Of a stretch of 64,000 nt of DNA, positions 1-64,000 are shown piece by piece. The stretch comes from Chryseobacterium gleum (lineage in GTDB: Bacteria; Bacteroidota; Bacteroidia; Flavobacteriales_D; Sanyastnellaceae): contig CAMCVP010000001.1 of NCBI GenBank assembly GCA_945881835.1, positions 434,001 to 498,000 of the forward strand, read 5' to 3'. Made by a program: the position numbers and the translations under genes. How positions within the stretch are numbered: the first letter of the stretch is position 1; each line of letters opens with the position of its first letter. The notes beneath the pieces are model-generated. The model ran no database searches, was not told the DNA's origin, and saw only the letters and a program-made list of their open reading frames with translations.

Positions 1-810
1 CGACATTATCCGCAATGTGCGAGTCTAGAAAATCCGTATTTAGAATTGTTGAAGGAAGTTGTTCGTGTGCAGATTGAATTGATTGTTGAATGGATGCGTG
101 TTGGATTTATTCACGGAGTGATGAATACCGATAACATGAGTATTGCCGGAGAAACGATTGATTATGGTCCATGTGCGTTTATGAATGTATACAAAGCCAA
201 CACTTGTTTCAGTTCCATAGATACTCAAAGAAGATATGCGTTTGCCAATCAGCCTGGCATTGCGCAATGGAATTTGTGGGTGTTCGCGAATAGTCTAATG
301 CCTTTGATTCATGAAAACGCCAAGGTGGCCAAGGAAATGGCCATTGAAGTGATCGATGCTTTTTCAACTCAGTTTGGAAATGCCTATTATTCCATGATGG
401 GAAGAAAATTAGGTGTTGAAATTTCAACTCAGGAAGGAAGAGAGTGGGTGGAAGAATTGTTGGAGATCATGGAAGAAACGCAATCGGATTACACCAATTC
501 ATTTTTGTTTTTGGAAGGGAAGGAAGTGAGAGAAGTTCACCTGTCTAAGAGTCCACGCTTTGAAAATTGGCTTTCACGAAAAGATAGTTTTTCAAAAGCT
601 GAAATTGGAAATTCAAATCCAATTGTCATTCCTCGCAATGAATGGGTGGAGCGCGTTTTGAATGAAGCCGTGGAAAGCGACAGGTGGAAGTTGTTCAACG
701 AATACCAAGAACGACTCCAGTGTCCGTATGAATCATCATCTGAAGAAGATATTTTGTCAACCTTCAATCCGAAAAATGATTTGAGTTTTAAAACGTTTTG
801 CGGGACGTGA
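1..810 (+). CDS. selO: Protein adenylyltransferase SelO (YdiU family), 3' part
   Basis: The reading frame is open from the first base, so the 5' part lies outside the window; 269 codons remain. The fragment opens with the RHYPQ motif typical of SelO, followed by HGVMNTDNMS and DYGP, the catalytic and metal-binding region of this pseudokinase-fold enzyme. SelO transfers AMP from ATP to Ser, Thr or Tyr of target proteins and is linked to redox homeostasis. The C-terminus has the family ending: VIPRN about 60 residues from the end and a final FCGT. An internal ATG at 46 is not the real start, because the conserved RHYPQ lies upstream of it. Family assignment is firm; the cellular targets here are unknown. 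Confidence 0.93.
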   Translation, partial: RHYPQCASLENPYLELLKEVVRVQIELIVEWMRVGFIHGVMNTDNMSIAGETIDYGPCAFMNVYKANTCFSSIDTQRRYAFANQPGIAQWNLWVFANSLMPLIHENAKVAKEMAIEVIDAFSTQFGNAYYSMMGRKLGVEISTQEGREWVEELLEIMEETQSDYTNSFLFLEGKEVREVHLSKSPRFENWLSRKDSFSKAEIGNSNPIVIPRNEWVERVLNEAVESDRWKLFNEYQERLQCPYESSSEEDILSTFNPKNDLSFKTFCGT

Positions 811-812
811 TA

Positions 813-1541
813 CTACCCTCCAAAAACCTTCTTCAATAATTCTGAAGTGCGTGCAATCGGATCTTTGCGAATCAGTAATTCTTCTTCCGCAACCTTAACG
901 AACAAGCCGTCAATGGCGCGTTCGGTGGCGAATTGAACCAAGTCTGGATTCACCTTTTCAATCAGTGGGATCTTGTTGTAACGCGTAATCACGAATTCCC
1001 AATTCTTTGTCGCTCCTACTTTATCGAGTGATGTTTTGATGATCGGTTTGAATGCTTCAACCAAGGCAGCGCGTGTTTTCGATTTTAGATATTCTGTACC
1101 TGCGTTTTCTCCACCTTTCACAATATTAATCGCATCGGTGATTGTCATGTCTGAAATAGCGCGGATGAAAATGTCTTTCGCTGCGCTGCCGGCATCTTCT
1201 GCAGCGCGATTAAGTGAAAGAATTACGTCGTCGCATTCTTTATTCAATCCGAGGCTTCGCAATTTGTCTTCAACCTTTTTGGCGTCTGGAGGAAAAGGAA
1301 TTTTAATTTTCGGATTCCCGAAGTAACCATCGGTTTTTGAAACCAACTCCGTTCCTTTTGTCGCCCCTTTGCTCAACGCTTCTTTCAGTGCTTTACCAGC
1401 CTCTTCCTCTGTAAAGCCAGAAACGGTGCTTGTTTGCTGGAGTTTTTGCTCGGCTTGCTTTTTTAGATCCTTCAAAGATTGTGCGCAAGAAGTTGTTGAG
1501 AACGCGACAGCGATCAGGAGTAAGGGAAGTGCTTTTTTCAT
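813..1541 (-). CDS. DUF4197 domain lipoprotein
   Basis: This 242-residue protein starts with a lipoprotein signal (hydrophobic residues 4-14, then STTSC with the lipidated Cys at 19), so it is probably anchored in a membrane facing the periplasm. The rest is a mostly helical domain matching DUF4197 as I know it: GFTEEEAGKALKEALSKGA near the start, DGYFGNPKIKIPFP, then a Thr-Asp-Ala helix region and a C-terminal region ending in LKKVF. Function is unknown. It is convergent with selO, with only two bases between the stops, and divergent from the next gene. Confidence 0.85.
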   Translation of the reverse strand: MKKALPLLLIAVAFSTTSCAQSLKDLKKQAEQKLQQTSTVSGFTEEEAGKALKEALSKGATKGTELVSKTDGYFGNPKIKIPFPPDAKKVEDKLRSLGLNKECDDVILSLNRAAEDAGSAAKDIFIRAISDMTITDAINIVKGGENAGTEYLKSKTRAALVEAFKPIIKTSLDKVGATKNWEFVITRYNKIPLIEKVNPDLVQFATERAIDGLFVKVAEEELLIRKDPIARTSELLKKVFGG

Positions 1542-1624
1542 TTTGGAATTTCTTTATTCGAAGATACATGAGATTGGTTGCCGCCTTTATTTTATTATCC
1601 GTATTTTCGTGGAAACTATTCTAA

Positions 1625-2362
1625 ATGAAAGAAGTTACTGAAACTACAAATTTAGTTTCTCGTGCGGAAGAAGTTATACCCCACCAAGGAATTAAGGCAG
1701 CCGTTTTGCTGCCGCAAGCAGATTCGAATTTAAACTCGATGGAGTCGAAATTTCATCCGATGTCCGACAAGAATATTCCATTCCGAAATCTGAAAAGTGC
1801 GGAGTCGAAGAGAAGAAGTTTACATAAGATCATTCGGAAGTTAGATGTAAAGAACAGCTTGCGTTATCAGCGGACACCGGAAGATACCTATTGCAATGTG
1901 TATTCTTTCGATTATTGCTTTCATGCAAAAGTTTATTTGCCAACGGTTTGGTGGACAGATGAAGCCATTGAACGACTGAAGAAAGGAGAGGATGTTACAC
2001 CGGTGTTCAACGATACCGTTCTTCCAATTTATTCAAGCGCAATTCACGATTGGTTCATGAAATGGGGAGAAGATTTCGGTTGGAAGCGAATGACTGATTT
2101 AACTGCAATTCAAGAAAAAGTGACTTCTGAGGGTGGAATAGGAATTATTTGCGCGAAAAGAAAGACTGTTGGCCTGTCTGGACATATTGTGCCAATTGTT
2201 CCTGAAACAGAAAAGAAAAAAGCCTTCCGTGAGAACGGTGTTGTTCTTTATCCACTTCAATCACAAGCTGGTAAAATAAACTACAACTACTTTGCCCGAA
2301 AGAGAAGGGATTGGTGGAATCATATTCGCTATTCCTCATTCGTGCTGTATTACCACGAGTAA
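1625..2362 (+). CDS. Putative Cys/His hydrolase (NlpC/P60-CHAP-like), uncharacterised
   Basis: I do not recognise this 245-residue protein with certainty. Residues 1-75 are polar and look disordered. The folded part starts near residue 80 with TYCNVYSFDYCFHAKVYLP, where Cys90 precedes a helix, then GLSGHIVPIVPE with His187, then QSQAGKINYNYF with Gln214 and Asn219. A Cys at the start of a helix, a Gly-His strand and a polar residue on a following strand is the usual order of NlpC/P60 and CHAP-type amidases or peptidases. There is no signal peptide, so it would act in the cytosol or be exported another way. The next gene encodes a GCS-like ligase, which suggests a make-and-break pair for peptide or amide bonds. 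Other possible starts are Met39 and Met46; the true start is uncertain. Confidence 0.5.
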   Translation: MKEVTETTNLVSRAEEVIPHQGIKAAVLLPQADSNLNSMESKFHPMSDKNIPFRNLKSAESKRRSLHKIIRKLDVKNSLRYQRTPEDTYCNVYSFDYCFHAKVYLPTVWWTDEAIERLKKGEDVTPVFNDTVLPIYSSAIHDWFMKWGEDFGWKRMTDLTAIQEKVTSEGGIGIICAKRKTVGLSGHIVPIVPETEKKKAFRENGVVLYPLQSQAGKINYNYFARKRRDWWNHIRYSSFVLYYHE

Positions 2363-2370
2363 AAAAGTTA

Positions 2371-2388
2371 GGAAAGCGAATACTTTCC
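2371..2388. other. Hairpin between the hydrolase and ligase genes
   Basis: The arms GGAAAG and CTTTCC form a perfect 6-bp stem with a 6-base loop, nine bases after the stop codon of the upstream gene. The plus-strand side is followed by an A-rich run, not T-rich, so it does not look like a terminator for that gene. It may be an mRNA stability or attenuation element, or chance. Confidence 0.3.
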
Positions 2389-2448
2389 GAGAAAAAAGAA
2401 CTTCAATCAGAAACAAGAAATTCAAATTTGACAAACGACACAATAAAA

Positions 2449-3924
2449 ATGGAGAATAACCCGATTACAAAAAAATACTGGGGCATTGGGTTAGAGAACG
2501 AAACATACCTGCAATTCGATGAGTCTCTTGTCGTTACAGGGGATTTCATTCAAGAAAAAATGGGGCGCGAAAGGTACAGTATCGATTACTTGAAGTGCTA
2601 CAAGTCGGGCACACTAGAAACTGCTTTGGCAAAGGCGTTCGATGTGAATAAAAAATATTTGGTGAGTCGAATGATGAACAGTCATTCGCTTGAAAAGTTA
2701 GATGTGCACTTTCAGCACAAGACGATTCAATCGGCTCCTCCTTTGTTAGATAATCCAGATTATGCGGGGAAGTCAATTTTAGAATTGTTTTTAAAGAAGC
2801 AGCCGTACCAAATTCAAAGTATGCTAACTCAAAAAAACAATCCAATGGGTTGTATCATTTTTGATGGAGATTCAATTGAGTTTGTAACGAAGTATTTTGA
2901 AAACAGAACCATTCAAGAAGCTTGTAACGAGCTGAAGGCAACGAAGAAAATTTTTATTGACCGATTGAACGAATCGAAGATTTTAGATGGTAATTTAACC
3001 TTCCCCGACTATAACATTGGCATTAATATGTTCATGTCGAATCAGAAGAATCTTGTTCTTTTCAATAATGGAACTTTTCATTTTCACATAACATTACCAA
3101 CTCTTACAGAAGACAGCAAGATTGTCAATTACGAAGAATTTGATCAGGCTCACTCCAATGCCATTTATTTGCTGCAATGGTTTGAACCGTTCTTTATTTC
3201 AACGTTAGGCAGCCCCGATATTCTCAGTGTTATCAGCTCTAAGTTTGACTTGAAAGAGAAGTTTGCCGGAGGTTCAATGCGAAATGCCATGTCGCGATAC
3301 ACAGGCGTAGGAACTTACCATAGTTCAATGTCGAAGGGAAAAATATTGACCTATCCTGTAGATGAGTTTAGAAAGCTTTTGAAGTTTTCCAAAGAAGATA
3401 AAATTTGGTGGCGCGACCAAGTAGAATCTGAATTGTGTTACGATTTGCTTTCTGATTTAGGGTTAGATTTTAACAGAGAGAAATTATATCAAAGTGGTTT
3501 CGAGTTCCGCAGTTTCGATGAGTTCCCTTCGAGTTATTTACCAGAAGTGTTGCGTGCGATTGTGCTTGTTTGCGAACATTCAAGATTTGTTCAAGATGTG
3601 CAATGGGCGCACGATAGCGTTGTATGGAATAACCTCGTGTTTAGAGCATTAAAGTCAGGATTCGAAACAACAATATCTTTGGAAGAGAAGAGCGAACTTT
3701 TACATGTGTTGAAGTTAGATCACTTATTAAGCGAGCTAACCGAAGTGCACAGATTGGATGCCTTTTTCTTTAAGGTTTTGGAAGAGTTGCACAACACATA
3801 TAAGCAAGAGAACATCTATCTCGACGCGCTTGTTGGACATAAGAATTCAACAGCGCCATACTGGGAGAATTTTAATGAACACCAAGTAGAACAACACTCG
3901 AAGCAATTAGAAGAAGTTCTCTGA
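2449..3924 (+). CDS. GCS/amidoligase-like ATP-dependent carboxylate-amine ligase (putative)
   Basis: The protein is 491 residues from the ATG at 2449; the same frame is open back to 2311, but that would overlap the upstream gene and precede the conserved start. It opens with KKYWGIGLENETYLQFDE, where the GxExE-type pattern (Glu16, Glu18) resembles the metal/ATP-binding strand of the glutamate-cysteine ligase and amidoligase superfamily. FHFHITLPT (His211, His213), HSNAIYLLQWFEPFF near 235-249, and GFEFRSFDEFP follow, again in the family's style. Such enzymes join a carboxylate to an amine using ATP. Amidoligase families are known to sit beside peptidases, as here. The substrate cannot be told from sequence. 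Superfamily placement is an inference from motifs, not a database match. Confidence 0.55.
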   Translation: MENNPITKKYWGIGLENETYLQFDESLVVTGDFIQEKMGRERYSIDYLKCYKSGTLETALAKAFDVNKKYLVSRMMNSHSLEKLDVHFQHKTIQSAPPLLDNPDYAGKSILELFLKKQPYQIQSMLTQKNNPMGCIIFDGDSIEFVTKYFENRTIQEACNELKATKKIFIDRLNESKILDGNLTFPDYNIGINMFMSNQKNLVLFNNGTFHFHITLPTLTEDSKIVNYEEFDQAHSNAIYLLQWFEPFFISTLGSPDILSVISSKFDLKEKFAGGSMRNAMSRYTGVGTYHSSMSKGKILTYPVDEFRKLLKFSKEDKIWWRDQVESELCYDLLSDLGLDFNREKLYQSGFEFRSFDEFPSSYLPEVLRAIVLVCEHSRFVQDVQWAHDSVVWNNLVFRALKSGFETTISLEEKSELLHVLKLDHLLSELTEVHRLDAFFFKVLEELHNTYKQENIYLDALVGHKNSTAPYWENFNEHQVEQHSKQLEEVL

Positions 3925-3955
3925 AAAAAGAGATCTTCGAATTTTCAATCGTTGT

Positions 3956-5641
3956 TTAAATAAGTTTGCTCAGCACTTTCTCTCTTAACGTGGTGTCTTT
4001 CGCATCGGTTAATTGCTCCAACTCCGCGGCTTCGCTCATTAACTTTTCAGTGAACACTTTGTCTGAAATTCCTCCAGCATTAACGCGAACGTTGTAACAA
4101 GCTCCAAGCACAGCTGTGCGAATAGCCAATGCGCCAACACCAGCATCGGTAACAGAATTCGGATTTCCAATTTCAATCATGGCTTCACAAACATCAAATG
4201 CTTTGAATGCAACACGAGCGGTGCGCAATGGGATTTCCATTGCATATTTCGATGCGCTTTGAATAGCTTCGGTACGTGCTGCTTTTTCTTCTTCTGAATT
4301 TTTTGGTAATCCGAAGGCTTCCATAATTTTATTGAAAGACTGCGTGTCTTCATCGACCAACCAATTCAATTCATCTTGAATTTCTTTGGCTTTTATAGCC
4401 CAATTGGAAAACTCTTCCCAACGAGCATCCCATCCGCGTTTGTGTGCGCTAAGGTTTGCTACCATTCCCGCAAGCGCGGCACCCATGGCGCCACAGTATG
4501 CGCTTACAGATCCTCCGCCCGGTGCAGGAGATTCACTAAGTGTTTCGTTCGCGAAAGCAGTTAGACTCATGTCAACCAATTTCTTTCCGCCTCCTAAATT
4601 CTTTTCAATAATGAATTCAATAATTTTCTCTCCTGGATTGAAAGGAGCGAGATCGTCGAGTCCCAAAGACTTAACAGCGATCTTAATTTTTTCGTTGTCT
4701 GAAATGCCCAATGAACGCTCTTGCTTTTTCAAGAAATAATCAGCTGCATCCAATAAACTTTTCTTAGGGATTAATCCAACCAACTCGCTTCCTGTCACAC
4801 GAACGCCGCGCTCGGCTGCCTTGTTACACGATTCTTCAAAGGCAATATGAACTGGAGTGATATTGATGTTAGTGAGGTTCAATGACAATTGAGCCACACC
4901 ATATTCTTCAATGTACCACCCAATTCCTTTTACAGATTTCAATGTGCCTGGAATGCGCTTAGGTTCTCCGTTTTCATCTAAAACAGGCTTTCCACCTTCA
5001 TTCAAAACACGTCCAGCTTCGCGAATGTCGAAGGCAATAGCGTTTGCACGACGTGTGGAAGTAGTATTCAAATTCACGTTATATGCTACAAGAAAATCGC
5101 GAGCACCAATGGTTGTAATTCCAGACTTGCGAACGCTTTCTGTCACTTCATTCGGACCGAAATCGGGTGTCCAATCGGCAGTAGATATTTTCTCTATCGC
5201 TTCGTATTCTCCTTTTCTGCAATTCGCCAAATTCGCACGAACCTCTTGTTTCGCAGCGGCTTCGTAGAAATATCCTGGGATGCCTAATTCTCTTCCAACG
5301 CGCTCACCCAATTGATGGGCATACGCTGCGCATTCTTCAAGGGTAACTCCGGCAATCGGAACAAGAGGGCAAACGTCTGTTGCACCTTGACGCGGATGCT
5401 CGCCTTTATGCGAACGCATGTCAATGAGTTCTTGTGCTTTCTTCATCAATTGAAATGCACCTTCAAGGACAGCTTCGGGTTCACCTGCAATGGTAATCAC
5501 TGTTCTGTTTGTTGAAGCTCCTGGGTCAACATCGAGTAACATCACGCCCGGCACAGCAGCAGCGGCTTGTGCTATGGTGTTGATTTTCTCTTTGTCTCTT
5601 CCTTCCGAAATATTCGGCACGCACTCAATAATCTTTTTCAT
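3956..5641 (-). CDS. ftcD: Glutamate formimidoyltransferase / formimidoyltetrahydrofolate cyclodeaminase fusion
   Basis: This 561-residue fusion does the last steps of histidine degradation: it moves the formimino group from formiminoglutamate to tetrahydrofolate, then releases ammonia to give methenyl-THF. Residues 1 to about 330 are the transferase (ECVPNISEGRD at the start, GEHPRQGATDVCPLVPI near 80-100). The last ~200 residues are the cyclodeaminase (SPAPGGGSVSAYCGAMGAAL). The fused form is the one known from animals and many Bacteroidota. I place the start at the MKKIIE methionine because a longer start would overlap the TACCTTTG promoter box. No other hut gene is in the window. Confidence 0.93.
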   Translation of the reverse strand: MKKIIECVPNISEGRDKEKINTIAQAAAAVPGVMLLDVDPGASTNRTVITIAGEPEAVLEGAFQLMKKAQELIDMRSHKGEHPRQGATDVCPLVPIAGVTLEECAAYAHQLGERVGRELGIPGYFYEAAAKQEVRANLANCRKGEYEAIEKISTADWTPDFGPNEVTESVRKSGITTIGARDFLVAYNVNLNTTSTRRANAIAFDIREAGRVLNEGGKPVLDENGEPKRIPGTLKSVKGIGWYIEEYGVAQLSLNLTNINITPVHIAFEESCNKAAERGVRVTGSELVGLIPKKSLLDAADYFLKKQERSLGISDNEKIKIAVKSLGLDDLAPFNPGEKIIEFIIEKNLGGGKKLVDMSLTAFANETLSESPAPGGGSVSAYCGAMGAALAGMVANLSAHKRGWDARWEEFSNWAIKAKEIQDELNWLVDEDTQSFNKIMEAFGLPKNSEEEKAARTEAIQSASKYAMEIPLRTARVAFKAFDVCEAMIEIGNPNSVTDAGVGALAIRTAVLGACYNVRVNAGGISDKVFTEKLMSEAAELEQLTDAKDTTLREKVLSKLI

Positions 5642-5659
5642 AATGTTGAAGTAAGGGTG

Positions 5660-5667
5660 CAAAGGTA
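5660..5667 (-). promoter_or_regulatory. Bacteroidota -7 box (TACCTTTG) of ftcD
   Basis: On the minus strand TACCTTTG matches the TAnnTTTG consensus of the Bacteroidota primary sigma factor. It would start transcription about a dozen bases before the chosen ftcD ATG. No clear TTTG -33 element is visible. An imperfect palindrome with arms ACGAGTAAT and ATTACCCGT lies just upstream at 5674-5693, about where a -33 contact would be, and could be an operator. Confidence 0.55.
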
Positions 5668-5773
5668 GTTAAGACGAGTAATTTATTACCCGTATTCACC
5701 CCGAAACAATGGTGCAGGCGGTAGTTAGGTGCTCTGAAAGTATGGCCTTATCTTTACCACGAAATTTCAAGCT

Positions 5774-6190
5774 ATGAAAGGAATTGTTTTGAATGTATTG
5801 GTGTTTGTCGCTTGCGTAATTGCGGGCGGAATGGCTAACGGATTAATCATTAGCTACAGCGATGCGATTATTCCAGCGCCGGTTGGTTCGAATTTAAAAA
5901 CGGAAGAAGGGTTGAAAGCAGCAATGGCCATCATGGAGCCCAAGCATTTTATCATGCCATTTCTAGCTCATTCAATTGGAACATTGGTTGGCGCTTTCTT
6001 CGTTACGTTATTCATAAAAGACCGAAAGTTATTCCGAGCGTTATTAGTTGGATTTCTATTTTTCTTAGGTGGTGCTTGGATGGTATTTGAATTGCCATCT
6101 CCGCTGTGGTTTGATGCTGTGGATTTGGGATTGGCCTATATCCCGATGGCTTGGATCGGATATAAACTGGCGCTTCGTTTTTCGAAATAA
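5774..6190 (+). CDS. Four-helix membrane protein, unknown function
   Basis: The 138-residue protein has about four hydrophobic segments (near 5-27, 60-81, 87-104 and 113-130) with a charged RDRK loop between the second and third. I do not recognise a characterised family. It ends directly before the start of the CE15-like esterase (stop and next ATG abut), so the two are very probably cotranscribed. It may be an inner-membrane accessory protein, but nothing in the sequence says which. Confidence 0.7.
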   Translation: MKGIVLNVLVFVACVIAGGMANGLIISYSDAIIPAPVGSNLKTEEGLKAAMAIMEPKHFIMPFLAHSIGTLVGAFFVTLFIKDRKLFRALLVGFLFFLGGAWMVFELPSPLWFDAVDLGLAYIPMAWIGYKLALRFSK

Positions 6191-7492
6191 ATGAAGAGAT
6201 ATACCCTTATATTATTTTTAGTTGGAAGCGCTCTCGCGTTCTCTTTTAATTCATGTGTTCGTTCTATTGAAAAAGTTCATTTAACTGAATTGAGAGATGT
6301 AGATCCCGCGCTTCAAGGGGTGAGGAAGTCATTTAGCAACAGGCAGATCAAAGATGTCTCAACTTGGGAACAAGTTCGGAAACCAGAGCTCATTGAATAC
6401 TACGAGAATTATGTTTTTGGGAAGCGCCCGTCGTTCAAGCCAACTGTCGCATATTCAGTCTTAGGTGTGGATACAATTTCTATTGGAGGAGTGGCTATGG
6501 AGCATACCGAGATACAAGCGGATTTCAAATACAGAGGAAGAAAGATGAAGTCGTACTATGCGAAGTTTCTTCCTTTGAATATTAAGGATCCCATTGTTTT
6601 TGTTGGATTGAATTTTTTTGGAAATAGCACGCTTGATACGCTTTCAACTTTAACAAAATCGAAGCATTATGTAATGAAGAATGCCGTAGTAAAAACGAAG
6701 GGTCATCGTATTACTGAAGATTCCCGCGGAACAAAGGCCTATCGCTGGCCACTCGATGTTATAGTTGGAAGTGGATGCGGATTAATCACTGCGCATTATG
6801 CCGATTTCGATCCGGATGTATATAATGGATTCATCGATGGTGTTCATGGTTTAGCCGAAGGAAGAGTTCATATTCGAAAAAGAAATGAGTGGGGAAGTAT
6901 CTCTGCTTGGGCTTGGGGACTGTCTGAGTTGCAATCGTATTTGGAACTTCAACCTGAAACAAAGAATTCCAAGACCGCAGTCATTGGACATTCTCGATTA
7001 GGGAAGGCCGCGCTTTGGGCGGGAATTACAGACGAGCGATTTGATATGGTGATTTCGAACAATTCAGGATGTGCGGGTGCTGCGCAATTTAGAACTATGC
7101 GAGGGGAAGACATTGAAAAAATAACCAATCGTTTTCCCTACTGGTTCGCCCGAAACTTTCAAAGTTTTCGCGGAAACGATTCGTTGTTGTTGGTAGATCA
7201 AGAAATGCTGCTTTCGCTGTTAGCGCCGCGTCCGCTTTATGTTGCAAGCGCTAGCAAAGATTCGTGGGCTGATCCTGAAGGTGAGTATCTTTCCTTTTAT
7301 AAATCACAAGCCATTTATTCCTTGTACGATTCCAACTTGGAGATCCCTTACAAATACCCCTCTGCGAACGAGTCCATTCAATATGGAAATATGGCCTATC
7401 ATCTAAGGGCGGGGGAGCATGAAATTTTGCGCTGGGATTGGGAAAAGTATGTGGATTTTGCCAAAAAAGTGTTATATTCGCCGTCCAATTAA
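6191..7492 (+). CDS. CE15-like glucuronoyl esterase family lipoprotein
   Basis: This 433-residue alpha/beta hydrolase carries a lipoprotein signal (NSC, lipid Cys at 22). The nucleophile elbow is GHSRLGKAALWAG, with Ser268, followed by the conserved NNSGCAGAA stretch seen in bacterial family CE15. Catalytic His candidates are 404 and 410 in AYHLRAGEHEILRWDW near the C-terminus. CE15 enzymes cut ester bonds between glucuronic acid in xylan and lignin alcohols; whether this member does so is inferred. In this species a lipid anchor would put it on a membrane surface for handling plant or algal polymer fragments. It is the second gene of a likely two-gene operon. No polysaccharide-utilisation genes of the SusC/D type are near. 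Confidence 0.8.
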   Translation: MKRYTLILFLVGSALAFSFNSCVRSIEKVHLTELRDVDPALQGVRKSFSNRQIKDVSTWEQVRKPELIEYYENYVFGKRPSFKPTVAYSVLGVDTISIGGVAMEHTEIQADFKYRGRKMKSYYAKFLPLNIKDPIVFVGLNFFGNSTLDTLSTLTKSKHYVMKNAVVKTKGHRITEDSRGTKAYRWPLDVIVGSGCGLITAHYADFDPDVYNGFIDGVHGLAEGRVHIRKRNEWGSISAWAWGLSELQSYLELQPETKNSKTAVIGHSRLGKAALWAGITDERFDMVISNNSGCAGAAQFRTMRGEDIEKITNRFPYWFARNFQSFRGNDSLLLVDQEMLLSLLAPRPLYVASASKDSWADPEGEYLSFYKSQAIYSLYDSNLEIPYKYPSANESIQYGNMAYHLRAGEHEILRWDWEKYVDFAKKVLYSPSN

Positions 7493-7532
7493 AAATTGTT
7501 AATCGGGTTTCGTACCCACAAAACAAAAAATT

Positions 7533-8180
7533 ATGTCAGTAAAAATCAGATTACAGCGCCACGGTAAGAAGGGTAAACCATTCTTCCACATTGTTGCCGC
7601 TGATGCGCGTTCACCGCGTGATGGTAAGTTCATTGAGCGTATCGGAAGCTACAATCCGAACACCAATCCTGCTACAATTGTGTTAGACACAGACAAAGCA
7701 GTTACTTGGTTGTTTAACGGAGCGCAGCCTACAGACACTGCTCGTGCAATTCTTTCTTACAAAGGTGTTTTATACAAAGCACACTTGAACAAAGGAGTTA
7801 AGAAAGGAGCATTGACTCAAGAACAAGCAGATGAGAAATTCAACGCTTGGTTAGATTCTAAAGATGCTAAAATTCAAGCGAAGCGCGATGGTCTTTCTTC
7901 TGTTAAGGAGCAAGCATTAGCTGAGCAATTGAAAGCTGAGCGTGCGGTTAACGAAGCGCGTATCGCTGCTCGTGCTGCTGCAGATGCTGCTGCTCACGCA
8001 GAAGCTAATCCAGTTGTAGAAGAAGAAGTTGTTGCTGAAGAAGTTGTTGCTGAAGAAGTTGTAGTTGCTGAAGAAGCTCCTGCAGTTGAAGAGGCTCCAG
8101 CTGCTGAAGAAGCTCCAGTTGCTGAGGCACCTGCTGCCGACGAAGCACCTGCTGCTGACGAAGCACCTGCTGCTGAATAA
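7533..8180 (+). CDS. rpsP: 30S ribosomal protein S16 with long acidic tail
   Basis: Residues 1 to about 80 are the conserved S16 domain ([20 protein letters not shown], then [14 protein letters not shown]). S16 binds 16S rRNA early in 30S assembly. After it comes a charged helical stretch rich in Lys, Glu and Ala, then from about residue 155 a low-complexity tail built of Glu, Ala, Val, Pro and Asp (repeats of the EEAPAAE kind). Bacteroidota S16 is normally extended, but this tail is especially repetitive. rimM, usually the next gene, is about 3.3 kb downstream here. Confidence 0.97.
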
Positions 8181-8204
8181 TTCAGTCTATACGTTTTGTA
8201 AAAG

Positions 8205-8230
8205 GGGAAGCAACTGCTTCCCTTTTTTTT
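8205..8230 (+). terminator. Rho-independent terminator after rpsP
   Basis: A perfect 7-bp stem (GGGAAGC with GCTTCCC) around a 4-base loop is followed by eight T residues. It lies 25 bases after the rpsP stop and would end the rpsP transcript. Confidence 0.9.
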
Positions 8231-8265
8231 AACTTGGCCGCCGAGAATACTAAATATGTTTTGAT

Positions 8266-9201
8266 ATGTCTTCATTGATAAAAGCAGAAAAAAAAAACTT
8301 CGCGAATACGGTAATGATGGTGCGTCCAGCTGCATTTGGATTTAATGAAGAGACAGCCGCAAGCAATTCATTTCAGCGAGAAACATTTTTATCGAATAAC
8401 GAGATTTTAGACGAAGCTCTTCATGAGTTTGACCGTGCTGCAAATGAATTGCGCTCTCACGGCATAAACGTGCACATCATTGAAGATACACTCATCCCAA
8501 GAAAGCCAGATGCGGTCTTTCCGAACAATTGGATTTCCTTCCACCCCGATGGCACGCTCATTTTATATCCCATGGAAGCAGCTAACAGACGTTGCGAAAG
8601 ACGACTCGAAGTTGTGTTGGAACTTCAACAAAAATTCAATTTTGAAAAAGTTATAGACTTAACCCATTTTGAATCGGAAAATTTATTTTTGGAAGGAACA
8701 GGAAGTGTGGTTTTTGATCATGAGAACAAAGTCGCTTTTGCTGCGCGCTCTTCGCGCACGAGTGAAATTGTTTTTGGAAAGCTCTGCGAGCAAATTCAAT
8801 ACACCCCTTTCGTGTTTGCTGCTTTTGATGAAAACGGTCAGCCCATTTACCACACGAACGTAGTCATGTGCATGGGAGACGATTTCGTTGTGGTTTGTTT
8901 GGAGTGCTTGCCAGATAAGCAGAGTAGGGAACTATTTGTGAATGAAGTGAGTCGTTTGGGAAAAAGTGTTCTTGAAATTTCAATAGCGCAAATGAATGCC
9001 TTTGCTGGAAATATGCTCCTGCTTAGAGATAGGCAAAACACTAACAAATTGGTACTTTCAGAAACGGCCTATCAAAGTTTAACGAGCGCTCAAATTGATT
9101 TGCTGAAGCAGCGTGTAGACTTTATTCGTTTCAATATTCCCGTTATTGAAACCATTGGTGGCGGAAGCGCGCGATGCATGCTCGCAGAAGTTTTTTTATA
9201 G
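8266..9201 (+). CDS. ctlX: Citrulline hydrolase / amidinotransferase-fold protein CtlX
   Basis: The protein is 311 residues and belongs to the arginine-deiminase-like fold (guanidino-group-modifying enzymes). The start VMMVRPAAFGFNEETAASNSFQ is characteristic of CtlX, a protein implicated in citrulline use. Other marks are PDAVFPNNWISFHPDG, ENLFLEGTGSVVFD (substrate-binding Asp/Glu region) and the C-terminal GGGSARCMLAE with the likely catalytic Cys. It has no signal peptide. It sits alone between rpsP and an amylase gene, and no arginine or citrulline pathway genes are near. The role in citrulline breakdown comes from family knowledge, not from this locus. Confidence 0.85.
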   Translation: MSSLIKAEKKNFANTVMMVRPAAFGFNEETAASNSFQRETFLSNNEILDEALHEFDRAANELRSHGINVHIIEDTLIPRKPDAVFPNNWISFHPDGTLILYPMEAANRRCERRLEVVLELQQKFNFEKVIDLTHFESENLFLEGTGSVVFDHENKVAFAARSSRTSEIVFGKLCEQIQYTPFVFAAFDENGQPIYHTNVVMCMGDDFVVVCLECLPDKQSRELFVNEVSRLGKSVLEISIAQMNAFAGNMLLLRDRQNTNKLVLSETAYQSLTSAQIDLLKQRVDFIRFNIPVIETIGGGSARCMLAEVFL

Positions 9202-9226
9202 CCTCATTCATGGCTAGATTTGTTGA

Positions 9227-10609
9227 ATGAATATTACTCGAACGACATTCTTTTTTCTTTTCACTTCATTGCTCTCATTTGCTGCTTGCAAGAAGGATTG
9301 TCCTCCTGATGCGGTGGTTGAAGATCCTACCGTTCTTGTCGGATATCAGCAATACGGTGTTCCATTCGACAGCGTTCCTGAAACCAAGAACATCATTATG
9401 TATGAAGTGAATCTTCGTGCATTCAGTTCAAGCGGAGATTTGCAAGGGGTGATCAACAGACTTGATCAATTGAAAGCGCTCAATGTGAATGTCATTTGGC
9501 TCATGCCAATTTATCCGATTGGACAAATCAACTCGGTAAATTCTCCCTACTGCGTCAAGAATTATTATGAAGTTGGAAGTGAATACGGGACACTTGCAGA
9601 TTTACGCACACTCACTACCGAAGCACACAACCGCAACATGGCTGTTGTGGTCGATTGGGTAGCTAATCACACCGCTTGGGACAATCCTTGGATTACACAG
9701 CACCCGGAGTGGTATTCACAAGACGGGGCAGGAAACATCATTATTCCTCCAGGAACCAATTGGAATGATGTCGCTGATTTGAATTTCAGTAACGCGACTA
9801 TGCGTGTGAACATGATTGACGCAATGAAGTATTGGACATTGGAAGCGAACATCGACGGATTTCGTTGCGACTATGCAGACGGTGTTCCGTATGACTTCTG
9901 GAAGCAGGCCATCGATTCACTCAATACAATTCCAAATAGAAACTTAATTTTTCTTGCTGAAGGAACACGCGCCGATCATTACGATGCAGGCTTTGAAATG
10001 ACTTACGCGTGGGATTTTTATACTTCCATAAAAAATGTTTTTGCGGGAAGTGCACCTTCAACCATTTACACAACGAATACTTCAGAGTATGCCGGTGTTC
10101 CTGCGGGAAAGCGCAAACTTCGTTTTACCACGAACCACGATCAAAGCGCTTGGGAAGCAACGCCCATGACTTTGTTCAACGGAAAGGCCGGTGCTACTTG
10201 CGCTTCAGTAATTACGACTTATTACAACGGAGTGCCTTTGATCTACACCGGACAAGAAGTTGGAAGAGTGAGCACTGTTCCGTTCTTTTCGAATTCACCG
10301 ATAAACTGGACGGTGAATTTGGACATGCAACAGAATTATCGCGATATGCTTTCGTTTTATTCCGAATCTGACGTTTCTCGCTATGGCACTGTGGTTCCAT
10401 ACACAGCAAACGATGTGGTGTGTTTCAAGAAGGTGTTAAATGCAAATCAGGTTTTGGTGATTGCCAATGTTAGAAATACCACAACGAATTATTCGATTCC
10501 AACGGCTTTGTTGAATTCAACGTGGACGAACGCCTTAACGGGTGCCTCGGTTACCTTGGGGAGTTCACTTTCGCTAACGGCTTATCAGTATTTAATTTTG
10601 AAGAATTAG
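9227..10609 (+). CDS. GH13 alpha-amylase family lipoprotein
   Basis: The 460-residue protein has a lipobox (LSFAAC, Cys21) and a single GH13 catalytic barrel. Conserved regions are visible: VVDWVANHT (region I, 141-149), GFRCDYADG with nucleophile Asp215 (region II), FLAEGTR with acid/base Glu245 (region III) and TTNHDQ with Asp305 (region IV). A short beta domain ends the protein. It would cleave alpha-glucan fragments at the cell surface or in the periplasm. No partner sus genes are adjacent, so it is an isolated amylase. Family is certain; exact specificity is not. Confidence 0.93.
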   Translation: MNITRTTFFFLFTSLLSFAACKKDCPPDAVVEDPTVLVGYQQYGVPFDSVPETKNIIMYEVNLRAFSSSGDLQGVINRLDQLKALNVNVIWLMPIYPIGQINSVNSPYCVKNYYEVGSEYGTLADLRTLTTEAHNRNMAVVVDWVANHTAWDNPWITQHPEWYSQDGAGNIIIPPGTNWNDVADLNFSNATMRVNMIDAMKYWTLEANIDGFRCDYADGVPYDFWKQAIDSLNTIPNRNLIFLAEGTRADHYDAGFEMTYAWDFYTSIKNVFAGSAPSTIYTTNTSEYAGVPAGKRKLRFTTNHDQSAWEATPMTLFNGKAGATCASVITTYYNGVPLIYTGQEVGRVSTVPFFSNSPINWTVNLDMQQNYRDMLSFYSESDVSRYGTVVPYTANDVVCFKKVLNANQVLVIANVRNTTTNYSIPTALLNSTWTNALTGASVTLGSSLSLTAYQYLILKN

Positions 10610-10612
10610 CAT

Positions 10613-11482
10613 TTATTCCAAATGTCCGAACTCGCCTCGTTCAAACTGATGGAAGGCATCCATGAGTTCTTGCTTGGTATTCATTACGAAAGGACCGTAG
10701 GCCGCAATGGGCTCCAGGATCGGTTCTCCGGATAGAATAAGAATGGTTGCGTCTTCGGTGCATGAGAGGGTGAATGATTCTCCGTCGTTGCTGAACAATG
10801 CAAGGTGACTGGTTCCAACTTGGTGTTCTTCATTTACGATAATGTTACCTTCAATGACAAGGGCAGCGGTGTTATTTCTTTCACTGAAAGAAAAAGTGGC
10901 GGATCCTCCTGCTTTCAATTTTACGTTGAAGAGATTCACTTCGGTGAAAGTTGAAGCAGCACCTTTGTTGAATTCAAAATTCCCAGCAATGACTTCCACA
11001 ATACCGGCGTTGTTCGGAAGTTCAATTTTCGGGATATTCGAATTTAGAATTTCCTGGTATTTCGGTTTTGAAAGTTTGTCTGCGGCGGGAAGATTCACCC
11101 ACAATTGAACCATAGAAAAAATGCCACCGGCCCTAGAAAATTCTTGTTCGTGGTATTCTTTGTGAAGAACACCTGAAGCCGCGGTCATCCATTGCACGTC
11201 TCCTTCGCCAATAACTCCGCTGTTTCCGGCACTGTCGTGATGCGCAACCTTTCCTTTGTAAGCAATGGTCACGGTTTCAAAACCTTTGTGCGGATGCACA
11301 CCAACACCCTTCTGAACTTCAGTCGGAGGGAAGTAATGCGGTGCAGCATAATCGAGCATAATGAACGGATTCATGCGCTCCATGCTCAAATAATAATCGG
11401 GAATAAAGTGATGAACCTTGAAGCCATCTCCAACGAAATTTGTTGGTGGCGGCGGTATAATGGATTGAAGTGTTCTTTTCAT
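10613..11482 (-). CDS. Pirin family protein
   Basis: The 289-residue bicupin has the pirin N-terminal motif region HPHKGFETVTIAYKGKVAHHDSAGN, with the metal-binding His residues, and a C-terminal pirin_C domain containing ILSGEPILEPIAAYGPFVMN. Bacterial pirins include quercetinase-type dioxygenases and regulators of pyruvate dehydrogenase; the sequence does not decide between these. It is convergent with the amylase gene (three bases between stops) and divergent from rimM with a 34-base gap, so the two promoters must overlap. Confidence 0.92.
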   Translation of the reverse strand: MKRTLQSIIPPPPTNFVGDGFKVHHFIPDYYLSMERMNPFIMLDYAAPHYFPPTEVQKGVGVHPHKGFETVTIAYKGKVAHHDSAGNSGVIGEGDVQWMTAASGVLHKEYHEQEFSRAGGIFSMVQLWVNLPAADKLSKPKYQEILNSNIPKIELPNNAGIVEVIAGNFEFNKGAASTFTEVNLFNVKLKAGGSATFSFSERNNTAALVIEGNIIVNEEHQVGTSHLALFSNDGESFTLSCTEDATILILSGEPILEPIAAYGPFVMNTKQELMDAFHQFERGEFGHLE

Positions 11483-11504
11483 AATTGGTGCAAAATTACA
11501 TCAT

Positions 11505-11512
11505 TATCTTCG
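11505..11512 (+). promoter_or_regulatory. Probable -7 box (TATCTTCG) just before rimM
   Basis: TATCTTCG differs by one base from TAnnTTTG and ends only four bases before the rimM ATG. If used, the transcript would start at or almost at the start codon (leaderless or nearly so). Confidence 0.35.
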
Positions 11513-11516
11513 CATC

Positions 11517-12047
11517 ATGAACAAAGACGAAATGCACTGCTTGGGGAAGATTACCAAGCTACATGGATACAAAGGCGAGTTGACGGTTTTTCTAGATACC
11601 GCGAAGGTGGCAGATTACAAGGATTTGCAGTTTTTATTTTTGGAAATAAAGGGAAGCCTGGTTCCTTATAAAATTGAATTATTCGAGCCGAAAACGAATG
11701 ATTCGGTGAAGGTTAGACTGGCCGGAGTGAACGATGAAGCCACTGCGAAATCGTTGTTGAAATCTATGGTTTATGTTCGCTTAACCGAACTCTCTGTAAA
11801 AGACGAAGACCGAAGAGACATGGTGAATTGGGTAGGATACGAGGTATTCGATCAAACACACGGAAACATTGGAGTAGTGGAAGAGGTGGTGGAAAATAGA
11901 AAGAATCCGCAACTGGAAATTCGTCACAATACAGGTAAATTAATCTTACTGCCCCTTCAACCCGAATTCGTTCTGGAAATCGATGATGAAAGTCAGACCA
12001 TTTCAACGGCAGCGCCTGAAGGACTGATAGAGTTGTATTTAGAGTAA
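11517..12047 (+). CDS. rimM: Ribosome maturation factor RimM
   Basis: The 176-residue protein begins with LGKITKLHGYKGELTVFLD, the RimM N-terminal beta-barrel, and ends with the PRC-barrel domain (GYEVFD, then ILLPLQPEFVLEID). RimM binds S19 in the 30S head and helps 16S rRNA processing. It is normally next to rpsP and trmD; here it stands alone between pirin and pckA and has its own terminator. The start follows a plausible promoter by a few bases. Confidence 0.93.
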   Translation: MNKDEMHCLGKITKLHGYKGELTVFLDTAKVADYKDLQFLFLEIKGSLVPYKIELFEPKTNDSVKVRLAGVNDEATAKSLLKSMVYVRLTELSVKDEDRRDMVNWVGYEVFDQTHGNIGVVEEVVENRKNPQLEIRHNTGKLILLPLQPEFVLEIDDESQTISTAAPEGLIELYLE

Positions 12048-12080
12048 TTAATCAACATTTCAAACCGCAAATGGTTGAGA

Positions 12081-12116
12081 AAGGGGTGAGTTTCAAGGAT
12101 TCTCACCCCTTTTTTT
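12081..12116 (+). terminator. Rho-independent terminator after rimM
   Basis: A 10-bp stem (AAGGGGTGAG with CTCACCCCTT) with an 11-base loop is followed by a T run. It sits 33 bases after the rimM stop and directly before the pckA promoter. Confidence 0.92.
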
Positions 12117-12121
12117 ATTAT

Positions 12122-12129
12122 TACCTTTG
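12122..12129 (+). promoter_or_regulatory. Bacteroidota -7 box (TACCTTTG) of pckA
   Basis: TACCTTTG matches TAnnTTTG and lies 38 bases before the pckA ATG, just after the rimM terminator. A -33 TTTG is not evident. Confidence 0.6.
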
Positions 12130-12167
12130 CCGAACGATTCAATGATAGTCGAACCAAAAATTTATTC

Positions 12168-13775
12168 ATGACAAACATCGGTACACGTCCCGAAGGCGCA
12201 ACATTAGCGTATCTCGGTCTTAAACATGTTTCCACTGCATATTGGAACATGACACCTGCAGAATTGGTTGAAGAAACCATCTTACTTTCTCAGGGAACAC
12301 TCACGAATACGGGGGCATTAGCCATTGACACCGGAGAATTTACTGGAAGATCTCCAAAAGATAAGTTTATTGTAAAAGATGCCTCCACAGAAAACAGCGT
12401 TTGGTGGAGCCAATTCAACATCCCATTCGATTCAGACAAATTCACACGCTTGTATGAGCGTATGTGTGCTTACCTGAATGGAAGAGAAGTCTATGTTCGC
12501 GATGCTTATGTATGCGCAGATCCTCGCTACCGCATGAATGTGCGCGTAGTAACTGAATTCCCATGGAGCAACATGTTCGCAAGTAACATGTTCTTGCGTC
12601 CAACTGCGGAAGAATTAACAAACATGACCCCAGAGTGGCATGTCATCTGTGCACCTGAATTCATGGCCGATCCAGAAATCGACGGTACCCGTCAGCACAA
12701 TTTCGCAATCATCGACTTCACCAAAAAGATGGCGATTATTGGCGGAACCGGCTATACTGGAGAGATTAAAAAAGGAATTTTCACGGTGTTGAATTATGTT
12801 CTTCCACACGAGAAGAATGTATTGTCTATGCACTGTTCAGCTAACGTGGGTAAAGACGGAGACACTGCAGTGTTCTTCGGACTTTCTGGAACGGGTAAGA
12901 CAACATTGTCTTCTGATCCGAACAGAAGATTGATTGGAGACGACGAGCACGGTTGGACCGACAGCACTGTCTTCAATTTTGAAGGTGGTTGTTACGCGAA
13001 AACGATTGACTTGTCACGCGAAAAGGAACCTCAGATTTACGACGCCATTAAGTTCGGTGCGTTGCTAGAGAACATTGGTTTTGAAGACGACGGGGTTACT
13101 CCAGATTACGCAGATAGCGCGAAGACGGAGAACACACGTGTAAGTTACCCATTGGAGCACATCGATAACACGATGAATCCAAGTGTGGGTGGTATTCCGA
13201 AGAATATTTTCTTTTTGACTTGCGATGCCTTCGGTGTGTTGCCTCCAATTAGCAAACTAACGAAAGAGCAAGCCATGTATCAGTTCATTAGCGGTTACAC
13301 TGCGAAGGTTGCAGGTACTGAAGCTGGAATTACCGAGCCTACGACTACATTCAGTGCGTGCTTTGGAGCGCCATTCTTGCCGTTGCATCCGACTGCATAC
13401 GCAGAGATGTTAGGTAAGAAGATCGACGAGAGCGGTGCTCAGGTGTGGTTAATCAACACCGGCTGGTCTGGAGGTTCTTATGGAGTAGGAAGTCGTATGA
13501 AGTTGAGTTTCACCCGCGCCATGATTACAGCTGCGTTGGAAGGAAAGTTGAACGATGTTGAATTTGTTACGCATGAAGTATTCGGATTGGCAATGCCAAC
13601 GGCTTGTCCAGAAGTTCCTGCAGAAATGTTGAATCCACGTAACACTTGGTCAGACAAAGACGCTTACGATGCGAAAGCAAATGAACTTGCAGAGAAGTTT
13701 GTAACGAACTTCGAGAAGTTTAAAGACTACGCAAGTGAAGCATTACTTTCTGCTTCGCCGAAGGTGAAAGCATAA
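12168..13775 (+). CDS. pckA: Phosphoenolpyruvate carboxykinase (ATP)
   Basis: The 535-residue enzyme converts oxaloacetate and ATP to phosphoenolpyruvate, CO2 and ADP, the entry step of gluconeogenesis. Diagnostic motifs are present: TGRSPKDKF near 61-69, the ATP-PEPCK P-loop GLSGTGKTT, GDDEHGW shortly after, and NTGWSGG near the C-terminus. Length is typical. It has its own promoter between two terminator-bounded units and is followed closely by a small lipoprotein gene. Confidence 0.98.
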   Translation: MTNIGTRPEGATLAYLGLKHVSTAYWNMTPAELVEETILLSQGTLTNTGALAIDTGEFTGRSPKDKFIVKDASTENSVWWSQFNIPFDSDKFTRLYERMCAYLNGREVYVRDAYVCADPRYRMNVRVVTEFPWSNMFASNMFLRPTAEELTNMTPEWHVICAPEFMADPEIDGTRQHNFAIIDFTKKMAIIGGTGYTGEIKKGIFTVLNYVLPHEKNVLSMHCSANVGKDGDTAVFFGLSGTGKTTLSSDPNRRLIGDDEHGWTDSTVFNFEGGCYAKTIDLSREKEPQIYDAIKFGALLENIGFEDDGVTPDYADSAKTENTRVSYPLEHIDNTMNPSVGGIPKNIFFLTCDAFGVLPPISKLTKEQAMYQFISGYTAKVAGTEAGITEPTTTFSACFGAPFLPLHPTAYAEMLGKKIDESGAQVWLINTGWSGGSYGVGSRMKLSFTRAMITAALEGKLNDVEFVTHEVFGLAMPTACPEVPAEMLNPRNTWSDKDAYDAKANELAEKFVTNFEKFKDYASEALLSASPKVKA

Positions 13776-13789
13776 TATTATTTTTTGAA

Positions 13790-14287
13790 ATGAAACAGGC
13801 CTGTTGCATTGGATTAATTCTTCTGCTACAGGCCTGTTCTACTTCAGACCCAGAAAATTCTGTTTCCGTATCGAAGGCGAATGAACGTTCGGTTTATTCG
13901 AAGAGCGAAGAGAATATTCTTACTTTTCTAAATTCGGAATACGAGACCGCCGTTTGGGCAAGCTTAGTTGAATTAAGCACCTGGGCAGATTCGTTAAAGA
14001 AAAACGAGTACACCTTGCTTGTCCCGTCAGATGCGGTTTTACGCAACAAAGGGTTAGATAAATATCAGGCTCTTGTGCCGTCTTCCAACAGATCTGAATT
14101 AAATAAAGAAATTGGTCATCACCTCATTCCAGGTCGCATTTCATTTGCGAATCTTCCTGACACGGTTTTGAAAAATGTGAATGGAGAGAGTTTAATCTAT
14201 AGTTCTTCCACCAAAAGACTTTCGGAGTTTGAGATTACTTCTGTGGAGCGGGAGCTAAAGCTGGGGCGAATAATTAGGATACGATAG
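13790..14287 (+). CDS. Fasciclin (FAS1)-like lipoprotein
   Basis: The 165-residue protein has a lipobox (LLLQAC, Cys16). The rest resembles a divergent or short FAS1 domain: an H1-like LVPSDAVLRNKGLDKY followed by IGHHLIPGRISFANLPD, the YH-type motif region. FAS1 domains are adhesion or extracellular binding modules. It lies 14 bases after pckA and may be read through from it. Its TAG stop codon is the first three bases of the palindromic repeat that begins the RAYT locus, so the last codons may have been replaced by insertion of that repeat. Confidence 0.65.
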   Translation: MKQACCIGLILLLQACSTSDPENSVSVSKANERSVYSKSEENILTFLNSEYETAVWASLVELSTWADSLKKNEYTLLVPSDAVLRNKGLDKYQALVPSSNRSELNKEIGHHLIPGRISFANLPDTVLKNVNGESLIYSSSTKRLSEFEITSVERELKLGRIIRIR

Positions 14288-14350
14288 GAATTATGTAATG
14301 GGAAAACCTTCGGTTTTATTCCTACTGCGTAATGGGAACTGCGTTGTTCC
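14285..14350 (+). repeat. Palindromic repeat A, left copy
   Basis: An outer 7-bp stem (TAGGAAT with ATTCCTA) encloses an inner 6-bp stem AAAACC/GGTTTT with loop ttc, followed by a GCGTAATGGGA core and a second hairpin GGAAC/GTTCC. The copy at 15123 has the same plan with a changed but still paired outer stem. The stop codon of the FAS1 gene forms the first three bases of the outer stem. Confidence 0.75.
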
Positions 14351-14361
14351 ATGATTGGATT

Positions 14362-14412
14362 GAGCTCGCTTTGCGAGAGGCATGGGTATTGCCCCCAGTG
14401 AAGCTGGGGGAT
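14362..14412 (+). repeat. REP-like element, left copy
   Basis: This 51-bp unit has two hairpins: CTCGC-ttt-GCGAG, then CCCCCAG-tgaag-CTGGGGG, joined by a conserved linker containing CATGGGTATTG. It is identical at 50 of 51 positions to the copy at 15007 and flanks the transposase gene in direct orientation. Confidence 0.9.
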
Positions 14413-14466
14413 TGAATCTTAAGATGGCGCACTTGCCTTCAGAGTTTGTAATTATCTAAACTTTTT

Positions 14467-14513
14467 TCCCCCACCTTCAGTGGGGGCATTACTCATGTCG
14501 CCCTAAGGGGCTC
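14467..14513 (-). repeat. REP-like element, inverted third copy over the tnpA stop
   Basis: Read on the minus strand this has the same two-hairpin plan: GCCC-ctta-GGGC, a linker with CATGAGTAATG, and CCCCCA-loop-TGGGGG. The stems differ from the flanking copies but still pair. It contains the TGA stop of the transposase gene, so the last codons of the protein are part of the repeat. Confidence 0.75.
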
Positions 14514-14936
14514 GCTGATGTGCGTCTCAATAAAGTTTCTGTTTCTTCCAGAGAATTCAAAACTGGAGTGATGCTCCTTTTGGTTCTGAATATACTTTTT
14601 CAATCGCGGTATTTCTGATTCACCGATACTGTATGCAGCATACCCCAATTGCCATTCAAAATCTTTGAGGAATTCCGCTTTAGTTTTCATCCAACGCGAT
14701 GAATTTGTCTTTAATTTTTCAGCAAGTTTCATCACTGCGATTTTTCTGGATAAGAAACAAAGGATATGAACGTGATCATAATATCCTCCAATTTCAATTC
14801 TAGGACACTCCATTTCAACACACAGACCTCCTAAATAGGTGTGCAAATCATTTTCAATTTGAGGGAGAATAAAAGGCTGTCTATACTTAGTTGAGAACAC
14901 CAGGTGAATAGCAATTTGTGAGATAGATTTTGCCAT
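14493..14936 (-). CDS. tnpA: Y1 (HUH) transposase, RAYT/IS200 type
   Basis: The 147-residue protein starts MAKSISQIAIHLVFSTKYRQPF, a Y1-transposase opening, and has the HUH metal site as DHVHIL and a candidate catalytic Tyr in KKYIQNQKEHH. These enzymes cut and rejoin single-stranded DNA at sites recognised through hairpins. The upstream ATG at 14972 is less likely because homologues start at MAK. The C-terminus ends ISEPLRAT, encoded within a REP-like palindrome. No frameshift is visible, so it may be active. Confidence 0.9.
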   Translation of the reverse strand: MAKSISQIAIHLVFSTKYRQPFILPQIENDLHTYLGGLCVEMECPRIEIGGYYDHVHILCFLSRKIAVMKLAEKLKTNSSRWMKTKAEFLKDFEWQLGYAAYSIGESEIPRLKKYIQNQKEHHSSFEFSGRNRNFIETHISEPLRAT

Positions 14937-15006
14937 ATTTTTTTTCGAGCTAAGTTCAATATGACATTTCACAAAGTCAAGAAAGACTTATGCTTATAAA
15001 AAGACA

Positions 15007-15057
15007 GAGCTCGCTTTGCGAGCGGCATGGGTATTGCCCCCAGTGAAGCTGGGGGAT
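15007..15057 (+). repeat. REP-like element, right copy
   Basis: This is the same 51-bp two-hairpin unit as at 14362 with one substitution just after the first hairpin. Together the two copies bracket the transposase gene. Confidence 0.9.
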
Positions 15058-15122
15058 AGAATAATTAGTTACAATTTAATTTCAAGTATATGATTTCAAA
15101 TTGGTATTGGGTTGCACCGCTG

Positions 15123-15186
15123 TAGAATTTCATTAATGGAAAACCTGCGGTTTTAATTCTGCTGCGTAATGGGAGCTAGGTTGTTT
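15123..15186 (+). repeat. Palindromic repeat A, right copy
   Basis: The outer stem here is AGAATT/AATTCT (TAGGAAT/ATTCCTA in the left copy), the inner stem AAAACC/GGTTTT is unchanged with loop tgc for ttc, and the GCGTAATGGGA core is kept. Paired changes in the stem and free changes in the loop point to selection or recognition of the folded form. Confidence 0.75.
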
Positions 15187-15203
15187 GAGCTGCGTTTTCT
15201 TTC

Positions 15204-15277
15204 ACCGAAGGTTTGATCGCAAAGCGATTGATTCGAAGAATTGATCTAACGAAGTCAGATTGATCGCCATCGGCGAT
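15204..15277 (+). repeat. Mini-hairpin array with tg linkers
   Basis: Five successive hairpins follow one another: ACC/GGT (loop gaa), ATCGC/GCGAT (aaa), ATTC/GAAT (gaa), a 7-bp stem with one mismatch starting ATCT and ending AGAT (gaa), and ATCGCC/GGCGAT (atc). The last four are separated by a constant tg. The array ends directly at the 3' end of the following minus-strand gene. It is not a terminator: there is no T run. Confidence 0.8.
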
Positions 15278-15802
15278 TTAAGCGTAATGGCTCATGAGTT
15301 CAATCCGCAACAACCTCAACGCATTTTCAATTGCTGGATTTCCTACTGCCGCTTCCATCTCTAAAACGAAATTACTTAGGTACATGCCGTTGTCGTTTGG
15401 ATTCACTTTCGAATAGGAGACTTTGAATAATTCAGAGATGTCACTTTTCGCTTGCTGAATGTTCGCCCAAGTATGTTCGCTTACATACATCTGCAACGAA
15501 ACATTGTGGTCGAACTCTTCGCGAATGTTGCGAATCATTTCCAACTGCAACAAGGTGCAAGTCATACCCGGACGGTTACTGCGCAACACGATGCTGCTTG
15601 GACGTGATCTTTCCAACATTACAATCAATCGCTCGTAGGCTGAAAGACGCAAGGAAGCAAGTGCACTTGCATTCGATTTGCGCAATTCCAACTGCCAACG
15701 TTGTTCATTGTGACGATGTTGTTTTTCCATAAGGAAGAAAATAATTGTCCCAGCAATGATCAAACTTATGGCGACCAATAGAAATGTAAGCGATGCGTTC
15801 AT
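15278..15802 (-). CDS. Membrane-anchored conserved Bacteroidota protein, unknown function
   Basis: The protein is 174 residues from the MNASLTF start. Residues 5-25 form one membrane helix, followed by a basic stretch and then a helical cytosolic domain with RLSAYERLIVMLERS, a region like the uncharacterised Bacteroidota family I recall as DUF7935 (not verified). It ends in LLRIELMSHYA. Function is unknown. An upstream start at 15895 would run into the promoter and coding start of the divergent gene, so I reject it. Confidence 0.65.
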   Translation of the reverse strand: MNASLTFLLVAISLIIAGTIIFFLMEKQHRHNEQRWQLELRKSNASALASLRLSAYERLIVMLERSRPSSIVLRSNRPGMTCTLLQLEMIRNIREEFDHNVSLQMYVSEHTWANIQQAKSDISELFKVSYSKVNPNDNGMYLSNFVLEMEAAVGNPAIENALRLLRIELMSHYA

Positions 15803-15841
15803 ATTGCAAAGAAACTTCTTAATTGTTGCTGGTGCAAATGG

Positions 15842-15849
15842 TATATTTG
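15842..15849 (+). promoter_or_regulatory. -7 box (TATATTTG) directly before the FG-GAP gene
   Basis: TATATTTG is a full match to TAnnTTTG and ends five bases before the ATG at 15855. With a normal spacing the RNA would start at the start codon. Confidence 0.5.
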
Positions 15850-15854
15850 AATGT

Positions 15855-18080
15855 ATGAAAAAATATATTCTTCTGCTTTTGTGCATGGCATCCATTCAGG
15901 TATTCGGACAACCGCTTTTGCGATCTTATGTCACTCCGGTTAGTGCAGATGGATTTTATCTTCAGAACCCTTGGGCGGGAGGATTAAATTCATGTCAGGT
16001 TTCAAGAATTGATGCCAACGGTGACGGGAACAAGGATATTTTTATTTTCGATCGTATTGGTTCGCGCATTTCTGTTTTCATAAACATGGGCGATGTGCAA
16101 GGAGATACCTTCTACAGATACACGCTTGAATACAATGCGACTTTTCCGACGGGATTAACAAATTGGGTCCTACTGCGCGATTACAACTGTGATGGGAAGG
16201 AAGATATTTTCGCGAATTATTATAGCGGAATTAAATTGTGGAAGAACACCTCTTCAAATGGTGTTTTGTCTTTTGAGCCGGTGAATAACGGTGCGTCAAT
16301 AGAGTCGGAATATGATTTTGGAAGTCCGTTTTCAGCGCCGATATATACCGTGAGTTTGGATGTTCCTTCAATCACAGATTATGACGGAGACGGAGACTTG
16401 GATATATTCTCGTACACAGAACAATCGACAACCGTTTATTTCTTCAAGTCAATGCAATCGGAAACGGGCAACTGCGAAACAACGAACTACATCTGTGGCA
16501 ATAGATGTTACGGAATGTTCGGAGAAAGTCCTGAGAGTTTTTCAATTTTAGAAGGAGCCGATTTCGATTGTGGATTCAACGTGACAGATCCGCGCTCAAC
16601 TGATCGCTTGCATACGGGTAGTTCAATTTGTTCCATTGACCTCGATAACAACGGGATTAAAGATTTTGTCATCGGAGATGTTTCTGAAAATAATTTGGGT
16701 GCTATCTTTTTTGAAAATGCAGTGAATGGGCTCGACAGTGCAACCACCGTTCAATTCGATTTTCCCGCACAAGTTGGAAACTCTCTTCCTGTCAATTTAC
16801 CGCTGTTTCCATGCGCGTATTACGAAGACGTGAATAACAATGCAGTGAGCGATTTACTTGTCTCTCCGAATGCATACGCAACAGCGGAAGATGTAAATAG
16901 CCTATGGTACTATCAGAATGTTGGTGGAGAATCAACTCCGGATTTTCAATTTACACAAGACGATTTTCTTCAACACGACATGATTGAATTGGGAACAGGT
17001 GCTTATCCGGTTTTGGAAGATGTGAATGGCGATGGATTGAAAGATTTACTTGTCACCAATCGCAAATCGTTCGATCCAATTACTCCGAGTAACAACCACA
17101 CTTCGAGAATCTTTTGTTATTACAACAACGGAACACCAACAGTTCCTTCATTCGATTTCAATTCGAACAACTGGCTGCCTTTGGCTACGGATACGTTGGA
17201 TAGTAAATATATTTCTTTCGGTGACGATGATGGCGATGGCGATAAAGATTTGTTAGTCGGTGTTCAGAATGGATATTTGGTTCGTTATGAAAATGCCGCC
17301 TCAACGACGAATGGATATACCTTTTCAGACAACGGTGAATTACTGAAGGATAACAACGGAGTAACGATTGATGTTGGACAATTCGCAACTCCGCAATGGG
17401 TAGACTTGAACGAAGACGGACTCTTAGATTTGGTAGTAGGAGAGAAGAACGGTAACGTGAACTATTATGCAAACAACGGAAGTTCAACAGCGGCTTCGTA
17501 TGTTTTTCAGGAAGACACTTTGGGTGGAATGGTAGCATCGAATATTCTGGGGATATTCGGATACAGCGTCCCGCATTTTTTCAAGAATGAAGTGAACGAA
17601 TGGGAAGTTTTGTTGGGAACAGAAACAGGACAGGTGAATCATTTCTCGAATGTATCTGGAAATCTTTTGGGCGACTTCACCTTGGACACAATAGACTTCG
17701 AAGGCATTAATGAAGGTGAACGCTGCGCGGTTTGGTTTGAAGACATTACAGCCGATGGGAAGCGCGATTTGTTCATAGGACAAATAGGAGGCGGGCTGGG
17801 TTTTTATTCTAGCGATACAATTATTTCAGTGAATGAATCGCTATTCAACGATGTTCAGATATATCCGAATCCCGCGAGCACTCAACTGACTATTGATGCG
17901 GGTTCTAATTGGAACACTGTTTGCGCTTTAGAATTGTATGATTTAAGTGGAAGAAAGGTTTGGTCTGAACGATTGAATGCTAGAACCACCCTTGTGAATC
18001 TTTCTAATTTCTCTGAAGGAATTTACATTCTGAAATTGAACGGCACTGCTGTTCGGAAGAAGATTGTGGTTAGGAAGTGA
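15855..18080 (+). CDS. Secreted FG-GAP/VCBS repeat protein with T9SS sorting domain
   Basis: The 741-residue protein has a signal peptide (hydrophobic residues 4-17, ending VFGQ). At least seven FG-GAP-type calcium-binding loops of the DxDGDGxxD kind are spaced along it (for example DANGDGNKDIF, DYDGDGDLDIF, DVNGDGLKDLL, DDDGDGDKDLL), which predicts a beta-propeller. The last 75 residues (VQIYPNPAS, then LYDLSGRKVW, ending KKIVVRK) form a type A Por secretion sorting domain, so the protein leaves the cell through T9SS and is likely cell-surface attached. The ligand is unknown. Its 3' end overlaps that of aroE by 11 bases. Confidence 0.9.
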   Translation: MKKYILLLLCMASIQVFGQPLLRSYVTPVSADGFYLQNPWAGGLNSCQVSRIDANGDGNKDIFIFDRIGSRISVFINMGDVQGDTFYRYTLEYNATFPTGLTNWVLLRDYNCDGKEDIFANYYSGIKLWKNTSSNGVLSFEPVNNGASIESEYDFGSPFSAPIYTVSLDVPSITDYDGDGDLDIFSYTEQSTTVYFFKSMQSETGNCETTNYICGNRCYGMFGESPESFSILEGADFDCGFNVTDPRSTDRLHTGSSICSIDLDNNGIKDFVIGDVSENNLGAIFFENAVNGLDSATTVQFDFPAQVGNSLPVNLPLFPCAYYEDVNNNAVSDLLVSPNAYATAEDVNSLWYYQNVGGESTPDFQFTQDDFLQHDMIELGTGAYPVLEDVNGDGLKDLLVTNRKSFDPITPSNNHTSRIFCYYNNGTPTVPSFDFNSNNWLPLATDTLDSKYISFGDDDGDGDKDLLVGVQNGYLVRYENAASTTNGYTFSDNGELLKDNNGVTIDVGQFATPQWVDLNEDGLLDLVVGEKNGNVNYYANNGSSTAASYVFQEDTLGGMVASNILGIFGYSVPHFFKNEVNEWEVLLGTETGQVNHFSNVSGNLLGDFTLDTIDFEGINEGERCAVWFEDITADGKRDLFIGQIGGGLGFYSSDTIISVNESLFNDVQIYPNPASTQLTIDAGSNWNTVCALELYDLSGRKVWSERLNARTTLVNLSNFSEGIYILKLNGTAVRKKIVVRK

Positions 18081-18861
18081 TTCCTTTCCAAATCTTGTAG
18101 CTCTCTTCTGCTTGAATTTCAAGCATGCTGAGGCCGTTGCAATAGCGCGCGCCGCGCGAGATGCCTTCTTGAAGAAAGGCTGTTCTTTCCGGATTGTAAA
18201 TTAAGTCGTACAACACATGCTGATCTGTAAGACACGAATAATCCAAGTCTGGTTTTTCTTCGCTGTGTGGGAACTGCCCAACAGGCGTGGTGTTCACAAT
18301 GAGCTTGCACTTCTCGAGCAACAAGGGTGTTACCTGGTCGTAAGAACAAGTATGATCGTTTTGCGGATTTCGACTTACAAAAAAATAACGGATACCTAAT
18401 TCCTTCAACACAAAAGCCACCGCTAGCGATGCTCCTCCGGTGCCGAGAATAAGCGCAGTTTCTACTCTGTTTTCAATAAGCGGAAGAAGCGTCCGTTTGA
18501 AGCCGATGTAATCGGTGTTGTGACCAATCCAACGGTTATTCTCAATACGCACACAATTCACAGCGCCAATGGCTTTCGCTGCTGGCGTGAGCTCGTCGAG
18601 GTACTGAATAATTTCTTGTTTATATGGAATGGTGACATTGAAGCCGGCGAGTACTTGCATTTGCGGCAAGTTTCGAATGCCAACGATAGAATCTAATTCA
18701 ATATTGATATATCGCTCTTCTTGTGTAACATCTTTCGTAGAATCTTGCGAAGCATCTTGTGAAACATCTTTCGCAATATCCTGTCTTTGAAATTTAGACA
18801 TGAAATATGTTTGCGAAAAAGAATGTCCTAACGATTTCCCGAGAAGCCCATACGTTCTCAT
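18070..18861 (-). CDS. aroE: Shikimate dehydrogenase with an in-frame repeat insertion
   Basis: The 263-residue enzyme reduces 3-dehydroshikimate to shikimate with NADPH. Visible motifs are YGLLGKSLGHSFSQ (substrate binding), NVTIPYK (catalytic Lys), HNTDYIGF, ILGTGGAS (dinucleotide loop), VNTTPVG and NGLSMLEIQAEESYKIW at the end. Residues 28-47 are five tetrapeptides of the form D-x-x-K/Q (DIAK, DVSQ, DASQ, DSTK, DVTQ), lying where other AroE proteins have a short helix-strand connection. They are encoded by the mini-hairpin array at 18719-18778. All catalytic motifs are intact, so the enzyme is probably active. It is the last gene of a comA-rhodanese-dedA-aroE run and overlaps dedA by four bases. 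Confidence 0.93.
   Translation of the reverse strand: MRTYGLLGKSLGHSFSQTYFMSKFQRQDIAKDVSQDASQDSTKDVTQEERYINIELDSIVGIRNLPQMQVLAGFNVTIPYKQEIIQYLDELTPAAKAIGAVNCVRIENNRWIGHNTDYIGFKRTLLPLIENRVETALILGTGGASLAVAFVLKELGIRYFFVSRNPQNDHTCSYDQVTPLLLEKCKLIVNTTPVGQFPHSEEKPDLDYSCLTDQHVLYDLIYNPERTAFLQEGISRGARYCNGLSMLEIQAEESYKIWKGITS
18719..18778. repeat. Mini-hairpin array inside aroE, tct linkers, 12-bp period
   Basis: On the plus strand five 12-bp units follow each other, each a tct linker plus a 3-bp stem with a three-base loop: TGT/ACA (gta), TTC/GAA (gta), TGC/GCA (gaa), TGT/ACA (gaa), TTC/ATA (gca). Four of five stems pair perfectly although their sequences differ. The 12-bp period keeps the frame and gives the tetrapeptide repeats of AroE. 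Confidence 0.8.
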
Positions 18862-19514
18862 GCCTTCGAGCCGAATTTGCTTTTTAGGTAAGCAAAAACC
18901 ATTGGAGCAAGAGAGATCAAGATAATCAGAATAACAACCGCTTCGAAGTGCTTTTGAACGAATTCAAATTGTCCGAGGAAGTAACCGGCTAGCGTCATAC
19001 TTACAATCCAAAGCGCGCCACCGAAGATGTCATAAGGAAGGAATTTCTTTCTGTAGTCCATCTTTCCAACTCCAGCAACAAACGGAGTAATGGTGCGAAC
19101 GATCGGAACGAAGCGCGCCATGATAATGGCTTTCGTTCCGTGCTTCGTGAAGAACTCTTCGGTCTTGGTTAGGTGCTTTTCAGCAATCAATGGTTTGCCT
19201 CGGAATTTCATTGCGACGATTTTCGACCCAAAAAATCTTCCAATGAAGTAGTTGCATTGATCTCCGAGAATAGCTGCAAGAATGAGCAATACAAAAAGCA
19301 TGGTAAGGCTCAAGTTGTTCTGTCCCGCGCACAAGGCACCTGCTGCGAATAACAACGAATCTCCGGGAAGAAATGGCATAACTACCAATCCAGTTTCAAC
19401 AAAGATGATGAGGAATAAGATGGCGTAAAACCAAACGCCGTATTCATTCAACAAGAGAGGAAGCTCTTCATTCAAATGCAGAACGAAGTGCAAAAAAGAC
19501 TGTATCATTTCCAT
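18858..19514 (-). CDS. DedA family inner-membrane protein
   Basis: The protein is 218 residues from MEMIQSF; earlier ATGs would extend into the rhodanese gene. It has the DedA/SNARE-associated fold: FVETGLVVMPFLPGDSLLFAAG near 50-70 and the conserved ARFVPIVRTITPFVAGVGKM, with the Arg/Pro residues required for function. DedA proteins include undecaprenyl-phosphate and phospholipid flippases and affect membrane-potential and drug tolerance. Its start follows the rhodanese stop by one base. Confidence 0.9.
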   Translation of the reverse strand: MEMIQSFLHFVLHLNEELPLLLNEYGVWFYAILFLIIFVETGLVVMPFLPGDSLLFAAGALCAGQNNLSLTMLFVLLILAAILGDQCNYFIGRFFGSKIVAMKFRGKPLIAEKHLTKTEEFFTKHGTKAIIMARFVPIVRTITPFVAGVGKMDYRKKFLPYDIFGGALWIVSMTLAGYFLGQFEFVQKHFEAVVILIILISLAPMVFAYLKSKFGSKA

Positions 19515-19515
19515 A

Positions 19516-19836
19516 TTAAAGCGAACACTTGATTTCGGGTGCGCATTGTTCTGCGTACCCCTGAACACCACCGGCAAGGCTGTATATAGCGTCTCCAGGG
19601 AATTTCTTTTCAATCATATACACCAAAGCGTCTGAACGTTTTCCACTGTTGCAATGGAAGACAATTGGATTTTCTTTTGGAAGGGAAGGGTACTTTTCAA
19701 TCAAGTGTTCCATTGGAATGTGCATTCCATCTAACGTGCAAATAGCCACTTCATATTCTTCACGAATATCTACCAGCAAATGTGGTTTGTTTTCGTTTTT
19801 CCAGATGAGTAATTCTTCAGGCTGCAGGTGTTGCAT
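19516..19836 (-). CDS. Rhodanese-like domain protein
   Basis: The 106-residue single-domain rhodanese has the active-site loop FHCNSGKRS, with Cys near 62, and VDIREEYEVAI at the start of the fold. Such proteins carry sulfane sulfur as a Cys persulfide. It lies one base downstream of phosphosulfolactate synthase and directly before dedA. A link to sulfur metabolism through comA is possible but not shown. Confidence 0.92.
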   Translation of the reverse strand: MQHLQPEELLIWKNENKPHLLVDIREEYEVAICTLDGMHIPMEHLIEKYPSLPKENPIVFHCNSGKRSDALVYMIEKKFPGDAIYSLAGGVQGYAEQCAPEIKCSL

Positions 19837-19837
19837 A

Positions 19838-20623
19838 TTATCCTTTCATTTTTGAAACAATGTCTTCAGGAAGGTAATCGAAGAACGTATCTCCACGCAA
19901 TCCCATGCGCAAACATTCAAGCGGAATGGTTTCATTCTCTGCAATGTTTCCAAGGTTTACGTTTGCTCCGCAATGCTTAATGAAATAAACCTGCTGTGCT
20001 TTCTTCGGTGCTTCCCAGATAATATCGTTTCCGTTGATTTTAGCGAGGATTTTGTTGATGAGCATCACGTGTGCTTGTCCGCTTGGACGATAGATTCCAA
20101 CGGTTCCGCTTTCGCGTGCTTCAGCAATAACTTTCCATGAGCCAGCATCCAATTCAGCTTGCATCATCTTGATCCATTTAGCTGGACTAATTAAAATGCC
20201 TTCTTCCTTTGAACCAACTTCAGAAAGGACTTTGTAGTCTTTTGCGAATTCTGTGATCAGTTGACATTTCTTTTTGTGATCCAATGCCATGCTTCCGTCA
20301 GAAACTTCAACCATTTCTATTCCTAGACTGTCGATGTATTTGCGGTACTTGTCAAGTTCTCCGCGCACATAGCACGCTTCGAAAAGGGTTCCTCCCAAAT
20401 AAACTTTGATTTTCGCATCGTGGTACAACTTCACTTTTTCCTTCACTTTCGTTGAAAACACTGATGTTCCAAATCCAAGTTTCACCATGTCGATATATTC
20501 TGCACTGCTTGAGATCATTTCTTCGGCTTGACGAAGAGAGATTCCTTTGTCCATAACCATCGTAAGACCGAACTGACGTTCTTTCTTTTCGCGGCTAGGC
20601 ATGTGGCTTAGTTGAATGTTCAT
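19838..20623 (-). CDS. comA: Phosphosulfolactate synthase (ComA family)
   Basis: The 261-residue TIM-barrel protein matches the ComA family: GLTMVMDKGISL, EYIDMVKLGFGTS, YLGGTLFEACYVRGELDKY, VEVSDGSM, and a C-terminal LGNIAENETIPLECLRMGLRGDT. ComA adds sulfite to phosphoenolpyruvate to give phosphosulfolactate, first known from coenzyme M synthesis. Bacteroidota do not make methane, so the product would serve another purpose: a sulfolactate pool or a precursor of sulfonate lipids. The comB and comC genes are not in the window. Met8 is an alternative start. Confidence 0.88.
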   Translation of the reverse strand: MNIQLSHMPSREKKERQFGLTMVMDKGISLRQAEEMISSSAEYIDMVKLGFGTSVFSTKVKEKVKLYHDAKIKVYLGGTLFEACYVRGELDKYRKYIDSLGIEMVEVSDGSMALDHKKKCQLITEFAKDYKVLSEVGSKEEGILISPAKWIKMMQAELDAGSWKVIAEARESGTVGIYRPSGQAHVMLINKILAKINGNDIIWEAPKKAQQVYFIKHCGANVNLGNIAENETIPLECLRMGLRGDTFFDYLPEDIVSKMKG

Positions 20624-20671
20624 AGTTGCTAATTTTGTGCGAATATCGGTTAAATTTACTTAGTGTGAAAA

Positions 20672-22078
20672 TTACACTAACCCTAGGTCGCTTTTTAATT
20701 GAATGTAAAACGGTAATTGAAGAATTTTCGGATAGTACTCTTCCAACTCTGAGAGCTGAGCACTTTCATTTTGCATAAGGTAGTGCAAAAGATCTTGTGC
20801 GTCTTGAATCCTTCCTAATTCAATCAGGTAAACCGCTCTGCGGTAGCCAATATCGGGGTTCGATAAATGAACCAAGGTAGCGTCTAGCATGGTGTCTAAC
20901 GCCTTTTCATTGTTTCCGTTTTTGAAGAATGCATCGGCAAGGGCCATCCACGTTTCTTCATTTTCTGGAAATTCTTTTACCAATTTTTCTCCGAGGGAAA
21001 TGGCTTCATCGAATTTTTCCATCTTCACCAAGACTTCCATTTTGTAAATGGCGTAGTCTGGATTTTTCGATTCCAATTCAATGGCTTTGTCGAGGAAGGG
21101 AAGAGCTTCCGCTAATTTTCCTTGAAGGTCCATAACCACACCTATTCCCAAATAAGCATCTGCCCAATACTCATCGGTCTCAATGCTTTTGTGATAATAG
21201 AAAAGCGCTTTGTCGTAGTCGTTCAACTTCTCAAAACACTCTCCAACATGACAGAAGATTGGAGCCTGTGGAGGTTCGTAAACATAAGATTCCTCAAGGA
21301 CTTCCAACGCTTCGGCGTATTTTTCTAACTTGAAAAGTGCGTGAGCTTTGTTGTAATAAGCTGGAGCGAAATCGCTTTGAATGGCTAAACAATAGTCGTA
21401 TGCTTCGATAGATTCTTCAGAACGATCGAGTTTTTGAAAAGCGTTGCCGAGGTTATACCAAGCTGCGAAACTAAAAGGATGTTCGTCTATGAATTGTTGG
21501 AAGTAGGTGGCGCAAACGACAGGCAGTCCGGCGAGTTCGAAACAATATGCGATTTCGTATAGTAACGTCTCGTTTTCAGGACTGCGTTCGATTCCTATTT
21601 TCAAGGTGTTGATCGCCTTTTCGTATTGCTCGAGGTTTTCGTACTCCAATGCAATCTCTAAATACACGTCGTCGATCTCTTCCTCCGAGCAAATTTGTAG
21701 CGCTCGCTTGTAATATTGAATAGCCTTGTTGTGCTCGCGCAATTGGCTGTAAACAGCAGCCATGGTCAATAACATTTCTTCGTTGTTCGGCTCGAACTTC
21801 TCCAACACCTTCAATCGAGAAAGCGCTTTAGACAATTGACCAATGCCTGAAAGAAGTTGCACTTCTTTGATGATTAAGGCGGTGTTATCTGGAAATAGCG
21901 AGTACGCATATTCAAGCGCCTTAATGGCTTTTTGATAACTCAGGTTTGCCTGGTATCCGTCGATAATAGCTTCAAGCTGCTCAACGTCGAAGTAATACGA
22001 TTCGTTTTGCTGAATCATTTGCTCGAAACGCGAGATAAGGTCGCCGATGTTGTGGTAATCTGATGGGTCTTCGCTCAT
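20672..22078 (-). CDS. Tetratricopeptide repeat protein
   Basis: The 468-residue cytosolic protein is almost wholly TPR: successive 34-residue helical pairs such as EMLLTMAAVYSQLREHNKAI and AAWYNLGNAFQKLDRSEESI run from about residue 40 to 410. There is no signal peptide or membrane segment and no enzymatic domain. It likely serves as a protein-binding scaffold. It is widespread in this phylum as an uncharacterised TPR protein. A weak hairpin with arms TAGTGT/ACACTA (20661-20679) overlaps its stop codon. Confidence 0.85.
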   Translation of the reverse strand: MSEDPSDYHNIGDLISRFEQMIQQNESYYFDVEQLEAIIDGYQANLSYQKAIKALEYAYSLFPDNTALIIKEVQLLSGIGQLSKALSRLKVLEKFEPNNEEMLLTMAAVYSQLREHNKAIQYYKRALQICSEEEIDDVYLEIALEYENLEQYEKAINTLKIGIERSPENETLLYEIAYCFELAGLPVVCATYFQQFIDEHPFSFAAWYNLGNAFQKLDRSEESIEAYDYCLAIQSDFAPAYYNKAHALFKLEKYAEALEVLEESYVYEPPQAPIFCHVGECFEKLNDYDKALFYYHKSIETDEYWADAYLGIGVVMDLQGKLAEALPFLDKAIELESKNPDYAIYKMEVLVKMEKFDEAISLGEKLVKEFPENEETWMALADAFFKNGNNEKALDTMLDATLVHLSNPDIGYRRAVYLIELGRIQDAQDLLHYLMQNESAQLSELEEYYPKILQLPFYIQLKSDLGLV

Positions 22079-22132
22079 TGAGTAATTTCAGAGTTCAAGT
22101 CAAAAATAACCAATAATTCGCGGGGTATCCGA

Positions 22133-22819
22133 TTAATATTTGAACACGTAATACACGATTTTAATGTATTCGTTGAAGGTTGTTATGAGTCCCGCTTCGA
22201 AGGTCCACCATGACTGCGCTTTAAAGTCCTTGGTTTCAGTGCCGAAGAAGTGCACTATTATTCCTTTTTCTTGGAATTTATCTCCGAAGATCATGCTCAT
22301 TCTTCGCAAATGAAAGTCGCTGCTGACCACAGAAATTTCCTTCAAATTGTTATTTAGACAATAAGTCAAGATCTCTTCCGACTCTTCATAAGTGCTCGTG
22401 GCTTCTCCCAATTCGAAAACACGGAGAGAATCAACCCCTGTTTCAATCATGCATTTTCGTGTCAGTTGAGCCAATGTCAGGTTCAATCCCAAGGCGCGCA
22501 TCTCATTCAAGGTGTCAGCACCCGTGCAAATAAATTGAGCAGAAGGAAATTCTTGCGCGAGCTCAGATGCACCTTTTCCACGTTCGTATCCGTTTCCACC
22601 TAAAACAAAAAACGTTTGGTTGGACGAAGTTGCAGCGGGCGATTCAGCAACCGTTAAAAAGTGTCCAATTCCACCTAAAATAGCCTTTCGGTAAATGAAT
22701 AAACAGATGAAAAAAGTGAGGGTTAATGCTAGCACAATCCACTTCCGCACCTTTCCAAATTGACGTAGGGTAGGAAGTGAGCTGTAATAGGTGTAGGACT
22801 GATTCTCTTGATTTTTCAA
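22133..22819 (-). CDS. DUF218 / YdcF-SanA-ElyC family membrane protein
   Basis: The 228-residue protein has one membrane helix (about 27-45) and a DUF218 domain outside it: FFVLGGNGYERGKGASEL, a central FICTGAD, ATSTYEESEEIL and SSDFHLRRMSMIF. In E. coli relatives (ElyC, SanA) act in envelope integrity and lipid-carrier metabolism. The activity is not known for this one. It comes 10 bases after the substrate-binding protein gene and is probably in the same transcript. Confidence 0.8.
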   Translation of the reverse strand: MKNQENQSYTYYSSLPTLRQFGKVRKWIVLALTLTFFICLFIYRKAILGGIGHFLTVAESPAATSSNQTFFVLGGNGYERGKGASELAQEFPSAQFICTGADTLNEMRALGLNLTLAQLTRKCMIETGVDSLRVFELGEATSTYEESEEILTYCLNNNLKEISVVSSDFHLRRMSMIFGDKFQEKGIIVHFFGTETKDFKAQSWWTFEAGLITTFNEYIKIVYYVFKY

Positions 22820-22829
22820 TTTGAAAATT

Positions 22830-23690
22830 TTACACTAAAGTAATGTTTTCTCCGAGCATTGCTGAATAGTCGGTAGGCGCGATTAAGTTGAGCGCGTCAT
22901 GAATAGCATCGAGTTCGTTTTTTTTCATTTCGAAATTATTCTGATAAGCCGTTGTGTTGAACCACTCGGTTGCAGCAGCGGTAGAAATTTCAAATCGATT
23001 CGATACACGGAAGATGTTTTCTTTGTCGGCCATGAAGGCTGCACAGCGGTCGTTCATCAGCTGCAATACTTTTTGAATGGCTTCACTTTTTTGTGAAATG
23101 GAGTTGTTATTCGCTACCGCTACAAATCCGCACCACGGCGCATGAAACGTATCTAAGAAACACAAGTGTCCTTTTTTTACGGAAGGAATAGACGTGTACT
23201 TTTCCCAATAGAAATAATCGCTCTCGCGGTTTTTCAAACTTTGAATCGCGTTGCGCAAATTGGCGACTTCCACATACTGATCATCGGCCGGATGGAAACC
23301 CAACTGCTTCGCGTGAATGCGCGCCATGAGATGAGAACCCGATCCTTTGCGAGAGATGGCGTATTTTCTAGTGTGACTTGAAGTAATCTTCGGTGTGTCT
23401 GCGTAACCGCCGTAGATGCCCCAAGTCAATGGAGTCTTGGTGTAAACTTTCACAATGCGAGCATCGAGTCCGCGATGGAAGGCGCTTACAAATCCTTCCG
23501 TTAGCATAAGCGCAACATCTAAATCACCTTCTTGAAGGGCTTCGGTCATGACGCCTGTTCCTCCAGCGAAGTAGGTCCAAGACACTTGAATATTCAAGGC
23601 GCTGAAAACGTCTTGCTCTAACGCCAATTGCCAGGGTAAGTTGAAGTGTTCTGGAACACCTCCAATACGTAACGTAATTTTATCTTTCAT
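22830..23690 (-). CDS. Substrate-binding-domain protein without signal peptide (NMT1/SsuA-like)
   Basis: The 286-residue protein has the periplasmic binding protein type II fold: RIGGVPEHFNLPWQLALEQ, FAGGTGVMTEALQEGDLDVAL, then YAISRKGSGSHLMARIHA. Normal members are exported, but this one has no signal peptide and no lipobox, so it should be cytosolic. No permease or ATPase genes are near. It may be a small-molecule sensor or an enzyme of the THI5-like kind. The next gene upstream ends one base before it starts. Confidence 0.7.
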   Translation of the reverse strand: MKDKITLRIGGVPEHFNLPWQLALEQDVFSALNIQVSWTYFAGGTGVMTEALQEGDLDVALMLTEGFVSAFHRGLDARIVKVYTKTPLTWGIYGGYADTPKITSSHTRKYAISRKGSGSHLMARIHAKQLGFHPADDQYVEVANLRNAIQSLKNRESDYFYWEKYTSIPSVKKGHLCFLDTFHAPWCGFVAVANNNSISQKSEAIQKVLQLMNDRCAAFMADKENIFRVSNRFEISTAAATEWFNTTAYQNNFEMKKNELDAIHDALNLIAPTDYSAMLGENITLV

Positions 23691-23691
23691 T

Positions 23692-25779
23692 TTAGTAGCT
23701 GCCGTTCCACTTCCTCAGGAACCACTCAATGCTGAGCAACGACAAAAGTGCAACTAAAAGGGGCGCCCAATCTATGAGTTCTCTCACCTTTTTCTCTTCG
23801 AAAGAAACACTCGTGATTTCTTTTCTGCTTTTGATTTCGTTCACGAGATCATCAATCGCTGTTGCATTGAATCGTTTTCCGTTGGTGCTGGAAGACAATT
23901 GTTCTAACAACTGGAAGTCTGCAATTGTTCTTGACGTCTCTACTGAAATGTTGTTCACGCTGAATCCGCCTGACTTGGCGAACTCTGTGGTGCCGTTGAA
24001 AGCCTTGGCAGTGTAAGAATACGCGCCAGGAGGTAGCAGCCCAGCATTCAATTGATATCCGGTGTTGGAAGGAGAGAATTGAAGCGATTGCGTTGAATTA
24101 TCCGGATACTTCAATTCGAGATTCACTTGCTGATTTAAAACAGGCATGAAACTTTCGTCGTACAATTCGGCATTGAAAAAGACCAATTCATTTTCAGCGA
24201 AATTCTTTTTGTGTTGAATTCTGAACTTCTCTTTGTTCTCTTTCACTCCAATAAATTGTGCGCTTTGTTGAATGAAATTATTGAAGACTTCGTGCGATTC
24301 TTCCATCTGATACAACGCAATTTTCCATCTCCAAATTCCTTCTCCGCATAATACGGCAACACGGTGTTCAGGTGTTCCTCCGAATCCCATAAGCGGAACA
24401 TCGGTTGCAATCTTTCCAATGCGCTGAGTTAGCAACGCTTGAACTTCAGGTGCTACAGCGTAATTCCCGAAAGGCACGGCCAGCGGCGGAAGTAGAGGCA
24501 GGGCTTGTGTGAATTCATTCGATAAGGAAAAGTAACTGAACGAAGGATTCAGCGAGGCGTTGATGTCTGAAAGTTTGGACTGATAACCGTTCAACGAGAA
24601 GCCACCATTCAATGCATTGAAGGCGTTGAAATCGTTCTGCGCACCGAGAATAAACCAACAAGGAATTTTCGATTTGAAAGCTTCTTGCACCACGTTGTTT
24701 CCTCTTCCACCCAACGATGGAATTTGATAGGCAATGAGCATGTCGAAATTGTTCACGTTGTCTGTAAACAGATCAACGGTTTGAACCGTTACTTCATAAT
24801 TTTCTTGAAGGCGAAGCGCTTCGGCAATGGCAGTGATATCTGGATGTGGAGCGTTCGCAAGGATCAATACCTTTTGTCTGTTGTCAATGACTTCAATGTA
24901 CACTTGCTCGGTGTTGTTTCGAACATTGTTTTCGTTATCTATGCCTTGAATGGTAATGGTGTAGGCATGAATTCCAACTTGATCAGCAGGCAATGAAAAT
25001 TCAACATTTTTAAATTCTCTTTCGGAAGTGAAACTCACACTTTGCGAAGCCAATTGAACACCGTTTTTCGAAACAGTAATGACGGTGCTGGTTCCTTGCG
25101 CTTTTCTTCCTTCCACATTTAAACGAATAGGGAAGTTGTTTCCGAGGTAAGCAATTTTGTTCGCGCTAACGTTCGAAATGAGTAAGTCGCGATGAAGAGT
25201 GGTGTCTCCTAAACCAACTGTAAATACAGGGATGTTGAGTTGTTTCAAGTTGGAAACCGGATGCGGACCTTTGTTGTAGAGTCCGTCTGAGGCTATAACT
25301 AACGCCGAAAGATTTCTTCCGCTGAAGCGCGCGTCTAATGCACGTTGCAACTTTCCGAAGTGTGTAATCTGATCGGAAAAAGTAGCGTCGTTTCCGTTCG
25401 AAACCTCATCTCCGAAAAGCAAAGGAACCACTTCGTAATCGGCACCTAGTTTTTCGGAAAGACCTTTCCAATTATTTAAAAAAGTTGTTCGAACCTCGTT
25501 CGAGTCTTTGGCAGAAACAACAGATTGACTGTTGTCGAGCGCCAAAACCACAACGGGTTTTTCAACGCGTGTTTCTATGGTTTCAAGAAGCGGTTGGAAA
25601 AGCAAAAGAACAAGCAGCGATACCACCAGGAATCGCATACTTGCTAAAAGAAATTTAAATTGAGTTGACCAAGACTCTTTCGATTTTCCGAAAAAGTAAA
25701 GGGCTGTGGCGTAGGCCAATCCTACCCAAACACAAAGGCTCAAAAGCCATGGAGATGCTTGAGTGATTAAGTGCGCCAT
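23692..25779 (-). CDS. Membrane protein with von Willebrand factor A-like domain
   Basis: The 695-residue protein has two N-terminal membrane helices (about 10-30 and 43-63), a VWA-type domain from about residue 75, and a final helix before the C-terminus (APLLVALLSLLSIEWFL). The VWA part has a MIDAS-like DNSQS and ALVIASDGLYNKG. Beyond it come Ig-like beta segments. The plan recalls large BatA-related or aerotolerance-style membrane proteins of Bacteroidota, though no AAA ATPase or Bat partners are adjacent. Role unknown. Confidence 0.75.
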   Translation of the reverse strand: MAHLITQASPWLLSLCVWVGLAYATALYFFGKSKESWSTQFKFLLASMRFLVVSLLVLLLFQPLLETIETRVEKPVVVLALDNSQSVVSAKDSNEVRTTFLNNWKGLSEKLGADYEVVPLLFGDEVSNGNDATFSDQITHFGKLQRALDARFSGRNLSALVIASDGLYNKGPHPVSNLKQLNIPVFTVGLGDTTLHRDLLISNVSANKIAYLGNNFPIRLNVEGRKAQGTSTVITVSKNGVQLASQSVSFTSEREFKNVEFSLPADQVGIHAYTITIQGIDNENNVRNNTEQVYIEVIDNRQKVLILANAPHPDITAIAEALRLQENYEVTVQTVDLFTDNVNNFDMLIAYQIPSLGGRGNNVVQEAFKSKIPCWFILGAQNDFNAFNALNGGFSLNGYQSKLSDINASLNPSFSYFSLSNEFTQALPLLPPLAVPFGNYAVAPEVQALLTQRIGKIATDVPLMGFGGTPEHRVAVLCGEGIWRWKIALYQMEESHEVFNNFIQQSAQFIGVKENKEKFRIQHKKNFAENELVFFNAELYDESFMPVLNQQVNLELKYPDNSTQSLQFSPSNTGYQLNAGLLPPGAYSYTAKAFNGTTEFAKSGGFSVNNISVETSRTIADFQLLEQLSSSTNGKRFNATAIDDLVNEIKSRKEITSVSFEEKKVRELIDWAPLLVALLSLLSIEWFLRKWNGSY

Positions 25780-25782
25780 AGC

Positions 25783-26529
25783 TTACATGTGCATACCACC
25801 ACAAACGTGAAGCGTTTGTCCTGTAACGTATGAACTTAATTCAGATGCTAAATAAAGTGTTGTGTTTGCAATGTCTGTCGGAGTTCCGCCGCGCTTCAAT
25901 GGAATGGTGTTTCTCCATTCCTCAACCACTTTCTGATCTAACTTTTCAGTCATTTCAGTTTCAATGAATCCAGGAGCAATGGCATTGCAACGAATGTTGC
26001 GAGAACCCAATTCTTGCGCAACGCTTTTCGTGAAACCAATCATACCTGCTTTCGATGCAGCGTAATTCGCTTGTCCAGCATTTCCAGTAACACCTACAAT
26101 AGAAGTCATGTTAATGATTGAACCGCTGCGCGCTTTCAACATGGGTTTGATCACTGCTTTCGTTAAGTTGAAAACAGATTTCAAGTTCACGCGAAGTACT
26201 TCGTCCCATTGCTCTTCGCTCATGCGCATAAGCAAGGTGTCGCGCGTGATTCCCGCGTTGTTCACTAAGATGTCTACGGTTCCGAATTCAGCAACCACTT
26301 CGTCTACCAACGTTTGTGCTGCGTTGAAATCTGAAGCGTCGCTTTTATATCCTTTTGCTTTCACGCCTTTCGCAGCCAATTCAGCTTCGAATGCGCGTGC
26401 TTTTTCGTCAGATGATGCGTAGGTGAATGCGATAGTAGCACCTTGATCAGCGAACACTTCAGCAATTCCTTTTCCTATTCCGCGAGATGCGCCAGTAATG
26501 ATAGCGACTTTTCCTTCTAATAATTTCAT
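25783..26529 (-). CDS. fabG: 3-oxoacyl-ACP reductase FabG
   Basis: The 248-residue short-chain dehydrogenase has the FabG pattern: VAIITGASRGIGKGIA for NADPH binding, LVNNAGITRDTLLMRM, the catalytic Ser-Tyr-Lys set in NMTSIVGVTGNAGQANYAASKAG, and a C-terminus ending VTGQTLHVCGGMHM. It reduces 3-oxoacyl-ACP in fatty acid synthesis. It lies between Fe-S protein and VWA genes, without other fab genes. Confidence 0.95.
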   Translation of the reverse strand: MKLLEGKVAIITGASRGIGKGIAEVFADQGATIAFTYASSDEKARAFEAELAAKGVKAKGYKSDASDFNAAQTLVDEVVAEFGTVDILVNNAGITRDTLLMRMSEEQWDEVLRVNLKSVFNLTKAVIKPMLKARSGSIINMTSIVGVTGNAGQANYAASKAGMIGFTKSVAQELGSRNIRCNAIAPGFIETEMTEKLDQKVVEEWRNTIPLKRGGTPTDIANTTLYLASELSSYVTGQTLHVCGGMHM

Positions 26530-26541
26530 GATAAACTATTT

Positions 26542-27327
26542 TTACAAATCTACTGCTTCTGCTATTAATTCAGCAATGTCTTTCACTGCTATGGTATGCT
26601 CTTGTTCGAAGTGCTTCACGCCATCGGTCATCATGGTGTTGCAAAACGGACATCCGGTTGCAATAACGCTAGGCTTCACAGCCAGCGCATCTTCCGTGCG
26701 TTCAACGTTAACTTCTTTGTTTCCTTTTTCTGCTTCCTTGAACATTTGTGCGCCACCAGCACCGCAGCACAATCCGTTGGTTTTGCAACGCTTCATTTCA
26801 ACCAATTCCGCATCGAGTGCTTGAATTAATTTGCGAGGCGCTTCGTACTCTCCGTTTCCTCTTCCGAGGTAACATGGATCGTGGAAGGTGATTTTCTTTC
26901 CTTTGAATTCGCCACCTTCAATCTTCAATTTTCCTGTATTCAATAATTCTTGAATGAGTTGGGTGTGGTGAACCACTTCGTAGTTTCCACCCAATTCAGG
27001 ATATTCATTTTTTAGTGTGTTGAAGCAATGCGGGCATCCGGTTACAATCTTCTTCACTTCGTAAGCATTCAAAACGCTGATGTTTTGCATGGCCATCATT
27101 TGGAAGAGGAATTCGTTTCCTGCACGTTTCGCCGGGTCACCAGTGCATGATTCTTCAGAACCTAAAATTGCAAACGAGGTGTTTGTGTGATGAAGAATTT
27201 TTGCAATGGCTTTGGTAATTTTCTTTGCGCGGTCGTCGAAACTCCCAGCACATCCCACCCAAAAAAGCACTTCGGGTGTTGTTCCTTCGGCCATGCAATC
27301 GGCCATTGTATGTATCTTGAAATCCAT
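26542..27327 (-). CDS. CCG-domain (Fe-S)-binding protein, HdrB-like
   Basis: The protein is 261 residues from MDFKIHT. It has two cysteine-rich CCG domains: GCPHCFNTL with an upstream WVGCAGS, and DPCYLGRGNGEYEAPRKLI followed by CCGAGGAQMF and GCPFCNTMM. These ligate unusual 4Fe-4S clusters in heterodisulfide reductase HdrB/HdrD and in glycolate or lactate oxidases (GlcF, LutA). The next gene upstream encodes a membrane partner of HdrE/NarI type. Together they would form an electron-transfer module between quinones and an unknown thiol or substrate. Confidence 0.88.
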   Translation of the reverse strand: MDFKIHTMADCMAEGTTPEVLFWVGCAGSFDDRAKKITKAIAKILHHTNTSFAILGSEESCTGDPAKRAGNEFLFQMMAMQNISVLNAYEVKKIVTGCPHCFNTLKNEYPELGGNYEVVHHTQLIQELLNTGKLKIEGGEFKGKKITFHDPCYLGRGNGEYEAPRKLIQALDAELVEMKRCKTNGLCCGAGGAQMFKEAEKGNKEVNVERTEDALAVKPSVIATGCPFCNTMMTDGVKHFEQEHTIAVKDIAELIAEAVDL

Positions 27328-27337
27328 GTTGTTCGAA

Positions 27338-28633
27338 TTATTCGTTGGTCCAGTCTGCACGGTTCATAGCACTCATAGCCCAAGGCGCTCCGTTGTTTTC
27401 TACGTTGTTGAACATAGAGGTGATGCTGTCGGGCGATTTAGATTCTTCCATGATTAAATATCGGCGAAGATCTACAAGCACTTCCATTGGGTTGATGTTA
27501 ATGGGGCAAGCATCTGTACAGGCATTACACGTTGTGCATGCCCATACTTCTTCTTCTGAAATGTAATCGCGAATCAAACTCTTTCCATCATCTACCCAAA
27601 CACCTTTGTTCGCTGCTTTCGCATTTCCAATTTCTTCCATGCGATCGCGAACGTCCATCATGACTTTTCTTGGAGAAAGTAATTTACCTGTTTGATTCGC
27701 AGGACAAGCAGAAGTACATCTTCCACACTCGGTGCACGAGTATGCGCTTAAGAGTTGTGTGCGTTTTAAGTCTGAAACATCTTTCACTCCGAAGCGCGTG
27801 AATTCAACCGGTTCAATAGCAGCGTTCGGGTCGAGCATAAGTTTCACCTCGTTGGTAACCGCTTTGTCGTTCGATAAATTTCCAGGCGATTGCAACTTGC
27901 TGAAATAGGTTGTTGGAAAGGCGAGGAGAATGTGTAAGTGTTTTGAATAAGAAAGGTAAACAATGAAACCAAGGATACCGACAATGTGGAACCACCAGCA
28001 AAAGTGACTAACTCCTTCCAACGCTTCCGTTGAAAAATGTTTTAAGAAGGGTTGTGAAATCTGACTTACCCAGAACGAAGGCACACGCGCAGGTGTTGCA
28101 CTTCGAACAGTAAGAATGCTATCGGCAGCGTTCATGATTAAGAACGCCTTCATTAAAAGAATTTCAGTAAAGAGAATAATGTTTGCATCGCGTCTTGGCC
28201 ACTCCTTTATTTCAGGAGATTGGAAGCGCTTGATTTTTCCGAAGTTGCGACGTATGAGGAAGACAACACAAGCAATAATTACCAATCCAGCAAGGACTTC
28301 AAACAGATTAATTAAAAGTCTGTAGTAGCCTCTGAATCCAACAAACGAACGGTGCTCACCTGTAAGTCCGTCTACGATAATTTCAATCAATTCAATATTA
28401 ATCACGACGAAACCAACGTAGAGAATGAGGTGCATAAGTGCGACGAACGGACGTGAAAACATTTTGCCTTGTCCGAAAGCCACGAGTATCATGGTTTTTA
28501 GACGTTCACTTTTGCGGTCGACTTCAGGACCTTTTTGTCCGAGGAGAATGTTTCCTTTTACAAACTGATATCTTTTGAAGATGAAGAATCCGGCAACCGC
28601 CAGTAACAATGCGAATATGATTTGAGAGATCAT
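27338..28633 (-). CDS. Membrane Fe-S oxidoreductase, HdrE/NarI-like fused to ferredoxin domain
   Basis: The 431-residue protein has several membrane helices in its first 250 residues, resembling cytochrome b-type nitrate-reductase gamma subunits, then two 4Fe-4S motifs: CTECGRCTSACP and CTTCNACTDACP. It sits 10 bases upstream of the CCG-domain gene and both are probably translated together. The plan (membrane cytochrome-like part, two clusters, separate CCG subunit) is frequent in Bacteroidota as an uncharacterised respiratory complex. Confidence 0.88.
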   Translation of the reverse strand: MISQIIFALLLAVAGFFIFKRYQFVKGNILLGQKGPEVDRKSERLKTMILVAFGQGKMFSRPFVALMHLILYVGFVVINIELIEIIVDGLTGEHRSFVGFRGYYRLLINLFEVLAGLVIIACVVFLIRRNFGKIKRFQSPEIKEWPRRDANIILFTEILLMKAFLIMNAADSILTVRSATPARVPSFWVSQISQPFLKHFSTEALEGVSHFCWWFHIVGILGFIVYLSYSKHLHILLAFPTTYFSKLQSPGNLSNDKAVTNEVKLMLDPNAAIEPVEFTRFGVKDVSDLKRTQLLSAYSCTECGRCTSACPANQTGKLLSPRKVMMDVRDRMEEIGNAKAANKGVWVDDGKSLIRDYISEEEVWACTTCNACTDACPININPMEVLVDLRRYLIMEESKSPDSITSMFNNVENNGAPWAMSAMNRADWTNE

Positions 28634-28661
28634 AAATGATTTCGATTTTTAAATTGAAGAA

Positions 28662-29711
28662 TTACTTGCCACTTTTTTCCTGAATCATTTGATCAATGAT
28701 TTTTTTCATGTCTTCCAATTCTGATTTAGAAAACTTGTCTGCGTCACGTCTTCCGAACAATGAAAATCCAACATAACTCTTCGGATGATTGCGCATGTCG
28801 TCTAACAATAAGTCGAGGCTGTGCGTGGCGTTTACCAATTCGTGGTGAAGGCTGTCGTTGTTTACCAATTTCCCCAGGGAGCCTTGTCCGCTGTTCACCT
28901 TCGCCATAACCTCCTCAAAATGTCCCATTGCCTGATCTACTTTGTAAAGAGTAGTCGTTAAGCGAATGCGCGAAAGGGTGTCGGTGAATTGCGTGATGTT
29001 TTTAATGGCTTGGTCAATGCGTTCGTTGTTTGCTTTTAGCGTGTTGGTGAGAGTTTGAGCATTACTGATGATTTCAGAAACTTTTCCTCCGTTGTTTGCA
29101 ATAAGTAAATTCAAATTGGCAGAGGTTGACTCAAGATTGTTCATGGTGCGTTGCAATGAACTGAATAGAGAAGGAAGTCCTTCAGCACCCGAATTGTTTA
29201 GTGTGCGTTGAAGGCTTGCTAATACACTGTCTACGTGTTGAAATATTTCGGTAGACTTTTGTTTGATTGGGTCGATTTCATTTTTCAATGTTTCGGCTAA
29301 TCCTTTTTCAATAACAGCAAATAAGGTGTCTTTTGTGTTGGCCATGACCGAGCTGTCGCCCATGACAATTTGAATGGCTTTTCCTCCGAAGAAATCGGAG
29401 TCGTAAATTTTAAGTTGAGAATCTTTCGGAACCGCAACATCAGCGTTATTCAAAACTACTTCAACCACCAATCTTCCTGAACCGTTCGATTCTAGCTCGA
29501 TGCTTTTTACAATACCGATTTTAAAACCGTTGATGATTACTGGGCTGGAGACTTCTAATCCGCCAATTTCATCGTAGATGGCATAGTATCTCGTTTGGGT
29601 TGAAAAGATATTTACGCCTTTTAAAAAACTAACTCCGAAGTACACCAAGGCTAGAATCACAATGACTACAGCTCCAATGACTACTTCGTTGCGTGCTTTT
29701 TTACCGCTCAT
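28662..29711 (-). CDS. mlaD: MlaD family (MCE domain) protein
   Basis: The 349-residue protein has one N-terminal membrane helix (about 10-28), an MCE domain from about 38 to 115 (YAIYDEIGGLEVSSPVIINGFKIGIVKSIEL) and a long coiled C-terminal part. MCE proteins form hexameric tunnels that move phospholipids between membranes. Its ATPase and permease partners (MlaF, MlaE) are not in the window. It overlaps the amidase gene upstream by four bases. Confidence 0.93.
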   Translation of the reverse strand: MSGKKARNEVVIGAVVIVILALVYFGVSFLKGVNIFSTQTRYYAIYDEIGGLEVSSPVIINGFKIGIVKSIELESNGSGRLVVEVVLNNADVAVPKDSQLKIYDSDFFGGKAIQIVMGDSSVMANTKDTLFAVIEKGLAETLKNEIDPIKQKSTEIFQHVDSVLASLQRTLNNSGAEGLPSLFSSLQRTMNNLESTSANLNLLIANNGGKVSEIISNAQTLTNTLKANNERIDQAIKNITQFTDTLSRIRLTTTLYKVDQAMGHFEEVMAKVNSGQGSLGKLVNNDSLHHELVNATHSLDLLLDDMRNHPKSYVGFSLFGRRDADKFSKSELEDMKKIIDQMIQEKSGK

Positions 29712-30862
29712 TTCTGAATTTTTTTAAGGGCTTCTTCGTTGCTAATTCGGATGCCATTTTCGAAGGCGACAACAAACGCTCCGCTGAATCCAGCATCGCG
29801 AAGAATTTTTTGATTCTTCTTGGCGTCGTCTAAACTTCGAGTGCTTCCCACTAGGTACTTGTGTGCGCCGTTGCTAAGGTATTCCTCAATTCTGACTAAA
29901 CCTTTAAATTGATTTGATTTTTTTTGAATAGGGGTGGCGGAACTGAGTATTTGAACTTTAAACGCCACTTGTTCCGCAGGAATCTCTTCCCAAATAAGTC
30001 CTTCAAAGGCATTGTGCTGGATTGGTTGCTCAACAACAGCGGTCGGTGTGGGAAGATTCGTAGGTTGAATGTTGAAAAGTTTGCTCTGATAATCAACGAA
30101 GGCGCGGTACACCGCAGAACTTAATTCTTCTTTGGCAGCTTTGCTTTGCAAGTAGTCTTCTTCTTTGTTGTTGGAAAGGAATCCCAATTCAATTAGAATA
30201 CTTGGCATGTTGGTGAAGGTGATCACATAGTACGGTGCTTGCTTCACCCCGCGGTCTTTTCTTCCCAACTTCACGAATTCATCTTGAACGTTTTTCGCAA
30301 GGAGAATACTCTTGTCTTGGTAAATGTTTTCGCGAAGGCTCATGGCAATGTAGGTGTCTGGATTATTCGGGTCGAAGCCGTCGTAATCCTTACCACCGTT
30401 GCTTTCCAAATAGATGGAAGCGTTTTCACGCATGGCATTGCGCAAACTCTCTTCCGATTTATGCAATCCCATAACAAATGACTCGGAGCCAGAAGCTTCG
30501 GTGTTCGGATTGGCGTTGCAGTGAATACTTATAAAAAGGTCGGCGTTGTTCGAATTGGCAATCTCTACGCGACGCTTCAGCGTAGGGAAGGTGTCGCCTG
30601 TTCTTGTATAAACAACTTTAACATTGGGGTAGTTCTGCTCAATGAGTTTTCCCACTTTAAGGGTTACGTCTAATGCAATGTCTTTTTCCGAAGTCTTGTA
30701 TCGCCCAGTTCCCAAGGTTCCAGGATCGGTGCCGCCATGTCCCGCGTCGAGTACAACAATAAACTTTTTATCTATCGTTACTACTTTCTTCGAAATGCGA
30801 TACGCCGAACCTAAAGTGAAAACCAGTGCCACTAAAAAAATGTACAGTATTTTTTTGTGCAT
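29708..30862 (-). CDS. N-acetylmuramoyl-L-alanine amidase (AmiC type)
   Basis: The protein is 384 residues from MHKKILYIF, which starts a signal-type helix; an in-frame ATG at 30898 is the alternative. The amidase_3 domain shows VVLDAGHGGTDPG with zinc His, SEKDIALDVTLKV with the Glu, SIHCNANPN with the second His, and ILIELGFLSN. It cuts peptides from glycan strands of peptidoglycan in the periplasm. A C-terminal SPOR-like segment follows (FKVQILSS, then RDAGFSGAFVVAF). It is divergent from lptD, with 88 bases between the two starts. Confidence 0.92.
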   Translation of the reverse strand: MHKKILYIFLVALVFTLGSAYRISKKVVTIDKKFIVVLDAGHGGTDPGTLGTGRYKTSEKDIALDVTLKVGKLIEQNYPNVKVVYTRTGDTFPTLKRRVEIANSNNADLFISIHCNANPNTEASGSESFVMGLHKSEESLRNAMRENASIYLESNGGKDYDGFDPNNPDTYIAMSLRENIYQDKSILLAKNVQDEFVKLGRKDRGVKQAPYYVITFTNMPSILIELGFLSNNKEEDYLQSKAAKEELSSAVYRAFVDYQSKLFNIQPTNLPTPTAVVEQPIQHNAFEGLIWEEIPAEQVAFKVQILSSATPIQKKSNQFKGLVRIEEYLSNGAHKYLVGSTRSLDDAKKNQKILRDAGFSGAFVVAFENGIRISNEEALKKIQK

Positions 30863-30950
30863 CTGCTGTAAGGGTTTATTTTCTCGAATGTTTAGCATAG
30901 CTTTGACACGTGAACGCAATTTAAACAAAACTATTTTTCTTTGTGAAGGC

Positions 30951-33470
30951 ATGAACTTCCGACGCGCTCTAATTTTCACGTGTGTGGTGTTGATAAGCTC
31001 CTTATTGAACCCGTTGTCTGCGCAGTCTGATACCTTGTCGCCAATGCCTGTTGACACCCTTTATTTTTCTTCGGAAGAGCAAGCCATGGAAGAGGTTCAT
31101 TATTTCGGGAAGGACAGCACGGTGATGGATTTGATTAATGATCGCGTGTATTTATATGGATTGGGTTCCTATGTTACGTACGGAGATTTAGAGTTGAAAG
31201 CGGGATACATAGCTTTTTCCTTGACCGACAACATTGCTTTCGCGAAGGGATTCAAAGATTCGTTGGGGGTTTATACGGGAAGGCCAGTATTCACGCAAGG
31301 AGAGACATCGTTCGAAGAAGATTCCTTGGGATATAATTTCAAATCGAAAAGAGGAATTAGTTATGGTGTTCGCACGGAAGAGTCCGACGCGTATTTGCAC
31401 ACTGCCATTTCGAAGATGCAGGTAGACAAGACCATTCACATTCGAAAAGGTAAATTCACCACGTGTTCGAATCCGAATCCGCATTTCCATTTTCAATTGT
31501 CGAAGGCCATTATTATTCCGAATGAAAAGATTGTCAGCGGTCCGCTATACTTGCAATTCAGGAAAGTGCCGGTACCGTTGGGATTGCCGTTTGGATTCTT
31601 TCCGAATAAAAAAGAAAGCACTTACGGAATATTAATCCCAGGATATGGAAATGGAAGGGCGAAGGGATTCTTCGTTCAGAACTTGGGATACTATTTCCCC
31701 ATTAACGATCACATAGACACGAAGCTTTTGTTCGACGTCTACACCGGAGGATCTTGGAGTGTGAAGAACATTACGAACTATAAGACTCGATATAAGTATC
31801 AAGGTTCATTCAATATTTCAAGAACCGTTAACAAAACGGGCTTCCGCGAGTTATCGAATTATTTACAGCAGTCGACTTTCAACATTCGTTGGAATCATTC
31901 GCAAGATCCGAAGGCACGTCCGAACGAATCGTTCAACGCGAATGTGAATTTGGGAAGTTCTCAGAATTTCAGAAATAACTTGAACGCTACGCAACAAGAT
32001 TTCTTAACGAGCACCTTCAACTCTGCGGTGCAATGGTCGAAGTCTTTTCCTGGAAAGCCTTTCTCGTTGGCGCTTTCAGCGAATCACACGCAGAACACAC
32101 AATCGCGATTGGTTCAGATTACGCTTCCATCTGCGGCGTTCAACGTTTCGCGTATTAATTTGTTGAAGAAGGTCTTTCCGAAATCTCCAATTGGAATTAA
32201 CGCCTCGGTGAATACCGAGCAGCAGCTTTCGGCTTATGAGCAACAGTTCGGACAGTTGACCATGAGTGAATTGTTGAACAAGGCAACCAGCGGGGTTCGT
32301 ATGAATACTACCGCAAGTACTTCTTGGAAGTTGGGACAGTTTTTAACCTTGAATCCGAGTGCAACCTTCACGGGTTACGGGACTTGGAAAGTGGTTTCTC
32401 CGATTGGCGATGCGCAGTTGGATACGGTTGCTGGGTTCAAAGCAGCGGGGAATTGGTCTACTCAGATTTCAGCCAACACGCGTATTTACGGAACATTTGT
32501 AAGGAAGGGCGCGAAGAAGTTGAAAGCGGTTCGACACATGATTCAGCCTAACGTTGGGTTCTCCTACACGCCTTATCAGAATTTCCAGCAGTTCGGCTAT
32601 TACGGCGTGAACGGCGAGTTCTTGGGGTATTCGGCGTTTGATGCGGCAAGGTTTGCGCCAACGAGTTCATCGCAAACTGCGAACATGAATTTTTCTATTA
32701 ATCAGAATATTGAAGCGAAGGTTCGCGACGAGTCTTCTGCGAAGGTGTCGTATAAGAAGGTGAAGATTATTGACAGTTTTAGAACCAGTACATCGCGCAA
32801 CTTCATGGCCGATTCTATACAGTGGAGCAACGTGAATTTCTCGGCCTTTACATCGGTTGGAAAATTCTTAACAATGAACTATTCGTCTTCTTACAGCATG
32901 TACGATCGCGATTCGTTGGGTCGGAAGATTGATACGTTTTTGAATGAATCGCGAAAAGGAATTGCGCGCATGGAAGGCACTAATTTAGCATTGGGAATTG
33001 TTGTGCGCAGCAAGCAGGCGAAGCCAAGTTCTAATCAGACAGCGGCTAATCCGGCGGTTACTCCTCAGCAGCAAGAGATTCTTTCTACTAACCAAGCGAC
33101 GTTGATCGACTTCAATGTGCCTTGGAATTTGAGTGTGAATTACAATTTACGCATGAGTAAGAAGTGGTTGGTTGATCAACAGCGCGACAGTTCTATCTAT
33201 ACGCAAGCGGTGACGTTCATGGGCGATGTTGCCTTCGCGAAACGCTTGGCGTTGAGCTTCAACGGCGGATACGATTTCAACGCGAAGGAAATGACTACGA
33301 CGACCATTGGCCTTCACATAGATCTTCACTGTTGGGAGTTAAGTGCGAACGTGGTACCGTTCGGACTTCGTCAGAGTTATTACATTCAGCTGAATATTAA
33401 ATCGCCTTTGCTGCAAGATCTGAAATTGCAGAAGCGAGGTAATTTGGGAGAGGATTATTTGCTCTATTAG
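30951..33470 (+). CDS. lptD: LPS assembly outer-membrane protein LptD
   Basis: The protein is 839 residues from MNFRRAL, chosen because it begins a clear signal peptide ending LSAQS; the frame is open further upstream over the amidase start. An OstA/LptA-like periplasmic domain (NDRVYLYGLGSYVTYGDLELKAGYI) is followed by a large beta-barrel with GIPGYG-like and alternating aromatic strands. LptD inserts LPS into the outer leaflet with LptE. The TAG stop lies within the first hairpin of the array at 33461. Confidence 0.9.
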   Translation: MNFRRALIFTCVVLISSLLNPLSAQSDTLSPMPVDTLYFSSEEQAMEEVHYFGKDSTVMDLINDRVYLYGLGSYVTYGDLELKAGYIAFSLTDNIAFAKGFKDSLGVYTGRPVFTQGETSFEEDSLGYNFKSKRGISYGVRTEESDAYLHTAISKMQVDKTIHIRKGKFTTCSNPNPHFHFQLSKAIIIPNEKIVSGPLYLQFRKVPVPLGLPFGFFPNKKESTYGILIPGYGNGRAKGFFVQNLGYYFPINDHIDTKLLFDVYTGGSWSVKNITNYKTRYKYQGSFNISRTVNKTGFRELSNYLQQSTFNIRWNHSQDPKARPNESFNANVNLGSSQNFRNNLNATQQDFLTSTFNSAVQWSKSFPGKPFSLALSANHTQNTQSRLVQITLPSAAFNVSRINLLKKVFPKSPIGINASVNTEQQLSAYEQQFGQLTMSELLNKATSGVRMNTTASTSWKLGQFLTLNPSATFTGYGTWKVVSPIGDAQLDTVAGFKAAGNWSTQISANTRIYGTFVRKGAKKLKAVRHMIQPNVGFSYTPYQNFQQFGYYGVNGEFLGYSAFDAARFAPTSSSQTANMNFSINQNIEAKVRDESSAKVSYKKVKIIDSFRTSTSRNFMADSIQWSNVNFSAFTSVGKFLTMNYSSSYSMYDRDSLGRKIDTFLNESRKGIARMEGTNLALGIVVRSKQAKPSSNQTAANPAVTPQQQEILSTNQATLIDFNVPWNLSVNYNLRMSKKWLVDQQRDSSIYTQAVTFMGDVAFAKRLALSFNGGYDFNAKEMTTTTIGLHIDLHCWELSANVVPFGLRQSYYIQLNIKSPLLQDLKLQKRGNLGEDYLLY

Positions 33471-33599
33471 AGCAAGAATGTGCGAAGCACGAATGCCCGA
33501 AGGGCGAGGGTCTTTGACGAGGGCAACTGGCGTTGCGAGGGCAATTAGCATTGCGAGGGTCCTATGGACGAGGGTTGCGGAGCAACGAGGGTCTTCGAC
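33461..33599 (+). repeat. Mini-hairpin array with gagg linkers, copy 1
   Basis: Nine hairpins follow one another. Stems in order: GCTC/GAGC, GTGC/GCAC, GCCC/GGGC, GTC/GAC, GCAAC/GTTGC, GCAAT/ATTGC, GTCC/GGAC, GTTGC/GCAAC, GTC/GAC. Loops are 3-5 bases (gaa, ttt, tggc, tagc, tat, gga, ttc among them). The first linkers end in gaat; from the third stem on every linker is exactly gagg. The lptD stop codon is inside the first hairpin and the array ends eight bases before the dinB stop. Confidence 0.85.
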
Positions 33600-33606
33600 G
33601 ATTCAA

Positions 33607-34125
33607 TCAATTCCCTAAATAGCTGTGGGTTACAAAATTGCAATGATGAATGCAATGTCCAACAATCATGAAGCCGATGGCGCGAGTGGAGTAGGTGGTG
33701 TTGTTCGCGGGGGCTTGGAACTGAAGCATTTCAGGCGACATGTATTTGAATAAGGCAATGGTGGACTTGCGGACGAGCTCGAATTCAGCAATTAATTCAG
33801 CAAGGCTTTGATTCATTTGTTTCGAGTTTTCGATAAAATCATTTTCATCGAATCCAGGAAGAGGCGTGCTGTCGAATCGTGAAAAACGCAAGGCGCGATA
33901 AGCGAAGATTCGCTCACATTCTATGATGTGCTTGAACACTTCTTTGGTTGTCCATTTATTTGGAGCGTAGGCAAAATTTTCTTTTTCGGAAGGGATGGAT
34001 TTGAGTATGTCGAGTGTTGCATTTAAATCTTCTTCCAACGCCACTAACAAGTCATTCGACGGAATAAGCCCGTAGTAATAGTGGAAGTAGGTTGGCGCTT
34101 CGGAGTAGATTTCTTGGTTAGTCAT
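33607..34125 (-). CDS. DinB family protein
   Basis: The 172-residue four-helix protein has DinB/YfiT-type marks: WTTKEVFKHIIECERIFAYRALRF with one metal-binding His and a C-terminal GHCIHHCNF with the others. Members are metal-dependent thiol transferases or uncharacterised. It is flanked on both sides by copies of the gagg hairpin array, which suggests the gene and arrays may have moved together or that the array was duplicated around it. Confidence 0.88.
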   Translation of the reverse strand: MTNQEIYSEAPTYFHYYYGLIPSNDLLVALEEDLNATLDILKSIPSEKENFAYAPNKWTTKEVFKHIIECERIFAYRALRFSRFDSTPLPGFDENDFIENSKQMNQSLAELIAEFELVRKSTIALFKYMSPEMLQFQAPANNTTYSTRAIGFMIVGHCIHHCNFVTHSYLGN

Positions 34126-34151
34126 GATGTGATGATTAGTATAATGTCAAC

Positions 34152-34242
34152 GAGGGTCTTCGACGAGGGCAACTGTGTTGCGAGGGCAATTTGCGTTGCG
34201 AGGGTCCGGTGGACGAGGGTTGCGGAGCAACGAGGGTCTTGG
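34152..34242 (+). repeat. Mini-hairpin array with gagg linkers, copy 2
   Basis: The stems GTC, GCAAC, GCAA, GTCC, GTTGC and GTC come in the same order as in copy 1 and again with gagg linkers. The loops differ (ttc for ttt, tgt for tggc, ggt for tat). The last unit is decayed. It lies between the dinB start and the parE stop. Confidence 0.85.
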
Positions 34243-34256
34243 ATTATTTCCAATTG

Positions 34257-34550
34257 CTATAAGCGATTTTCGATATCCATCATTTCATGCAAAATCCTTA
34301 TTACCTCTAATTTGTCTTTCTTGATGTTCAGTTTGTAAAAGATTAAGTGGGATTTCACTTTCGATCTGCGGTATCCTTTTTTGATTTCATCATAGTCGAG
34401 GCCAGATTCAGGATGTTCGCTTAAGTATTCAATTTCATTAAAAATTAAATTGAGATATCGGTCAGCCTGTTCTTCGGACCAGTTTTCTTGAGTGTACAGC
34501 CAGATTTTTTCTAAGTCTCTTTCGGCTTCCTTACTTATCTGCGGAATCAT
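34257..34550 (-). CDS. parE: Type II toxin, RelE/ParE family
   Basis: The 97-residue protein has the ParE/RelE fold signature: ISKEAERDLEKIWLYTQENWSEEQADRYLNLI at the start and YRRSKVKSHLIFYKL in the core strands, ending VIRILHEMMDIENRL. ParE toxins poison DNA gyrase; RelE toxins cut mRNA. The context and the LHEMMD ending favour ParE. It overlaps its antitoxin gene by four bases, the normal arrangement. Confidence 0.93.
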   Translation of the reverse strand: MIPQISKEAERDLEKIWLYTQENWSEEQADRYLNLIFNEIEYLSEHPESGLDYDEIKKGYRRSKVKSHLIFYKLNIKKDKLEVIRILHEMMDIENRL

Positions 34551-34795
34551 TTTTTCAAATGTGTTGCTTTAAGTTTTTTCAAAAAAGAGTCTCTATTGAA
34601 GTCTTTTGCTATCCCGGATTTTTCACCTTTTTCAAGTTCTCTGATGAGCTCAAGTTTTTTAGCTTCTTCCTGTTCGAACATTCTTAATGCTGTTCGTACA
34701 ACTTCGCTGGCAGAAGAGAACTTTCCAGTTTGTACCATTCCATTTATGAAATTCTCGAAATAATCTCCTAGGAGTATTGAAGTGTTTTTAGCCAT
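34547..34795 (-). CDS. parD: Type II antitoxin, ParD family
   Basis: The 82-residue protein has a ribbon-helix-helix start (NTSILLGDYFENFINGMVQTGKFSSASEVVRTALRMFE) and a charged C-terminal tail that would wrap the toxin. It comes first in the operon. A perfect palindrome overlapping its promoter suggests it represses its own transcription. Confidence 0.93.
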   Translation of the reverse strand: MAKNTSILLGDYFENFINGMVQTGKFSSASEVVRTALRMFEQEEAKKLELIRELEKGEKSGIAKDFNRDSFLKKLKATHLKK

Positions 34796-34814
34796 GACTT
34801 TTTATATTGCATCA

Positions 34815-34846
34815 CAAATATACCAATTCATGGTATGTTTTGCAAA
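34815..34846 (-). promoter_or_regulatory. parDE promoter and operator
   Basis: On the minus strand TTTG, then 20 bases, then TATATTTG gives the full Bacteroidota -33/-7 promoter, the clearest in the window. A palindrome (ATACCA-5-TGGTAT, 34820-34836) overlaps the -7 box. ParD binding there would block RNA polymerase. Confidence 0.8.
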
Positions 34847-34874
34847 GTCGTGAAAAAAAATTTGAGTTTAGAAT

Positions 34875-34910
34875 AGAATGAGAAACAGAAACAGAATGAG
34901 AAACAGATTC
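34875..34910. repeat. Two tandem copies of an 18-bp unit
   Basis: The unit AGAATGAGAAACAG plus four bases occurs twice in a row with three differences near the end. It lies between the parD promoter and nuoN. No function is evident. Confidence 0.5.
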
Positions 34911-34930
34911 TTTTCTTCCCCTCTCTTAAC

Positions 34931-36283
34931 TTAAAGATTGTGCATGTACCCTGCTGCTACAGTAAGCAAAACCAACAAAGCCGTTAGCAAAATGTACGTC
35001 CATTTAACAAGTGGAGTTAGGACAATGCGGCCGGCGTTTTCGATGTGCTGATAAACATTCAACGATGCGCGCAAGTAGTAAAAGGCTCCGATAGCAGAGG
35101 TGATGATCATGACAACAACCAATGCGAAATACTTCGCTTCGATCAATTGCGCAATGACGAAATACTTCGCTATGAAACCGCTAAACGGAGGAATACCTGC
35201 CATTGATAGTAATGCAGCGGTGAAAGCAAATGCCAATACACCGTTTCTTCTGTACAAGCCTTTCAACGGATTTCCTTCCAAGGTTTGTGTTTCTTTGATT
35301 ACACCGAAGGCAATGATTCCTGCAATGCTGTACGTGAGCAAATAGAACAACAAACTCAACAACGATGCATTTCCAATAATGGTTGAAAGAAGGAAACCAG
35401 CGTGAGAGATACTCGAGTAAGCCAACATGCGCTTCACGTCGGTTTGCCACAATGCTACCGTGTTTGAAGCAATAAGCGTTACCGCAGCGATAACTCCAAT
35501 GGTGTAACCATTGGCTTCAACATAAAATTGAAATGGACCTGTGAAGAGTTTGAACAACGCTACCATAGCAGCTGCTTTCACAATCGTTGACATGAATGCG
35601 GTGATCCATGTTGGAGCACCTTGATAAACGTCTGGAGTCCAGATGTGGAAAGGTGCTGCAGAAATTTTGAAAAGGAATCCAACCAAAATCATGGTAATTC
35701 CAACATTCATAATGATCGATGCGTCTTTTCCTTCTTGAATGAAATTCGAGATAACCGCTAAGTCGAAACTTCCAGTTGCGCCGTAAACCAAGGTGATTCC
35801 GAACAACAAAATAGCAGAAGCCACAGAACCAAGTATGAAGTACTTGAATCCACTTTCGTTTGAAGCCAAATCGTGTTTCTTACTCGCTGCCAAAACATAA
35901 ACAGGAATACTTAAGATTTCAACCCCTAAGAATAACATAGCCATGTTTCCGAAAGAAGCCAAGAGTCCAGCACCGCAAAAGCTGAATACAACTAAGGCGT
36001 ACAAATCTGTTTTTCCTTCGTGTTGTTTGAAGTAAGACGAAGAAAGAATAAACCAGAAGAACAAGACTACAGCGAACACGCCTAAAGCCAAGTTCGCTCC
36101 GTTTTCATACACCAACATGGTGTGATTGAAGGGCGTCTCAACGGTGTTCCAATCGGCAGCAATAAAGCCAACCAACGTAGCCAAGGCAAGAAGTATAAAT
36201 GGGAGAACGTATTTCTTCAGGTTTAGAATGTCTAAAACCAAAACTCCAATTCCCAATAATGCGGTTAGTAATAACTCTTTCAT
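34931..36283 (-). CDS. nuoN: NADH-quinone oxidoreductase subunit N
   Basis: The protein is 450 residues from MKELLLTALL; a longer start would overlap nuoM. It is one of three antiporter-like proton-pumping subunits of Complex I, with about 14 membrane helices and the family stretch KMLAYSSISHAGFLL. It is the last gene of the nuo operon. Confidence 0.95.
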   Translation of the reverse strand: MKELLLTALLGIGVLVLDILNLKKYVLPFILLALATLVGFIAADWNTVETPFNHTMLVYENGANLALGVFAVVLFFWFILSSSYFKQHEGKTDLYALVVFSFCGAGLLASFGNMAMLFLGVEILSIPVYVLAASKKHDLASNESGFKYFILGSVASAILLFGITLVYGATGSFDLAVISNFIQEGKDASIIMNVGITMILVGFLFKISAAPFHIWTPDVYQGAPTWITAFMSTIVKAAAMVALFKLFTGPFQFYVEANGYTIGVIAAVTLIASNTVALWQTDVKRMLAYSSISHAGFLLSTIIGNASLLSLLFYLLTYSIAGIIAFGVIKETQTLEGNPLKGLYRRNGVLAFAFTAALLSMAGIPPFSGFIAKYFVIAQLIEAKYFALVVVMIITSAIGAFYYLRASLNVYQHIENAGRIVLTPLVKWTYILLTALLVLLTVAAGYMHNL

Positions 36284-36287
36284 AAAA

Positions 36288-37715
36288 TTAAATTCCAGTA
36301 AGTTGAAGGCCTTTGTGAACAACGTCGAGTAACATACCCGGATATACACCAATAGCAATTGTAATAATGACAAGAATGGTTAACACCATTTTCTCTGATG
36401 CTGTCATTTCAGCAAACGCCAATTCAGCATTGTGCTTGCCCAACATTGTGCTTTGAAACGCACGCAACATATACACGGCCCCGAAAACAACGGTAAGTCC
36501 AGCCAATAGGGCCATAACTATGTTATGACTTCCCACGCTTTGAAGCAACAAGAACTCACCAACAAATCCGCTTGTTACCGGAAGTGCTACAGAGGCCATA
36601 ACAATAACGAAGAACAAAAAGGCGAATGCCGGATGCTTTTCACGAAGTCCACCCAACTTGTTGAAGTGGTCGTGCCCAACACGCGACTCAATCATATCTG
36701 CAATGAAGAACAATCCAACTGCAATGGCTCCGTGAGAAACCATTTCAATCAATGCGCCTTCATAAGCAGTGTTTCCATTTGCTAAAATTCCAAGCGCAAT
36801 CATGCCCACGTGAGCAATAGAAGAATACGCAATTAATAGTTTGAAGCTGGTCTGATTCAACGCTACGAATGAAGCGTAGATGATGCTAATCACGCACAAC
36901 CACATGGCCCAGTCTGCATTCGCTGCTCCTGCAGGAACCATAGGCATGGTAATGCGAAGCAATCCGTAAGTAGCCATTTTCAACATAACCGCTGCAAGCA
37001 ACATGGTACCTGCGGTAGGCGCTGCCTTGTAGGTGTTCGGCTGCCATGTGTGGAAAGGGAAGATTGGAATTTTTACTGCGAAGGCAATGAAGAATCCTGC
37101 GAATACCCACACTTGCTCGTGCTGTGAAAGTTTCGATCCAGCGGCAATCATGTCTGAGATTAAGAAGCTGTCTGCAAACTGACGAACATACAACAATGAG
37201 AACAACATGAACAACGAAGCGAAGAGCGTGTAGACGAAAAACTTCAACACAATTTGGCTTTTGTTTTCAGCGGTGCTCCATTGTAGAATAATGAAATAAA
37301 TAGGAACCAATGCTGCTTCGTAACAGATATAGAAAAGGAACGAGTCGCTCGCAAGGAAAGCGCCCATCATGGCAGACGACATGAAAAGGATTAACGAAAG
37401 GAATGCCGATTCGTTGCGCATTTCATGCTTGCTTGCTACATGAACAATGAATGGAAGAAGGCATGCATTCAACAACACCATTAAGATGCTTGTGGCATTT
37501 ATCGAAAGTGCGAAGTGTGCGCCAAGCGGAGCAATGTTTCCACCATCGAATTCAAGCATTTCTGTTTTACCGTAAGAAACGGCAATAGCGGCACCAATGG
37601 CAACAGCTGCATTGAGTAAAGAACCGACCCATGCTAATTTCTTCGATAAATCAGATGATAGGAACATCATCAGTCCGAAGAAGGCGGGTATACAAAGTAG
37701 TGCGAGAGTTAACAT
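36288..37715 (-). CDS. nuoM: NADH-quinone oxidoreductase subunit M
   Basis: The 475-residue antiporter-like subunit has YEAALVPIYFIILQW, FHTWQPNTYKAAPTAGTMLLA and LLIAYSSIAHVGMI. It pumps protons across the inner membrane as part of the membrane arm. It lies four bases upstream of nuoN. Confidence 0.96.
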   Translation of the reverse strand: MLTLALLCIPAFFGLMMFLSSDLSKKLAWVGSLLNAAVAIGAAIAVSYGKTEMLEFDGGNIAPLGAHFALSINATSILMVLLNACLLPFIVHVASKHEMRNESAFLSLILFMSSAMMGAFLASDSFLFYICYEAALVPIYFIILQWSTAENKSQIVLKFFVYTLFASLFMLFSLLYVRQFADSFLISDMIAAGSKLSQHEQVWVFAGFFIAFAVKIPIFPFHTWQPNTYKAAPTAGTMLLAAVMLKMATYGLLRITMPMVPAGAANADWAMWLCVISIIYASFVALNQTSFKLLIAYSSIAHVGMIALGILANGNTAYEGALIEMVSHGAIAVGLFFIADMIESRVGHDHFNKLGGLREKHPAFAFLFFVIVMASVALPVTSGFVGEFLLLQSVGSHNIVMALLAGLTVVFGAVYMLRAFQSTMLGKHNAELAFAEMTASEKMVLTILVIITIAIGVYPGMLLDVVHKGLQLTGI

Positions 37716-37721
37716 AGGTGC

Positions 37722-39620
37722 TTATGCTTTAAAAATCAATCCCAATAAAATAATTAATCCAACGATGAAGGTGAGCAAGTAACCAGCGATGTGACCGCCG
37801 TGTAATCTTCTTGCCAATGCACCAACACCTTCAGCAGCAGTTCCTGCCGCATTAACGATTCCGTCAATAATTTTCCATTCAACAACAGTTGCGAATGCAT
37901 GTCCGATTGCGTTAGCTGGTTTCTTAAACATTGCTTCATACAACTCATCGAATCCGTATTTCTTATTCAGAAGTTTATGAATAGGAGAAGTGATTTCGTT
38001 GTCTTCTAAAACTGGAGTGGCTTTCGCAATGTAGATGTTGTGTGCTACGTAAATCATAACTACTGCAATACCCATTGTAGCTAACGCCAAGATAATTTCA
38101 ACCGTAACCGACATGTCTCCAACTGCTACGAGTACAGGTCCTTCAAGGAAATGATCTAAAGCGTGTGGGAAGTGAATCGCGTGTCCCAATGCGTGAGGGA
38201 ATCCAATGAATCCACCAACGATTGAAAGAACAGCTAATACCCTAAGAGGAATGGTCATAGAAGCTGGAGACTCATGCAAGTGATGCACCTGATCGTGCGT
38301 TCCTCTGAACTTTCCGTGGAAGGTCAAGTAGTACATACGGAACATGTAAAACGCTGTGCATGCTGAGGCAATCACTAATAAAATGAACACTGGCATGTTG
38401 TGCTCCATGGCATGCGCAAGAATTTGATCTTTCGAGAAGAAACCAGCGAATGGGAAAATACCTGCGATAGCGATAGTTCCGATTAAGAAGGTCTTTTGTG
38501 TTGTAGGCATGTATTTCTTCAATCCACCCATTCTGCGAATGTCTTGCTCTCCGCCCATTCCGTGAATAACAGAACCTGAACCTAAGAACAACAACGCTTT
38601 GAAGAACGCGTGAGTAATTACGTGGAATACCGCAATGCTGTGCGCTCCCATTCCCAGCGCTACGAACATGAATCCCAATTGAGAAACGGTAGAGTAGGCC
38701 AATACTTTTTTAATGTCGTTTTGCGTAAGCGCAATGGTTGCTCCCATTAGGGCAGTGATCAATCCAACGTACATAACCAAGTTCGAAGCGGTGTGACTCA
38801 TTTCGAACAAGTCTCCGTTACGCGCTACAAGGTAGATACCTGCAGTAACCATGGTTGCCGCGTGGATCAATGCAGACACGGGAGTAGGACCGGCCATCGC
38901 ATCGGGTAACCACGTATGCAAAGGGAACTGTGCACTTTTTCCCATAGCTCCAATAAACAAGAAGATGGCGATGGTCGTTAGCATTGAAGGAGACAAGGAA
39001 GCAATTTTTCCGTGGTTGAATAATTCAACATAGTTCAATGTTCCGGTGTTGCTGAAGATTAAAATCATAGCGACAATTAATCCAAGGTCACCCACACGAT
39101 TCATAATGAAAGCTTTCTTAGCAGCTTCGTTGTTCGCGTGTTCTTTGTACCAGAATCCGATAAGCATGAACGAGCAAACACCCACGCCTTCCCATCCAAC
39201 GAACAACGTCACAAGACTGTCGCCCAGAACAAGGATCAACATGAAGAAAACGAACAGATTCAAATACGCGAAGAAGCGATTGAATCCTTCGTCGTGACTC
39301 ATATACCCAGAAGAGTAAATGTGAATTAAGAAACCAACTCCAGTAATGAATAGGAGGTAGGTTGAAGAAAGTGAATCTACCAAAAAGGCCAGATCAATGT
39401 GAAGACTTCCAGCATGAATCCATTCGAACACTTTCACGGTAACCGCTTGGTGTGAATGAAGCTGACTGTTGAAGACAATTAACGAAACAACGAACGAAGC
39501 GAAGATGGCTCCAGAACCAATGATGGTAGTGAGTTGTTTCGAAGTGTTTTTCCCGAAGAAAACTTGATAAAGAAATCCAACTAATGGGAAGAGCGGTACG
39601 AGTGTAATTAATTTTTCCAT
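37722..39620 (-). CDS. nuoL: NADH-quinone oxidoreductase subunit L
   Basis: The 632-residue subunit is the distal antiporter-like unit, with FPLHTWLPDAMAGPTPVSALIHAATMV and KVLAYSTVSQLGFM. The long amphipathic C-terminal helix region that runs along the membrane arm in known structures is present before the last hydrophobic segment. Six bases separate it from nuoM. Confidence 0.96.
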   Translation of the reverse strand: MEKLITLVPLFPLVGFLYQVFFGKNTSKQLTTIIGSGAIFASFVVSLIVFNSQLHSHQAVTVKVFEWIHAGSLHIDLAFLVDSLSSTYLLFITGVGFLIHIYSSGYMSHDEGFNRFFAYLNLFVFFMLILVLGDSLVTLFVGWEGVGVCSFMLIGFWYKEHANNEAAKKAFIMNRVGDLGLIVAMILIFSNTGTLNYVELFNHGKIASLSPSMLTTIAIFLFIGAMGKSAQFPLHTWLPDAMAGPTPVSALIHAATMVTAGIYLVARNGDLFEMSHTASNLVMYVGLITALMGATIALTQNDIKKVLAYSTVSQLGFMFVALGMGAHSIAVFHVITHAFFKALLFLGSGSVIHGMGGEQDIRRMGGLKKYMPTTQKTFLIGTIAIAGIFPFAGFFSKDQILAHAMEHNMPVFILLVIASACTAFYMFRMYYLTFHGKFRGTHDQVHHLHESPASMTIPLRVLAVLSIVGGFIGFPHALGHAIHFPHALDHFLEGPVLVAVGDMSVTVEIILALATMGIAVVMIYVAHNIYIAKATPVLEDNEITSPIHKLLNKKYGFDELYEAMFKKPANAIGHAFATVVEWKIIDGIVNAAGTAAEGVGALARRLHGGHIAGYLLTFIVGLIILLGLIFKA

Positions 39621-39623
39621 GGC

Positions 39624-39941
39624 TTATCCCTTCAAGTTGTTTAACGCGTCGGTGTCTGTTGTGTGCAAGTTGCGGTATAGCATCATTAAGATGGCCAGTC
39701 CAACTGCAACTTCCGCAGCAGCAACCACCATAATGAAGAATACGAATACTTGTCCTGATGTGTCGCCGTGCACTTTTGAAAAAGCTACCAGTGCAATGTT
39801 CACCGCATTAAGCATAAGCTCAATGCACATGAACATAAGAATTGCGTTTCTGCGAAGCAGAACACCAAAAACACCTAAAGCGAATAAGGCAGTGCTTAGC
39901 CACAAATAATGCTGTATGGTAATGTTCGGAAGGATTTCCAT
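39624..39941 (-). CDS. nuoK: NADH-quinone oxidoreductase subunit K
   Basis: The 105-residue protein has three membrane helices and the conserved [19 protein letters not shown], whose Glu residue lies in the proton path. Length is typical. Start and stop are a few bases from nuoJ and nuoL. Confidence 0.95.
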
Positions 39942-39943
39942 AA

Positions 39944-40453
39944 TTACGATTTTGAAGTTTCTTTTTTAGATAAATAAACTGCGCCTACCATGGCTGCAAG
40001 GAATAGTACAGACGCCAATTCAAAAGGAAGTAGGTAGTCTTTGTACAATACTTTTCCTAGGTTCTGAACCAATCCAGCATCGTCTGCCATTGGGGCTTTA
40101 CCCATAACAATGGTAGACTTCGAGATTAACGAAACCAAGATGAGCATGATGCTGCACGATGAAACCACCGCGGCAATCTTCACCCATGATTTTGTTTTCT
40201 CTTCTTGCTCTTCGTTCAGGTTTAACATCATAATTACGTACAGGAACAATACCATGATTGCTCCTGCGTATACAATGATGTGAACCGCTGCAAGGAATTG
40301 AGCGTTCATTAAAAAGTAATGTCCTGCAATGCTGAAAAACGTTACAATCAAGTAAAGGACACTGTGCACTGGATTCCTGCTAAGAATAACAGCGAGACCG
40401 CTGAAAATTGCGAGGAACGACAGAAAGTAAAAAGCAATTTCAGTTAAGCTCAT
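39944..40453 (-). CDS. nuoJ: NADH-quinone oxidoreductase subunit J
   Basis: The 169-residue protein has five hydrophobic segments and the NuoJ stretch [26 protein letters not shown]. It overlaps nuoI by four bases, as the two ORFs share an ATGA. Confidence 0.95.
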
Positions 40454-41040
40454 TGTTTTAAACGGTCTTGAAAGGTTTGGTTATGCGCGTGTTTTTTATC
40501 TTGTTTGAAAGACAATACATCGGGTGTTTGACGCTTCGTAACATCTACACGTTCGTTCACGTCTTCCACCAATATACTTTTTCCAAACACTTCTTCTCCG
40601 CGAGTGAATGAACTTGGAACAATGCGATCAGTAAGGAAGATGGCCTCTTTCGGACAAGCTTCTTCACACAATCCGCAGAAGATGCAACGCAACATGTTGA
40701 TCTCGTAAATCTTCGCGTACTTCTCTTCGCGGTATAGAGATTCTTCTCCTTTGTTGCGCTCCGCTGCTTCCATGGTAATGGCTTCAGCCGGACAAGCAAC
40801 AGCGCAAAGTCCGCATGCAGTGCAGCGTTCAGCACCTGCTTCGTCGCGCTTCAGTACGTGTTGTCCGCGATAAACAGGAGCAATCTCTCTGGTTTGCTCA
40901 GGGTATTTAATGGTTGCCTTACGCTTAAATAAGTGGCTAAGCGTGATTGCCATTCCTTTGAAGATTGCAGGTAAGTACAAGCTCTCCATTAAGGTTAGTT
41001 CCTTCTTGGCAACAACTTTTGAACGGTTAGTTAAACTCAT
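40450..41040 (-). CDS. nuoI: NADH-quinone oxidoreductase subunit I
   Basis: The 196-residue subunit binds two 4Fe-4S clusters: CTACGLCAVACP and CIFCGLCEEACP. It carries electrons toward the quinone site. The spacing between the two motifs is that of the family. Confidence 0.96.
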   Translation of the reverse strand: MSLTNRSKVVAKKELTLMESLYLPAIFKGMAITLSHLFKRKATIKYPEQTREIAPVYRGQHVLKRDEAGAERCTACGLCAVACPAEAITMEAAERNKGEESLYREEKYAKIYEINMLRCIFCGLCEEACPKEAIFLTDRIVPSSFTRGEEVFGKSILVEDVNERVDVTKRQTPDVLSFKQDKKHAHNQTFQDRLKQ

Positions 41041-41052
41041 GGTGTTGTTGTT

Positions 41053-42081
41053 TTACAGTTTGCCAGTGAAGTACATCACAAGGCCAGTAATGAAAATGTT
41101 GAAAATAGCGAGAGGCAATAACACCTTCCATCCGAGGTTCATCAATTGGTCATAACGGAAACGTGGAAGTGTCCAACGAACCCACATGAAGATAAAGATG
41201 AAGATTAAAATCTTTCCAAGGAACACCGCTGTTTGAATGGCAGAAAGTAGATTTCCTTCCAACCCTAATTCATGCTGAAATGGGAAGTTATATCCACCGA
41301 AGTACAAGGAAGCCATCACTGCTGAAGAGATGAACATGTTAATGTATTCAGCGAAAAGGAAGAAGCCTAATTTCATAGAGCTGTACTCGGTGTGGAAACC
41401 ACCAACCAATTCCGATTCACTTTCTGGTAAGTCGAACGGTGCGCGGTTTGTTTCAGCGAAAGCACAGATTAAAAAGATTAAAAATCCAAGCGGCTGATAA
41501 ACGATGTAAGCGTAATCGGCATCTTGTTGTGCAACAATTTCACCCAAGTTCAAGGTGCCTGTGAGCATAACCAATGCGATAAGCGCAAGACCCATGGCTA
41601 CTTCGTAGGAGATCATTTGTGAAGAAGCGCGAAGCGCACCGAGTAATGCGAACTTGTTGTTCGAACTCCATCCACCAATCATGATTCCATAAACACCAAT
41701 AGAAATAACACCAAGCAAATACAGAAGTCCAATGTTAATGTCGGCGATTTGCATTGGGAAGTAGGTACCATCGATTGTGAATCCAGCTCCCCAAGGAATA
41801 ACCGCTCCGGTCATACATGCGGTAAGCATGAAAAATGATGGGCCTAAAATGAACAACCATTTATTCGAATGGGTTGGAATCATTTCTTCTTTGAAAAGCA
41901 TTTTCAATCCGTCTGCAATCGGTTGCAACAATCCGAAAGGACCTGCACGGTTCGGACCTACGCGGTCTTGCAGCCAAGATGCCAACTTGCGTTCTCCCCA
42001 TGTCATGTAGGCTGCTGCGCCAAGCGTTACAGCGAACACGATCACACAAAGAATAATTTTATAGATAATAATCTGATCCAT
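41053..42081 (-). CDS. nuoH: NADH-quinone oxidoreductase subunit H
   Basis: The 342-residue subunit forms part of the quinone chamber. Motifs: MTWGERKLASWLQDRVGPNRAG (the family signature) and AETNRAPFDLPESESELVGGFHTEY. About eight membrane helices follow. Confidence 0.97.
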   Translation of the reverse strand: MDQIIIYKIILCVIVFAVTLGAAAYMTWGERKLASWLQDRVGPNRAGPFGLLQPIADGLKMLFKEEMIPTHSNKWLFILGPSFFMLTACMTGAVIPWGAGFTIDGTYFPMQIADINIGLLYLLGVISIGVYGIMIGGWSSNNKFALLGALRASSQMISYEVAMGLALIALVMLTGTLNLGEIVAQQDADYAYIVYQPLGFLIFLICAFAETNRAPFDLPESESELVGGFHTEYSSMKLGFFLFAEYINMFISSAVMASLYFGGYNFPFQHELGLEGNLLSAIQTAVFLGKILIFIFIFMWVRWTLPRFRYDQLMNLGWKVLLPLAIFNIFITGLVMYFTGKL

Positions 42082-42086
42082 AGTCT

Positions 42087-43106
42087 TTATTTTTCTTCGT
42101 TGTTCGGATTTAATGCTCCTGTTCCTAAATCAACTTTGTCGCCGTGCGGCAATGATGCGCGTTGGCGGTCGATAGAGGCTTTCAACAAGCGAAGGTTTTC
42201 ATAGTGGTTCGCGCTAATTACAGAGTGACGGTCAACTTTCGTTGGTCCTTCAATAACCCAGTCGCTGGTTTTCTTGTGTTCGAAGCGACAGCTGTTGCAG
42301 ATCCACTCTTCAGCTTCTCCGTAGGTGTCTTTGCGAGCGGTAACGCGAGCAACATCTTCACCTTTGTACCACAAGCGAACTTTTCCAGTACACGTCGGAC
42401 AATCGCGGTGCGCATCTACCGGCTTGGTATACCACACACGGCTTTTGAAACGGAAGGTCTTGTCGGTCAAGGCTCCAACCGGACATACATCGATCACGTT
42501 TCCAGAGAAATCGTTATCGATTGCTTTTTCAATGTAAGTTGAAATCTCTGCGGCATCGCCACGGTTGATGACACCGTGAACACGTCCGTCTGTGATTTGG
42601 TCAGCAACCTTCACACAACGGAAGCACATGATGCAACGCGTCATGTGTAACTGAACTTTATCTCCGATATCGATCTTTTCGAATTCTCTTCTTGGGAATT
42701 CGTAACGCGTTTCTGCTTTTCCGTGCTCGTAGGCTAAATCTTGAAGGTGACACTCTCCCGCTTGATCGCACACAGGGCAATCCAATGGGTGGTTCAACAA
42801 CAACATTTCAACCACACCTGCACGTGCTTCTAAAACTTCAGGTGAAGTAATGTTTAGCACTTCCATGCCATCCATAACTGTTGTTCTGCATGAAGCAACA
42901 GGCTTAGGCATTGGACGAGGGTCTTTTTCAGAACCCTTCGATACCTTCACCAAACAAGTGCGGCAGTAACCACCGCTTGTTTTCAATTTGGAATAATAAC
43001 ACATCGCTGGCGGAACAATGTCTCCACCAATCATGCGTGCAGCCTGAAGAATGGTTGTGCCATCTGGCACTTCAATTTCAATTCCGTCTATGGTAACTTT
43101 AGCCAT
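42087..43106 (-). CDS. nuoG: NADH-quinone oxidoreductase subunit G, short form
   Basis: The 339-residue protein has the 2Fe-2S ferredoxin domain (MCYYSKLKTSGGYCRTCLVKV), the His-bound cluster region (HPLDCPVCDQAGECHLQ) and the 4Fe-4S set ending CPVGALTDK. After these come two further CxxC pairs (CPTCTGKV, CNSCRF). It stops where other NuoG proteins continue into a molybdopterin-type domain of about 400 residues. The frame is intact and the next gene follows in five bases, so this is the short form known in the phylum, not a broken gene. Confidence 0.93.
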   Translation of the reverse strand: MAKVTIDGIEIEVPDGTTILQAARMIGGDIVPPAMCYYSKLKTSGGYCRTCLVKVSKGSEKDPRPMPKPVASCRTTVMDGMEVLNITSPEVLEARAGVVEMLLLNHPLDCPVCDQAGECHLQDLAYEHGKAETRYEFPRREFEKIDIGDKVQLHMTRCIMCFRCVKVADQITDGRVHGVINRGDAAEISTYIEKAIDNDFSGNVIDVCPVGALTDKTFRFKSRVWYTKPVDAHRDCPTCTGKVRLWYKGEDVARVTARKDTYGEAEEWICNSCRFEHKKTSDWVIEGPTKVDRHSVISANHYENLRLLKASIDRQRASLPHGDKVDLGTGALNPNNEEK

Positions 43107-43122
43107 AATAGTAGTTCTTCAA

Positions 43123-44472
43123 TTAGTTAATGGGAGCAGTAAGGTTGTTCAGTCTGTAATAGTGCTTCACGTCGTTTACGTGCTCGCCGTTGCGAATGAA
43201 ATCTTCGAATTCTTTTCTGAAATGACGAATGGCAGCAGCCACAGGCCATGCAGCAGCTTCACCCAATGGACAAATGGTTTTTCCTTCAATCTTCGATTGA
43301 ATGTCCCAAAGCAAATCAACGTCTGCCAAGGTTCCATGTCCGTGAAGAATTTTGTGAAGGATCTTTTCCATCCATCCTGTTCCTTCACGACAAGGGCTGC
43401 ATTGTCCGCAGCTTTCATGGTGATAGAAACGAGCGAAGGTGTAAAGGTTTTTTACAATGCTAGTGTCTTCGTCCATAACAATGAATCCGCCTGAACCCAA
43501 CATAGTTCCAGTTGCAAATCCGCCATCGCCGAGACTTTCGTAAGACATTAAGCGAGGCTCACCTGCAGCGGTGTTCAAGATTAATTCAGTTGGAAGAATC
43601 GGAACAGAAGATCCACCGGCAACAACCGCTTTCAATTTTTTTCCGTTGCGAATTCCACCGCAATACTCATCTGAATAAATAAACTCTTCAACTGGAACAC
43701 CCAATTCAATTTCGTAAACACCTGGTTTGTTAATGTGTCCAGATGCAGAAATCAATTTCGTTCCCTTGCTGTTTCCAACACCAATAGCAGCATAGGCTGC
43801 TCCGCCTTCGTTCACAATCGGAACAACGGCAGCAATGGTTTCAACGTTGTTTACAACGGTAGGACAACCGTACAATCCAGCGATTGCAGGGAACGGTGGT
43901 TTAATGCGAGGATTTCCTCTTTTTCCTTCAAGCGATTCAAGCAACGCAGTCTCTTCCCCGCAGATGTATGCACCTGCTCCGATTTGAACATACAAGTCTA
44001 AATCGAATCCTGAATTTAATATGTTCTTTCCAAGAAGTCCAGCTGCGTAGGCTTCGTCAATGGCTTGTTCTAAGATGCGCGCAACGTAGAAATACTCGCC
44101 GCGAATATAGATGTATGAAGTCTTTGCTCCGAGCGCGTAACTCGACAAGATCATTCCTTCAATTAACAAGTGAGGAATGCGCTCCATGAGGTAACGGTCT
44201 TTGAACGTTCCTGGCTCAGATTCGTCGGCGTTACACACAACGTATCTTGGAACACCTTCAGGTTTTGCAAGGAAGCTCCATTTCATTCCTGTTGGAAATC
44301 CTGCACCACCACGTCCGCGCAAACCCGAAGTTTTCACTTCTTCAACAATCTGCTCTGGGGTCATAGACTTCAATGCTTTCTCAAGAGAAGCATATCCGCC
44401 GTGTTTGCGATAGGTATCGAGGAAACGTATTCCTTCAATATGATTGTTCGCTAAAAGTATTTTCTTTCCCAT
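43123..44472 (-). CDS. nuoF: NADH-quinone oxidoreductase subunit F
   Basis: The 449-residue subunit binds NADH, FMN and a 4Fe-4S cluster: LRGRGGAGFPTGMKW, CNADESEPGTFKDR, GAGAYICGEETALLESLEG, and SCGQCSPCREGTGWM. It is the electron entry point of the complex. Confidence 0.97.
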   Translation of the reverse strand: MGKKILLANNHIEGIRFLDTYRKHGGYASLEKALKSMTPEQIVEEVKTSGLRGRGGAGFPTGMKWSFLAKPEGVPRYVVCNADESEPGTFKDRYLMERIPHLLIEGMILSSYALGAKTSYIYIRGEYFYVARILEQAIDEAYAAGLLGKNILNSGFDLDLYVQIGAGAYICGEETALLESLEGKRGNPRIKPPFPAIAGLYGCPTVVNNVETIAAVVPIVNEGGAAYAAIGVGNSKGTKLISASGHINKPGVYEIELGVPVEEFIYSDEYCGGIRNGKKLKAVVAGGSSVPILPTELILNTAAGEPRLMSYESLGDGGFATGTMLGSGGFIVMDEDTSIVKNLYTFARFYHHESCGQCSPCREGTGWMEKILHKILHGHGTLADVDLLWDIQSKIEGKTICPLGEAAAWPVAAAIRHFRKEFEDFIRNGEHVNDVKHYYRLNNLTAPIN

Positions 44473-44475
44473 GGC

Positions 44476-45021
44476 TTAGTCTATGTTAACGGGATTATCA
44501 TTCGTGTAAACGCGCGCCTTGCCTTCAGCACGAAGTGAGTCTACCAATTTGTCGGTTTTCTCTAACGTTAGGTTTTCGTAGTAGTCACCGCCGCACTGAA
44601 GCATTGGCGCTGTTCCGCAAGAACCTAAACACTCAACGGTTTTCAGTGTGAACATTCCGTCTGCAGTGGTTTGACCTTCTTTAATACCTAGTTTCTTTTC
44701 AAGGTGACGAACAATGTCTTCCGCCCCGTTCAACCAGCAGCTGCTGGTTCTGCACACTTCAAGCGTACATTTTCCAACAGGCTTCAAATTGAACATGGAG
44801 TAGAACGAAGCCACTTCATATGCTTCAATAGGTTGAATCGAAAGGAATTCAGCAACGCAATCCATTGCAGGAACACTTAACCATCCGTCGAATTCAGCTT
44901 GCGCCAAATGAAGCAAAGGAATCAATGCCGACTTGTGTCGACCTTCAGGATAACGTGCAACAATTTTCTTAGCAATTGCCGCTGTTTCGTCACTGAATTT
45001 TAAAATTGTTTTTTCTGACAT
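44476..45021 (-). CDS. nuoE: NADH-quinone oxidoreductase subunit E
   Basis: The protein is 181 residues from MSEKTIL; an ATG nine bases upstream is possible. It is thioredoxin-like with a 2Fe-2S cluster bound by CRTSSC and CLGSCG. It pairs with NuoF at the tip of the peripheral arm. Confidence 0.95.
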   Translation of the reverse strand: MSEKTILKFSDETAAIAKKIVARYPEGRHKSALIPLLHLAQAEFDGWLSVPAMDCVAEFLSIQPIEAYEVASFYSMFNLKPVGKCTLEVCRTSSCWLNGAEDIVRHLEKKLGIKEGQTTADGMFTLKTVECLGSCGTAPMLQCGGDYYENLTLEKTDKLVDSLRAEGKARVYTNDNPVNID

Positions 45022-45033
45022 ATCGTCCAAAAT

Positions 45034-46236
45034 TTATGCGTCTAATTCTCCAGCAATAACGTTCATGCTAGACATCGTAAGAATAGCATCGCTTAACATT
45101 GATCCTGTGATCATTTCCGGGTAAGCTTGGTAGTAAATAAAGCAAGGTCTTCTGAAGTGCAAGCGATAAGGCGTTCTTCCACCATCGCTTACTAAATAGA
45201 ATCCCAACTCTCCGTTTCCACCTTCAACAGCGTGGTACACTTCACCAACAGGAATGTCTGTTTCACCCATCACAATTTTGAAGTGATAGATTAACGCTTC
45301 CATGCTGCTGTACACCAACTCTTTTGCAGGAAGGTAAAACTCTGGAACGTCAGCGTGAATAGGTCCTGAAGGAAGTTTGTCTATGGCTTGTTGAATAATG
45401 CTCATACTTTCCCACATCTCTGCCATACGCACAGCGTAGCGATCGTAGGTGTCTCCGGTTGTTCCAACAGGGACAGTAAATTCGAAGTCTTCGTAAGAGC
45501 TATAAGGCGCTGCAACACGAACGTCATAGTCAACACCTGCAGCGCGCAGATTTGATCCGGTGAATCCGTAAGCCAATGCGCGCTCTGCAGTGATAGGTCC
45601 GCAGTTCACGGTTCTGTCTACGAAGATTCTGTTTCGTGTTACCAACGCATCGAACTCTTTCAGTGCTTTCGGAAACTCTTTCAAGAAAGCCGTTAATTTA
45701 TTCCAAGCCTTTTCGTTGAAGTCCTTATCCATTCCGCCAATACGACCAATGTTCGTGGTTAAACGAGCACCGCATATTTCTTCGAAAATTTCATAGATTT
45801 TTTCTCTCCACTGGAAGAGGTAAAGGAATCCGGTCATTGCACCCGAGTCAACCGCAATAACGGTGTCGCATACAATGTGATCGGCAATACGCGAAAGCTC
45901 CATGATGATCACACGCAAGTATTGCGCGCGCTTCGGAACTTCGCAGTTGATCAATTTCTCAACCGTCATATGCCATCCCATATTGTTGATAGGAGAGGAG
46001 CAGTAGTTTAGACGGTCGGTGATCGGAGTGATTTGAGCATACGGACGGTGTTCCGCCAATTTCTCAAAAGCTCTGTGAATGTATCCAACAGTAGGTTCTG
46101 CTTTCACAATCATTTCTCCGTCCATGGTTAAGACGTTCTGAAAGATACCGTGTGTTGCAGGGTGTGTAGGACCTAGGTTCAGGATTGAATAATCCTTTTC
46201 CGGGTCGTTTGGGTTTATGATTGGAGTTGTACTCAT
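45034..46236 (-). CDS. nuoD: NADH-quinone oxidoreductase subunit D
   Basis: The protein is 400 residues from MSTTPII. It lines the quinone site: LGPTHPATHGIFQNVLTMDGE near the start, IGRIGGMDKDF, and the typical ending SMNVIAGELDA. NuoC and NuoD are separate here, not fused as in E. coli. Confidence 0.96.
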   Translation of the reverse strand: MSTTPIINPNDPEKDYSILNLGPTHPATHGIFQNVLTMDGEMIVKAEPTVGYIHRAFEKLAEHRPYAQITPITDRLNYCSSPINNMGWHMTVEKLINCEVPKRAQYLRVIIMELSRIADHIVCDTVIAVDSGAMTGFLYLFQWREKIYEIFEEICGARLTTNIGRIGGMDKDFNEKAWNKLTAFLKEFPKALKEFDALVTRNRIFVDRTVNCGPITAERALAYGFTGSNLRAAGVDYDVRVAAPYSSYEDFEFTVPVGTTGDTYDRYAVRMAEMWESMSIIQQAIDKLPSGPIHADVPEFYLPAKELVYSSMEALIYHFKIVMGETDIPVGEVYHAVEGGNGELGFYLVSDGGRTPYRLHFRRPCFIYYQAYPEMITGSMLSDAILTMSSMNVIAGELDA

Positions 46237-46240
46237 AGGA

Positions 46241-46747
46241 TTATCGCCCAAAATATTTATCTTGTTTATCGTCGCGTCCAGCGTCTTCCAACGGATACTC
46301 TTTGCGCATCGGGAAGTAGTTCATTTCATCCATGTTCAAGATTCTTCTCAAATCTGGATGACCTTGGAATTGCACACCGAAGAAATCGAATTCTTGACGC
46401 TCCATCCAGTTCGCCGAAGGCCAAAGAGAAACGAGCGAAGAAATTTTCAAATCAGATTTCGGGAAGAAGGTCTTCACACGAATGCGTGTGTTCGCTTGCA
46501 TGTTGTGCAAGTGGTAAACCATTCCGAACTCTTTGTCGCCTTGCTCTGGAAAGTGCATGGCGCAACATGTTGTCAAAAAACCGAATGAAAGTTCGGTCGA
46601 CTCTTTGAAGTGTTTCATCACTTCAAGGATGTTTTCTTTTTTCACTTCGAAGCAAGGGAAGTCACGGTCTACGTAACTCGTAACAATGCTCGAGGAAATA
46701 TTTTCTGAATTCGATAAAACGAAATCGTGAAGTTCTTGGGTAGTCAT
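46241..46747 (-). CDS. nuoC: NADH-quinone oxidoreductase subunit C
   Basis: The protein is 168 residues from MTTQELH. The 30 kDa subunit signature is present in modified form as ASANWMERQEFDFFGVQFQGHPDLRRIL. It links the peripheral-arm subunits. An ATG at 46756 would overlap the nuoB stop. Confidence 0.94.
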   Translation of the reverse strand: MTTQELHDFVLSNSENISSSIVTSYVDRDFPCFEVKKENILEVMKHFKESTELSFGFLTTCCAMHFPEQGDKEFGMVYHLHNMQANTRIRVKTFFPKSDLKISSLVSLWPSANWMERQEFDFFGVQFQGHPDLRRILNMDEMNYFPMRKEYPLEDAGRDDKQDKYFGR

Positions 46748-46755
46748 GGCTGCCA

Positions 46756-47301
46756 TTATTCAATTCCGTATTGTGCCAAGCGGGCTTTGTATTCTTCCGA
46801 AGTTCTGCGGCTGCGACCTTCGTTCTTCGCGAGCTCTTGAATTTTCAAGATGCCGTCTAAAACTTGTTCGGGTCTTGGCGGACAACCAGGAATGTAAACG
46901 TCAACCGGAATGATTCTGTCGATTCCTTGAAGAACGCTGTACGTGTCGAAGATTCCACCTGAAGAAGCGCAAGCACCCATGCTCAACACCCATTTTGGTT
47001 CAGCCATTTGCTCGTATACTTGACGAAGGATAGGTCCCATCTTTTTCGAAATGGTTCCCATAACCATAAGCAAATCTGCTTGTCTTGGTGAGAAGCTCAA
47101 ACGCTCCGAACCGAAACGTGCAAGATCGTAGTGAGAAGCCATGGTAGCCATGAACTCAATTCCGCAACATGAAGTTGCGAATGGCAAAGGCCAAAGTGAA
47201 TTTGCTCTCGCCAATCCAACGGCTTTGTCTAACGATGTGGCGAAAAATCCTGCGCCTTCGAAACCTTCTGGCTTGTGGCTTGGATCAATGTTTACACTCA
47301 T
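46756..47301 (-). CDS. nuoB: NADH-quinone oxidoreductase subunit B
   Basis: The 181-residue subunit binds the terminal cluster N2 next to the quinone: [10 protein letters not shown] supplies two adjacent Cys, with further Cys in [10 protein letters not shown] and [11 protein letters not shown]. Confidence 0.97.
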
Positions 47302-47321
47302 TTCTTTTGTATTAAAAGTTT

Positions 47322-47696
47322 TTATTTCTCCCAGTTTAATGCGCCTTTCTTAATGATGTAGACTAAACCTACAACCATTAATCCCATGAAGGCGAACATT
47401 TCCCACAATCCAAACACTCCGAGCTCTCTGAAGTTCACCGCCCAAGGATACATGAAGATTACCTCTACGTCGAACAACACGAATAGAATGGCAACCAAGA
47501 AATATTTGATTGAAAAAGGCGTACGTGCATTTCCAACGGATTCAATTCCGCACTCGAAAGCTTCGTTCTTAATTTTTGTTTTTCTCTTCGGACCAAGTAG
47601 GTGCGTCAGCAACATTGTGGTGACAACAAAACCAGCGGCAACGAGTGCCATGAAAACGATGGGAAGATATTCCCAAAGGTGTGATGTTTTTTCCAT
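47322..47696 (-). CDS. nuoA: NADH-quinone oxidoreductase subunit A
   Basis: The 124-residue protein has three membrane helices and the loop [33 protein letters not shown], cut short here to its marks ECGIES and FDVEVIF, which are diagnostic. It is the first gene of the 14-gene operon (nuoA to nuoN) and follows its own promoter. Confidence 0.96.
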
Positions 47697-47725
47697 TTCT
47701 TGCAGGAGCCCATTTTAGGGCGTCG

Positions 47726-47733
47726 CAAAGTTA
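47726..47733 (-). promoter_or_regulatory. -7 box (TAACTTTG) of the nuo operon
   Basis: TAACTTTG on the minus strand matches TAnnTTTG about 30 bases upstream of the nuoA ATG. No good TTTG is seen at -33. Confidence 0.55.
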
Positions 47734-47796
47734 GAAGGAACAACGGATTAACATAGTTTTTCGAAGTGTTTTTTCACACGAATATTCAAAGTTTCA

Positions 47797-47826
47797 AACA
47801 AAAAGAAAGGAGGCAAGCCTCCTTTC
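47797..47826 (-). terminator. Rho-independent terminator after odhB
   Basis: A 10-bp stem (GAAAGGAGGC with GCCTCCTTTC) and a two-base spacer is followed on the minus strand by a T-rich run. It ends the sucA-odhB transcript before the nuo promoter. Confidence 0.85.
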
Positions 47827-47854
47827 AAATAGTATTTAAAATCGTTCTAATTAA

Positions 47855-49102
47855 TTACAGTCCCAAGAGAACCTCTTCAGCAGTTTTTCCACCGAACAAC
47901 ATGCGCTCTGGATTCTCTAACATTTCTTTCACTTTCACCAAGAAACCAACGCTTTCTCTTCCGTCGATAATGCGGTGATCGTAGCTTAACGCGATGTACA
48001 TGATTGGACGAATAACCACTTGTCCGTTTTCAGCGATTGGGCGCTCAACAATGTTGTGCATGCCTAGAATAGCGCTTTGCGGAGGGTTAATGATTGGCGT
48101 TGAAAGCATAGATCCGAATACTCCTCCGTTCGTGATAGTGAAGGTTCCACCTGTCATATCGTCAACGGTAATTTTTCCTTCGCGTGCTTTTTTCGCTAGT
48201 CCACCAATGCCTTTTTCAATATCGGCAAGTGAAAGCATTTCAGCGTTACGAACGATAGGAACCATCAATCCTTTTGGAGTTGATACTGCAATTCCAACAT
48301 CACAAAAATCGTTGTAAACAATGTCGGTTCCGTCAATGCGAGCATTCACAGCGGGGAATTGATGAAGCGCTTCACACACTGCTTTGGTGAATAAGCTCAT
48401 GAAGCCTAGACCAACACCGTGTTTCTCTTTGAATAGTTCTTTGTACTTCGCACGAAGATCCATTGCTGGCTTCATGTTCACCTCGTTGAAGGTGGTGAGC
48501 ATGGCAGTGTTGTTCTTCACAGAAACCAAACGCTCGGCAACTTTCTTGCGAAGCATGGTCATCTTTTCGCGACGCTCGGTTCTTTCACCTGTTCTTGCAG
48601 GAACAGCAGAAGTGTCGAATCCGGCAGCCATAGCCGCTGCTACGTCGCTTTTCAGAATTCTTCCACCAGGACCTGTTCCGCTAACTTGAGCAGCAGTGAC
48701 ATTGTTTTCTGCCATCATTTTCGCAGCTGCAGGAGCCGCGTGGCCAGCTGCATAACTAGCCGCTGGTCCAGGAGATGGTGCCGCAGCTGGCGCAGGTGTT
48801 GGCGCTGCAACCGGTGCCGCTTCCGCTTTCGGAGCCGCTGCTGGAGCAGGCGCGTTGCCTTGCTTCGATGTGTCAATGGTTGCAGCAGTTGCTCCTACAG
48901 CAACCGTATCGCCCGCCGCAGCAAGAATGGTAATTTCTCCTGATGCTTCAGCAGTCATTTCCAATGTCGCTTTGTCGGAATCAATTTCCGCAATCACTTG
49001 TCCGTTCTGAACGAAGTCGCCCGATTTTACAACCCAGTTGGCAATTTGAACTTCGCTAATACTCTCGCCTGGAGAGGGAACTTTAATTTCAATTACTGAC
49101 AT
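47855..49102 (-). CDS. odhB: 2-oxoglutarate dehydrogenase E2 (dihydrolipoamide succinyltransferase)
   Basis: The 415-residue protein has one lipoyl domain ([11 protein letters not shown] with the lipoylated Lys), an Ala/Pro-rich linker, a peripheral subunit-binding domain ([24 protein letters not shown]) and the acyltransferase core ending [11 protein letters not shown] with the catalytic His and Asp. It passes the succinyl group to CoA. It follows sucA by 11 bases. Confidence 0.97.
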
Positions 49103-49113
49103 ACTTATTTTTT

Positions 49114-51855
49114 TTAGGCTTTAGAAACCTTATCAAACAATGTGGTTATCAACTTATTCATTCGCATCTCATGCACACGCGGAGAACCTGTAGCTGGAGA
49201 AGCGGACGCTGGCAAACTTACAACGTCTAAGTTTAAGTCACGCAATGCACGCATCATGTAACTCCAAGCTCCCATGTTTTCTGGTTCTTCCTGACACCAT
49301 ACCAACTGCGCTTTCTTACCATACTTTCCAAGCAATTCACGAATTTGCTTTTCAGGAAGGGGATAGAGCTGCTCAATACGCACCAACGAAATCTCATCGG
49401 TAAGTCCGCGCTTCTCTTTCTCTTCTAGCAATTCGTAGTATACTTTTCCAGTGCACAAGGCAACCACTTTGGTTTGCTTACGCGCTTTAATGTTATCGTC
49501 GATTACCTCGCGGAATCCACCTTTCGCCAAGTCTTCAATCTTAGAAACCGCTTTCGGATAGCGTAATAATTTTTTTGGAGTGAACACCACCAATGGCTTG
49601 CGGTACTCGGTCTTCACTTGTCTGCGAAGCAAGTGGAACATGTTCGAAGGAACGGTGCAGTTCGCAACTTGAATGTTCAGCTCAGCAGCCAATTGAAGGA
49701 AACGCTCCATACGGCCCGAGCTGTGCTCTGATCCTTGTCCTTCAAATCCATGTGGAAGAAGAATCGTGATTCCATTCATCGTGCGCCATTTGTCTTCAGC
49801 AGCTGCAATGAATTGGTCGAACATAATCTGTGCTCCGTTATTGAAGTCACCGAATTGCGCTTCCCAAATGGTTAATCCTTGCGGCGTTCCGAAGGCATAA
49901 CCGTAATCGAATCCAAGAACACCATACTCACTCAATAAACTGTTGTAGATGGAAAGCTTCGCTTGTTTTGGACTGATTTCATTCAATGGAACAATGCGCT
50001 TCTCTTCATCTTCGTCTGTTTTAACAACAGCGTGTCTGTGCGAGAATGTTCCGCGCTCGACGTCTTGTCCTGAAATACGAATAGGATGTCCTTCTTCCAA
50101 CAAAGTGGCGTAAGCCAACAATTCTCCAAGCGCCCAGTCCAATGCGTTATTGTCTAACATGGTTCTGCGGTCTTCGAAAACTTTTTCAATTTTGCGGAAG
50201 AAAATTTCTCCTTGTGGAAGGGTGGAAATTTTCTTTCCCAATTCCAATAATTTTTTCTTTGCTACGGCGGTCTCTATGCTTTGCTCAAAATCTTTTTCTG
50301 AAGCAACACGAATGTCTTTCCACGTTTCTTCCAAGAAGTGCTTCACATAAGCTTGCTTCACACCGCGCGACTTGTCGTATTGCTCATCTAAATGGGCTTC
50401 GAAGTCTGTTTTCGCTGCGTTAACTTCTTCTTGTGTAAGGACTCCTTCACCCATTAATTTGTTCGCGTATAAATCGCGAAGGCTTAGGTGAGAGGCAATG
50501 GCTTTGTATAAGCTTGGCTGGGTGAACTTCGGTTCGTCGCCTTCGTTGTGCCCATATTTGCGGAATCCCAGAAGGTCAACGAAAACGTCCATGTTAAAAG
50601 TCATTCGATAATCGAATGCGATTTTCATGGTTTGAATAACAGCTTCAACATCGTCTGCGTTCACGTGGAAGACAGGACACAACGTGGTTTTCGCAACGTC
50701 GGTACAATAGGTTGAAGATCTACCATCTAAGTAATTCGTGGTGAAACCCACTTGGTTATTGGTAACAATATGAACCGTACCACCTACGCGGTAACCGTCT
50801 AATTGTGCCATTTGAATCACCTCGTAAACGATACCTTGTCCAGCTATTGCAGCGTCTCCGTGAATCAACACAGGAACAATTTTGTTTTCAGAGTTTAGGT
50901 AATGATCAATTTTCGCACGGGTTAATCCTGCTACCACTGGGTTTACCGCTTCCAAGTGAGAAGGGTTAGGGCAGAGGGTCAAGTGAACGTTGTTCCCGTT
51001 CGGAGTAACTCGGTCTATGGAATAACCGAAGTGATACTTCACATCGCCGTCGAACAAACCTTCGTCGTCGAACGCTACTCCGTCAAACTCGGCAAAAATT
51101 TCTTCTTGTGGTTTGCCCATGATGTTAGTTAAAACATTCAAGCGACCGCGATGAGCCATTCCAATCACAAATTCCTCAACGCCTTTGTCGGCGCCATCTC
51201 TAACCATGTAGTCCATGGCTGGAACCACAGCCTCACATCCTTCAACACTAAATCTCTTTTGTCCAACGAACTTTCTTTGAATGTACTGTTCGAAGGTGGT
51301 TGCCTTGTTCACCATGTCGAAGATTTGCTTTTTCTCTTCGGAAGTGAAGGGAGTCTTTTTCACAGCTTCAAGGCGAGAGCGCAACCATTGAATTTTTTCA
51401 GGGTCGCGAATGTACATGTACTCTGCGCCAATGCTTTCGCAGTAGCAAGATTGCAAATGCGCAATGATGTCTTTCAATTTCACATCGCCCAAGCCCACTT
51501 CAACACCCGCATGAAATACAGATTCGAGATCTGCTTTGGTAAGACCGAAGTTTTCGATGCTCAAGTCCGGAGAATACTTTCTACGCTCGCGAACCGGATT
51601 GGTATGGGTGAATAAATGCCCGCGTTGGCGGTATGCATTGATGAGGTTAATGACCTTGAATTCCTTGTGCATGCCGTCGTCTCCGATAGATGCGGTGTCT
51701 CTTGAGAGTACAGGAAAAGAGGAGTGTTGAAATTCGAATCCTTCGAAAAAACGTCTCCAAGAAATATCTAGAGATGAGGGATCTTGCTGGTATTGGTTAT
51801 ACAGCGCTTCAATCGTGTTCACGTCGGCATTGCCGAGATAAGAATTATCGTCCAT
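49114..51855 (-). CDS. sucA: 2-oxoglutarate dehydrogenase E1
   Basis: The protein is 913 residues from MDDNSYLG; a frame-open ATG at 51882 would overlap the promoter box. It is the thiamine-diphosphate-dependent decarboxylase of the TCA cycle. Marks: [25 protein letters not shown] (ThDP pyrophosphate), [11 protein letters not shown], and [20 protein letters not shown] near the C-terminal domain. E3 (lipoamide dehydrogenase) is not in the window. Confidence 0.97.
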
Positions 51856-51879
51856 CGCTTTCGTTTGAAAATACGGCCT

Positions 51880-51887
51880 CAAAGATA
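51880..51887 (-). promoter_or_regulatory. -7 box (TATCTTTG) of sucA-odhB
   Basis: TATCTTTG on the minus strand matches TAnnTTTG and lies 24 bases before the chosen sucA ATG. It supports the shorter start. Confidence 0.55.
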
Positions 51888-51942
51888 GGTATTTCTTCCA
51901 AAAACGACCTTTCTATTTCAGTAAGATATGAACTGAAGTAAA

Positions 51943-52893
51943 TTAGGGTTGAAGGGTGCGCAAAGCTTTGATAATGTTGCCTTCTACGCGGTTTTCGACG
52001 TTCGAATAATCTTGCTTTATGAACGATTCGCCGGTAACCCTTTCGAAAAGTTCAATATAGCGGTTGCTGATTTCTTCCAACCAAGAATCTGACATGGCAG
52101 GTACTTCTTGACCTTCCTTGCCCATGAAGCCTTCGCTGATTAACCATTCGCGAACGAATTCTTTCGAAAGTTGGCGTTGCTTTTCGCCAGCAGCCTGACG
52201 CTCGGCATAGCCGTCAGCATAAAAATAGCGAGAAGAGTCGGGTGTGTGAATCTCGTCCATAAGCACCACTTCGCTGTCGTGCTTTCCGAATTCATACTTC
52301 GTGTCAACGAGGATTAATCCGCGTTTCAAAGCCAATTCAGTTCCGCGCTCATAAAGGGCGTGGGTATATTTTTCAAGGATAGCGTAGTCTTCAGCAGACA
52401 CGATTCCTTGCGCTATGATCTCTTCGCGACTGATGTCTTCGTCGTGACCTTCAGAAGCCTTTGTAGTAGGGGTAATGATGGGGGAAGGAAGCTTGTCGTG
52501 TTCTTTCAATCCTTCTGGAAGCGAAACACCACACAACGTACGAAGCCCGCTGCTGTATGTTCTCCAAGCATGTCCAGTTAAATATCCGCGAATAACCATC
52601 TCCACCGCAAAGGGTTCGCAGCGTTTTCCAATGGTGACGTTCGGATCGGGAGAAGCCATTTTCCAGTTTGGAACGACGTCTGCCGTTTCATTCAACATGC
52701 GTTCTGCAATCTGATTCAAGACTTGTCCTTTGAAAGGAATAGCACGTGGCAAAACCACATCGAAGGCAGAGATTCTGTCTGATGCAACCATTACCAAAAG
52801 ATCAGCACCAATGCTGTATACATCGCGAACCTTGCCTTTGTAGAAGTTGGTTTGGTTCGGTAAATTGAAGTGTGTTCCTGCGAGTGCTTCCAT
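51943..52893 (-). CDS. purC: SAICAR synthase (PurC)
   Basis: The 316-residue enzyme joins CAIR and aspartate in purine synthesis. Marks: [48 protein letters not shown], and [10 protein letters not shown] with [11 protein letters not shown]. This longer form is the type found in the phylum and in yeast. Its ATG shares one base with the stop of ffh (TAATG), so the two are translated from one transcript. Confidence 0.96.
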
Positions 52894-54233
52894 TATCTTT
52901 TCATTCCTTTCATTTGATTCGCTTGCTTCATCATGGCAGCCATTTGGCTCTTGTTGGTGAACATCTTCATCATTTGACGCGTCTGATCGAACTGCTTCAT
53001 GAGCTTGTTCACCTCTTCAAGCGGACGTCCGCATCCTTTGGCAATACGAGCTTTGCGTGAAGGGTTGATCATGCTTGGGTTCGAGCGTTCAGCCGGAGTC
53101 ATGCTGTGAATAATGGCTTCAACATATTTGAATGCATCGTCGTTCACATCAACATTTTTCAGTTGACCCATTCCAGGAAGCATACCCATGAGGTCTTTCA
53201 TGCTTCCCATTTTCTTAATCTGTCCTATTTGTTCCAGGAAGTCATTGAAATCGAATTGGTCTTTCTTGATTCTCTTTTCAAGTCGCTTCGCTTGTTCCTC
53301 GTCGAATTGCTCTTGGGCTTTTTCAACCAAAGAAACAACGTCACCCATTCCAAGAATACGGCTAGCCATGCGCTCTGGATAGAATACGTCGAGCGCATCC
53401 ATCTTCTCTCCGGTACCGACAAACTTGATGGGTTTGTTTACTTCACTCTTAATACTTAAGGCAGCTCCACCGCGGGTGTCACCGTCTAATTTGGTTAGAA
53501 CAACCCCGTCGAAATTCAATTTATCATGAAACGCTTTCGCTGTATTCACAGCATCTTGGCCGGTCATGGCATCTACCACGAACAAGGTCTCTGTAGGCTG
53601 AAGGGCTTCCTTCACCGCAGCAATTTCGGTCATCATCTGCTCGTCTACAGCCAAGCGGCCAGCAGTATCGACAATGACAACGTTGTGTCCGTTTTGTTTC
53701 GCAAAGGCTAACGCGTTTTTCGCGATTGAAACAGCGTCTTTGTTTTCAGGTTCGCTGTAGACTTTTACACCAATGCTGTCTCCAACGACATGCAATTGGT
53801 TAATTGCAGCCGGACGATAAATATCACAAGCCACCAACAAAGGATTCTTTCCTTTCTTCGTTTTTAAGTAATTCGCAAGCTTGCCGGAAAACGTTGTTTT
53901 ACCCGAACCTTGCAAACCGCTCATTAAGATAATACCTGGATTTCCTTGGAAATTCAGTTCGCTGTGCTCACCGCCCATTAGGTCTTTCAACTCGTCTTGG
54001 GTAATCTTCACCAATAATTGTCCTGGGCTAATCGCAGTGAGTACCTTTTGTCCTAGCGCCTTTTCTTTCACCCGATCTGCGAATTCTTTCGCGGTCTTGT
54101 AACTAACGTCAGAGTCTAATAAAGCCCGACGAACTTCCTTCAACGTTTCAGAAACGTTTACTTCTGTAATTTGGCCGTGTCCTTTTAAGACTTTCAGCGC
54201 TCGCTCTAACTTATCGGATAAATTTTCAAACAT
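52893..54233 (-). CDS. ffh: Signal recognition particle GTPase Ffh
   Basis: The 446-residue protein has the N domain, the GTPase domain ([41 protein letters not shown]) and the Met-rich M domain ([11 protein letters not shown], then [15 protein letters not shown] and a Met-rich tail [13 protein letters not shown]). It targets nascent membrane proteins. It heads the ffh-purC transcription unit. Confidence 0.97.
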
Positions 54234-54254
54234 GGTATTCTACAAATGAGAATG

Positions 54255-54262
54255 CAAAGTTA
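54255..54262 (-). promoter_or_regulatory. -7 box (TAACTTTG) of ffh-purC
   Basis: A TAnnTTTG match on the minus strand, 21 bases before the ffh ATG. Confidence 0.5.
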
Positions 54263-54283
54263 ATCTTAAAGTTCGGACGCACT

Positions 54284-54291
54284 TATATTTG
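54284..54291 (+). promoter_or_regulatory. -7 box (TATATTTG) of the divergent membrane protein gene
   Basis: A TAnnTTTG match on the plus strand, 15 bases before the ATG at 54307. It forms a divergent pair with the ffh promoter. Confidence 0.5.
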
Positions 54292-54306
54292 TGGAAATAT
54301 GTTGAA

Positions 54307-55326
54307 ATGAAAAAGATAATTTTCGTTTTGTTTGCCGTTATAAATTGTGTGGTGTTGAATGCCCAAGCTCGTTACAAAGTGACTTCAGTGATGCAGCGCA
54401 TTCAGACTACTGACTATTGGATTTCGGTTCAGAAGATGAATACGTTCATTACTTCCAACAACATTACAGTCTCTCGTCAGAACGAATCTCCATTGAAGTA
54501 CACCGTGAATTTCAGCATTGAGCCGAAGCTTTACGCCGCATACAAAGAGGTTGTTAAAGATATGGGCTTGTTTACAGAAAATAATTTGAACACTACAGAC
54601 AATACAGCTCGTGTGGAGGAGTTGAGAGGGAACATCAAATACTATCAGGATAAGATAGACCTTCAAAGTTCTTTGATGGAAAAGATGGATCCGCAAACGG
54701 AACAATACAAGACCATGTGGGGTGAGTTGAAAAATTTGGAAACAAGCATTCGCAGTTCTCAAACTGATTTGAACAATCTCACAAGCACGGAATATTATTA
54801 CGTTGTTGACTTAGAAATTGAGGACGAGACGTATACTCCGCAAAACAGTTCTGTTCAATGGATAAACATGCCGGGTGTGGAATATTCTTATTTGCAAATC
54901 GAAGAACCGCACGATACGTTAAGTAGTCCCTATTACCAAGGTGTGTTTTTGAAATATGTATTCACCAAAGGCAAGTCCTTCGCGACGTTAGGAGCATACA
55001 AAACAACCAATAAATTGGATCCCGACACGATGCACTATTCGGAGATGTTCGTTTTTGGATTCGGACAAGATTTTTACTCCAGACATTTGGGAAGAGGGTC
55101 AAAGAAATTTTTCAATTTGTACAGCGGATATACATTCGGAGGAGTACTTGCTTCCAATGAAAAACGCAACCAGAGCTTTGCTTATTTAGCACCCGCCATT
55201 GGATTGGAAATTTTTAAAAATAAATATGTCTTAATAGATACGAAAGTCAACTATATGGTTCCTTTCAAAAACACCCGCCACATGCGCGGTCTGGCATTCA
55301 ACGTTTCGTTCAATTTCGTGTTCTAA
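54307..55326 (+). CDS. Exported coiled-coil protein with beta-barrel-like C-terminal half
   Basis: The protein is 339 residues from MKKIIF, which begins a signal peptide ending LNAQA. Residues 25-160 look like a DUF4349-style helical hairpin with a strong coiled coil (VEELRGNIKYYQDKIDLQSS, then a second helix). Residues 160-339 alternate aromatic and polar residues and end in FNVSFNFVF, typical of outer-membrane barrels with a terminal Phe. I know no characterised relative. It may be an outer-membrane protein with a periplasmic or surface stalk. The hairpin array at 55336 follows its stop. Confidence 0.65.
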   Translation: MKKIIFVLFAVINCVVLNAQARYKVTSVMQRIQTTDYWISVQKMNTFITSNNITVSRQNESPLKYTVNFSIEPKLYAAYKEVVKDMGLFTENNLNTTDNTARVEELRGNIKYYQDKIDLQSSLMEKMDPQTEQYKTMWGELKNLETSIRSSQTDLNNLTSTEYYYVVDLEIEDETYTPQNSSVQWINMPGVEYSYLQIEEPHDTLSSPYYQGVFLKYVFTKGKSFATLGAYKTTNKLDPDTMHYSEMFVFGFGQDFYSRHLGRGSKKFFNLYSGYTFGGVLASNEKRNQSFAYLAPAIGLEIFKNKYVLIDTKVNYMVPFKNTRHMRGLAFNVSFNFVF

Positions 55327-55335
55327 AGGAAGGTA

Positions 55336-55389
55336 GTCGCAGACATTCGCCACAGGCATTCGTTCGAAGAACATTCGTCACAGACTTTC
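55336..55389 (+). repeat. Mini-hairpin array with attc linkers
   Basis: Four hairpins in a row: GTC/GAC (loop gca), GCC/GGC (aca), GTTC/GAAC (gaa), GTC/GAC (aca). The linkers are attc, attc, attc, and after the last unit tttc. All four stems pair perfectly. The array fills the gap between two convergent genes and starts 10 bases after the stop at 55326. Confidence 0.85.
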
Positions 55390-55394
55390 TTGCT

Positions 55395-58106
55395 TTATCT
55401 AAAAAGCACAATGTGCCCCGAAAAAGCATGTGGCAATTCAATTAAATCCTTCATGGTGACTTGGTAATTGTAGACACCGTTCGCTGCGAAGTATTCACCG
55501 TCTAGCACGTTGCCGGTCCAGGCTTCATTTGGATTGTTGGTTTGGAAAATGATCTGTCCCCAGCGGTCGTAGATTTCCAAATTGTAACTTGTTGTTCCTG
55601 TAGATTGAGGAATCCATTCGTCATTAATTCCATCGTCGTTTGGTGAGAAACTGTTCGGGGCATAGAATAGAAATCCGCTCACAATGACTTCTCCAGTTGC
55701 TTGATCAATACATCCGTATTCATTCGTTACCGTTTGCGTAATCGTTTGAATTCCGGCTTCGGTCCAGTCGTAAGGGAAATTGCAATCGGTGCTTGTGCCT
55801 CCGTCTGACATGGAGTAGATGCAGTCTATTCCTCCAGTCGACAAATCTGTTACGGTAGTATTCGGACTTAAGATGTCAACGGTTTGTGGGACAATAGAGA
55901 ATCCGGCATTGGGCAGCGGATAAACGACAATCGCATCATTCAAACTTTGATAAAGCGTGTCAATACAACCGTTCACAGTATAGACCATGAGGGATACATC
56001 GTAAGTTCCCGGGGTGTTGTAGATGTGTAAGTTTTCGGGTTGAAAACTACCTGTTCCATCTCCGAAATTCCATTCGTAAAACAATTGCGTATTGCTTTGC
56101 GCAATGGCGTTGAAGGTACCGAAGACAGGGGGACAACCCGCTGCAGGAAAGATGGAAGGGTCGAGTGTGGGGTCTATCGGAACCCAAAGGTCATCGATAT
56201 ATGATTCGGTGCAACCGTTATCCGTTATGGTTAATGTTACCGTATACGTCCCTTCTTGGTCGTAGTGAATGTTTTGCGGATTCGCGGTCGTCGAATTGGG
56301 AATTTCTGGACTTCCGAAATCCCACAGAAAAGTTGCGAAGTTGGTGTTCGCGCCCAAGGCTTGAAAATCGAAACTGTTTGTGGAAAGGCACTGTGTGCTT
56401 TGCGCAGGAAACGAAGGGATTAAATTGCCTTGAATCTCTATTGTGTTCGTTGTAGTGTCGGGACAATTAAACTCAGAGTAGGCGACGAGTTGAATGGTAT
56501 AACTTCCCGTGTCGGGAAAAGAAAATTGTGGTTCGAAGTCGTCTGAATAATCGCCGTTGAAGATCGTGTTGAATTCCCACCAGTAATCTGTTGCATTCAG
56601 CGAAGTATTGTCGAAGACGTAAGTCAGTCCATCGCAGAAAGTTGTTTGATTGGGAATGACGGCAACGGGATCGGGCGGATTCACAATGGTAATGGTGGTG
56701 TCTTGCGAGCAGCCGTTGTCGGCAGTCGCAGTCAGTGTTATGGAATGAACGGCTTCATTCGAATCGAAAATAATTCCTTGCGGATGAACCACGTTCGAAG
56801 TGGAAGGAATGGAGTTCGAACCGAAATCCCAAAGAAGCGTTCCGTTGTTGGCAACGAAGGTTGCAGACCCCAAGAAATCGTAGGTGTCGAGTTGATTAAC
56901 ACAGGCGTAATCTTCAACAGTAATGATCGGATCTATTTCAGGATACACCGTGTAGGTGGCCGTTGCGGTGTCTGAACACGACCATCCCGGATTTGCAATA
57001 AGTGTGATTGTATAGGTGCCAGGACCAGGGTAGGTGAAGGTTGGATTTTCTTCTGTGCTTACGTCTGTGTTTTCGAAGGGAACTCCGAAATCCCAAGTCC
57101 AAAAAGTCGAGTTCACACTTTGATTCGTGAGGCTAATATCAAGTCCGTTACAGATAGAAGTTTGGGAAGGCACACTCGCAAGAATGGATTGGTCGCACAA
57201 GGTCACATTGAATTGAAATGTTCTACGCGTGGTTGAAATGTAAACGCCGTTTCTATATTCTTCTGCACAAACGGTGATGGTGTACTGTCCAACTTGAGTG
57301 GCAGTTCCGCTTATGAGCCCAGTAGTTGGGTTGATGCCCATCACTGGATCACTCGTAATCGGATATGTTGGAGAGAAGCCGGGACCGTATGTTAAATTGG
57401 CATACGGAGGATTGTCAGGTGGGGTAGGCATAGGATTGAACTGATCCGCGAATAAGTAGGGCGCACAAAACGAATAAACAATCACATCGCCATCTGGATC
57501 AACAGCCGAATGGTCAAACGTAAACGAAGCGTCTTTGCATAATGCAGGTGGAGGGAAGTTTGTAAATCGTGGACTTGAGTTGTAACCAACGGCAAGCTCG
57601 CTTGTGCCGGGCACGTGCGCAACATAGGAAACTCCCTGCGATTGTGGCGATATTAAATTGTCAATACTCGGCTGAAAGCAGCAACGCTGGTGAACAATGT
57701 TATATCCGCCTGGGGTGGGTGGTAAGTTCACACTGCCAGTATAAATGGCCTGCTCTACACAAATGTCTGGAGGAAGCACGAAACATGGATTGTTAAGCGT
57801 TACAGGAATGTTGGTGACGTTTGTGCTGATGAGGTTTATTGAAAGCTCATCGAATAAAATATTGTTGCTCGTGAAAATGCCAATAGAAACCGCAGCGTCG
57901 AAATCAGTTCCGTTCACGTTGGCAGGGCCGCAATCGCGAAAAATCTTTAGAGTTACCGTGTAATTGTTTCCGGTCGTGTGCGTGTAATAAATTTCGCCAC
58001 CAATCAAATGCGAAGCAATTCCATCCATAGAAATAGTTATCGCGATAAGGCAAAACAAGATGCCAATGCTTTTGCGTAATGTGATATTTCTATTAATTCT
58101 CTGCAT
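55395..58106 (-). CDS. Large PKD-domain protein with gliding-motility CHU_C (T9SS type B) C-terminus
   Basis: The protein is 903 residues from MQRINRN, followed by a signal-type helix ending GIASH. It has a chain of Ig/PKD-like domains marked by WDFGxPxxxxxxxxxxxP and the pattern PGTYTITLI, SGSYTIQLV, EGTYTVTLT. The last ~90 residues match the gliding-motility-associated CTD: APNSFSPNDDGINDEW, LEIYDRWGQIIF, NGVYNYQV, ending HIVLFR. Such proteins leave through T9SS and act as adhesins. It stands alone. Confidence 0.92.
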   Translation of the reverse strand: MQRINRNITLRKSIGILFCLIAITISMDGIASHLIGGEIYYTHTTGNNYTVTLKIFRDCGPANVNGTDFDAAVSIGIFTSNNILFDELSINLISTNVTNIPVTLNNPCFVLPPDICVEQAIYTGSVNLPPTPGGYNIVHQRCCFQPSIDNLISPQSQGVSYVAHVPGTSELAVGYNSSPRFTNFPPPALCKDASFTFDHSAVDPDGDVIVYSFCAPYLFADQFNPMPTPPDNPPYANLTYGPGFSPTYPITSDPVMGINPTTGLISGTATQVGQYTITVCAEEYRNGVYISTTRRTFQFNVTLCDQSILASVPSQTSICNGLDISLTNQSVNSTFWTWDFGVPFENTDVSTEENPTFTYPGPGTYTITLIANPGWSCSDTATATYTVYPEIDPIITVEDYACVNQLDTYDFLGSATFVANNGTLLWDFGSNSIPSTSNVVHPQGIIFDSNEAVHSITLTATADNGCSQDTTITIVNPPDPVAVIPNQTTFCDGLTYVFDNTSLNATDYWWEFNTIFNGDYSDDFEPQFSFPDTGSYTIQLVAYSEFNCPDTTTNTIEIQGNLIPSFPAQSTQCLSTNSFDFQALGANTNFATFLWDFGSPEIPNSTTANPQNIHYDQEGTYTVTLTITDNGCTESYIDDLWVPIDPTLDPSIFPAAGCPPVFGTFNAIAQSNTQLFYEWNFGDGTGSFQPENLHIYNTPGTYDVSLMVYTVNGCIDTLYQSLNDAIVVYPLPNAGFSIVPQTVDILSPNTTVTDLSTGGIDCIYSMSDGGTSTDCNFPYDWTEAGIQTITQTVTNEYGCIDQATGEVIVSGFLFYAPNSFSPNDDGINDEWIPQSTGTTSYNLEIYDRWGQIIFQTNNPNEAWTGNVLDGEYFAANGVYNYQVTMKDLIELPHAFSGHIVLFR

Positions 58107-58205
58107 GAGTCGATCGAACGAATATAAAACCCTTTTAACCTTCAAAAGGTTGTCTTCCCAACTAAAAAGAATTAATAATCTCATTCCTTCCATAAATTTG
58201 AAACG

Positions 58206-58682
58206 ATGGAAAACTTATCACACGTGAATGAAAAGGGAAACGCGGCTATGGTCGATGTTTCCGAAAAGGCCGATACACTGCGTGCCGCGAAGGCACAAGC
58301 TGAAATTATTTTTCCGGAAAATTTAAATTCGTTGTTTCAAAACAACGAATATCAATCTCCCAAAGGCCCTGTTTTTCAAACCGCCCGTATCGCAGGAATT
58401 CAAGGTGCTAAGCATACATCGAATTTAATTCCGCTGTGCCATCCACTTCCAATTACAAATATTGATGTTCAAATTGAAAAAACGGAAAATGGCGCGTGCA
58501 TTCATTGCACAGTGAAAACGTTCGGTAAAACAGGTGTTGAAATGGAAGCGCTAACTGGCGCGTCTGTTGCGGCACTTACGATATACGACATGTGCAAGGC
58601 CATGAGCTTCGATATGGAAATTGGAGCGGTGAAGTTGTTGGAAAAGTCGGGAGGTAAATCGACATACATCGCAGTGAAATGA
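58206..58682 (+). CDS. moaC: Cyclic pyranopterin monophosphate synthase MoaC
   Basis: The 158-residue enzyme does the second step of molybdenum cofactor synthesis. Marks: MVDVSEKADTLRAA, KGPVFQTARIAGIQGAKHTSNLIPLCHPLPI, and ALTGASVAALTIYDMCKAM. It overlaps the next gene by four bases. Confidence 0.97.
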   Translation: MENLSHVNEKGNAAMVDVSEKADTLRAAKAQAEIIFPENLNSLFQNNEYQSPKGPVFQTARIAGIQGAKHTSNLIPLCHPLPITNIDVQIEKTENGACIHCTVKTFGKTGVEMEALTGASVAALTIYDMCKAMSFDMEIGAVKLLEKSGGKSTYIAVK

Positions 58683-59743
58683 ACCTTCAATCCAAATCGA
58701 ATTGGCACTCGCGCGAGTTGGCGCTTTACGGCACCACTTGCGAAGAAATTAAAAAGTGGGTGAGTTATTTTCAGTTGGAAGTGAATCAGCGTTTGGCTTA
58801 TGTCGATGCTTCTCACGCGGAAGAAAATTCAGATTCTTCATTTGGAATAACCACTCACGAAAATCATTTTGTTCTTCAGGAAGAAACAGGACTCGATCAA
58901 ACTGTCCTTCATGAATTCGATGGGGCGTTAGTCAACGGCAATCACCATGCGGCTTCCAGCCAAATCATTTTTGTTAATCTTGAAAAAGAAAACAGTTTAG
59001 TCAAGCGAAGCGCAGAACTAACCAACGTGTTAGCCGTCGTCCTTCCGGAAGGAATGACAGAAGTTCCCGCGTATGTTCAACCCTTCCTTCAACCCGAAAC
59101 TAAAATTTTTATGTTGAAGGAAGATGTGCTTGTATTCGTTTCAACCTTCTTTGAAGTGGCGTCTCTGAAAGCATTGGTATTGTTGGGAGGAAAGAGCAGT
59201 CGTATGGGTGAAGAAAAAGGACTCATTCAATACCATGAAAGAACACAAGCGGAACATTTGGTTTCCCTGTTGGAAGAAATAGGATTGGAAGTTTTTCTTT
59301 CCGTTCGGGAAGAACAGAAAGAGAATTATGCGTTCTTGAACAGCCCGTTTATTGCGGATCAACTTCAAGGTGCAGGTCCACTTGGAGGAATCGCTTCCGC
59401 CATGCGAACATTTCCACAAACGGCATTTTTAGTCGTGGCATGTGACCTTCCGAATTTGCAAAAAGAACAACTCGAATTTTTGTTGAAGAATAGAAAAACA
59501 AAAGCGTTTGCTACGTGTTATGAATCCCCATTAGACGGAGGTCCAGAGCCGTTGTGTTCCATATACGAACCGAAATCTTTTTCGGCATTGATGAAAGTTT
59601 GGGTAAGCGGAAAGAGTTGTCCGAGAAAAATGCTTTTCAATCGAACCGTTGAAGTTCTTCCAATTAAAGATTCGAAATTTTTAGTCAATGCGAATACGCC
59701 AGAGGAGCGCATTCAACTTCAAGAAAAAAGTAAAAGACCGTGA
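58679..59743 (+). CDS. mobA: Molybdenum cofactor guanylyltransferase MobA with N-terminal MobB-like domain
   Basis: The 354-residue protein has a C-terminal MobA domain from about residue 160: VLLGGKSSRMGEEKG, VACDLPNL, and CSIYEP. It adds GMP to molybdopterin. Residues 1-150 align in style with a MobB-type P-loop domain in which the Walker A Gly-Lys-Thr is replaced (ALYGTTCEEIKKW) and VDASHAEEN may be the following strand. Bacteroidota relatives share this layout as I recall, so it is a conserved fusion with a degenerate nucleotide site. Its TGA stop overlaps the 3' end of rnpB by about 12 bases. Confidence 0.85.
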   Translation: MNLQSKSNWHSRELALYGTTCEEIKKWVSYFQLEVNQRLAYVDASHAEENSDSSFGITTHENHFVLQEETGLDQTVLHEFDGALVNGNHHAASSQIIFVNLEKENSLVKRSAELTNVLAVVLPEGMTEVPAYVQPFLQPETKIFMLKEDVLVFVSTFFEVASLKALVLLGGKSSRMGEEKGLIQYHERTQAEHLVSLLEEIGLEVFLSVREEQKENYAFLNSPFIADQLQGAGPLGGIASAMRTFPQTAFLVVACDLPNLQKEQLEFLLKNRKTKAFATCYESPLDGGPEPLCSIYEPKSFSALMKVWVSGKSCPRKMLFNRTVEVLPIKDSKFLVNANTPEERIQLQEKSKRP

Positions 59744-60098
59744 GCGTAAGCCGGGTTCTGTTCATGTGTTGCCACATGTTTCATCATTTATCTATGCGAT
59801 CTACCCTCCGAGATTGAGCGAGCAACTCTTCAGTTGGAACGAATCCAACGGCCTCGGTTTATTTGATCTTACAGCCCGCAAGGTTTTCCTAGCTCGTCTT
59901 GTTACCAAGAACGACGGTGGTCTCTTACACCTCCTTTTCACCCTTACCACTATTGCTAGTGGCGGTTTAATTTCTGCAGCACTGTCTGTCCATTAAACTT
60001 GCGTTTAACGTCCCCCGCTTTTCACAGGGTGCGGCGCTCTGCGCAGCCCGGACTTTCCTCTAGTTTTGCAACCAGCGATGAATCCTCTTCGGTCTTTG
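59732..60098 (-). ncRNA. rnpB: RNase P RNA (class A)
   Basis: Read on the minus strand the transcript begins near AAAGACCG, has the near-universal AGAGGAAAGTCCGGGCT (P4 5' side) at about 40 bases in, and ends with ACAGAACCCGGCTTA and CGGTCTTT. The first and last octamers pair as helix P1. No large deletions are visible. The RNA is the catalytic part of RNase P, which matures the 5' ends of tRNAs. The 3' end lies over the end of the convergent mobA gene. Confidence 0.95.
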
Positions 60099-60101
60099 AC
60101 G

Positions 60102-60109
60102 CAAAGGTA
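60102..60109 (-). promoter_or_regulatory. -7 box (TACCTTTG) of rnpB
   Basis: TACCTTTG on the minus strand matches TAnnTTTG a few bases before the mapped 5' end of the RNA. Confidence 0.6.
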
Positions 60110-60155
60110 GTACATTCGCTATTGACTTTTTTAGTAAGAAGATTGAACTGAGATC

Positions 60156-61001
60156 ATGATTAAGAGATTATTCAAATTAGCACATCCAAAGTTTCAGAAA
60201 TTAATTCTGGAATATCCTGTTTCGTTTGAACCGCGCTACGGACATGGACAACCTGCGCATCCGCAATTACTTTCCATTATTGATAATAGAAAAGAAGAGT
60301 ACGAGAAGTGGCTGAATGCAGCATTGAAATACACACATAATTTTCAATCAATAAAGAACAATACCGATAAGCCTTCGGCGCAAGAACCGTTTTGGAATAA
60401 TTTGTTTTTGCCTGGACTTGACATGGTTATGTTGTACACCGCCATCTCAGAACTGAAGCCAAAACGGTATGTTGAAATTGGATCAGGAAATTCAACCAAG
60501 GTGGCGCACAAGGCCATTACAGAGCAAGGATTGAAGACTGAAATTATTTCGATAGATCCGATGCCTCGCGCTGAGATAGATGCGTTGGCGAATACGATTA
60601 TTCGTTCTCCGTTTGAAGATTGCGATTTTGATTTTCTTGAAGACTTGGAAGAGAACGATATTTTGTTTGTCGACAATTCTCACCGCGTATTCCCGAATTC
60701 AGATGCTACGGTGTTTTTCTTGGAAGTGCTACCGAGATTGAAGAAGGGAGTGGTGGTTCAAATACACGATGTGTATTTGCCTTTCGACTATCCGCAGTTT
60801 ATGTGCGATCGTTTTTATTCAGAGCAATACATGTTAGCAGCATTTCTTTTAGCGAACAGCGAAAAGTATGCGCCGATCATTCCGAATTATTATCTTTCAG
60901 AAAACAAAGAATTAAGTCAAATCATAGAGCCGATTTGGAACGCCCTTCCGCATGTTGTGGAGAAACACGGCGGTTCGTTTTGGTTGAAAATTGAAAAGTA
61001 A
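60156..61001 (+). CDS. Class I SAM-dependent methyltransferase
   Basis: The 281-residue protein has the SAM-binding first motif RYVEIGSGNSTK (residues 104-115), a second strand with SIDPMPRAEI and a motif near NDILFVDNSH, which together fit the Methyltransf_24 group. The downstream HDVYLPFDYP fits the same fold. The substrate is not known; relatives are often near sugar or surface-polysaccharide genes, but none are here. It overlaps nothing and ends just before the MFS gene. Confidence 0.78.
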   Translation: MIKRLFKLAHPKFQKLILEYPVSFEPRYGHGQPAHPQLLSIIDNRKEEYEKWLNAALKYTHNFQSIKNNTDKPSAQEPFWNNLFLPGLDMVMLYTAISELKPKRYVEIGSGNSTKVAHKAITEQGLKTEIISIDPMPRAEIDALANTIIRSPFEDCDFDFLEDLEENDILFVDNSHRVFPNSDATVFFLEVLPRLKKGVVVQIHDVYLPFDYPQFMCDRFYSEQYMLAAFLLANSEKYAPIIPNYYLSENKELSQIIEPIWNALPHVVEKHGGSFWLKIEK

Positions 61002-61002
61002 C

Positions 61003-62298
61003 ATGACAGAAAACACGCTCTCTCGCAAAAAGATTCATAACGGATGGGCCATGTACGATTGGGCCAACTCGGTTTACAATCTGGTCATAGGAACTGCTAT
61101 TTTTCCCATTTTCTATGGAGCTGTTACGGCACAGAAGAATGCGGAAGGAATTATTACCGGACATAAAGTTACGTTCTTCGGCGGGCAATACGAGAACACC
61201 GAGTTGTTGAGTTATTGCATTGCCTTCGCCTTGGCTTGTGTTTGTGTACTGGTTCCTTTGTTTTCAGGTGTTGCGGATTATTTCGGAAGGAAGAAAACAT
61301 TCATGCAGATCTACTGCTATTTGGGAGCTGCGGCAAGTGCATCGTTGTATTTCTTCGATATTAATCATTTGGAATTGTCGATGTTGAGCGTAGTTCTTGC
61401 TTCAGTCGGATTCTGGTGTAGCTACGCCATGTACAATTCTTTCTTGCCTGTTGTTGCTACCGAAGAGGAGCAAGATAAATTAAGCGCGAAAGGATTTTCG
61501 CTGGGATATATTGGAAGTGTTATTTTGTTACTTGGAAATTTGATTGCCATTATGGTTTTCAAGATGAGTCCGCGTTGGAGCTTTGTTTCTGTGGCTATTT
61601 GGTGGGCTGGATTTGCACAAATAACGTTCTCGAGATTGCATGAAGAGCGCAAGCATACACAGGTTCATTCTGGAATTTTTTCTCAAGGTTTTCGAGAGCT
61701 TCATGGCGTGTGGAAGGAGTTGAAGCACACGAAGCAATTGAAGAGTTATTTGTTGGCGTTTTTTGTTTTCAGTATGGGAATTCAGACCATCATGCAAATG
61801 GCAAGTTTCTTTGGTGAAAAGGAAATTCAGTTGAAGTCAGATCAGTTAATCGTTGCCATCTTGTTAGTACAGTTGATTGCCATTCCTGGTGCGTATGTTT
61901 TTTCATTCGGTTCCAGAAGATTGGGTAACATTCCTATGTTACAATTGGCGCTGCTTATTTGGGCTGCAATTTGCTATTTCGCGTTTGCCTTTGTGAATGA
62001 TGTGGTGACGTTTTTTATTGCGGCAAGTCTTATTGGATTCATCATGGGTGGCACACAGTCGCTTGCGCGTAGCACGTATTCGAAATTGATTCCAGGACGA
62101 AAAGACACCGCGTCTTTTTTCAGTTTCTATGATGTGACTGAAAAAGTGGGACTCATCATTGGTCTTATTTCCTTCGGATTTATTGAAGGTCAATTCAGTA
62201 TGCGATACAGCATTTTGGCTTTGATAGTTTTCTTCCTAGTAGGGTTTGCCTTGATGTTCTTCATTCCGAAGAATAAGACTGAGGTGTTGAATAACTAG
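61003..62298 (+). CDS. MFS transporter, UMF1 family
   Basis: The protein is 431 residues from MTENTLS, the ATG after the preceding stop. It has about 12 membrane segments and the UMF1 signature at the start, HNGWAMYDWANSVYNLVIGTAIFPIFY. This family has eukaryotic autophagy-linked relatives (Atg22); the bacterial substrate is unknown. It is probably cotranscribed with the methyltransferase. Confidence 0.88.
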   Translation: MTENTLSRKKIHNGWAMYDWANSVYNLVIGTAIFPIFYGAVTAQKNAEGIITGHKVTFFGGQYENTELLSYCIAFALACVCVLVPLFSGVADYFGRKKTFMQIYCYLGAAASASLYFFDINHLELSMLSVVLASVGFWCSYAMYNSFLPVVATEEEQDKLSAKGFSLGYIGSVILLLGNLIAIMVFKMSPRWSFVSVAIWWAGFAQITFSRLHEERKHTQVHSGIFSQGFRELHGVWKELKHTKQLKSYLLAFFVFSMGIQTIMQMASFFGEKEIQLKSDQLIVAILLVQLIAIPGAYVFSFGSRRLGNIPMLQLALLIWAAICYFAFAFVNDVVTFFIAASLIGFIMGGTQSLARSTYSKLIPGRKDTASFFSFYDVTEKVGLIIGLISFGFIEGQFSMRYSILALIVFFLVGFALMFFIPKNKTEVLNN

Positions 62299-62306
62299 GC
62301 GAAAAG

Positions 62307-64000
62307 ATGCCTGCTAGATTTCTCTATTTTGTTTTTGTGTTGCTTTTGTCTTTAGTCTTTGAGAGCGTCTATTCTCAAACGTCGGACAAGAATTATCTTG
62401 TTCGTGAGAAATTGTTAACCACGGAAAACGGTCTTGTTTCTCGCGACGTCTATTGTGCGGTTCAAGATGATCTTGGATTTATTTGGTTCGGAACTAAATA
62501 CGGTCTGAATAGATTCGATGGGCATAATTGTATTATCTTTAACACGAGCAATGGTCTGTTCTCAAATACAATTACAAATTTGGTGAAAGGCAGTGCCAAT
62601 GAAATTTTCATTGAATACGGTGATCAATGGCAGCCCTTTGATATTCAGAACAGAATTGATCTGTTCGATTGCGGTAAACTAAAAGTAGTTGCCACAGTAA
62701 CGAAAGAAAATCAGGGTAAATTCAACTCACTTCCACCAGAAGTAATATTAAATTTAAATGAAGGTCGAAATTGGAGAATTCAATCTGTTTCTTTATCCAC
62801 GCTTAAAGACAAGCATCAGGTTTCGGATGAGAGTGCCAGATTATATCAATCGCCTTCATGTAACGGCAGGCTATTGGTTACGAGAGATAGAGGCGTGTAT
62901 TACCTTGAAGGAGGAATTGAATATGAGGTGTTGAATAGTGAGGAGTTCTTTCGTGAAGGAAATACCACAGTAAATTATTTCTTCAAGGATGTTCAAGGGA
63001 ATATTTGGATTTGTGTAGAGAAGGGTGTTTACAGAATCAATTTGAGAGAGAAAATGTTTCGAACGATGTTTACCTCTCAAGAGTTAAGCGAACATAAGAT
63101 TCCGCAGGTGAGAGGTATTTCTGCATCTGCCCAAGGCTCATTTATACAAGCGGTATTGTTGAACGCATTGATTAGTAAATCCGATGACTTGAATTTTGTA
63201 AGAAAGAACAGTCTCTGTTGGGGATTGTTGGAGTACGACGGTAGAATGTATTTTGCTGCAGATGGAAATTTTATCGAGGCTGAACCTGTTACTTTTCGTG
63301 AAAGAAGAAGTTGCAGACTGAAGCCTGGTATAGACGGAATGGTGAATTGCATTTATCCTGCAAATGATTCTTTGTTTTTGTTGGGGAGAGGAGGTGATAT
63401 ACTGTTTGTGAATAGGAATTCTTTGAAGAGTGAGGTGTTGCTGAAGAAGATAAATTCGTCTATTCCAGATGTTAAAAACGTTTATCGGTTTTTTAATTCT
63501 TCCCGAGGATTAATAGCAGTTGCCGAGAACGGACTTTTTGTATTGTCAGACCATGTTATTGTCGATTATTACGGACCTGAGGCAAAAAGCCCTGATCGAA
63601 ATTTGCCAATATCTTATTTGTTGGATGCTTGTGAAGATGGTTCAAAAAATCTTTGGCTCGGGACAAACGGTCAAGGTTTGGTTAGATGGAATTGGAATAG
63701 CAGTGGTTCTCCAATTGAATATTATTCTACAAGTCAGGGGTTGCCAAGTATGATTATTTATAGACTTGAAAAAGATGAATTAAACAACATATGGGCAAGC
63801 ACAGATGATGGTGTTTTTTCTCTGAATTTGAACTCAAATTTGATTAGAGCATTTAAAATTGAAGATGGCTTGCCTAGTAACGAATTTAATCGCACCTCTT
63901 CTTTTAAAAGTAGTAACGGAGATATTTTTTTTGGAAGCGTAAACGGAGTGGTGTCATTTTCACCAAAGGCTTTTTATTTAAGTGATTATTCAACGTCAGC
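62307..64000 (+). CDS. Two-component regulator propeller protein, 5' part
   Basis: The frame is open from the ATG at 62307 to the window edge (564 codons) and is therefore partial. It has a signal peptide (about 1-24, ending YSQT). Reg_prop repeats are visible as DVYCAVQDDLGFIWFGTKYGLNRFDG at residues 50-75, NLWLGTNGQGLVRW and IWASTDDGVFSLN, and then GLPSNEFNRTSS with IFFGSVNGVVSFSP, the usual passage before a Y_Y_Y domain. Some central blades are weak. The full protein would most likely continue to a membrane helix and a histidine kinase or LytTR/HTH output, as in other periplasmic-sensor proteins of the phylum. This last point is inference. Confidence 0.85.
   Translation, partial: MPARFLYFVFVLLLSLVFESVYSQTSDKNYLVREKLLTTENGLVSRDVYCAVQDDLGFIWFGTKYGLNRFDGHNCIIFNTSNGLFSNTITNLVKGSANEIFIEYGDQWQPFDIQNRIDLFDCGKLKVVATVTKENQGKFNSLPPEVILNLNEGRNWRIQSVSLSTLKDKHQVSDESARLYQSPSCNGRLLVTRDRGVYYLEGGIEYEVLNSEEFFREGNTTVNYFFKDVQGNIWICVEKGVYRINLREKMFRTMFTSQELSEHKIPQVRGISASAQGSFIQAVLLNALISKSDDLNFVRKNSLCWGLLEYDGRMYFAADGNFIEAEPVTFRERRSCRLKPGIDGMVNCIYPANDSLFLLGRGGDILFVNRNSLKSEVLLKKINSSIPDVKNVYRFFNSSRGLIAVAENGLFVLSDHVIVDYYGPEAKSPDRNLPISYLLDACEDGSKNLWLGTNGQGLVRWNWNSSGSPIEYYSTSQGLPSMIIYRLEKDELNNIWASTDDGVFSLNLNSNLIRAFKIEDGLPSNEFNRTSSFKSSNGDIFFGSVNGVVSFSPKAFYLSDYSTS

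Follow-up and report, generated by a model that had tools for sequence, protein, structure and literature searches.

An in-frame array of 12-bp mini-hairpin units in aroE is a probable member of a genus-specific DNA element family in freshwater Flavobacteriales

Results

A mini-hairpin array lies inside aroE

The window, that is the whole 64-kb stretch of DNA analysed here, carries a gene for shikimate dehydrogenase (aroE) within which an array of short palindromic units is translated in frame (Table 1). Each unit consists of a TCT linker, a 3-bp stem, a 3-nt loop and the second half of the stem, the last unit is followed by TCC, and the TCT strand, on which the loops are of the GNA type, is the template strand of aroE. 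A first-pass annotation of the sequence had described five 12-bp units that create five D-x-x-K/Q tetrapeptides. The translation of residues 28-47 (D28-I-A-K, D32-V-S-Q, D36-A-S-Q, D40-S-T-K and D44-V-T-Q) agrees with this, whereas at the DNA level four units are perfect and the fifth (TTC/ATA) can be counted only if one mismatch is allowed. This is the single run of at least three perfect one-linker units within the window, and no such run appeared in 20 local shuffles. The array is missing from the output of TRF for the window, because its units share their symmetry and their linker but not their whole sequence.

The identity of the gene product is supported by a match above cut-off to PF08501, the substrate-binding domain of shikimate dehydrogenase, and by its best PDB match, 5dzs (E = 2.6e-35); the score against the NCBIfam equivalog TIGR00507 was 150.9 bits and thus below the cut-off of 200.2. 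Both the substrate-binding and the NAD(P) domain that define a shikimate dehydrogenase are present. An alignment of AroE places the array between the HSFS-helix and the Y-x-N-x-E-L (YINIEL) strand, and because of this position the enzyme most likely still works, with the insert being near-neutral. An AlphaFold model, based on an alignment of only three close sequences, had a mean pLDDT of 33 and was unusable.

Table 1. Coordinates of hairpin arrays and associated genes in the window
Feature	Positions	Strand	Remarks
RAYT-like Y1 transposase gene	14493-14972	-	Y1_Tnp
aroE, shikimate dehydrogenase, 263 aa	18070-18861	-	residues 28-47 encoded by array
TCT-family mini-hairpin array	18719-18778	+	four perfect 12-bp units and one imperfect
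Unit 1, TCT TGT-GTA-ACA	18719-18730	+	coding strand DVTQ
Unit 2, TCT TTC-GTA-GAA	18731-18742	+	coding strand DSTK
Unit 3, TCT TGC-GAA-GCA	18743-18754	+	coding strand DASQ
Unit 4, TCT TGT-GAA-ACA	18755-18766	+	coding strand DVSQ
Unit 5, imperfect, TCT TTC-GCA-ATA	18767-18778	+	coding strand DIAK
CATTCG-family units	33459-33505		just ahead of CGAGGG array at 33505
CGAGGG-linker hairpins GCAAC-TGGC-GTTGC, GCAAT-TAGC-ATTGC, GTCC-TAT-GGAC, GTTGC-GGA-GCAAC	33505-33600	+	intergenic
Second CGAGGG-linker array	34150-34242	+	intergenic; unit order similar to array at 33505
CATTCG-linker array CATTCG-CCACAGG-CATTCG-TTCGAAGAA-CATTCG	55336-55385	+	

The aroE site is empty in some relatives and filled in others

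Nine genomes of the genus were compared, with G000 being the genome of the window; all nine were assembled from metagenomes and are fragmented, so that mis-assembly of repeats is possible. The label Chryseobacterium gleum, which is attached to metagenome assemblies of this group, looks like a misnaming. The length of the aroE site was taken as the number of residues from the T(Y/F)GLLGKS motif to NVTIP. This interval measures 57 residues in G004 and 59 in G007, the array-empty congeners, and 59-61 in 15 orthologues from outgroups in the family and the order, all of which are empty, whereas in filled congeners it extends to 77 (G000 and G001), 101 (G005), 73 (G002) and 70 residues (G006). Variation in four-residue steps, which the first-pass annotation had suggested looking for at this site, was found (57-61 empty versus 70-101 filled). 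G000 and G001 possess five units and G005 eleven, the 24 additional residues of G005 relative to G000 corresponding to six units, and G005 contains a repeated four-unit block. The arrays of G002 and G006 have the opposite orientation and mostly CCT linkers and are translated as L-x-[K/Q]-[N/H/D]. In a tree of AroE sequences from which the arrays had been removed, the empty G004 clusters with the filled G002, which implies at least two changes at the site.

The repeat unit is a DNA element

Genome-wide counts rest on pattern searches; the statistics on arrays were computed on stretches picked around the matches. A two-unit pattern gave 48 matches in G000 and 13-109 in each of seven other genomes of the genus, but none in G007 and none when reversed patterns were used as controls. 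A narrower unit pattern had no match in 21 genomes outside the genus, and a unit scan of 84,980 species matched solely contigs of this group, all from metagenome-assembled genomes; the hosts of TCT/CCT arrays form one genus of freshwater Flavobacteriales. A viral origin was considered and rejected, as there were two viral-contig matches only, both apparently ordinary low-complexity coding repeats without arrays of perfect units.

Across these genomes, a constant TCT or CCT linker is joined to a variable 9-bp palindrome with 3-bp stems. When units were defined by their linkers alone (n = 430), stems were perfect in 91% of them and the stem positions covaried, with 413 matches at pair 2 (190 expected) and 399 at pair 3 (240 expected). 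On the TCT strand, 291 of 391 perfect units have a GNA loop. Arrays of opposite orientation form inverted composites, 46 with one polarity and 4 with the other, and many arrays are one-sided. Roughly one array region in two lies between genes, and in many cases a stop codon is tens of bases away. The earlier suggestion that the aroE array is of the same type as intergenic arrays holds insofar as TCT-family arrays are found between genes elsewhere in the genome, whereas the intergenic arrays of the window itself belong to sister linker families.

It had also been proposed that the protein does not need the stem symmetry, and synonymous positions bear this out. In coding units picked by protein sequence, the four-fold wobble base of codon 3 tracks the second base of codon 2 (52 T-A, 16 T-G, 0 C-A and 118 C-G; Fisher P = 3e-32, and 3e-5 on distinct 12-mers, values that overstate independence because units within an array are copies). 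In the remainder of the same genes no such link was detected (counts of 474, 471, 423 and 356). Residues combine as the stem demands, Q occurring with A or V and K with S. Relatives with the same residues in non-palindromic codons would have made the symmetry a coincidence; instead, wobble bases follow the stem across the arrays. The repeat unit is a DNA element and not a protein repeat.

Folding calculations gave a less favourable picture. Nearest-neighbour DNA folding of single units yielded only -0.3 to 0 kcal/mol, which speaks against the explanation preferred below, and the complete aroE array was not clearly more stable than its shuffles (z of -1.3 and -1.9 on the two strands) with parameters that assign equal energy to GNA and TNC loops. 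Single strands forming GNA mini-hairpins of the d(GCGAAGC) type are unusually stable, a stability that the standard folding parameters fail to reproduce. For extraordinarily stable mini-hairpins, Tm values of 76.5 and 88.5 C were reported with 2-bp and 3-bp stems, respectively (PMC10527192).

Arrays reside in frame in many conserved genes

By Pfam and NCBIfam assignment, in-frame arrays are carried, besides aroE, by the genes for aspartokinase and a family 2 glycosyltransferase, by that for phosphoglucomutase, where the array separates domains I and II, and by nine or more others. Further hosts are a GNAT acetyltransferase, Ppx/GppA, a putative cyclase, a periplasmic binding protein, a DUF4846 lipoprotein, an Alg9-like mannosyltransferase, several unnamed proteins, a T9SS protein with the array ahead of its sorting domain, and a family 3 glycosyl hydrolase with the array just after its signal peptide. 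Together with some of these sites being empty in relatives, this supports the earlier view that arrays can enter genes. Coding arrays are mostly translated in one codon register, as D-x-x-Q or L-x-K-N, but the array of the family 3 glycosyl hydrolase reads S-x-E-x and the register is therefore a preference, not a law. In a short lipoprotein-like ORF found in four stretches, the array makes up a large share of the protein (60 to 184 array residues), and D-x-x-Q and L-x-x-N segments are mixed in the same type of ORF.

Stems TAC/TAT, which give a TAA stop in the usual register, were absent from 319 coding units and present in 54 of 467 noncoding ones (P = 2e-13, again overstating independence), indicating that purifying selection acts on translated copies. 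As a unit has 12 bp, gaining or losing one leaves the reading frame unchanged and alters the protein by four hydrophilic residues. In keeping with this, a consequence already pointed out in the first reading, 40 of 114 TCT arrays but only 8 of 69 arrays of the sister families, whose units have 13-18 bp, lie in open frames (P = 0.0005).

Arrays turn over rapidly

The aspartokinase site is empty in G000, G004 and G007 and filled in G001, G002 and G005, although G001 is the closest relative of G000, and at the glycosyltransferase site one unit in G001 compares with 21 in G006. In 88 of 108 pairs of orthologous arrays for which both flanks could be aligned, the two arrays are of unequal length, and 3 pairs are identical; where the flanks are at least 88% identical, 32 of 36 pairs differ in length. 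Turnover of the arrays is therefore fast and proceeds by gain and loss of whole units. Between G000 and G001, with flanks 97-99% identical, one unit has its whole loop swapped from GAA to ATC, and such a change next to nearly identical flanks indicates rewriting of the unit rather than point mutation. Rewriting fits template switching together with slippage; template switching is known to create and repair perfect stems (PMC8794818). No target-site duplication was found at the arrays.

Sister linker families and RAYT genes

Two further families, with CGAGGG and CATTCG linkers, are represented in the window by intergenic arrays (Table 1), where the two CGAGGG arrays flank one small gene. The CGAGGG family is present in eight of the nine genomes of the genus and the CATTCG family in six, with none in G002, G007 and G008. 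In G000, the CATTCG triple-linker pattern had 22 matches, and among the matches listed 44 of 44 CATTCG hairpins had stems of at least 2 bp, compared with 3.6 in shuffles. Beside two RAYT genes there is a fourth linker, approximately GATCAATC. The repeat at positions 8012-8177 of the window is an ordinary A/E/P/V-rich coding tandem repeat of 15-18 bp and apparently not related to the hairpin arrays.

Y1_Tnp genes were detected in four of the nine genomes (two in G000, and in G001, G004 and G006) and were not found in the incomplete assemblies G003, G005, G002 and G008. In G000:C14 and G006:C10, the RAYT domain is preceded by a CATTCG array at a distance of 200-330 bp, and other hairpin runs adjoin the RAYTs of the window and of G006:C64. 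In the run upstream of the window RAYT the linkers resemble ATCAATC, and palindromes, CCCCCAGCTTCACTGGGGG among them, flank the gene. The RAYTs of G000:C14 and G006:C10 share the same upstream order of CATTCG units but differ in the next gene, a CoA-transferase-like ORF in the former and a transposase-like ORF in the latter. No TCT arrays were present in the RAYT stretches examined. At least for the CATTCG family, a RAYT is a candidate mover.

Discussion

The explanation that we regard as likely is that the aroE segment belongs to a family of genus-specific DNA elements, polar arrays of 12-bp units in which a constant TCT/CCT linker alternates with a variable, near-always-perfect mini-hairpin, and that these turn over by slippage or recombination and by template switching. 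Arrays would lengthen, shorten and be rewritten by replication slippage or by recombination between units, perfect stems would be regenerated through template switching inside the hairpins, and the GNA loops of the TCT strand, which are of the type that forms stable single-stranded mini-hairpins, may aid the switching. Translated copies would be filtered by selection, and to the host the arrays are probably neutral or mildly deleterious. What the pattern suggests is a DNA element able to spread through genes and leave them unbroken.

Alternatively, the arrays could be non-autonomous, REP/REPIN-like elements mobilised by a RAYT (a Y1/HUH tyrosine transposase) that recognises the linker foot and a single-stranded hairpin. 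The Y1_Tnp genes in four genomes, the CATTCG arrays upstream of two RAYTs, the other hairpin runs beside two more and the composites inverted as in REPINs (PMC3116915) agree with such a mechanism. However, array-rich G003 (96% complete, 100 matches) and G005 (77 matches) have no Y1_Tnp, TCT arrays are absent from the RAYT stretches, and the linker is neither GTAG nor CGTC, so that we consider this reading unlikely. The RAYT as a single mover was rejected, as it does not occur in all array carriers. It is quite improbable that the palindromes are functional, as binding sites or as RNA or DNA structures (terminators, mRNA stabilisers, nucleoid sites), with genic copies as by-products: the frequent intergenic location close to stop codons would suit such roles, which have been assigned to REPs (PMC3733652), but stems, loops, order, number and orientation vary freely at orthologous sites and the aroE array as a whole folds poorly. 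Selection at the protein level for charged linkers, with the DNA symmetry a by-product of codon choice, would account for the one main codon register and the hydrophilic tetrapeptides, but is refuted by the wobble bases; the same symmetry in noncoding arrays and a single aroE site that encodes D-x-x-Q or L-x-K-N depending on the species also speak against it, and it hardly deserves credence. Finally, an assembly artefact of a repeat-rich metagenome, which the fragmentation of all genomes and a masked stretch within an array of one relative might suggest, is extremely improbable, since the separate assemblies G000 and G001 agree on five units save one loop and the flanks are co-linear and in frame in five genomes.

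With the arrays regarded as DNA elements, their resemblance to described systems is partial. The palindromic elements of Rickettsia also occur both between genes and in frame in conserved genes, the products of which can stay active (PMC2229807; PMC3733652), but they are 105-146 bp long, in a class of single stem-loops of 100-150 bp with terminal inverted repeats, whereas the arrays consist of 12-bp units with their own 3-bp stems, up to 21 per site. With REP, BIME and REPIN sequences the arrays share units of foot plus hairpin, inverted composites (though many arrays are one-sided), an intergenic bias and some copies in ORFs; REP clusters encoding 43-82 aa are known from Thauera and R. conorii (PMC3733652). 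In contrast to REPs, which have 20-40 bp and a GTAG or CGTC tag, the arrays have a TCT/CCT foot and a 9-bp palindrome, a constant linker with a freely variable hairpin, and no RAYT found in all carriers. Because of their size and their foot, they fall outside both classes. Coding minisatellites (VNTRs) likewise gain and lose units in frame within genes, but the units of the arrays are not identical copies, linker and symmetry are what is conserved, and many unrelated loci share the same units. The small dispersed repeats of cyanobacteria are very small repeated and probably mobile elements of 21-27 nt; they resemble the arrays in being very small and repeated, and are set apart by their description in not being arrays of variable hairpins. 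By analogy, the arrays seem to work on genes like Rickettsia palindromic elements and intragenic REPs, with composites like those of REPINs. In the literature, no description of such arrays in Bacteroidetes or freshwater Flavobacteriales was found.

More tentatively, and with some doubt on our part, the several families (TCT, CATTCG, CGAGGG and perhaps GATCAATC) might have in common that the linker is constant and the adjoining hairpin is rewritten from unit to unit and yet perfect, which would be the outcome of a copying process that makes hairpins instead of copying one, of a kind not described before. If this is true, a hairpin-making process writes in-frame peptides into housekeeping enzymes whenever its unit length is divisible by three. 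The many natural recent insertions and expansions in conserved enzymes, together with empty sites in close relatives, make the tolerance of proteins to inserts measurable, and the birth of in-frame repeats can be measured from the same events. The design of constant linker and variable hairpin also makes it directly testable whether stems are maintained by template switching or by a dedicated enzyme.

Follow-up and report, generated by a model that had tools for sequence, protein, structure and literature searches.

The nine mini-hairpins that follow the outer-membrane gene lptD in this lake bacterium probably occupy a site that has long had an array, and the interior has since been reshuffled. 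We interpret it, by a judgment that only just tips in favor, as a copy of a genus-restricted, dispersed, modular DNA repeat, whose units would be mixed by recombination and whose pairing is perhaps kept by hairpin-primed template switching. Mini-hairpin arrays tagged by their linkers (gaat, gagg, tcat, ggaat, and others) are dispersed through the source genome and its close relatives. Sister species have arrays at the same sites. Inner units have been gained or lost there or have given way to others, in some cases from a different linker class. Across orthologous arrays, the stems remain paired while the loops drift.

Structure of the lptD array

In the window (the whole stretch of DNA analyzed, 64,000 nt), nine mismatch-free hairpins lie in a row at positions 33459-33599, spaced by 4-nt linkers. 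In arrays of this repeat generally, the units have stems of 2-7 bp and mostly 3-nt loops, run head to tail, and are assigned to a class by the 4-nt linker. The longest chain in 20 single-base shuffles of the window has three hairpins, compared with the nine observed, which bears out the nine-unit array of the preliminary description. The end of the span given there (33461-33599) is correct, and hairpin 1 begins 2 nt earlier than its start. Likewise, the label "gagg array" fits the last six linkers, but the first two are gaat. The array is, as claimed, the longest of its type in the window, and the lptD stop codon (TAG, 33468-33470) does lie inside the first hairpin, within its loop and 3' arm. 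The features are listed below, where G000 is the source genome, G001-G008 are relatives of the same genus, and G025 belongs to another genus.

30642-33470, + strand: lptD (Pfam LptD_2)
33459-33475, + strand: hairpin 1, TTGCTCTattAGAGCAA, then gaat; contains the lptD stop; same place in G001, G003, G004, G006, and G007
33480-33490, + strand: hairpin 2, GTGCgaaGCAC; gaat on both sides (33476-33479 and 33491-33494); common to G001 and G003
33495-33505, + strand: hairpin 3, GCCCgaaGGGC, then gagg; common to G001 and G003
33510-33518, + strand: hairpin 4, GTCtttGAC; gagg-flanked; common to G003
33523-33536, + strand: hairpin 5, GCAACtggcGTTGC; gagg-flanked; common to G003
33541-33554, + strand: hairpin 6, GCAATtagcATTGC, then gagg; paired variant GCAACtagcGTTGC in G003
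33559-33569, + strand: hairpin 7, GTCCtatGGAC; gagg-flanked
33574-33586, + strand: hairpin 8, GTTGCggaGCAAC; gagg-flanked
33591-33599, + strand: hairpin 9, GTCttcGAC, then gatt; the unit that usually ends such arrays on the 3' side
33607-34125, - strand: gene of a DinB_2-superfamily protein, between the two GAGG arrays
34156-34231, + strand: second GAGG array, five hairpins in the order of units 4-8 of the lptD array
55336-55385, - strand: GAAT array of four hairpins; an unrelated hairpin at this site in G001

The second GAGG array is 91% identical to the lptD array over ~94 nt, and a decayed sixth hairpin follows it at ~34236-34244. The window also carries an IS200-like Y1 transposase gene (14492-14936, - strand) flanked by CCCCCAGcttcaCTGGGGG-type hairpins.

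The lptD site across relatives

Five relatives (G001, G003, G004, G006, and G007) carry an array at the lptD site; G005 and G008 do not. In these five and in the source genome, TTGCTCTATTAG is followed by AGCAAG and then by the array. Among the genus members with a readable lptD end, the LptD C-terminus (..RGNLGE..LLY) does not depend on whether the array is present (with one or two changed residues in G007) or absent (G005 and G008), and G025, which has no array, has the same kind of end. The DNA of the last lptD codons differs (cttctttattaa versus ttgctctattag) and leaves the protein end unchanged, the codons of G005 and G008 being synonymous. In G008, whose contig continues past lptD, a purine-rich tract takes the place of the array. 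The preliminary description had supposed that the array may have replaced the original gene end and had proposed looking in relatives for an empty site with a different end. Array-less sites do occur (G005, G008, and G025), but none has a different protein end. Because the C-terminus is nearly identical in all compared genomes, replacement of the lptD end by the array is rejected.

G007 is the outgroup, with ~66% lptD DNA identity, and its array is decayed. The comparison therefore favors an array position that is old in the genus, with later loss in G005 and G008. The inner stems are not fixed, which is at odds with an old fixed RNA element.

The interior of the array is mosaic. Hairpins 1-3 are common to G000, G001, and G003. 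Hairpin 3 is the last unit before the gagg class begins (33506-33509); from there G000 and G003 continue with GAGG and G001 with GAAT, in agreement with the earlier suggestion that two arrays were joined or the linker converted. The array of G006 at lptD is also GAAT-type. In the lptD tree, G000 pairs with G001 (support 1.000) and G003 with G006 (0.999), so the two genomes with GAGG-type lptD arrays each have a nearest sister with a GAAT-type array. This arrangement supports at least one exchange of linker class at the lptD site. Two losses of GAGG or a transfer between lineages would each produce this pattern, and both would mean that array segments were exchanged. Segment exchange between arrays is thus well supported by the mosaics.

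The gene content downstream of lptD (window 33600-34931) differs among G001, G003, G004, G006, and G007; here it consists of DinB_2 and parDE. Since the species have different genes there, the gap may be an insertion hot spot.

Copy number, classes, and range

The pattern CGAGGG..CGAGGG has 29 matches in the source genome and one in the reversed control, and CGAATG..CGAATG has 117 and three, respectively. A stricter three-unit GAAT pattern has 33 matches in G000, 28 in G001, 32 in G003, 46 in G004, 50 in G006, two in G002, and eight in G005, and none in G007, G008, or four genomes from three other genera of the family. Among 394 other genomes of the class, 18 have GAAT-pattern matches; nearly all of those listed are tandem repeats that do not form hairpins. 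As far as sampled, the range of the repeat appears to be the genus. For the TCAT class, the three-unit pattern matches G000 140 times; G007 and seven other genomes of the family have no match. A search for phages and plasmids with the array returned no match, and a partial literature search turned up no account of similar arrays in Bacteroidota.

A linker-blind scan of 0.97 Mb finds 217 chains of at least four hairpins, compared with 99 in one block shuffle, counts that are not an unbiased genome sample because part of the ~0.97 Mb taken from the 2.53-Mb genome was chosen around known arrays. In the same comparison, the linkers ATTC, ATGA, ATTCC, and CCTC occur 83, 67, 35, and 30 times, versus 0, 0, 1, and 0 in the shuffle. 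This suggests that several linker classes share one common process. A bolder and tentative extension, to which we give a small chance, is that the linker classes (GAAT, GAGG, TCAT, GGAAT, and others) belong as families to a single replicating DNA system, in which a putative trans-acting factor copies or repairs tagged mini-hairpins. If G007 lacked the factor, this would explain why a decayed lptD array is all that it has, with no match for any of the three searched classes.

TCAT arrays are often paired in opposite orientations around a center of ~14 bp, as though they had extended outward from a core (G000:C2, ~58470-58700; G001:C16, 7488-7762; G004:C64, 19262-19657). Units of a third class (AACgcaGTT, TACgaaGTA, and AAAACCgaaGGTTTT) with ccaat or ggaat linkers often lie 10-20 nt after a terminal GTCttcGAC, for example after 6173 in L105 and after the array at 5494-5547 (- strand) in L117.

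Unit evolution

We made 77 array-by-relative comparisons, anchored on the flanks. Alignable units are present in 47, an array without an alignable unit in 14, and no array in 16. Among the aligned hairpin units, 62 are identical and 46 different, under a threshold (60% identity and the same length) that favors similar units. Loops are changed at 45 of 346 sites (13%). The 408 stem pairs contain ten one-sided changes (1.2% of 816 sites) and nine double changes that keep the pairing, some of which may be whole-unit swaps.

In most length classes, the pairing of distinct words taken with no pairing filter exceeds that in all or nearly all of 2000 shuffles; the pairing of GAAT words of length 14 is not above 2000 shuffles. 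Units with one mismatch have ten G.T and eight A.C mismatches, a small sample with no wobble preference. Loop pairs that are reverse complements, a possible trace of inversion, number 12 versus 8.5 expected from shuffles (160 of 2000 shuffles), so loop inversion as a signature of template switching is weakly enriched.

Genomic placement and orientation

Of 41 classifiable arrays, 38 are intergenic by gene prediction. Thirteen of the 38 are in convergent gaps, an enrichment over the ~6 that gap counts predict, and eight are in divergent gaps. In tandem gene gaps, eight arrays have the orientation of the genes and nine the opposite one. In several cases, the distance from a stop codon to the start of the array is 1-13 nt. 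Orientation relative to replication, judged by local GC skew, is concordant for 30 arrays and discordant for 14, a result that we set aside because contigs disagree and arrays cluster. On contig G000:C11, all ten arrays of at least three units have the same orientation; on C14 the ratio is 3:3. Arrays can also lie within coding sequence. A Glyco_transf_22-like gene (L107, 4440-6050; G000:C3, ~72440-74050) has GAAT and GAGG arrays at two in-frame sites, and the same two sites in G003 have a different repeat type with the reading frame open.

Rival readings: RNA element, transposase substrate, or slippage product

The arrays could be 3' UTR RNA elements, terminators or exonuclease blocks, whose pairing is kept by selection on the transcript. 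The excess of convergent gaps and the arrays close to stop codons leave room for an RNA role, and both the much stronger conservation of stems than of loops and the RNA fold z-score of the lptD array (-2.7) point the same way. However, the even orientation in tandem gaps, the eight arrays between divergent genes, the arrays inside a coding sequence, and the lack of wobble preference all argue against selection on a transcript. Folding does so as well. With DNA parameters, the minimum-energy structure of the lptD array consists of exactly the nine hairpins, whereas RNA parameters do not recover them. Over 42 arrays, the mean probability of the designed pairs is 0.40 as DNA and 0.29 as RNA of the array strand, and neither fold is therefore strongly designed. 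We find no intrinsic terminator (a G+C-rich stem with a T run) in 33300-34900 and no Rfam match to the array at the gathering score, the RNase P match lying elsewhere in the window. Weakened by orientation, folding, and wobble counts, the RNA reading is unlikely. The units could instead be non-autonomous and REP-like. A single-strand Y1 (HUH) transposase would then copy them, guided by the linker tetranucleotide in the manner of TnpA-REP and IS200/IS605 enzymes. The known substrate has this form, a hairpin with an adjacent tetranucleotide; some enzymes tolerate partial exchange of the stem sequence (PMC8266576); and the source genome has two Y1_Tnp genes, one of them ~190 bp from a GAAT array. 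That array, however, also lies simply beside a stop codon, as arrays do elsewhere, and the hairpins around the examined Y1 genes are of other kinds and longer. Moreover, no Y1_Tnp is detected in G003 (96% complete), which has many arrays, or in the array-bearing drafts G002, G005, and G008 (71-85% complete), and the stems of 2-5 bp are short of the 6-13 bp usual in REPs. A Y1 transposase is consequently a doubtful candidate, weakened as the obvious mobilizer by the drafts with no detected Y1_Tnp and the other hairpins at Y1 genes.

Alternatively, the arrays could be inert slippage products, short tandem repeats that seem maintained since their copies are young. Units do recur as identical words, and where one stem has different loops, these tend to be a single substitution apart. 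But the loops of orthologous arrays have had time to diverge by 13% while one-sided stem changes stay at 1.2%, and G007 shows what a decayed array looks like. The unequal change of loops and stems makes slippage without maintenance very improbable.

Proposed maintenance of the hairpins

In the modular DNA repeat that we prefer, recombination or slippage between arrays would disperse and mix the units. Pairing is proposed to be kept because one arm of a hairpin can template its partner during replication, that is, by quasipalindrome template switching, a mutation process by which paired stems arise or are restored with no need for selection (PMC8794818, PMC7202029). Arrays would persist where insertion is tolerated, mainly between genes, and the array probably brings the cell little gain. 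That template switching keeps the stems paired is a hypothesis; it agrees with the change rates and has a precedent (PMC8794818). The signature of arm-to-arm copying is mixed, with nine double against ten one-sided stem changes, possible unit swaps among the former, and weak loop inversion.

Paired stem changes usually count as proof that an RNA structure is under selection. Many stems of these arrays keep their pairing as DNA, with an even orientation to genes and weak predicted RNA folding. If the maintenance is mutational, the genus offers a natural test of whether replication itself keeps hairpins perfect, and a warning for covariation-based RNA discovery.

Comparison with known systems

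REP elements and BIMEs are palindromes tagged with GTAG or CGTC, with stems of 6-13 bp (PMC3733652). The array is REP/BIME-like in distribution, yet its tag and stems are not those of REPs. The likeness lies in dispersed short palindromes with a tetranucleotide beside the hairpin, placed mostly between genes and near 3' ends (38 of 41 arrays intergenic, convergent gaps enriched) and sometimes giving the stop codon. In contrast to REPs, no GTAG-like or CGTC tag is found at the hairpin foot, the linkers being GAAT and GAGG; the stems are shorter (most 2-5 bp) and sequence-free; the units form head-to-tail chains without the alternating orientation of BIMEs; and there is no clear partner transposase. 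Template switching resembles the proposed process as a mutation process that pairs stems without selection, but its known cases are single events (PMC8794818, PMC7202029), and we found no report in the literature of its maintaining genome-wide chains of mini-hairpins. Spreading palindromes have a precedent in Volvox organelle DNA, where, in the part of that account drawn on here, small proliferating hairpins with 3-5 nt loops fill non-coding DNA and are read as selfish; they differ in having mostly longer stems, nested insertions, and an organellar setting, and a constant-linker chain is not described in that part (PMC2670323). Rickettsia palindromic elements, according to the passages on them in PMC3733652, are likewise palindromic inserts within protein-coding genes, but they are longer, and here in-frame arrays are seen in one gene only, the lptD array being of another kind.

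Follow-up and report, generated by a model that had tools for sequence, protein, structure and literature searches.

Rickettsia palindromic elements insert in frame inside protein genes. Among the closest described systems to the arrays reported here are also the REP/BIME families and the GTAG- or CGTC-tagged repeats. As described in PMC3733652 and PMC12306157, these palindromes are short and dispersed, carry a tetranucleotide tag, lie mainly between genes and vary in stem and loop. Their stems measure 6-13 bp, their units are copies of one consensus that stand alone, in pairs or in groups, and CGTC tags are reported as sometimes being CCTC. A tag of the Rickettsia elements is noted in PMC3733652. 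In the organelles of Volvox carteri, palindromes of about 50 bases on average, with restricted loops of 3-5 bases (TAAA/TTTA), fill the non-coding DNA, are nested and are considered selfish (PMC2670323). The PARCEL repeats, as characterized in PMC2996958, are dyad-symmetric, follow a 25-residue protein motif, encode variable tracts in membrane-associated proteins and undergo intragenomic shuffling. Certain loops are also known to confer unusual stability on DNA itself. GNA and GNNA loops form a class of exceptionally stable DNA mini-hairpins (PMC4686876), and the title of Nakano et al. 2002, as listed among the references of PMC2984261, places d(cGNNAg) and d(gCNNGc) among four stable DNA tetraloop motifs.

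The window, i.e., the whole stretch of 64,000 nucleotides that was analysed, carries strings of very small hairpins. Each unit comprises a tag of 4-5 bases and a mini-hairpin, mostly with a 3-6 bp stem and a loop of 3-4 bases. One linker is repeated through each array while the hairpins differ, and the linkers are GAGG, GAAT, TTGA, ATGA or their complements. These four dialects (GAGG/CCTC, GAAT/ATTC, TTGA/TCAA and ATGA/TCAT) account for 85 of the 86 arrays in the widest set, and an ATCTT/AAGAT form with 2-bp stems was read by eye in genome G003. Like REP/RAYT elements, the arrays combine a short tag with a palindrome, occur in many copies and are mainly extragenic. Unlike them, they show no single consensus of the GTAG or CGTC type with a 6-13 bp stem; four linkers accompany many stems of 3-6 bp, different hairpins are strung on one tag, and one genome contains several tags. 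The Rickettsia elements resemble the arrays in their in-frame occurrence within protein genes, but they are longer single elements with one consensus, whereas the arrays are modular and change their words at one and the same site. The Volvox palindromes are likewise hairpins with small loops of restricted sequence, but differ in length, in loop sequence, in belonging to organelle genomes and in having no repeated tag between different hairpins. PARCEL is reminiscent of those arrays that lie inside a gene, but array hairpins are mostly non-coding. No bacterial hairpin arrays of this kind were found described in open-licence full texts. Tag-sharing strings of different mini-hairpins, with several tags per genome, fit none of the definitions checked, although their parts are similar to REPs, tagged palindromes, Rickettsia elements and Volvox palindromes.

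Two GAGG arrays in direct orientation enclose a gene of the DinB_2 family (Table 1). Direct reading and a script gave the same GAGG starts, at 33506, 33519, 33537, 33555, 33570 and 33587 in copy 1 and at 34152, 34165, 34182, 34200, 34215 and 34232 in copy 2. The first-pass annotation had stated that six stems follow one another in the same order in both copies, and this order (GTC, GCAAC, GCAA(T), GTCC, GTTGC, GTC) is identical. It had also placed the copies 700 bases apart on opposite sides of dinB; the position is right and the distance is 646 bases. The window contains 10 hairpins flanked by GAGG in all, whereas 50 first-order Markov versions had 0.16 on average and never more than 1. When the units of the two copies were parsed by hand and aligned, differences appeared at 2 of the 50 stem positions and at 7 of the 20 loop positions (Fisher p = 0.0016, stems against loops), so that stems changed less than loops in this pair; none of the 24 linker bases had changed. 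The structural constraint proposed earlier is thus borne out as far as pairing is concerned. The linkers, although unpaired, match the stems in conservation here, so that stem pairing is not the sole constraint.

Table 1. Hairpin arrays and adjoining genes in the window.
Feature	Position	Strand	Composition or evidence
TTGA-dialect array	15213..15263	+	TCGC-AAA-GCGA, TTC-GAA-GAA, longer unit
lptD-like gene; copy 1 directly after its stop codon	30642..33470	+	Pfam LptD_2 2.2e-123
Two GAAT-dialect units	33476..33505	+	GTGC-GAA-GCAC, GCCC-GAA-GGGC (sequence)
Array copy 1	33506..33600	+	GTC-TTT-GAC, GCAAC-TGGC-GTTGC, GCAAT-TAGC-ATTGC, GTCC-TAT-GGAC, GTTGC-GGA-GCAAC, GTC-TTC-GAC; linker GAGG
DinB_2-family gene between both arrays	33607..34125	-	Pfam PF12867 1.5e-14
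Array copy 2	34152..34242	+	Five intact GAGG-linked mini-hairpins, GTC-TTC-GAC, GCAAC-TGT-GTTGC, GCAAT-TTGC-GTTGC (one T.G), GTCC-GGT-GGAC, GTTGC-GGA-GCAAC, and a decayed sixth, GTC-TTG-GAT
parD-parE toxin-antitoxin pair adjoining copy 2	34257..34795	-	Pfam ParD_antitoxin 3.9e-25, ParE_toxin 2.6e-18
parDE components	34547-34795 and 34257-34550	-	Pfam
Two-unit GAAT/ATTC-dialect array	55345..55376	-	GCC-ACA-GGC, GTTC-GAA-GAAC (+ strand reading)

The pair was previously regarded as the product of a duplication, its copies bracketing a single gene. A recent duplication around dinB is contradicted by the relatives. Four of them hold an array where copy 1 stands here, directly behind the stop codon of lptD, and G001 has an array 5' of dinB that includes the common unit GTCC-GGT-GGAC. 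The two GAAT-dialect units that precede copy 1 are joined to it head to tail, forming a mixed-dialect array, and the array after lptD has the same start in G001 and G003. A single gene does stand between the copies, but the bracket is incidental and dinB is not the key, as the arrays are dispersed throughout the genus. In relatives, dinB has arrays on both sides, on one or on neither, and the other neighbours of arrays include lptD, lepA, an EngA-type GTPase, a RecQ-type helicase, a TonB receptor, parDE and ORF6N. A dinB-specific device was accordingly rejected.

A linker-agnostic detector reports an array wherever three or more hairpins in a row are preceded and followed by one identical four-base word. 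Over 955 kb of this genome it found 27 such arrays; one second-order Markov version gave none. Contig C1 of this genome, taken whole (665 kb), has 15. In 683 kb of genus sequence, partly selected for matches, 50 distinct arrays were detected against none in the second-order Markov version, and 382 kb of genus sequence not selected for matches contained two. Chains of at least four hairpins without the linker rule are little above chance (26 versus 19 in one Markov version, 400 kb). The array signal therefore comes from the common linker and not from plain hairpin chains. TTGA arrays often stand directly after TCAA arrays, and such a pair is itself an inverted repeat. Array orientations are mixed within 14 kb of contig C6, and a simple link to the replication strand was discarded. 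Additional repeat dialects missed by the detector are present at 14260-14370 of the window and in L003, L010 and L011; they are strings of the GGAAT-TAC-GAA-GTA and AAC-TTC-GTT types with GTTGG, and a TTTATCC type occurs in G004.

The arrays are a lineage-specific dispersed family of this Flavobacteriales genus of freshwater bacteria, and they are nearly restricted to it. Among 120 related genomes, the GAGG word GAGGGTCCNNNGGACGAGGG, with at most one mismatch, was present in eight of the nine genus genomes and in one of the 111 others; the reversed control pattern gave a single match in all. A second word, CGAATGCCNNNGGCGAATG, was present in seven of the nine and in one of 390 other genomes of the order. 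No array surrounds the single out-of-genus matches (G104, G035), and a scan of 20 stretches (358 kb in all), taken from 20 other members of the family or order, found none. G007, which lacks both words, is the most diverged member of the genus by protein identity. A class-wide search for the TTGA dialect, in a sample holding no other genus member, matched this genome only. The GAGG word occurs in 62 records of the genome collection, 29 of which were assigned by their titles to Flavobacteriales, Bacteroidetes or 'Chryseobacterium gleum' MAGs; 23 of these contain an array of at least three units. The remaining 33 records, including two of the Prevotella group, contain none and look like chance matches. 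The viral collection contains no exact copy of the word, and a phage origin was set aside. Array-bearing MAGs filed as Chryseobacterium gleum (L161, L169 and other CAMDFE/CAMCUG records) appear to be mislabelled.

The stems of the arrays covary, so that the constraint proposed from two copies extends to many. Intervals were selected solely by GAGG at both ends, and their 3' halves were shuffled 500 times. At an inner length of 11 (n = 78), 85% of positions were paired against 69% in the best shuffle; the corresponding values were 84% against 58.5% at length 13 (n = 39) and 87.5% against 72.7% at length 14 (n = 91). With distinct intervals alone, pairing was 68%, 73% and 75% against 58%, 50% and 62% for these three lengths; related copies are not independent, and none of these figures is to be read as a probability. 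No pairing excess was seen for GAGG intervals 15 bases long, nor for the other linkers at most even lengths. A direct example is the third unit of the array after lptD, GCAAT-TAGC-ATTGC in this genome and GCAAC-TAGC-GTTGC in G003, where the loop is the same and both arms have changed. Paired stems with free loops would also be produced by a neutral process, in which template switching during replication (quasi-palindrome correction) keeps inverted repeats perfect and slippage multiplies them, with no role for the product. This process would account as well for the changing content of one site. Among one-mismatch matches of the GTCC word, 30 of 37 changes fall in the linker, which argues against a strictly fixed linker and partly favours the neutral explanation. 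It leaves unexplained the unchanged unpaired linkers of the two window copies, the bias towards C-GNA-G loops and the presence of several linkers in one genome, and is considered unlikely.

The loops were read on the CCTC, TTGA, ATTC or TCAT strand. Among 123 distinct triloops, 49 are GNA and 21 are the complementary TNC (70 together), while the mirror forms ANG and CNT contribute one in all. The closing pair of the hairpin words is C-G in 117 cases and G-C in 8. The CCTC dialect has 21 distinct tetraloops, of which 13 read GNNA; TNNC is not among them. GNA or GNNA loops closed by C-G are therefore enriched in the family, though not present in every unit, and many loops are neither GNA nor TNC. 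Loop class and closing pair are those of the exceptionally stable DNA mini-hairpins; the latter are known from synthetic oligonucleotides, whereas the arrays are a natural genomic family whose stability is predicted from loop sequence. Some observations count against the argument. GNA and TNC are about equal in the ATTC dialect (27 and 31 of 88 triloop units), and the folding program gives equal triloop energies for both strands. Tetraloops give a small strand difference with RNA as well as with DNA parameters. The loop and closing-pair bias points to DNA hairpins.

The hairpin strings could instead act after transcription, at mRNA ends, as stability elements, binding sites or sponges, and GAGG could pair with the ribosomal anti-Shine-Dalgarno sequence. 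Arrays pair well as RNA too according to the folding program, and some follow directly after stop codons. However, arrays occur in all gene orientations (of 38 placed arrays, 16 minus-minus, 11 convergent, 6 divergent and 5 plus-plus) and also inside a gene, only one linker resembles a Shine-Dalgarno sequence, and the tetraloops are mostly GNNA, not the RNA-type GNRA. Terminator-like sites and Rfam matches are also absent. No G+C-rich hairpin followed by a T-run was found in 33300-35000, which dismisses a transcription terminator. A known RNA family was likewise rejected, as the arrays gave no gathering-level match to Rfam 15, where RNase P (59731-60095) was the sole match of the window. A function in RNA is thus very unlikely. 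Diversity-generating retroelements use DNA hairpin targets with G..A loops, and the arrays might be targets of such elements. A reverse transcriptase (PF00078) was found in none of the nine genus genomes and was detected in three of 14 control genomes. For enzymes found by this model, the retroelement reading is largely refuted and can be considered extremely improbable.

A tetranucleotide tag beside a hairpin is the design of REPs (PMC3733652). By analogy, the hairpins might be moved, now or formerly, by a Y1 (IS200-like) transposase that acts on single strands and recognizes tag and hairpin together. Arrays lie within 300 bp of four of the six Y1 genes examined in the genus, while 3.4% of positions in this genome would do so by chance. 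However, no Y1 gene was found in the array-bearing genomes G002, G003, G005 and G008 (completeness 96% for G003 and 71-85% for the other three), the four arrays next to Y1 genes belong to different dialects, and the Y1 genes of this genome are flanked by other, larger palindromes. Such an enzyme may therefore have helped but was seemingly not needed, and a REP/RAYT origin is regarded as improbable. In the region 14200-15000 of the window, an IS200-like Y1 transposase gene is located at 14496-14936 on the minus strand. Larger palindromes with runs like GCCCCCAGTGAAGCTGGGGG occur on both of its flanks; they are probably REP-type sites of this gene itself, distinct from the mini-hairpin arrays.

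Arrays have also been found inside a gene. A glycosyltransferase-like membrane gene, with weak Pfam matches to PMT_2 and Glyco_transf_22, contains them at two sites in G000, G003, G004, G005 and G006, all in open frames. They are absent from G007 and from 13 homologs of other genera; one further homolog, L238, had been taken in the wrong frame and was not counted in this comparison. The in-gene units have lengths whose sum is divisible by three (11+4; 9+4 with 13+4; 7+5). Different species have different dialects at one and the same site, which implies that sites persist while their content turns over. The encoded peptide looks incidental.

The surroundings of the arrays differ between species. 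In G000, G001, G003, G004 and G006, the stop codon of lptD is immediately followed by an array, and the DNA beyond this array is different in each genome. The corresponding site is occupied by another repeat in G008 and coincides with a contig end in G005. In some genomes, array sites are taken up or adjoined by a purine-rich repeat, GGTAAGAGAAGG / TTAAGA (L249 of G008, after lptD, and L080). Colinearity with this genome was compared at 49 array sites, 19 of them without a match on either side and 8 with too short a flank, and at 65 array-free control gaps, of which 44 had no match; neighbouring arrays were merged, and rows for arrays within the glycosyltransferase gene (three loci) were excluded. 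Among informative cases in relatives, 18 of 22 array sites were not colinear, compared with 4 of 21 among the control gaps (Fisher p = 5e-5), or 3 of 10 when only gaps of at least 120 bp are considered (p = 0.013). These p-values overstate the effect because array copies and events are related; several rows have in common either lptD or the arrangement of parDE seen in G002 and G005. Arrays are thus in excess where gene order differs between species. Homology ends within 100 bp of the array in 12 of 20 cases and elsewhere in 8, the latter being counted against exchange. Arrays enclose a parDE block in this genome (contig C6), G001, G002 and G005, in three different neighbourhoods; G002 and G005 have one arrangement in common, and the other blocks stand beside different genes. 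These blocks are cassette-like, and resemble the attC cassettes of integrons in outline only. Taken together, these patterns suggest that arrays are likely to serve as exchange points between gene neighbourhoods. The genomes are all draft MAGs or draft-like, and repeats can create false joins; given these possible joins and the overlap among events, the exchange role is regarded as likely and unproven. Under the neutral explanation, arrays would mark the breaks only through junk collecting in the spacers of mobile regions.

The constant tag, the free choice of stems, the stable DNA loop and the turnover of whole units suggest a palindrome active in single-stranded DNA. The favoured explanation, which has about an even chance of being correct, is a REP-like tagged DNA palindrome subject to templated rewriting in single-stranded DNA and to recombination between gene neighbourhoods. 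The strand favouring GNA or GNNA loops, when single-stranded, would readily fold into a series of highly stable hairpins. These may provoke copying or template switching, a putative activity that would rewrite a stem on both arms at once. Either process could further add or drop whole units and spread them between arrays. The dispersed arrays would then offer homology for the exchange of neighbouring gene blocks, such as dinB or parDE, and recombination would be the candidate cause of the breaks in gene order. A bolder proposal envisages a new repeat class, in which the tag is the dialect and any mini-hairpin with an ultra-stable loop is a word, rewritten whole in single-stranded DNA, with arrays acting as gene-cassette exchange junctions that dispense with a dedicated integrase; this proposal is doubtful, though conceivable.

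If the favoured explanation is true, many natural hairpins of DNA, not RNA, would be under structural constraint, with compensatory changes traceable between orthologous sites. The rearrangement of genes, toxin-antitoxin pairs among them, would be linked to small structured repeats, and arrays may help genes to change places. The spread and persistence of tiny palindromes, a long-open question, would become testable by species comparison. There is also a practical warning, as short structured repeats of the array type stand where draft assemblies and gene orders disagree.

Genes with ORF6N and KilA-N domains adjoin arrays at several places (L052:8151-9017, L260:7562-8428, L266:3405-4250), and two ORF6N genes have a common upstream stretch near GAATAAACAGCATATAA.
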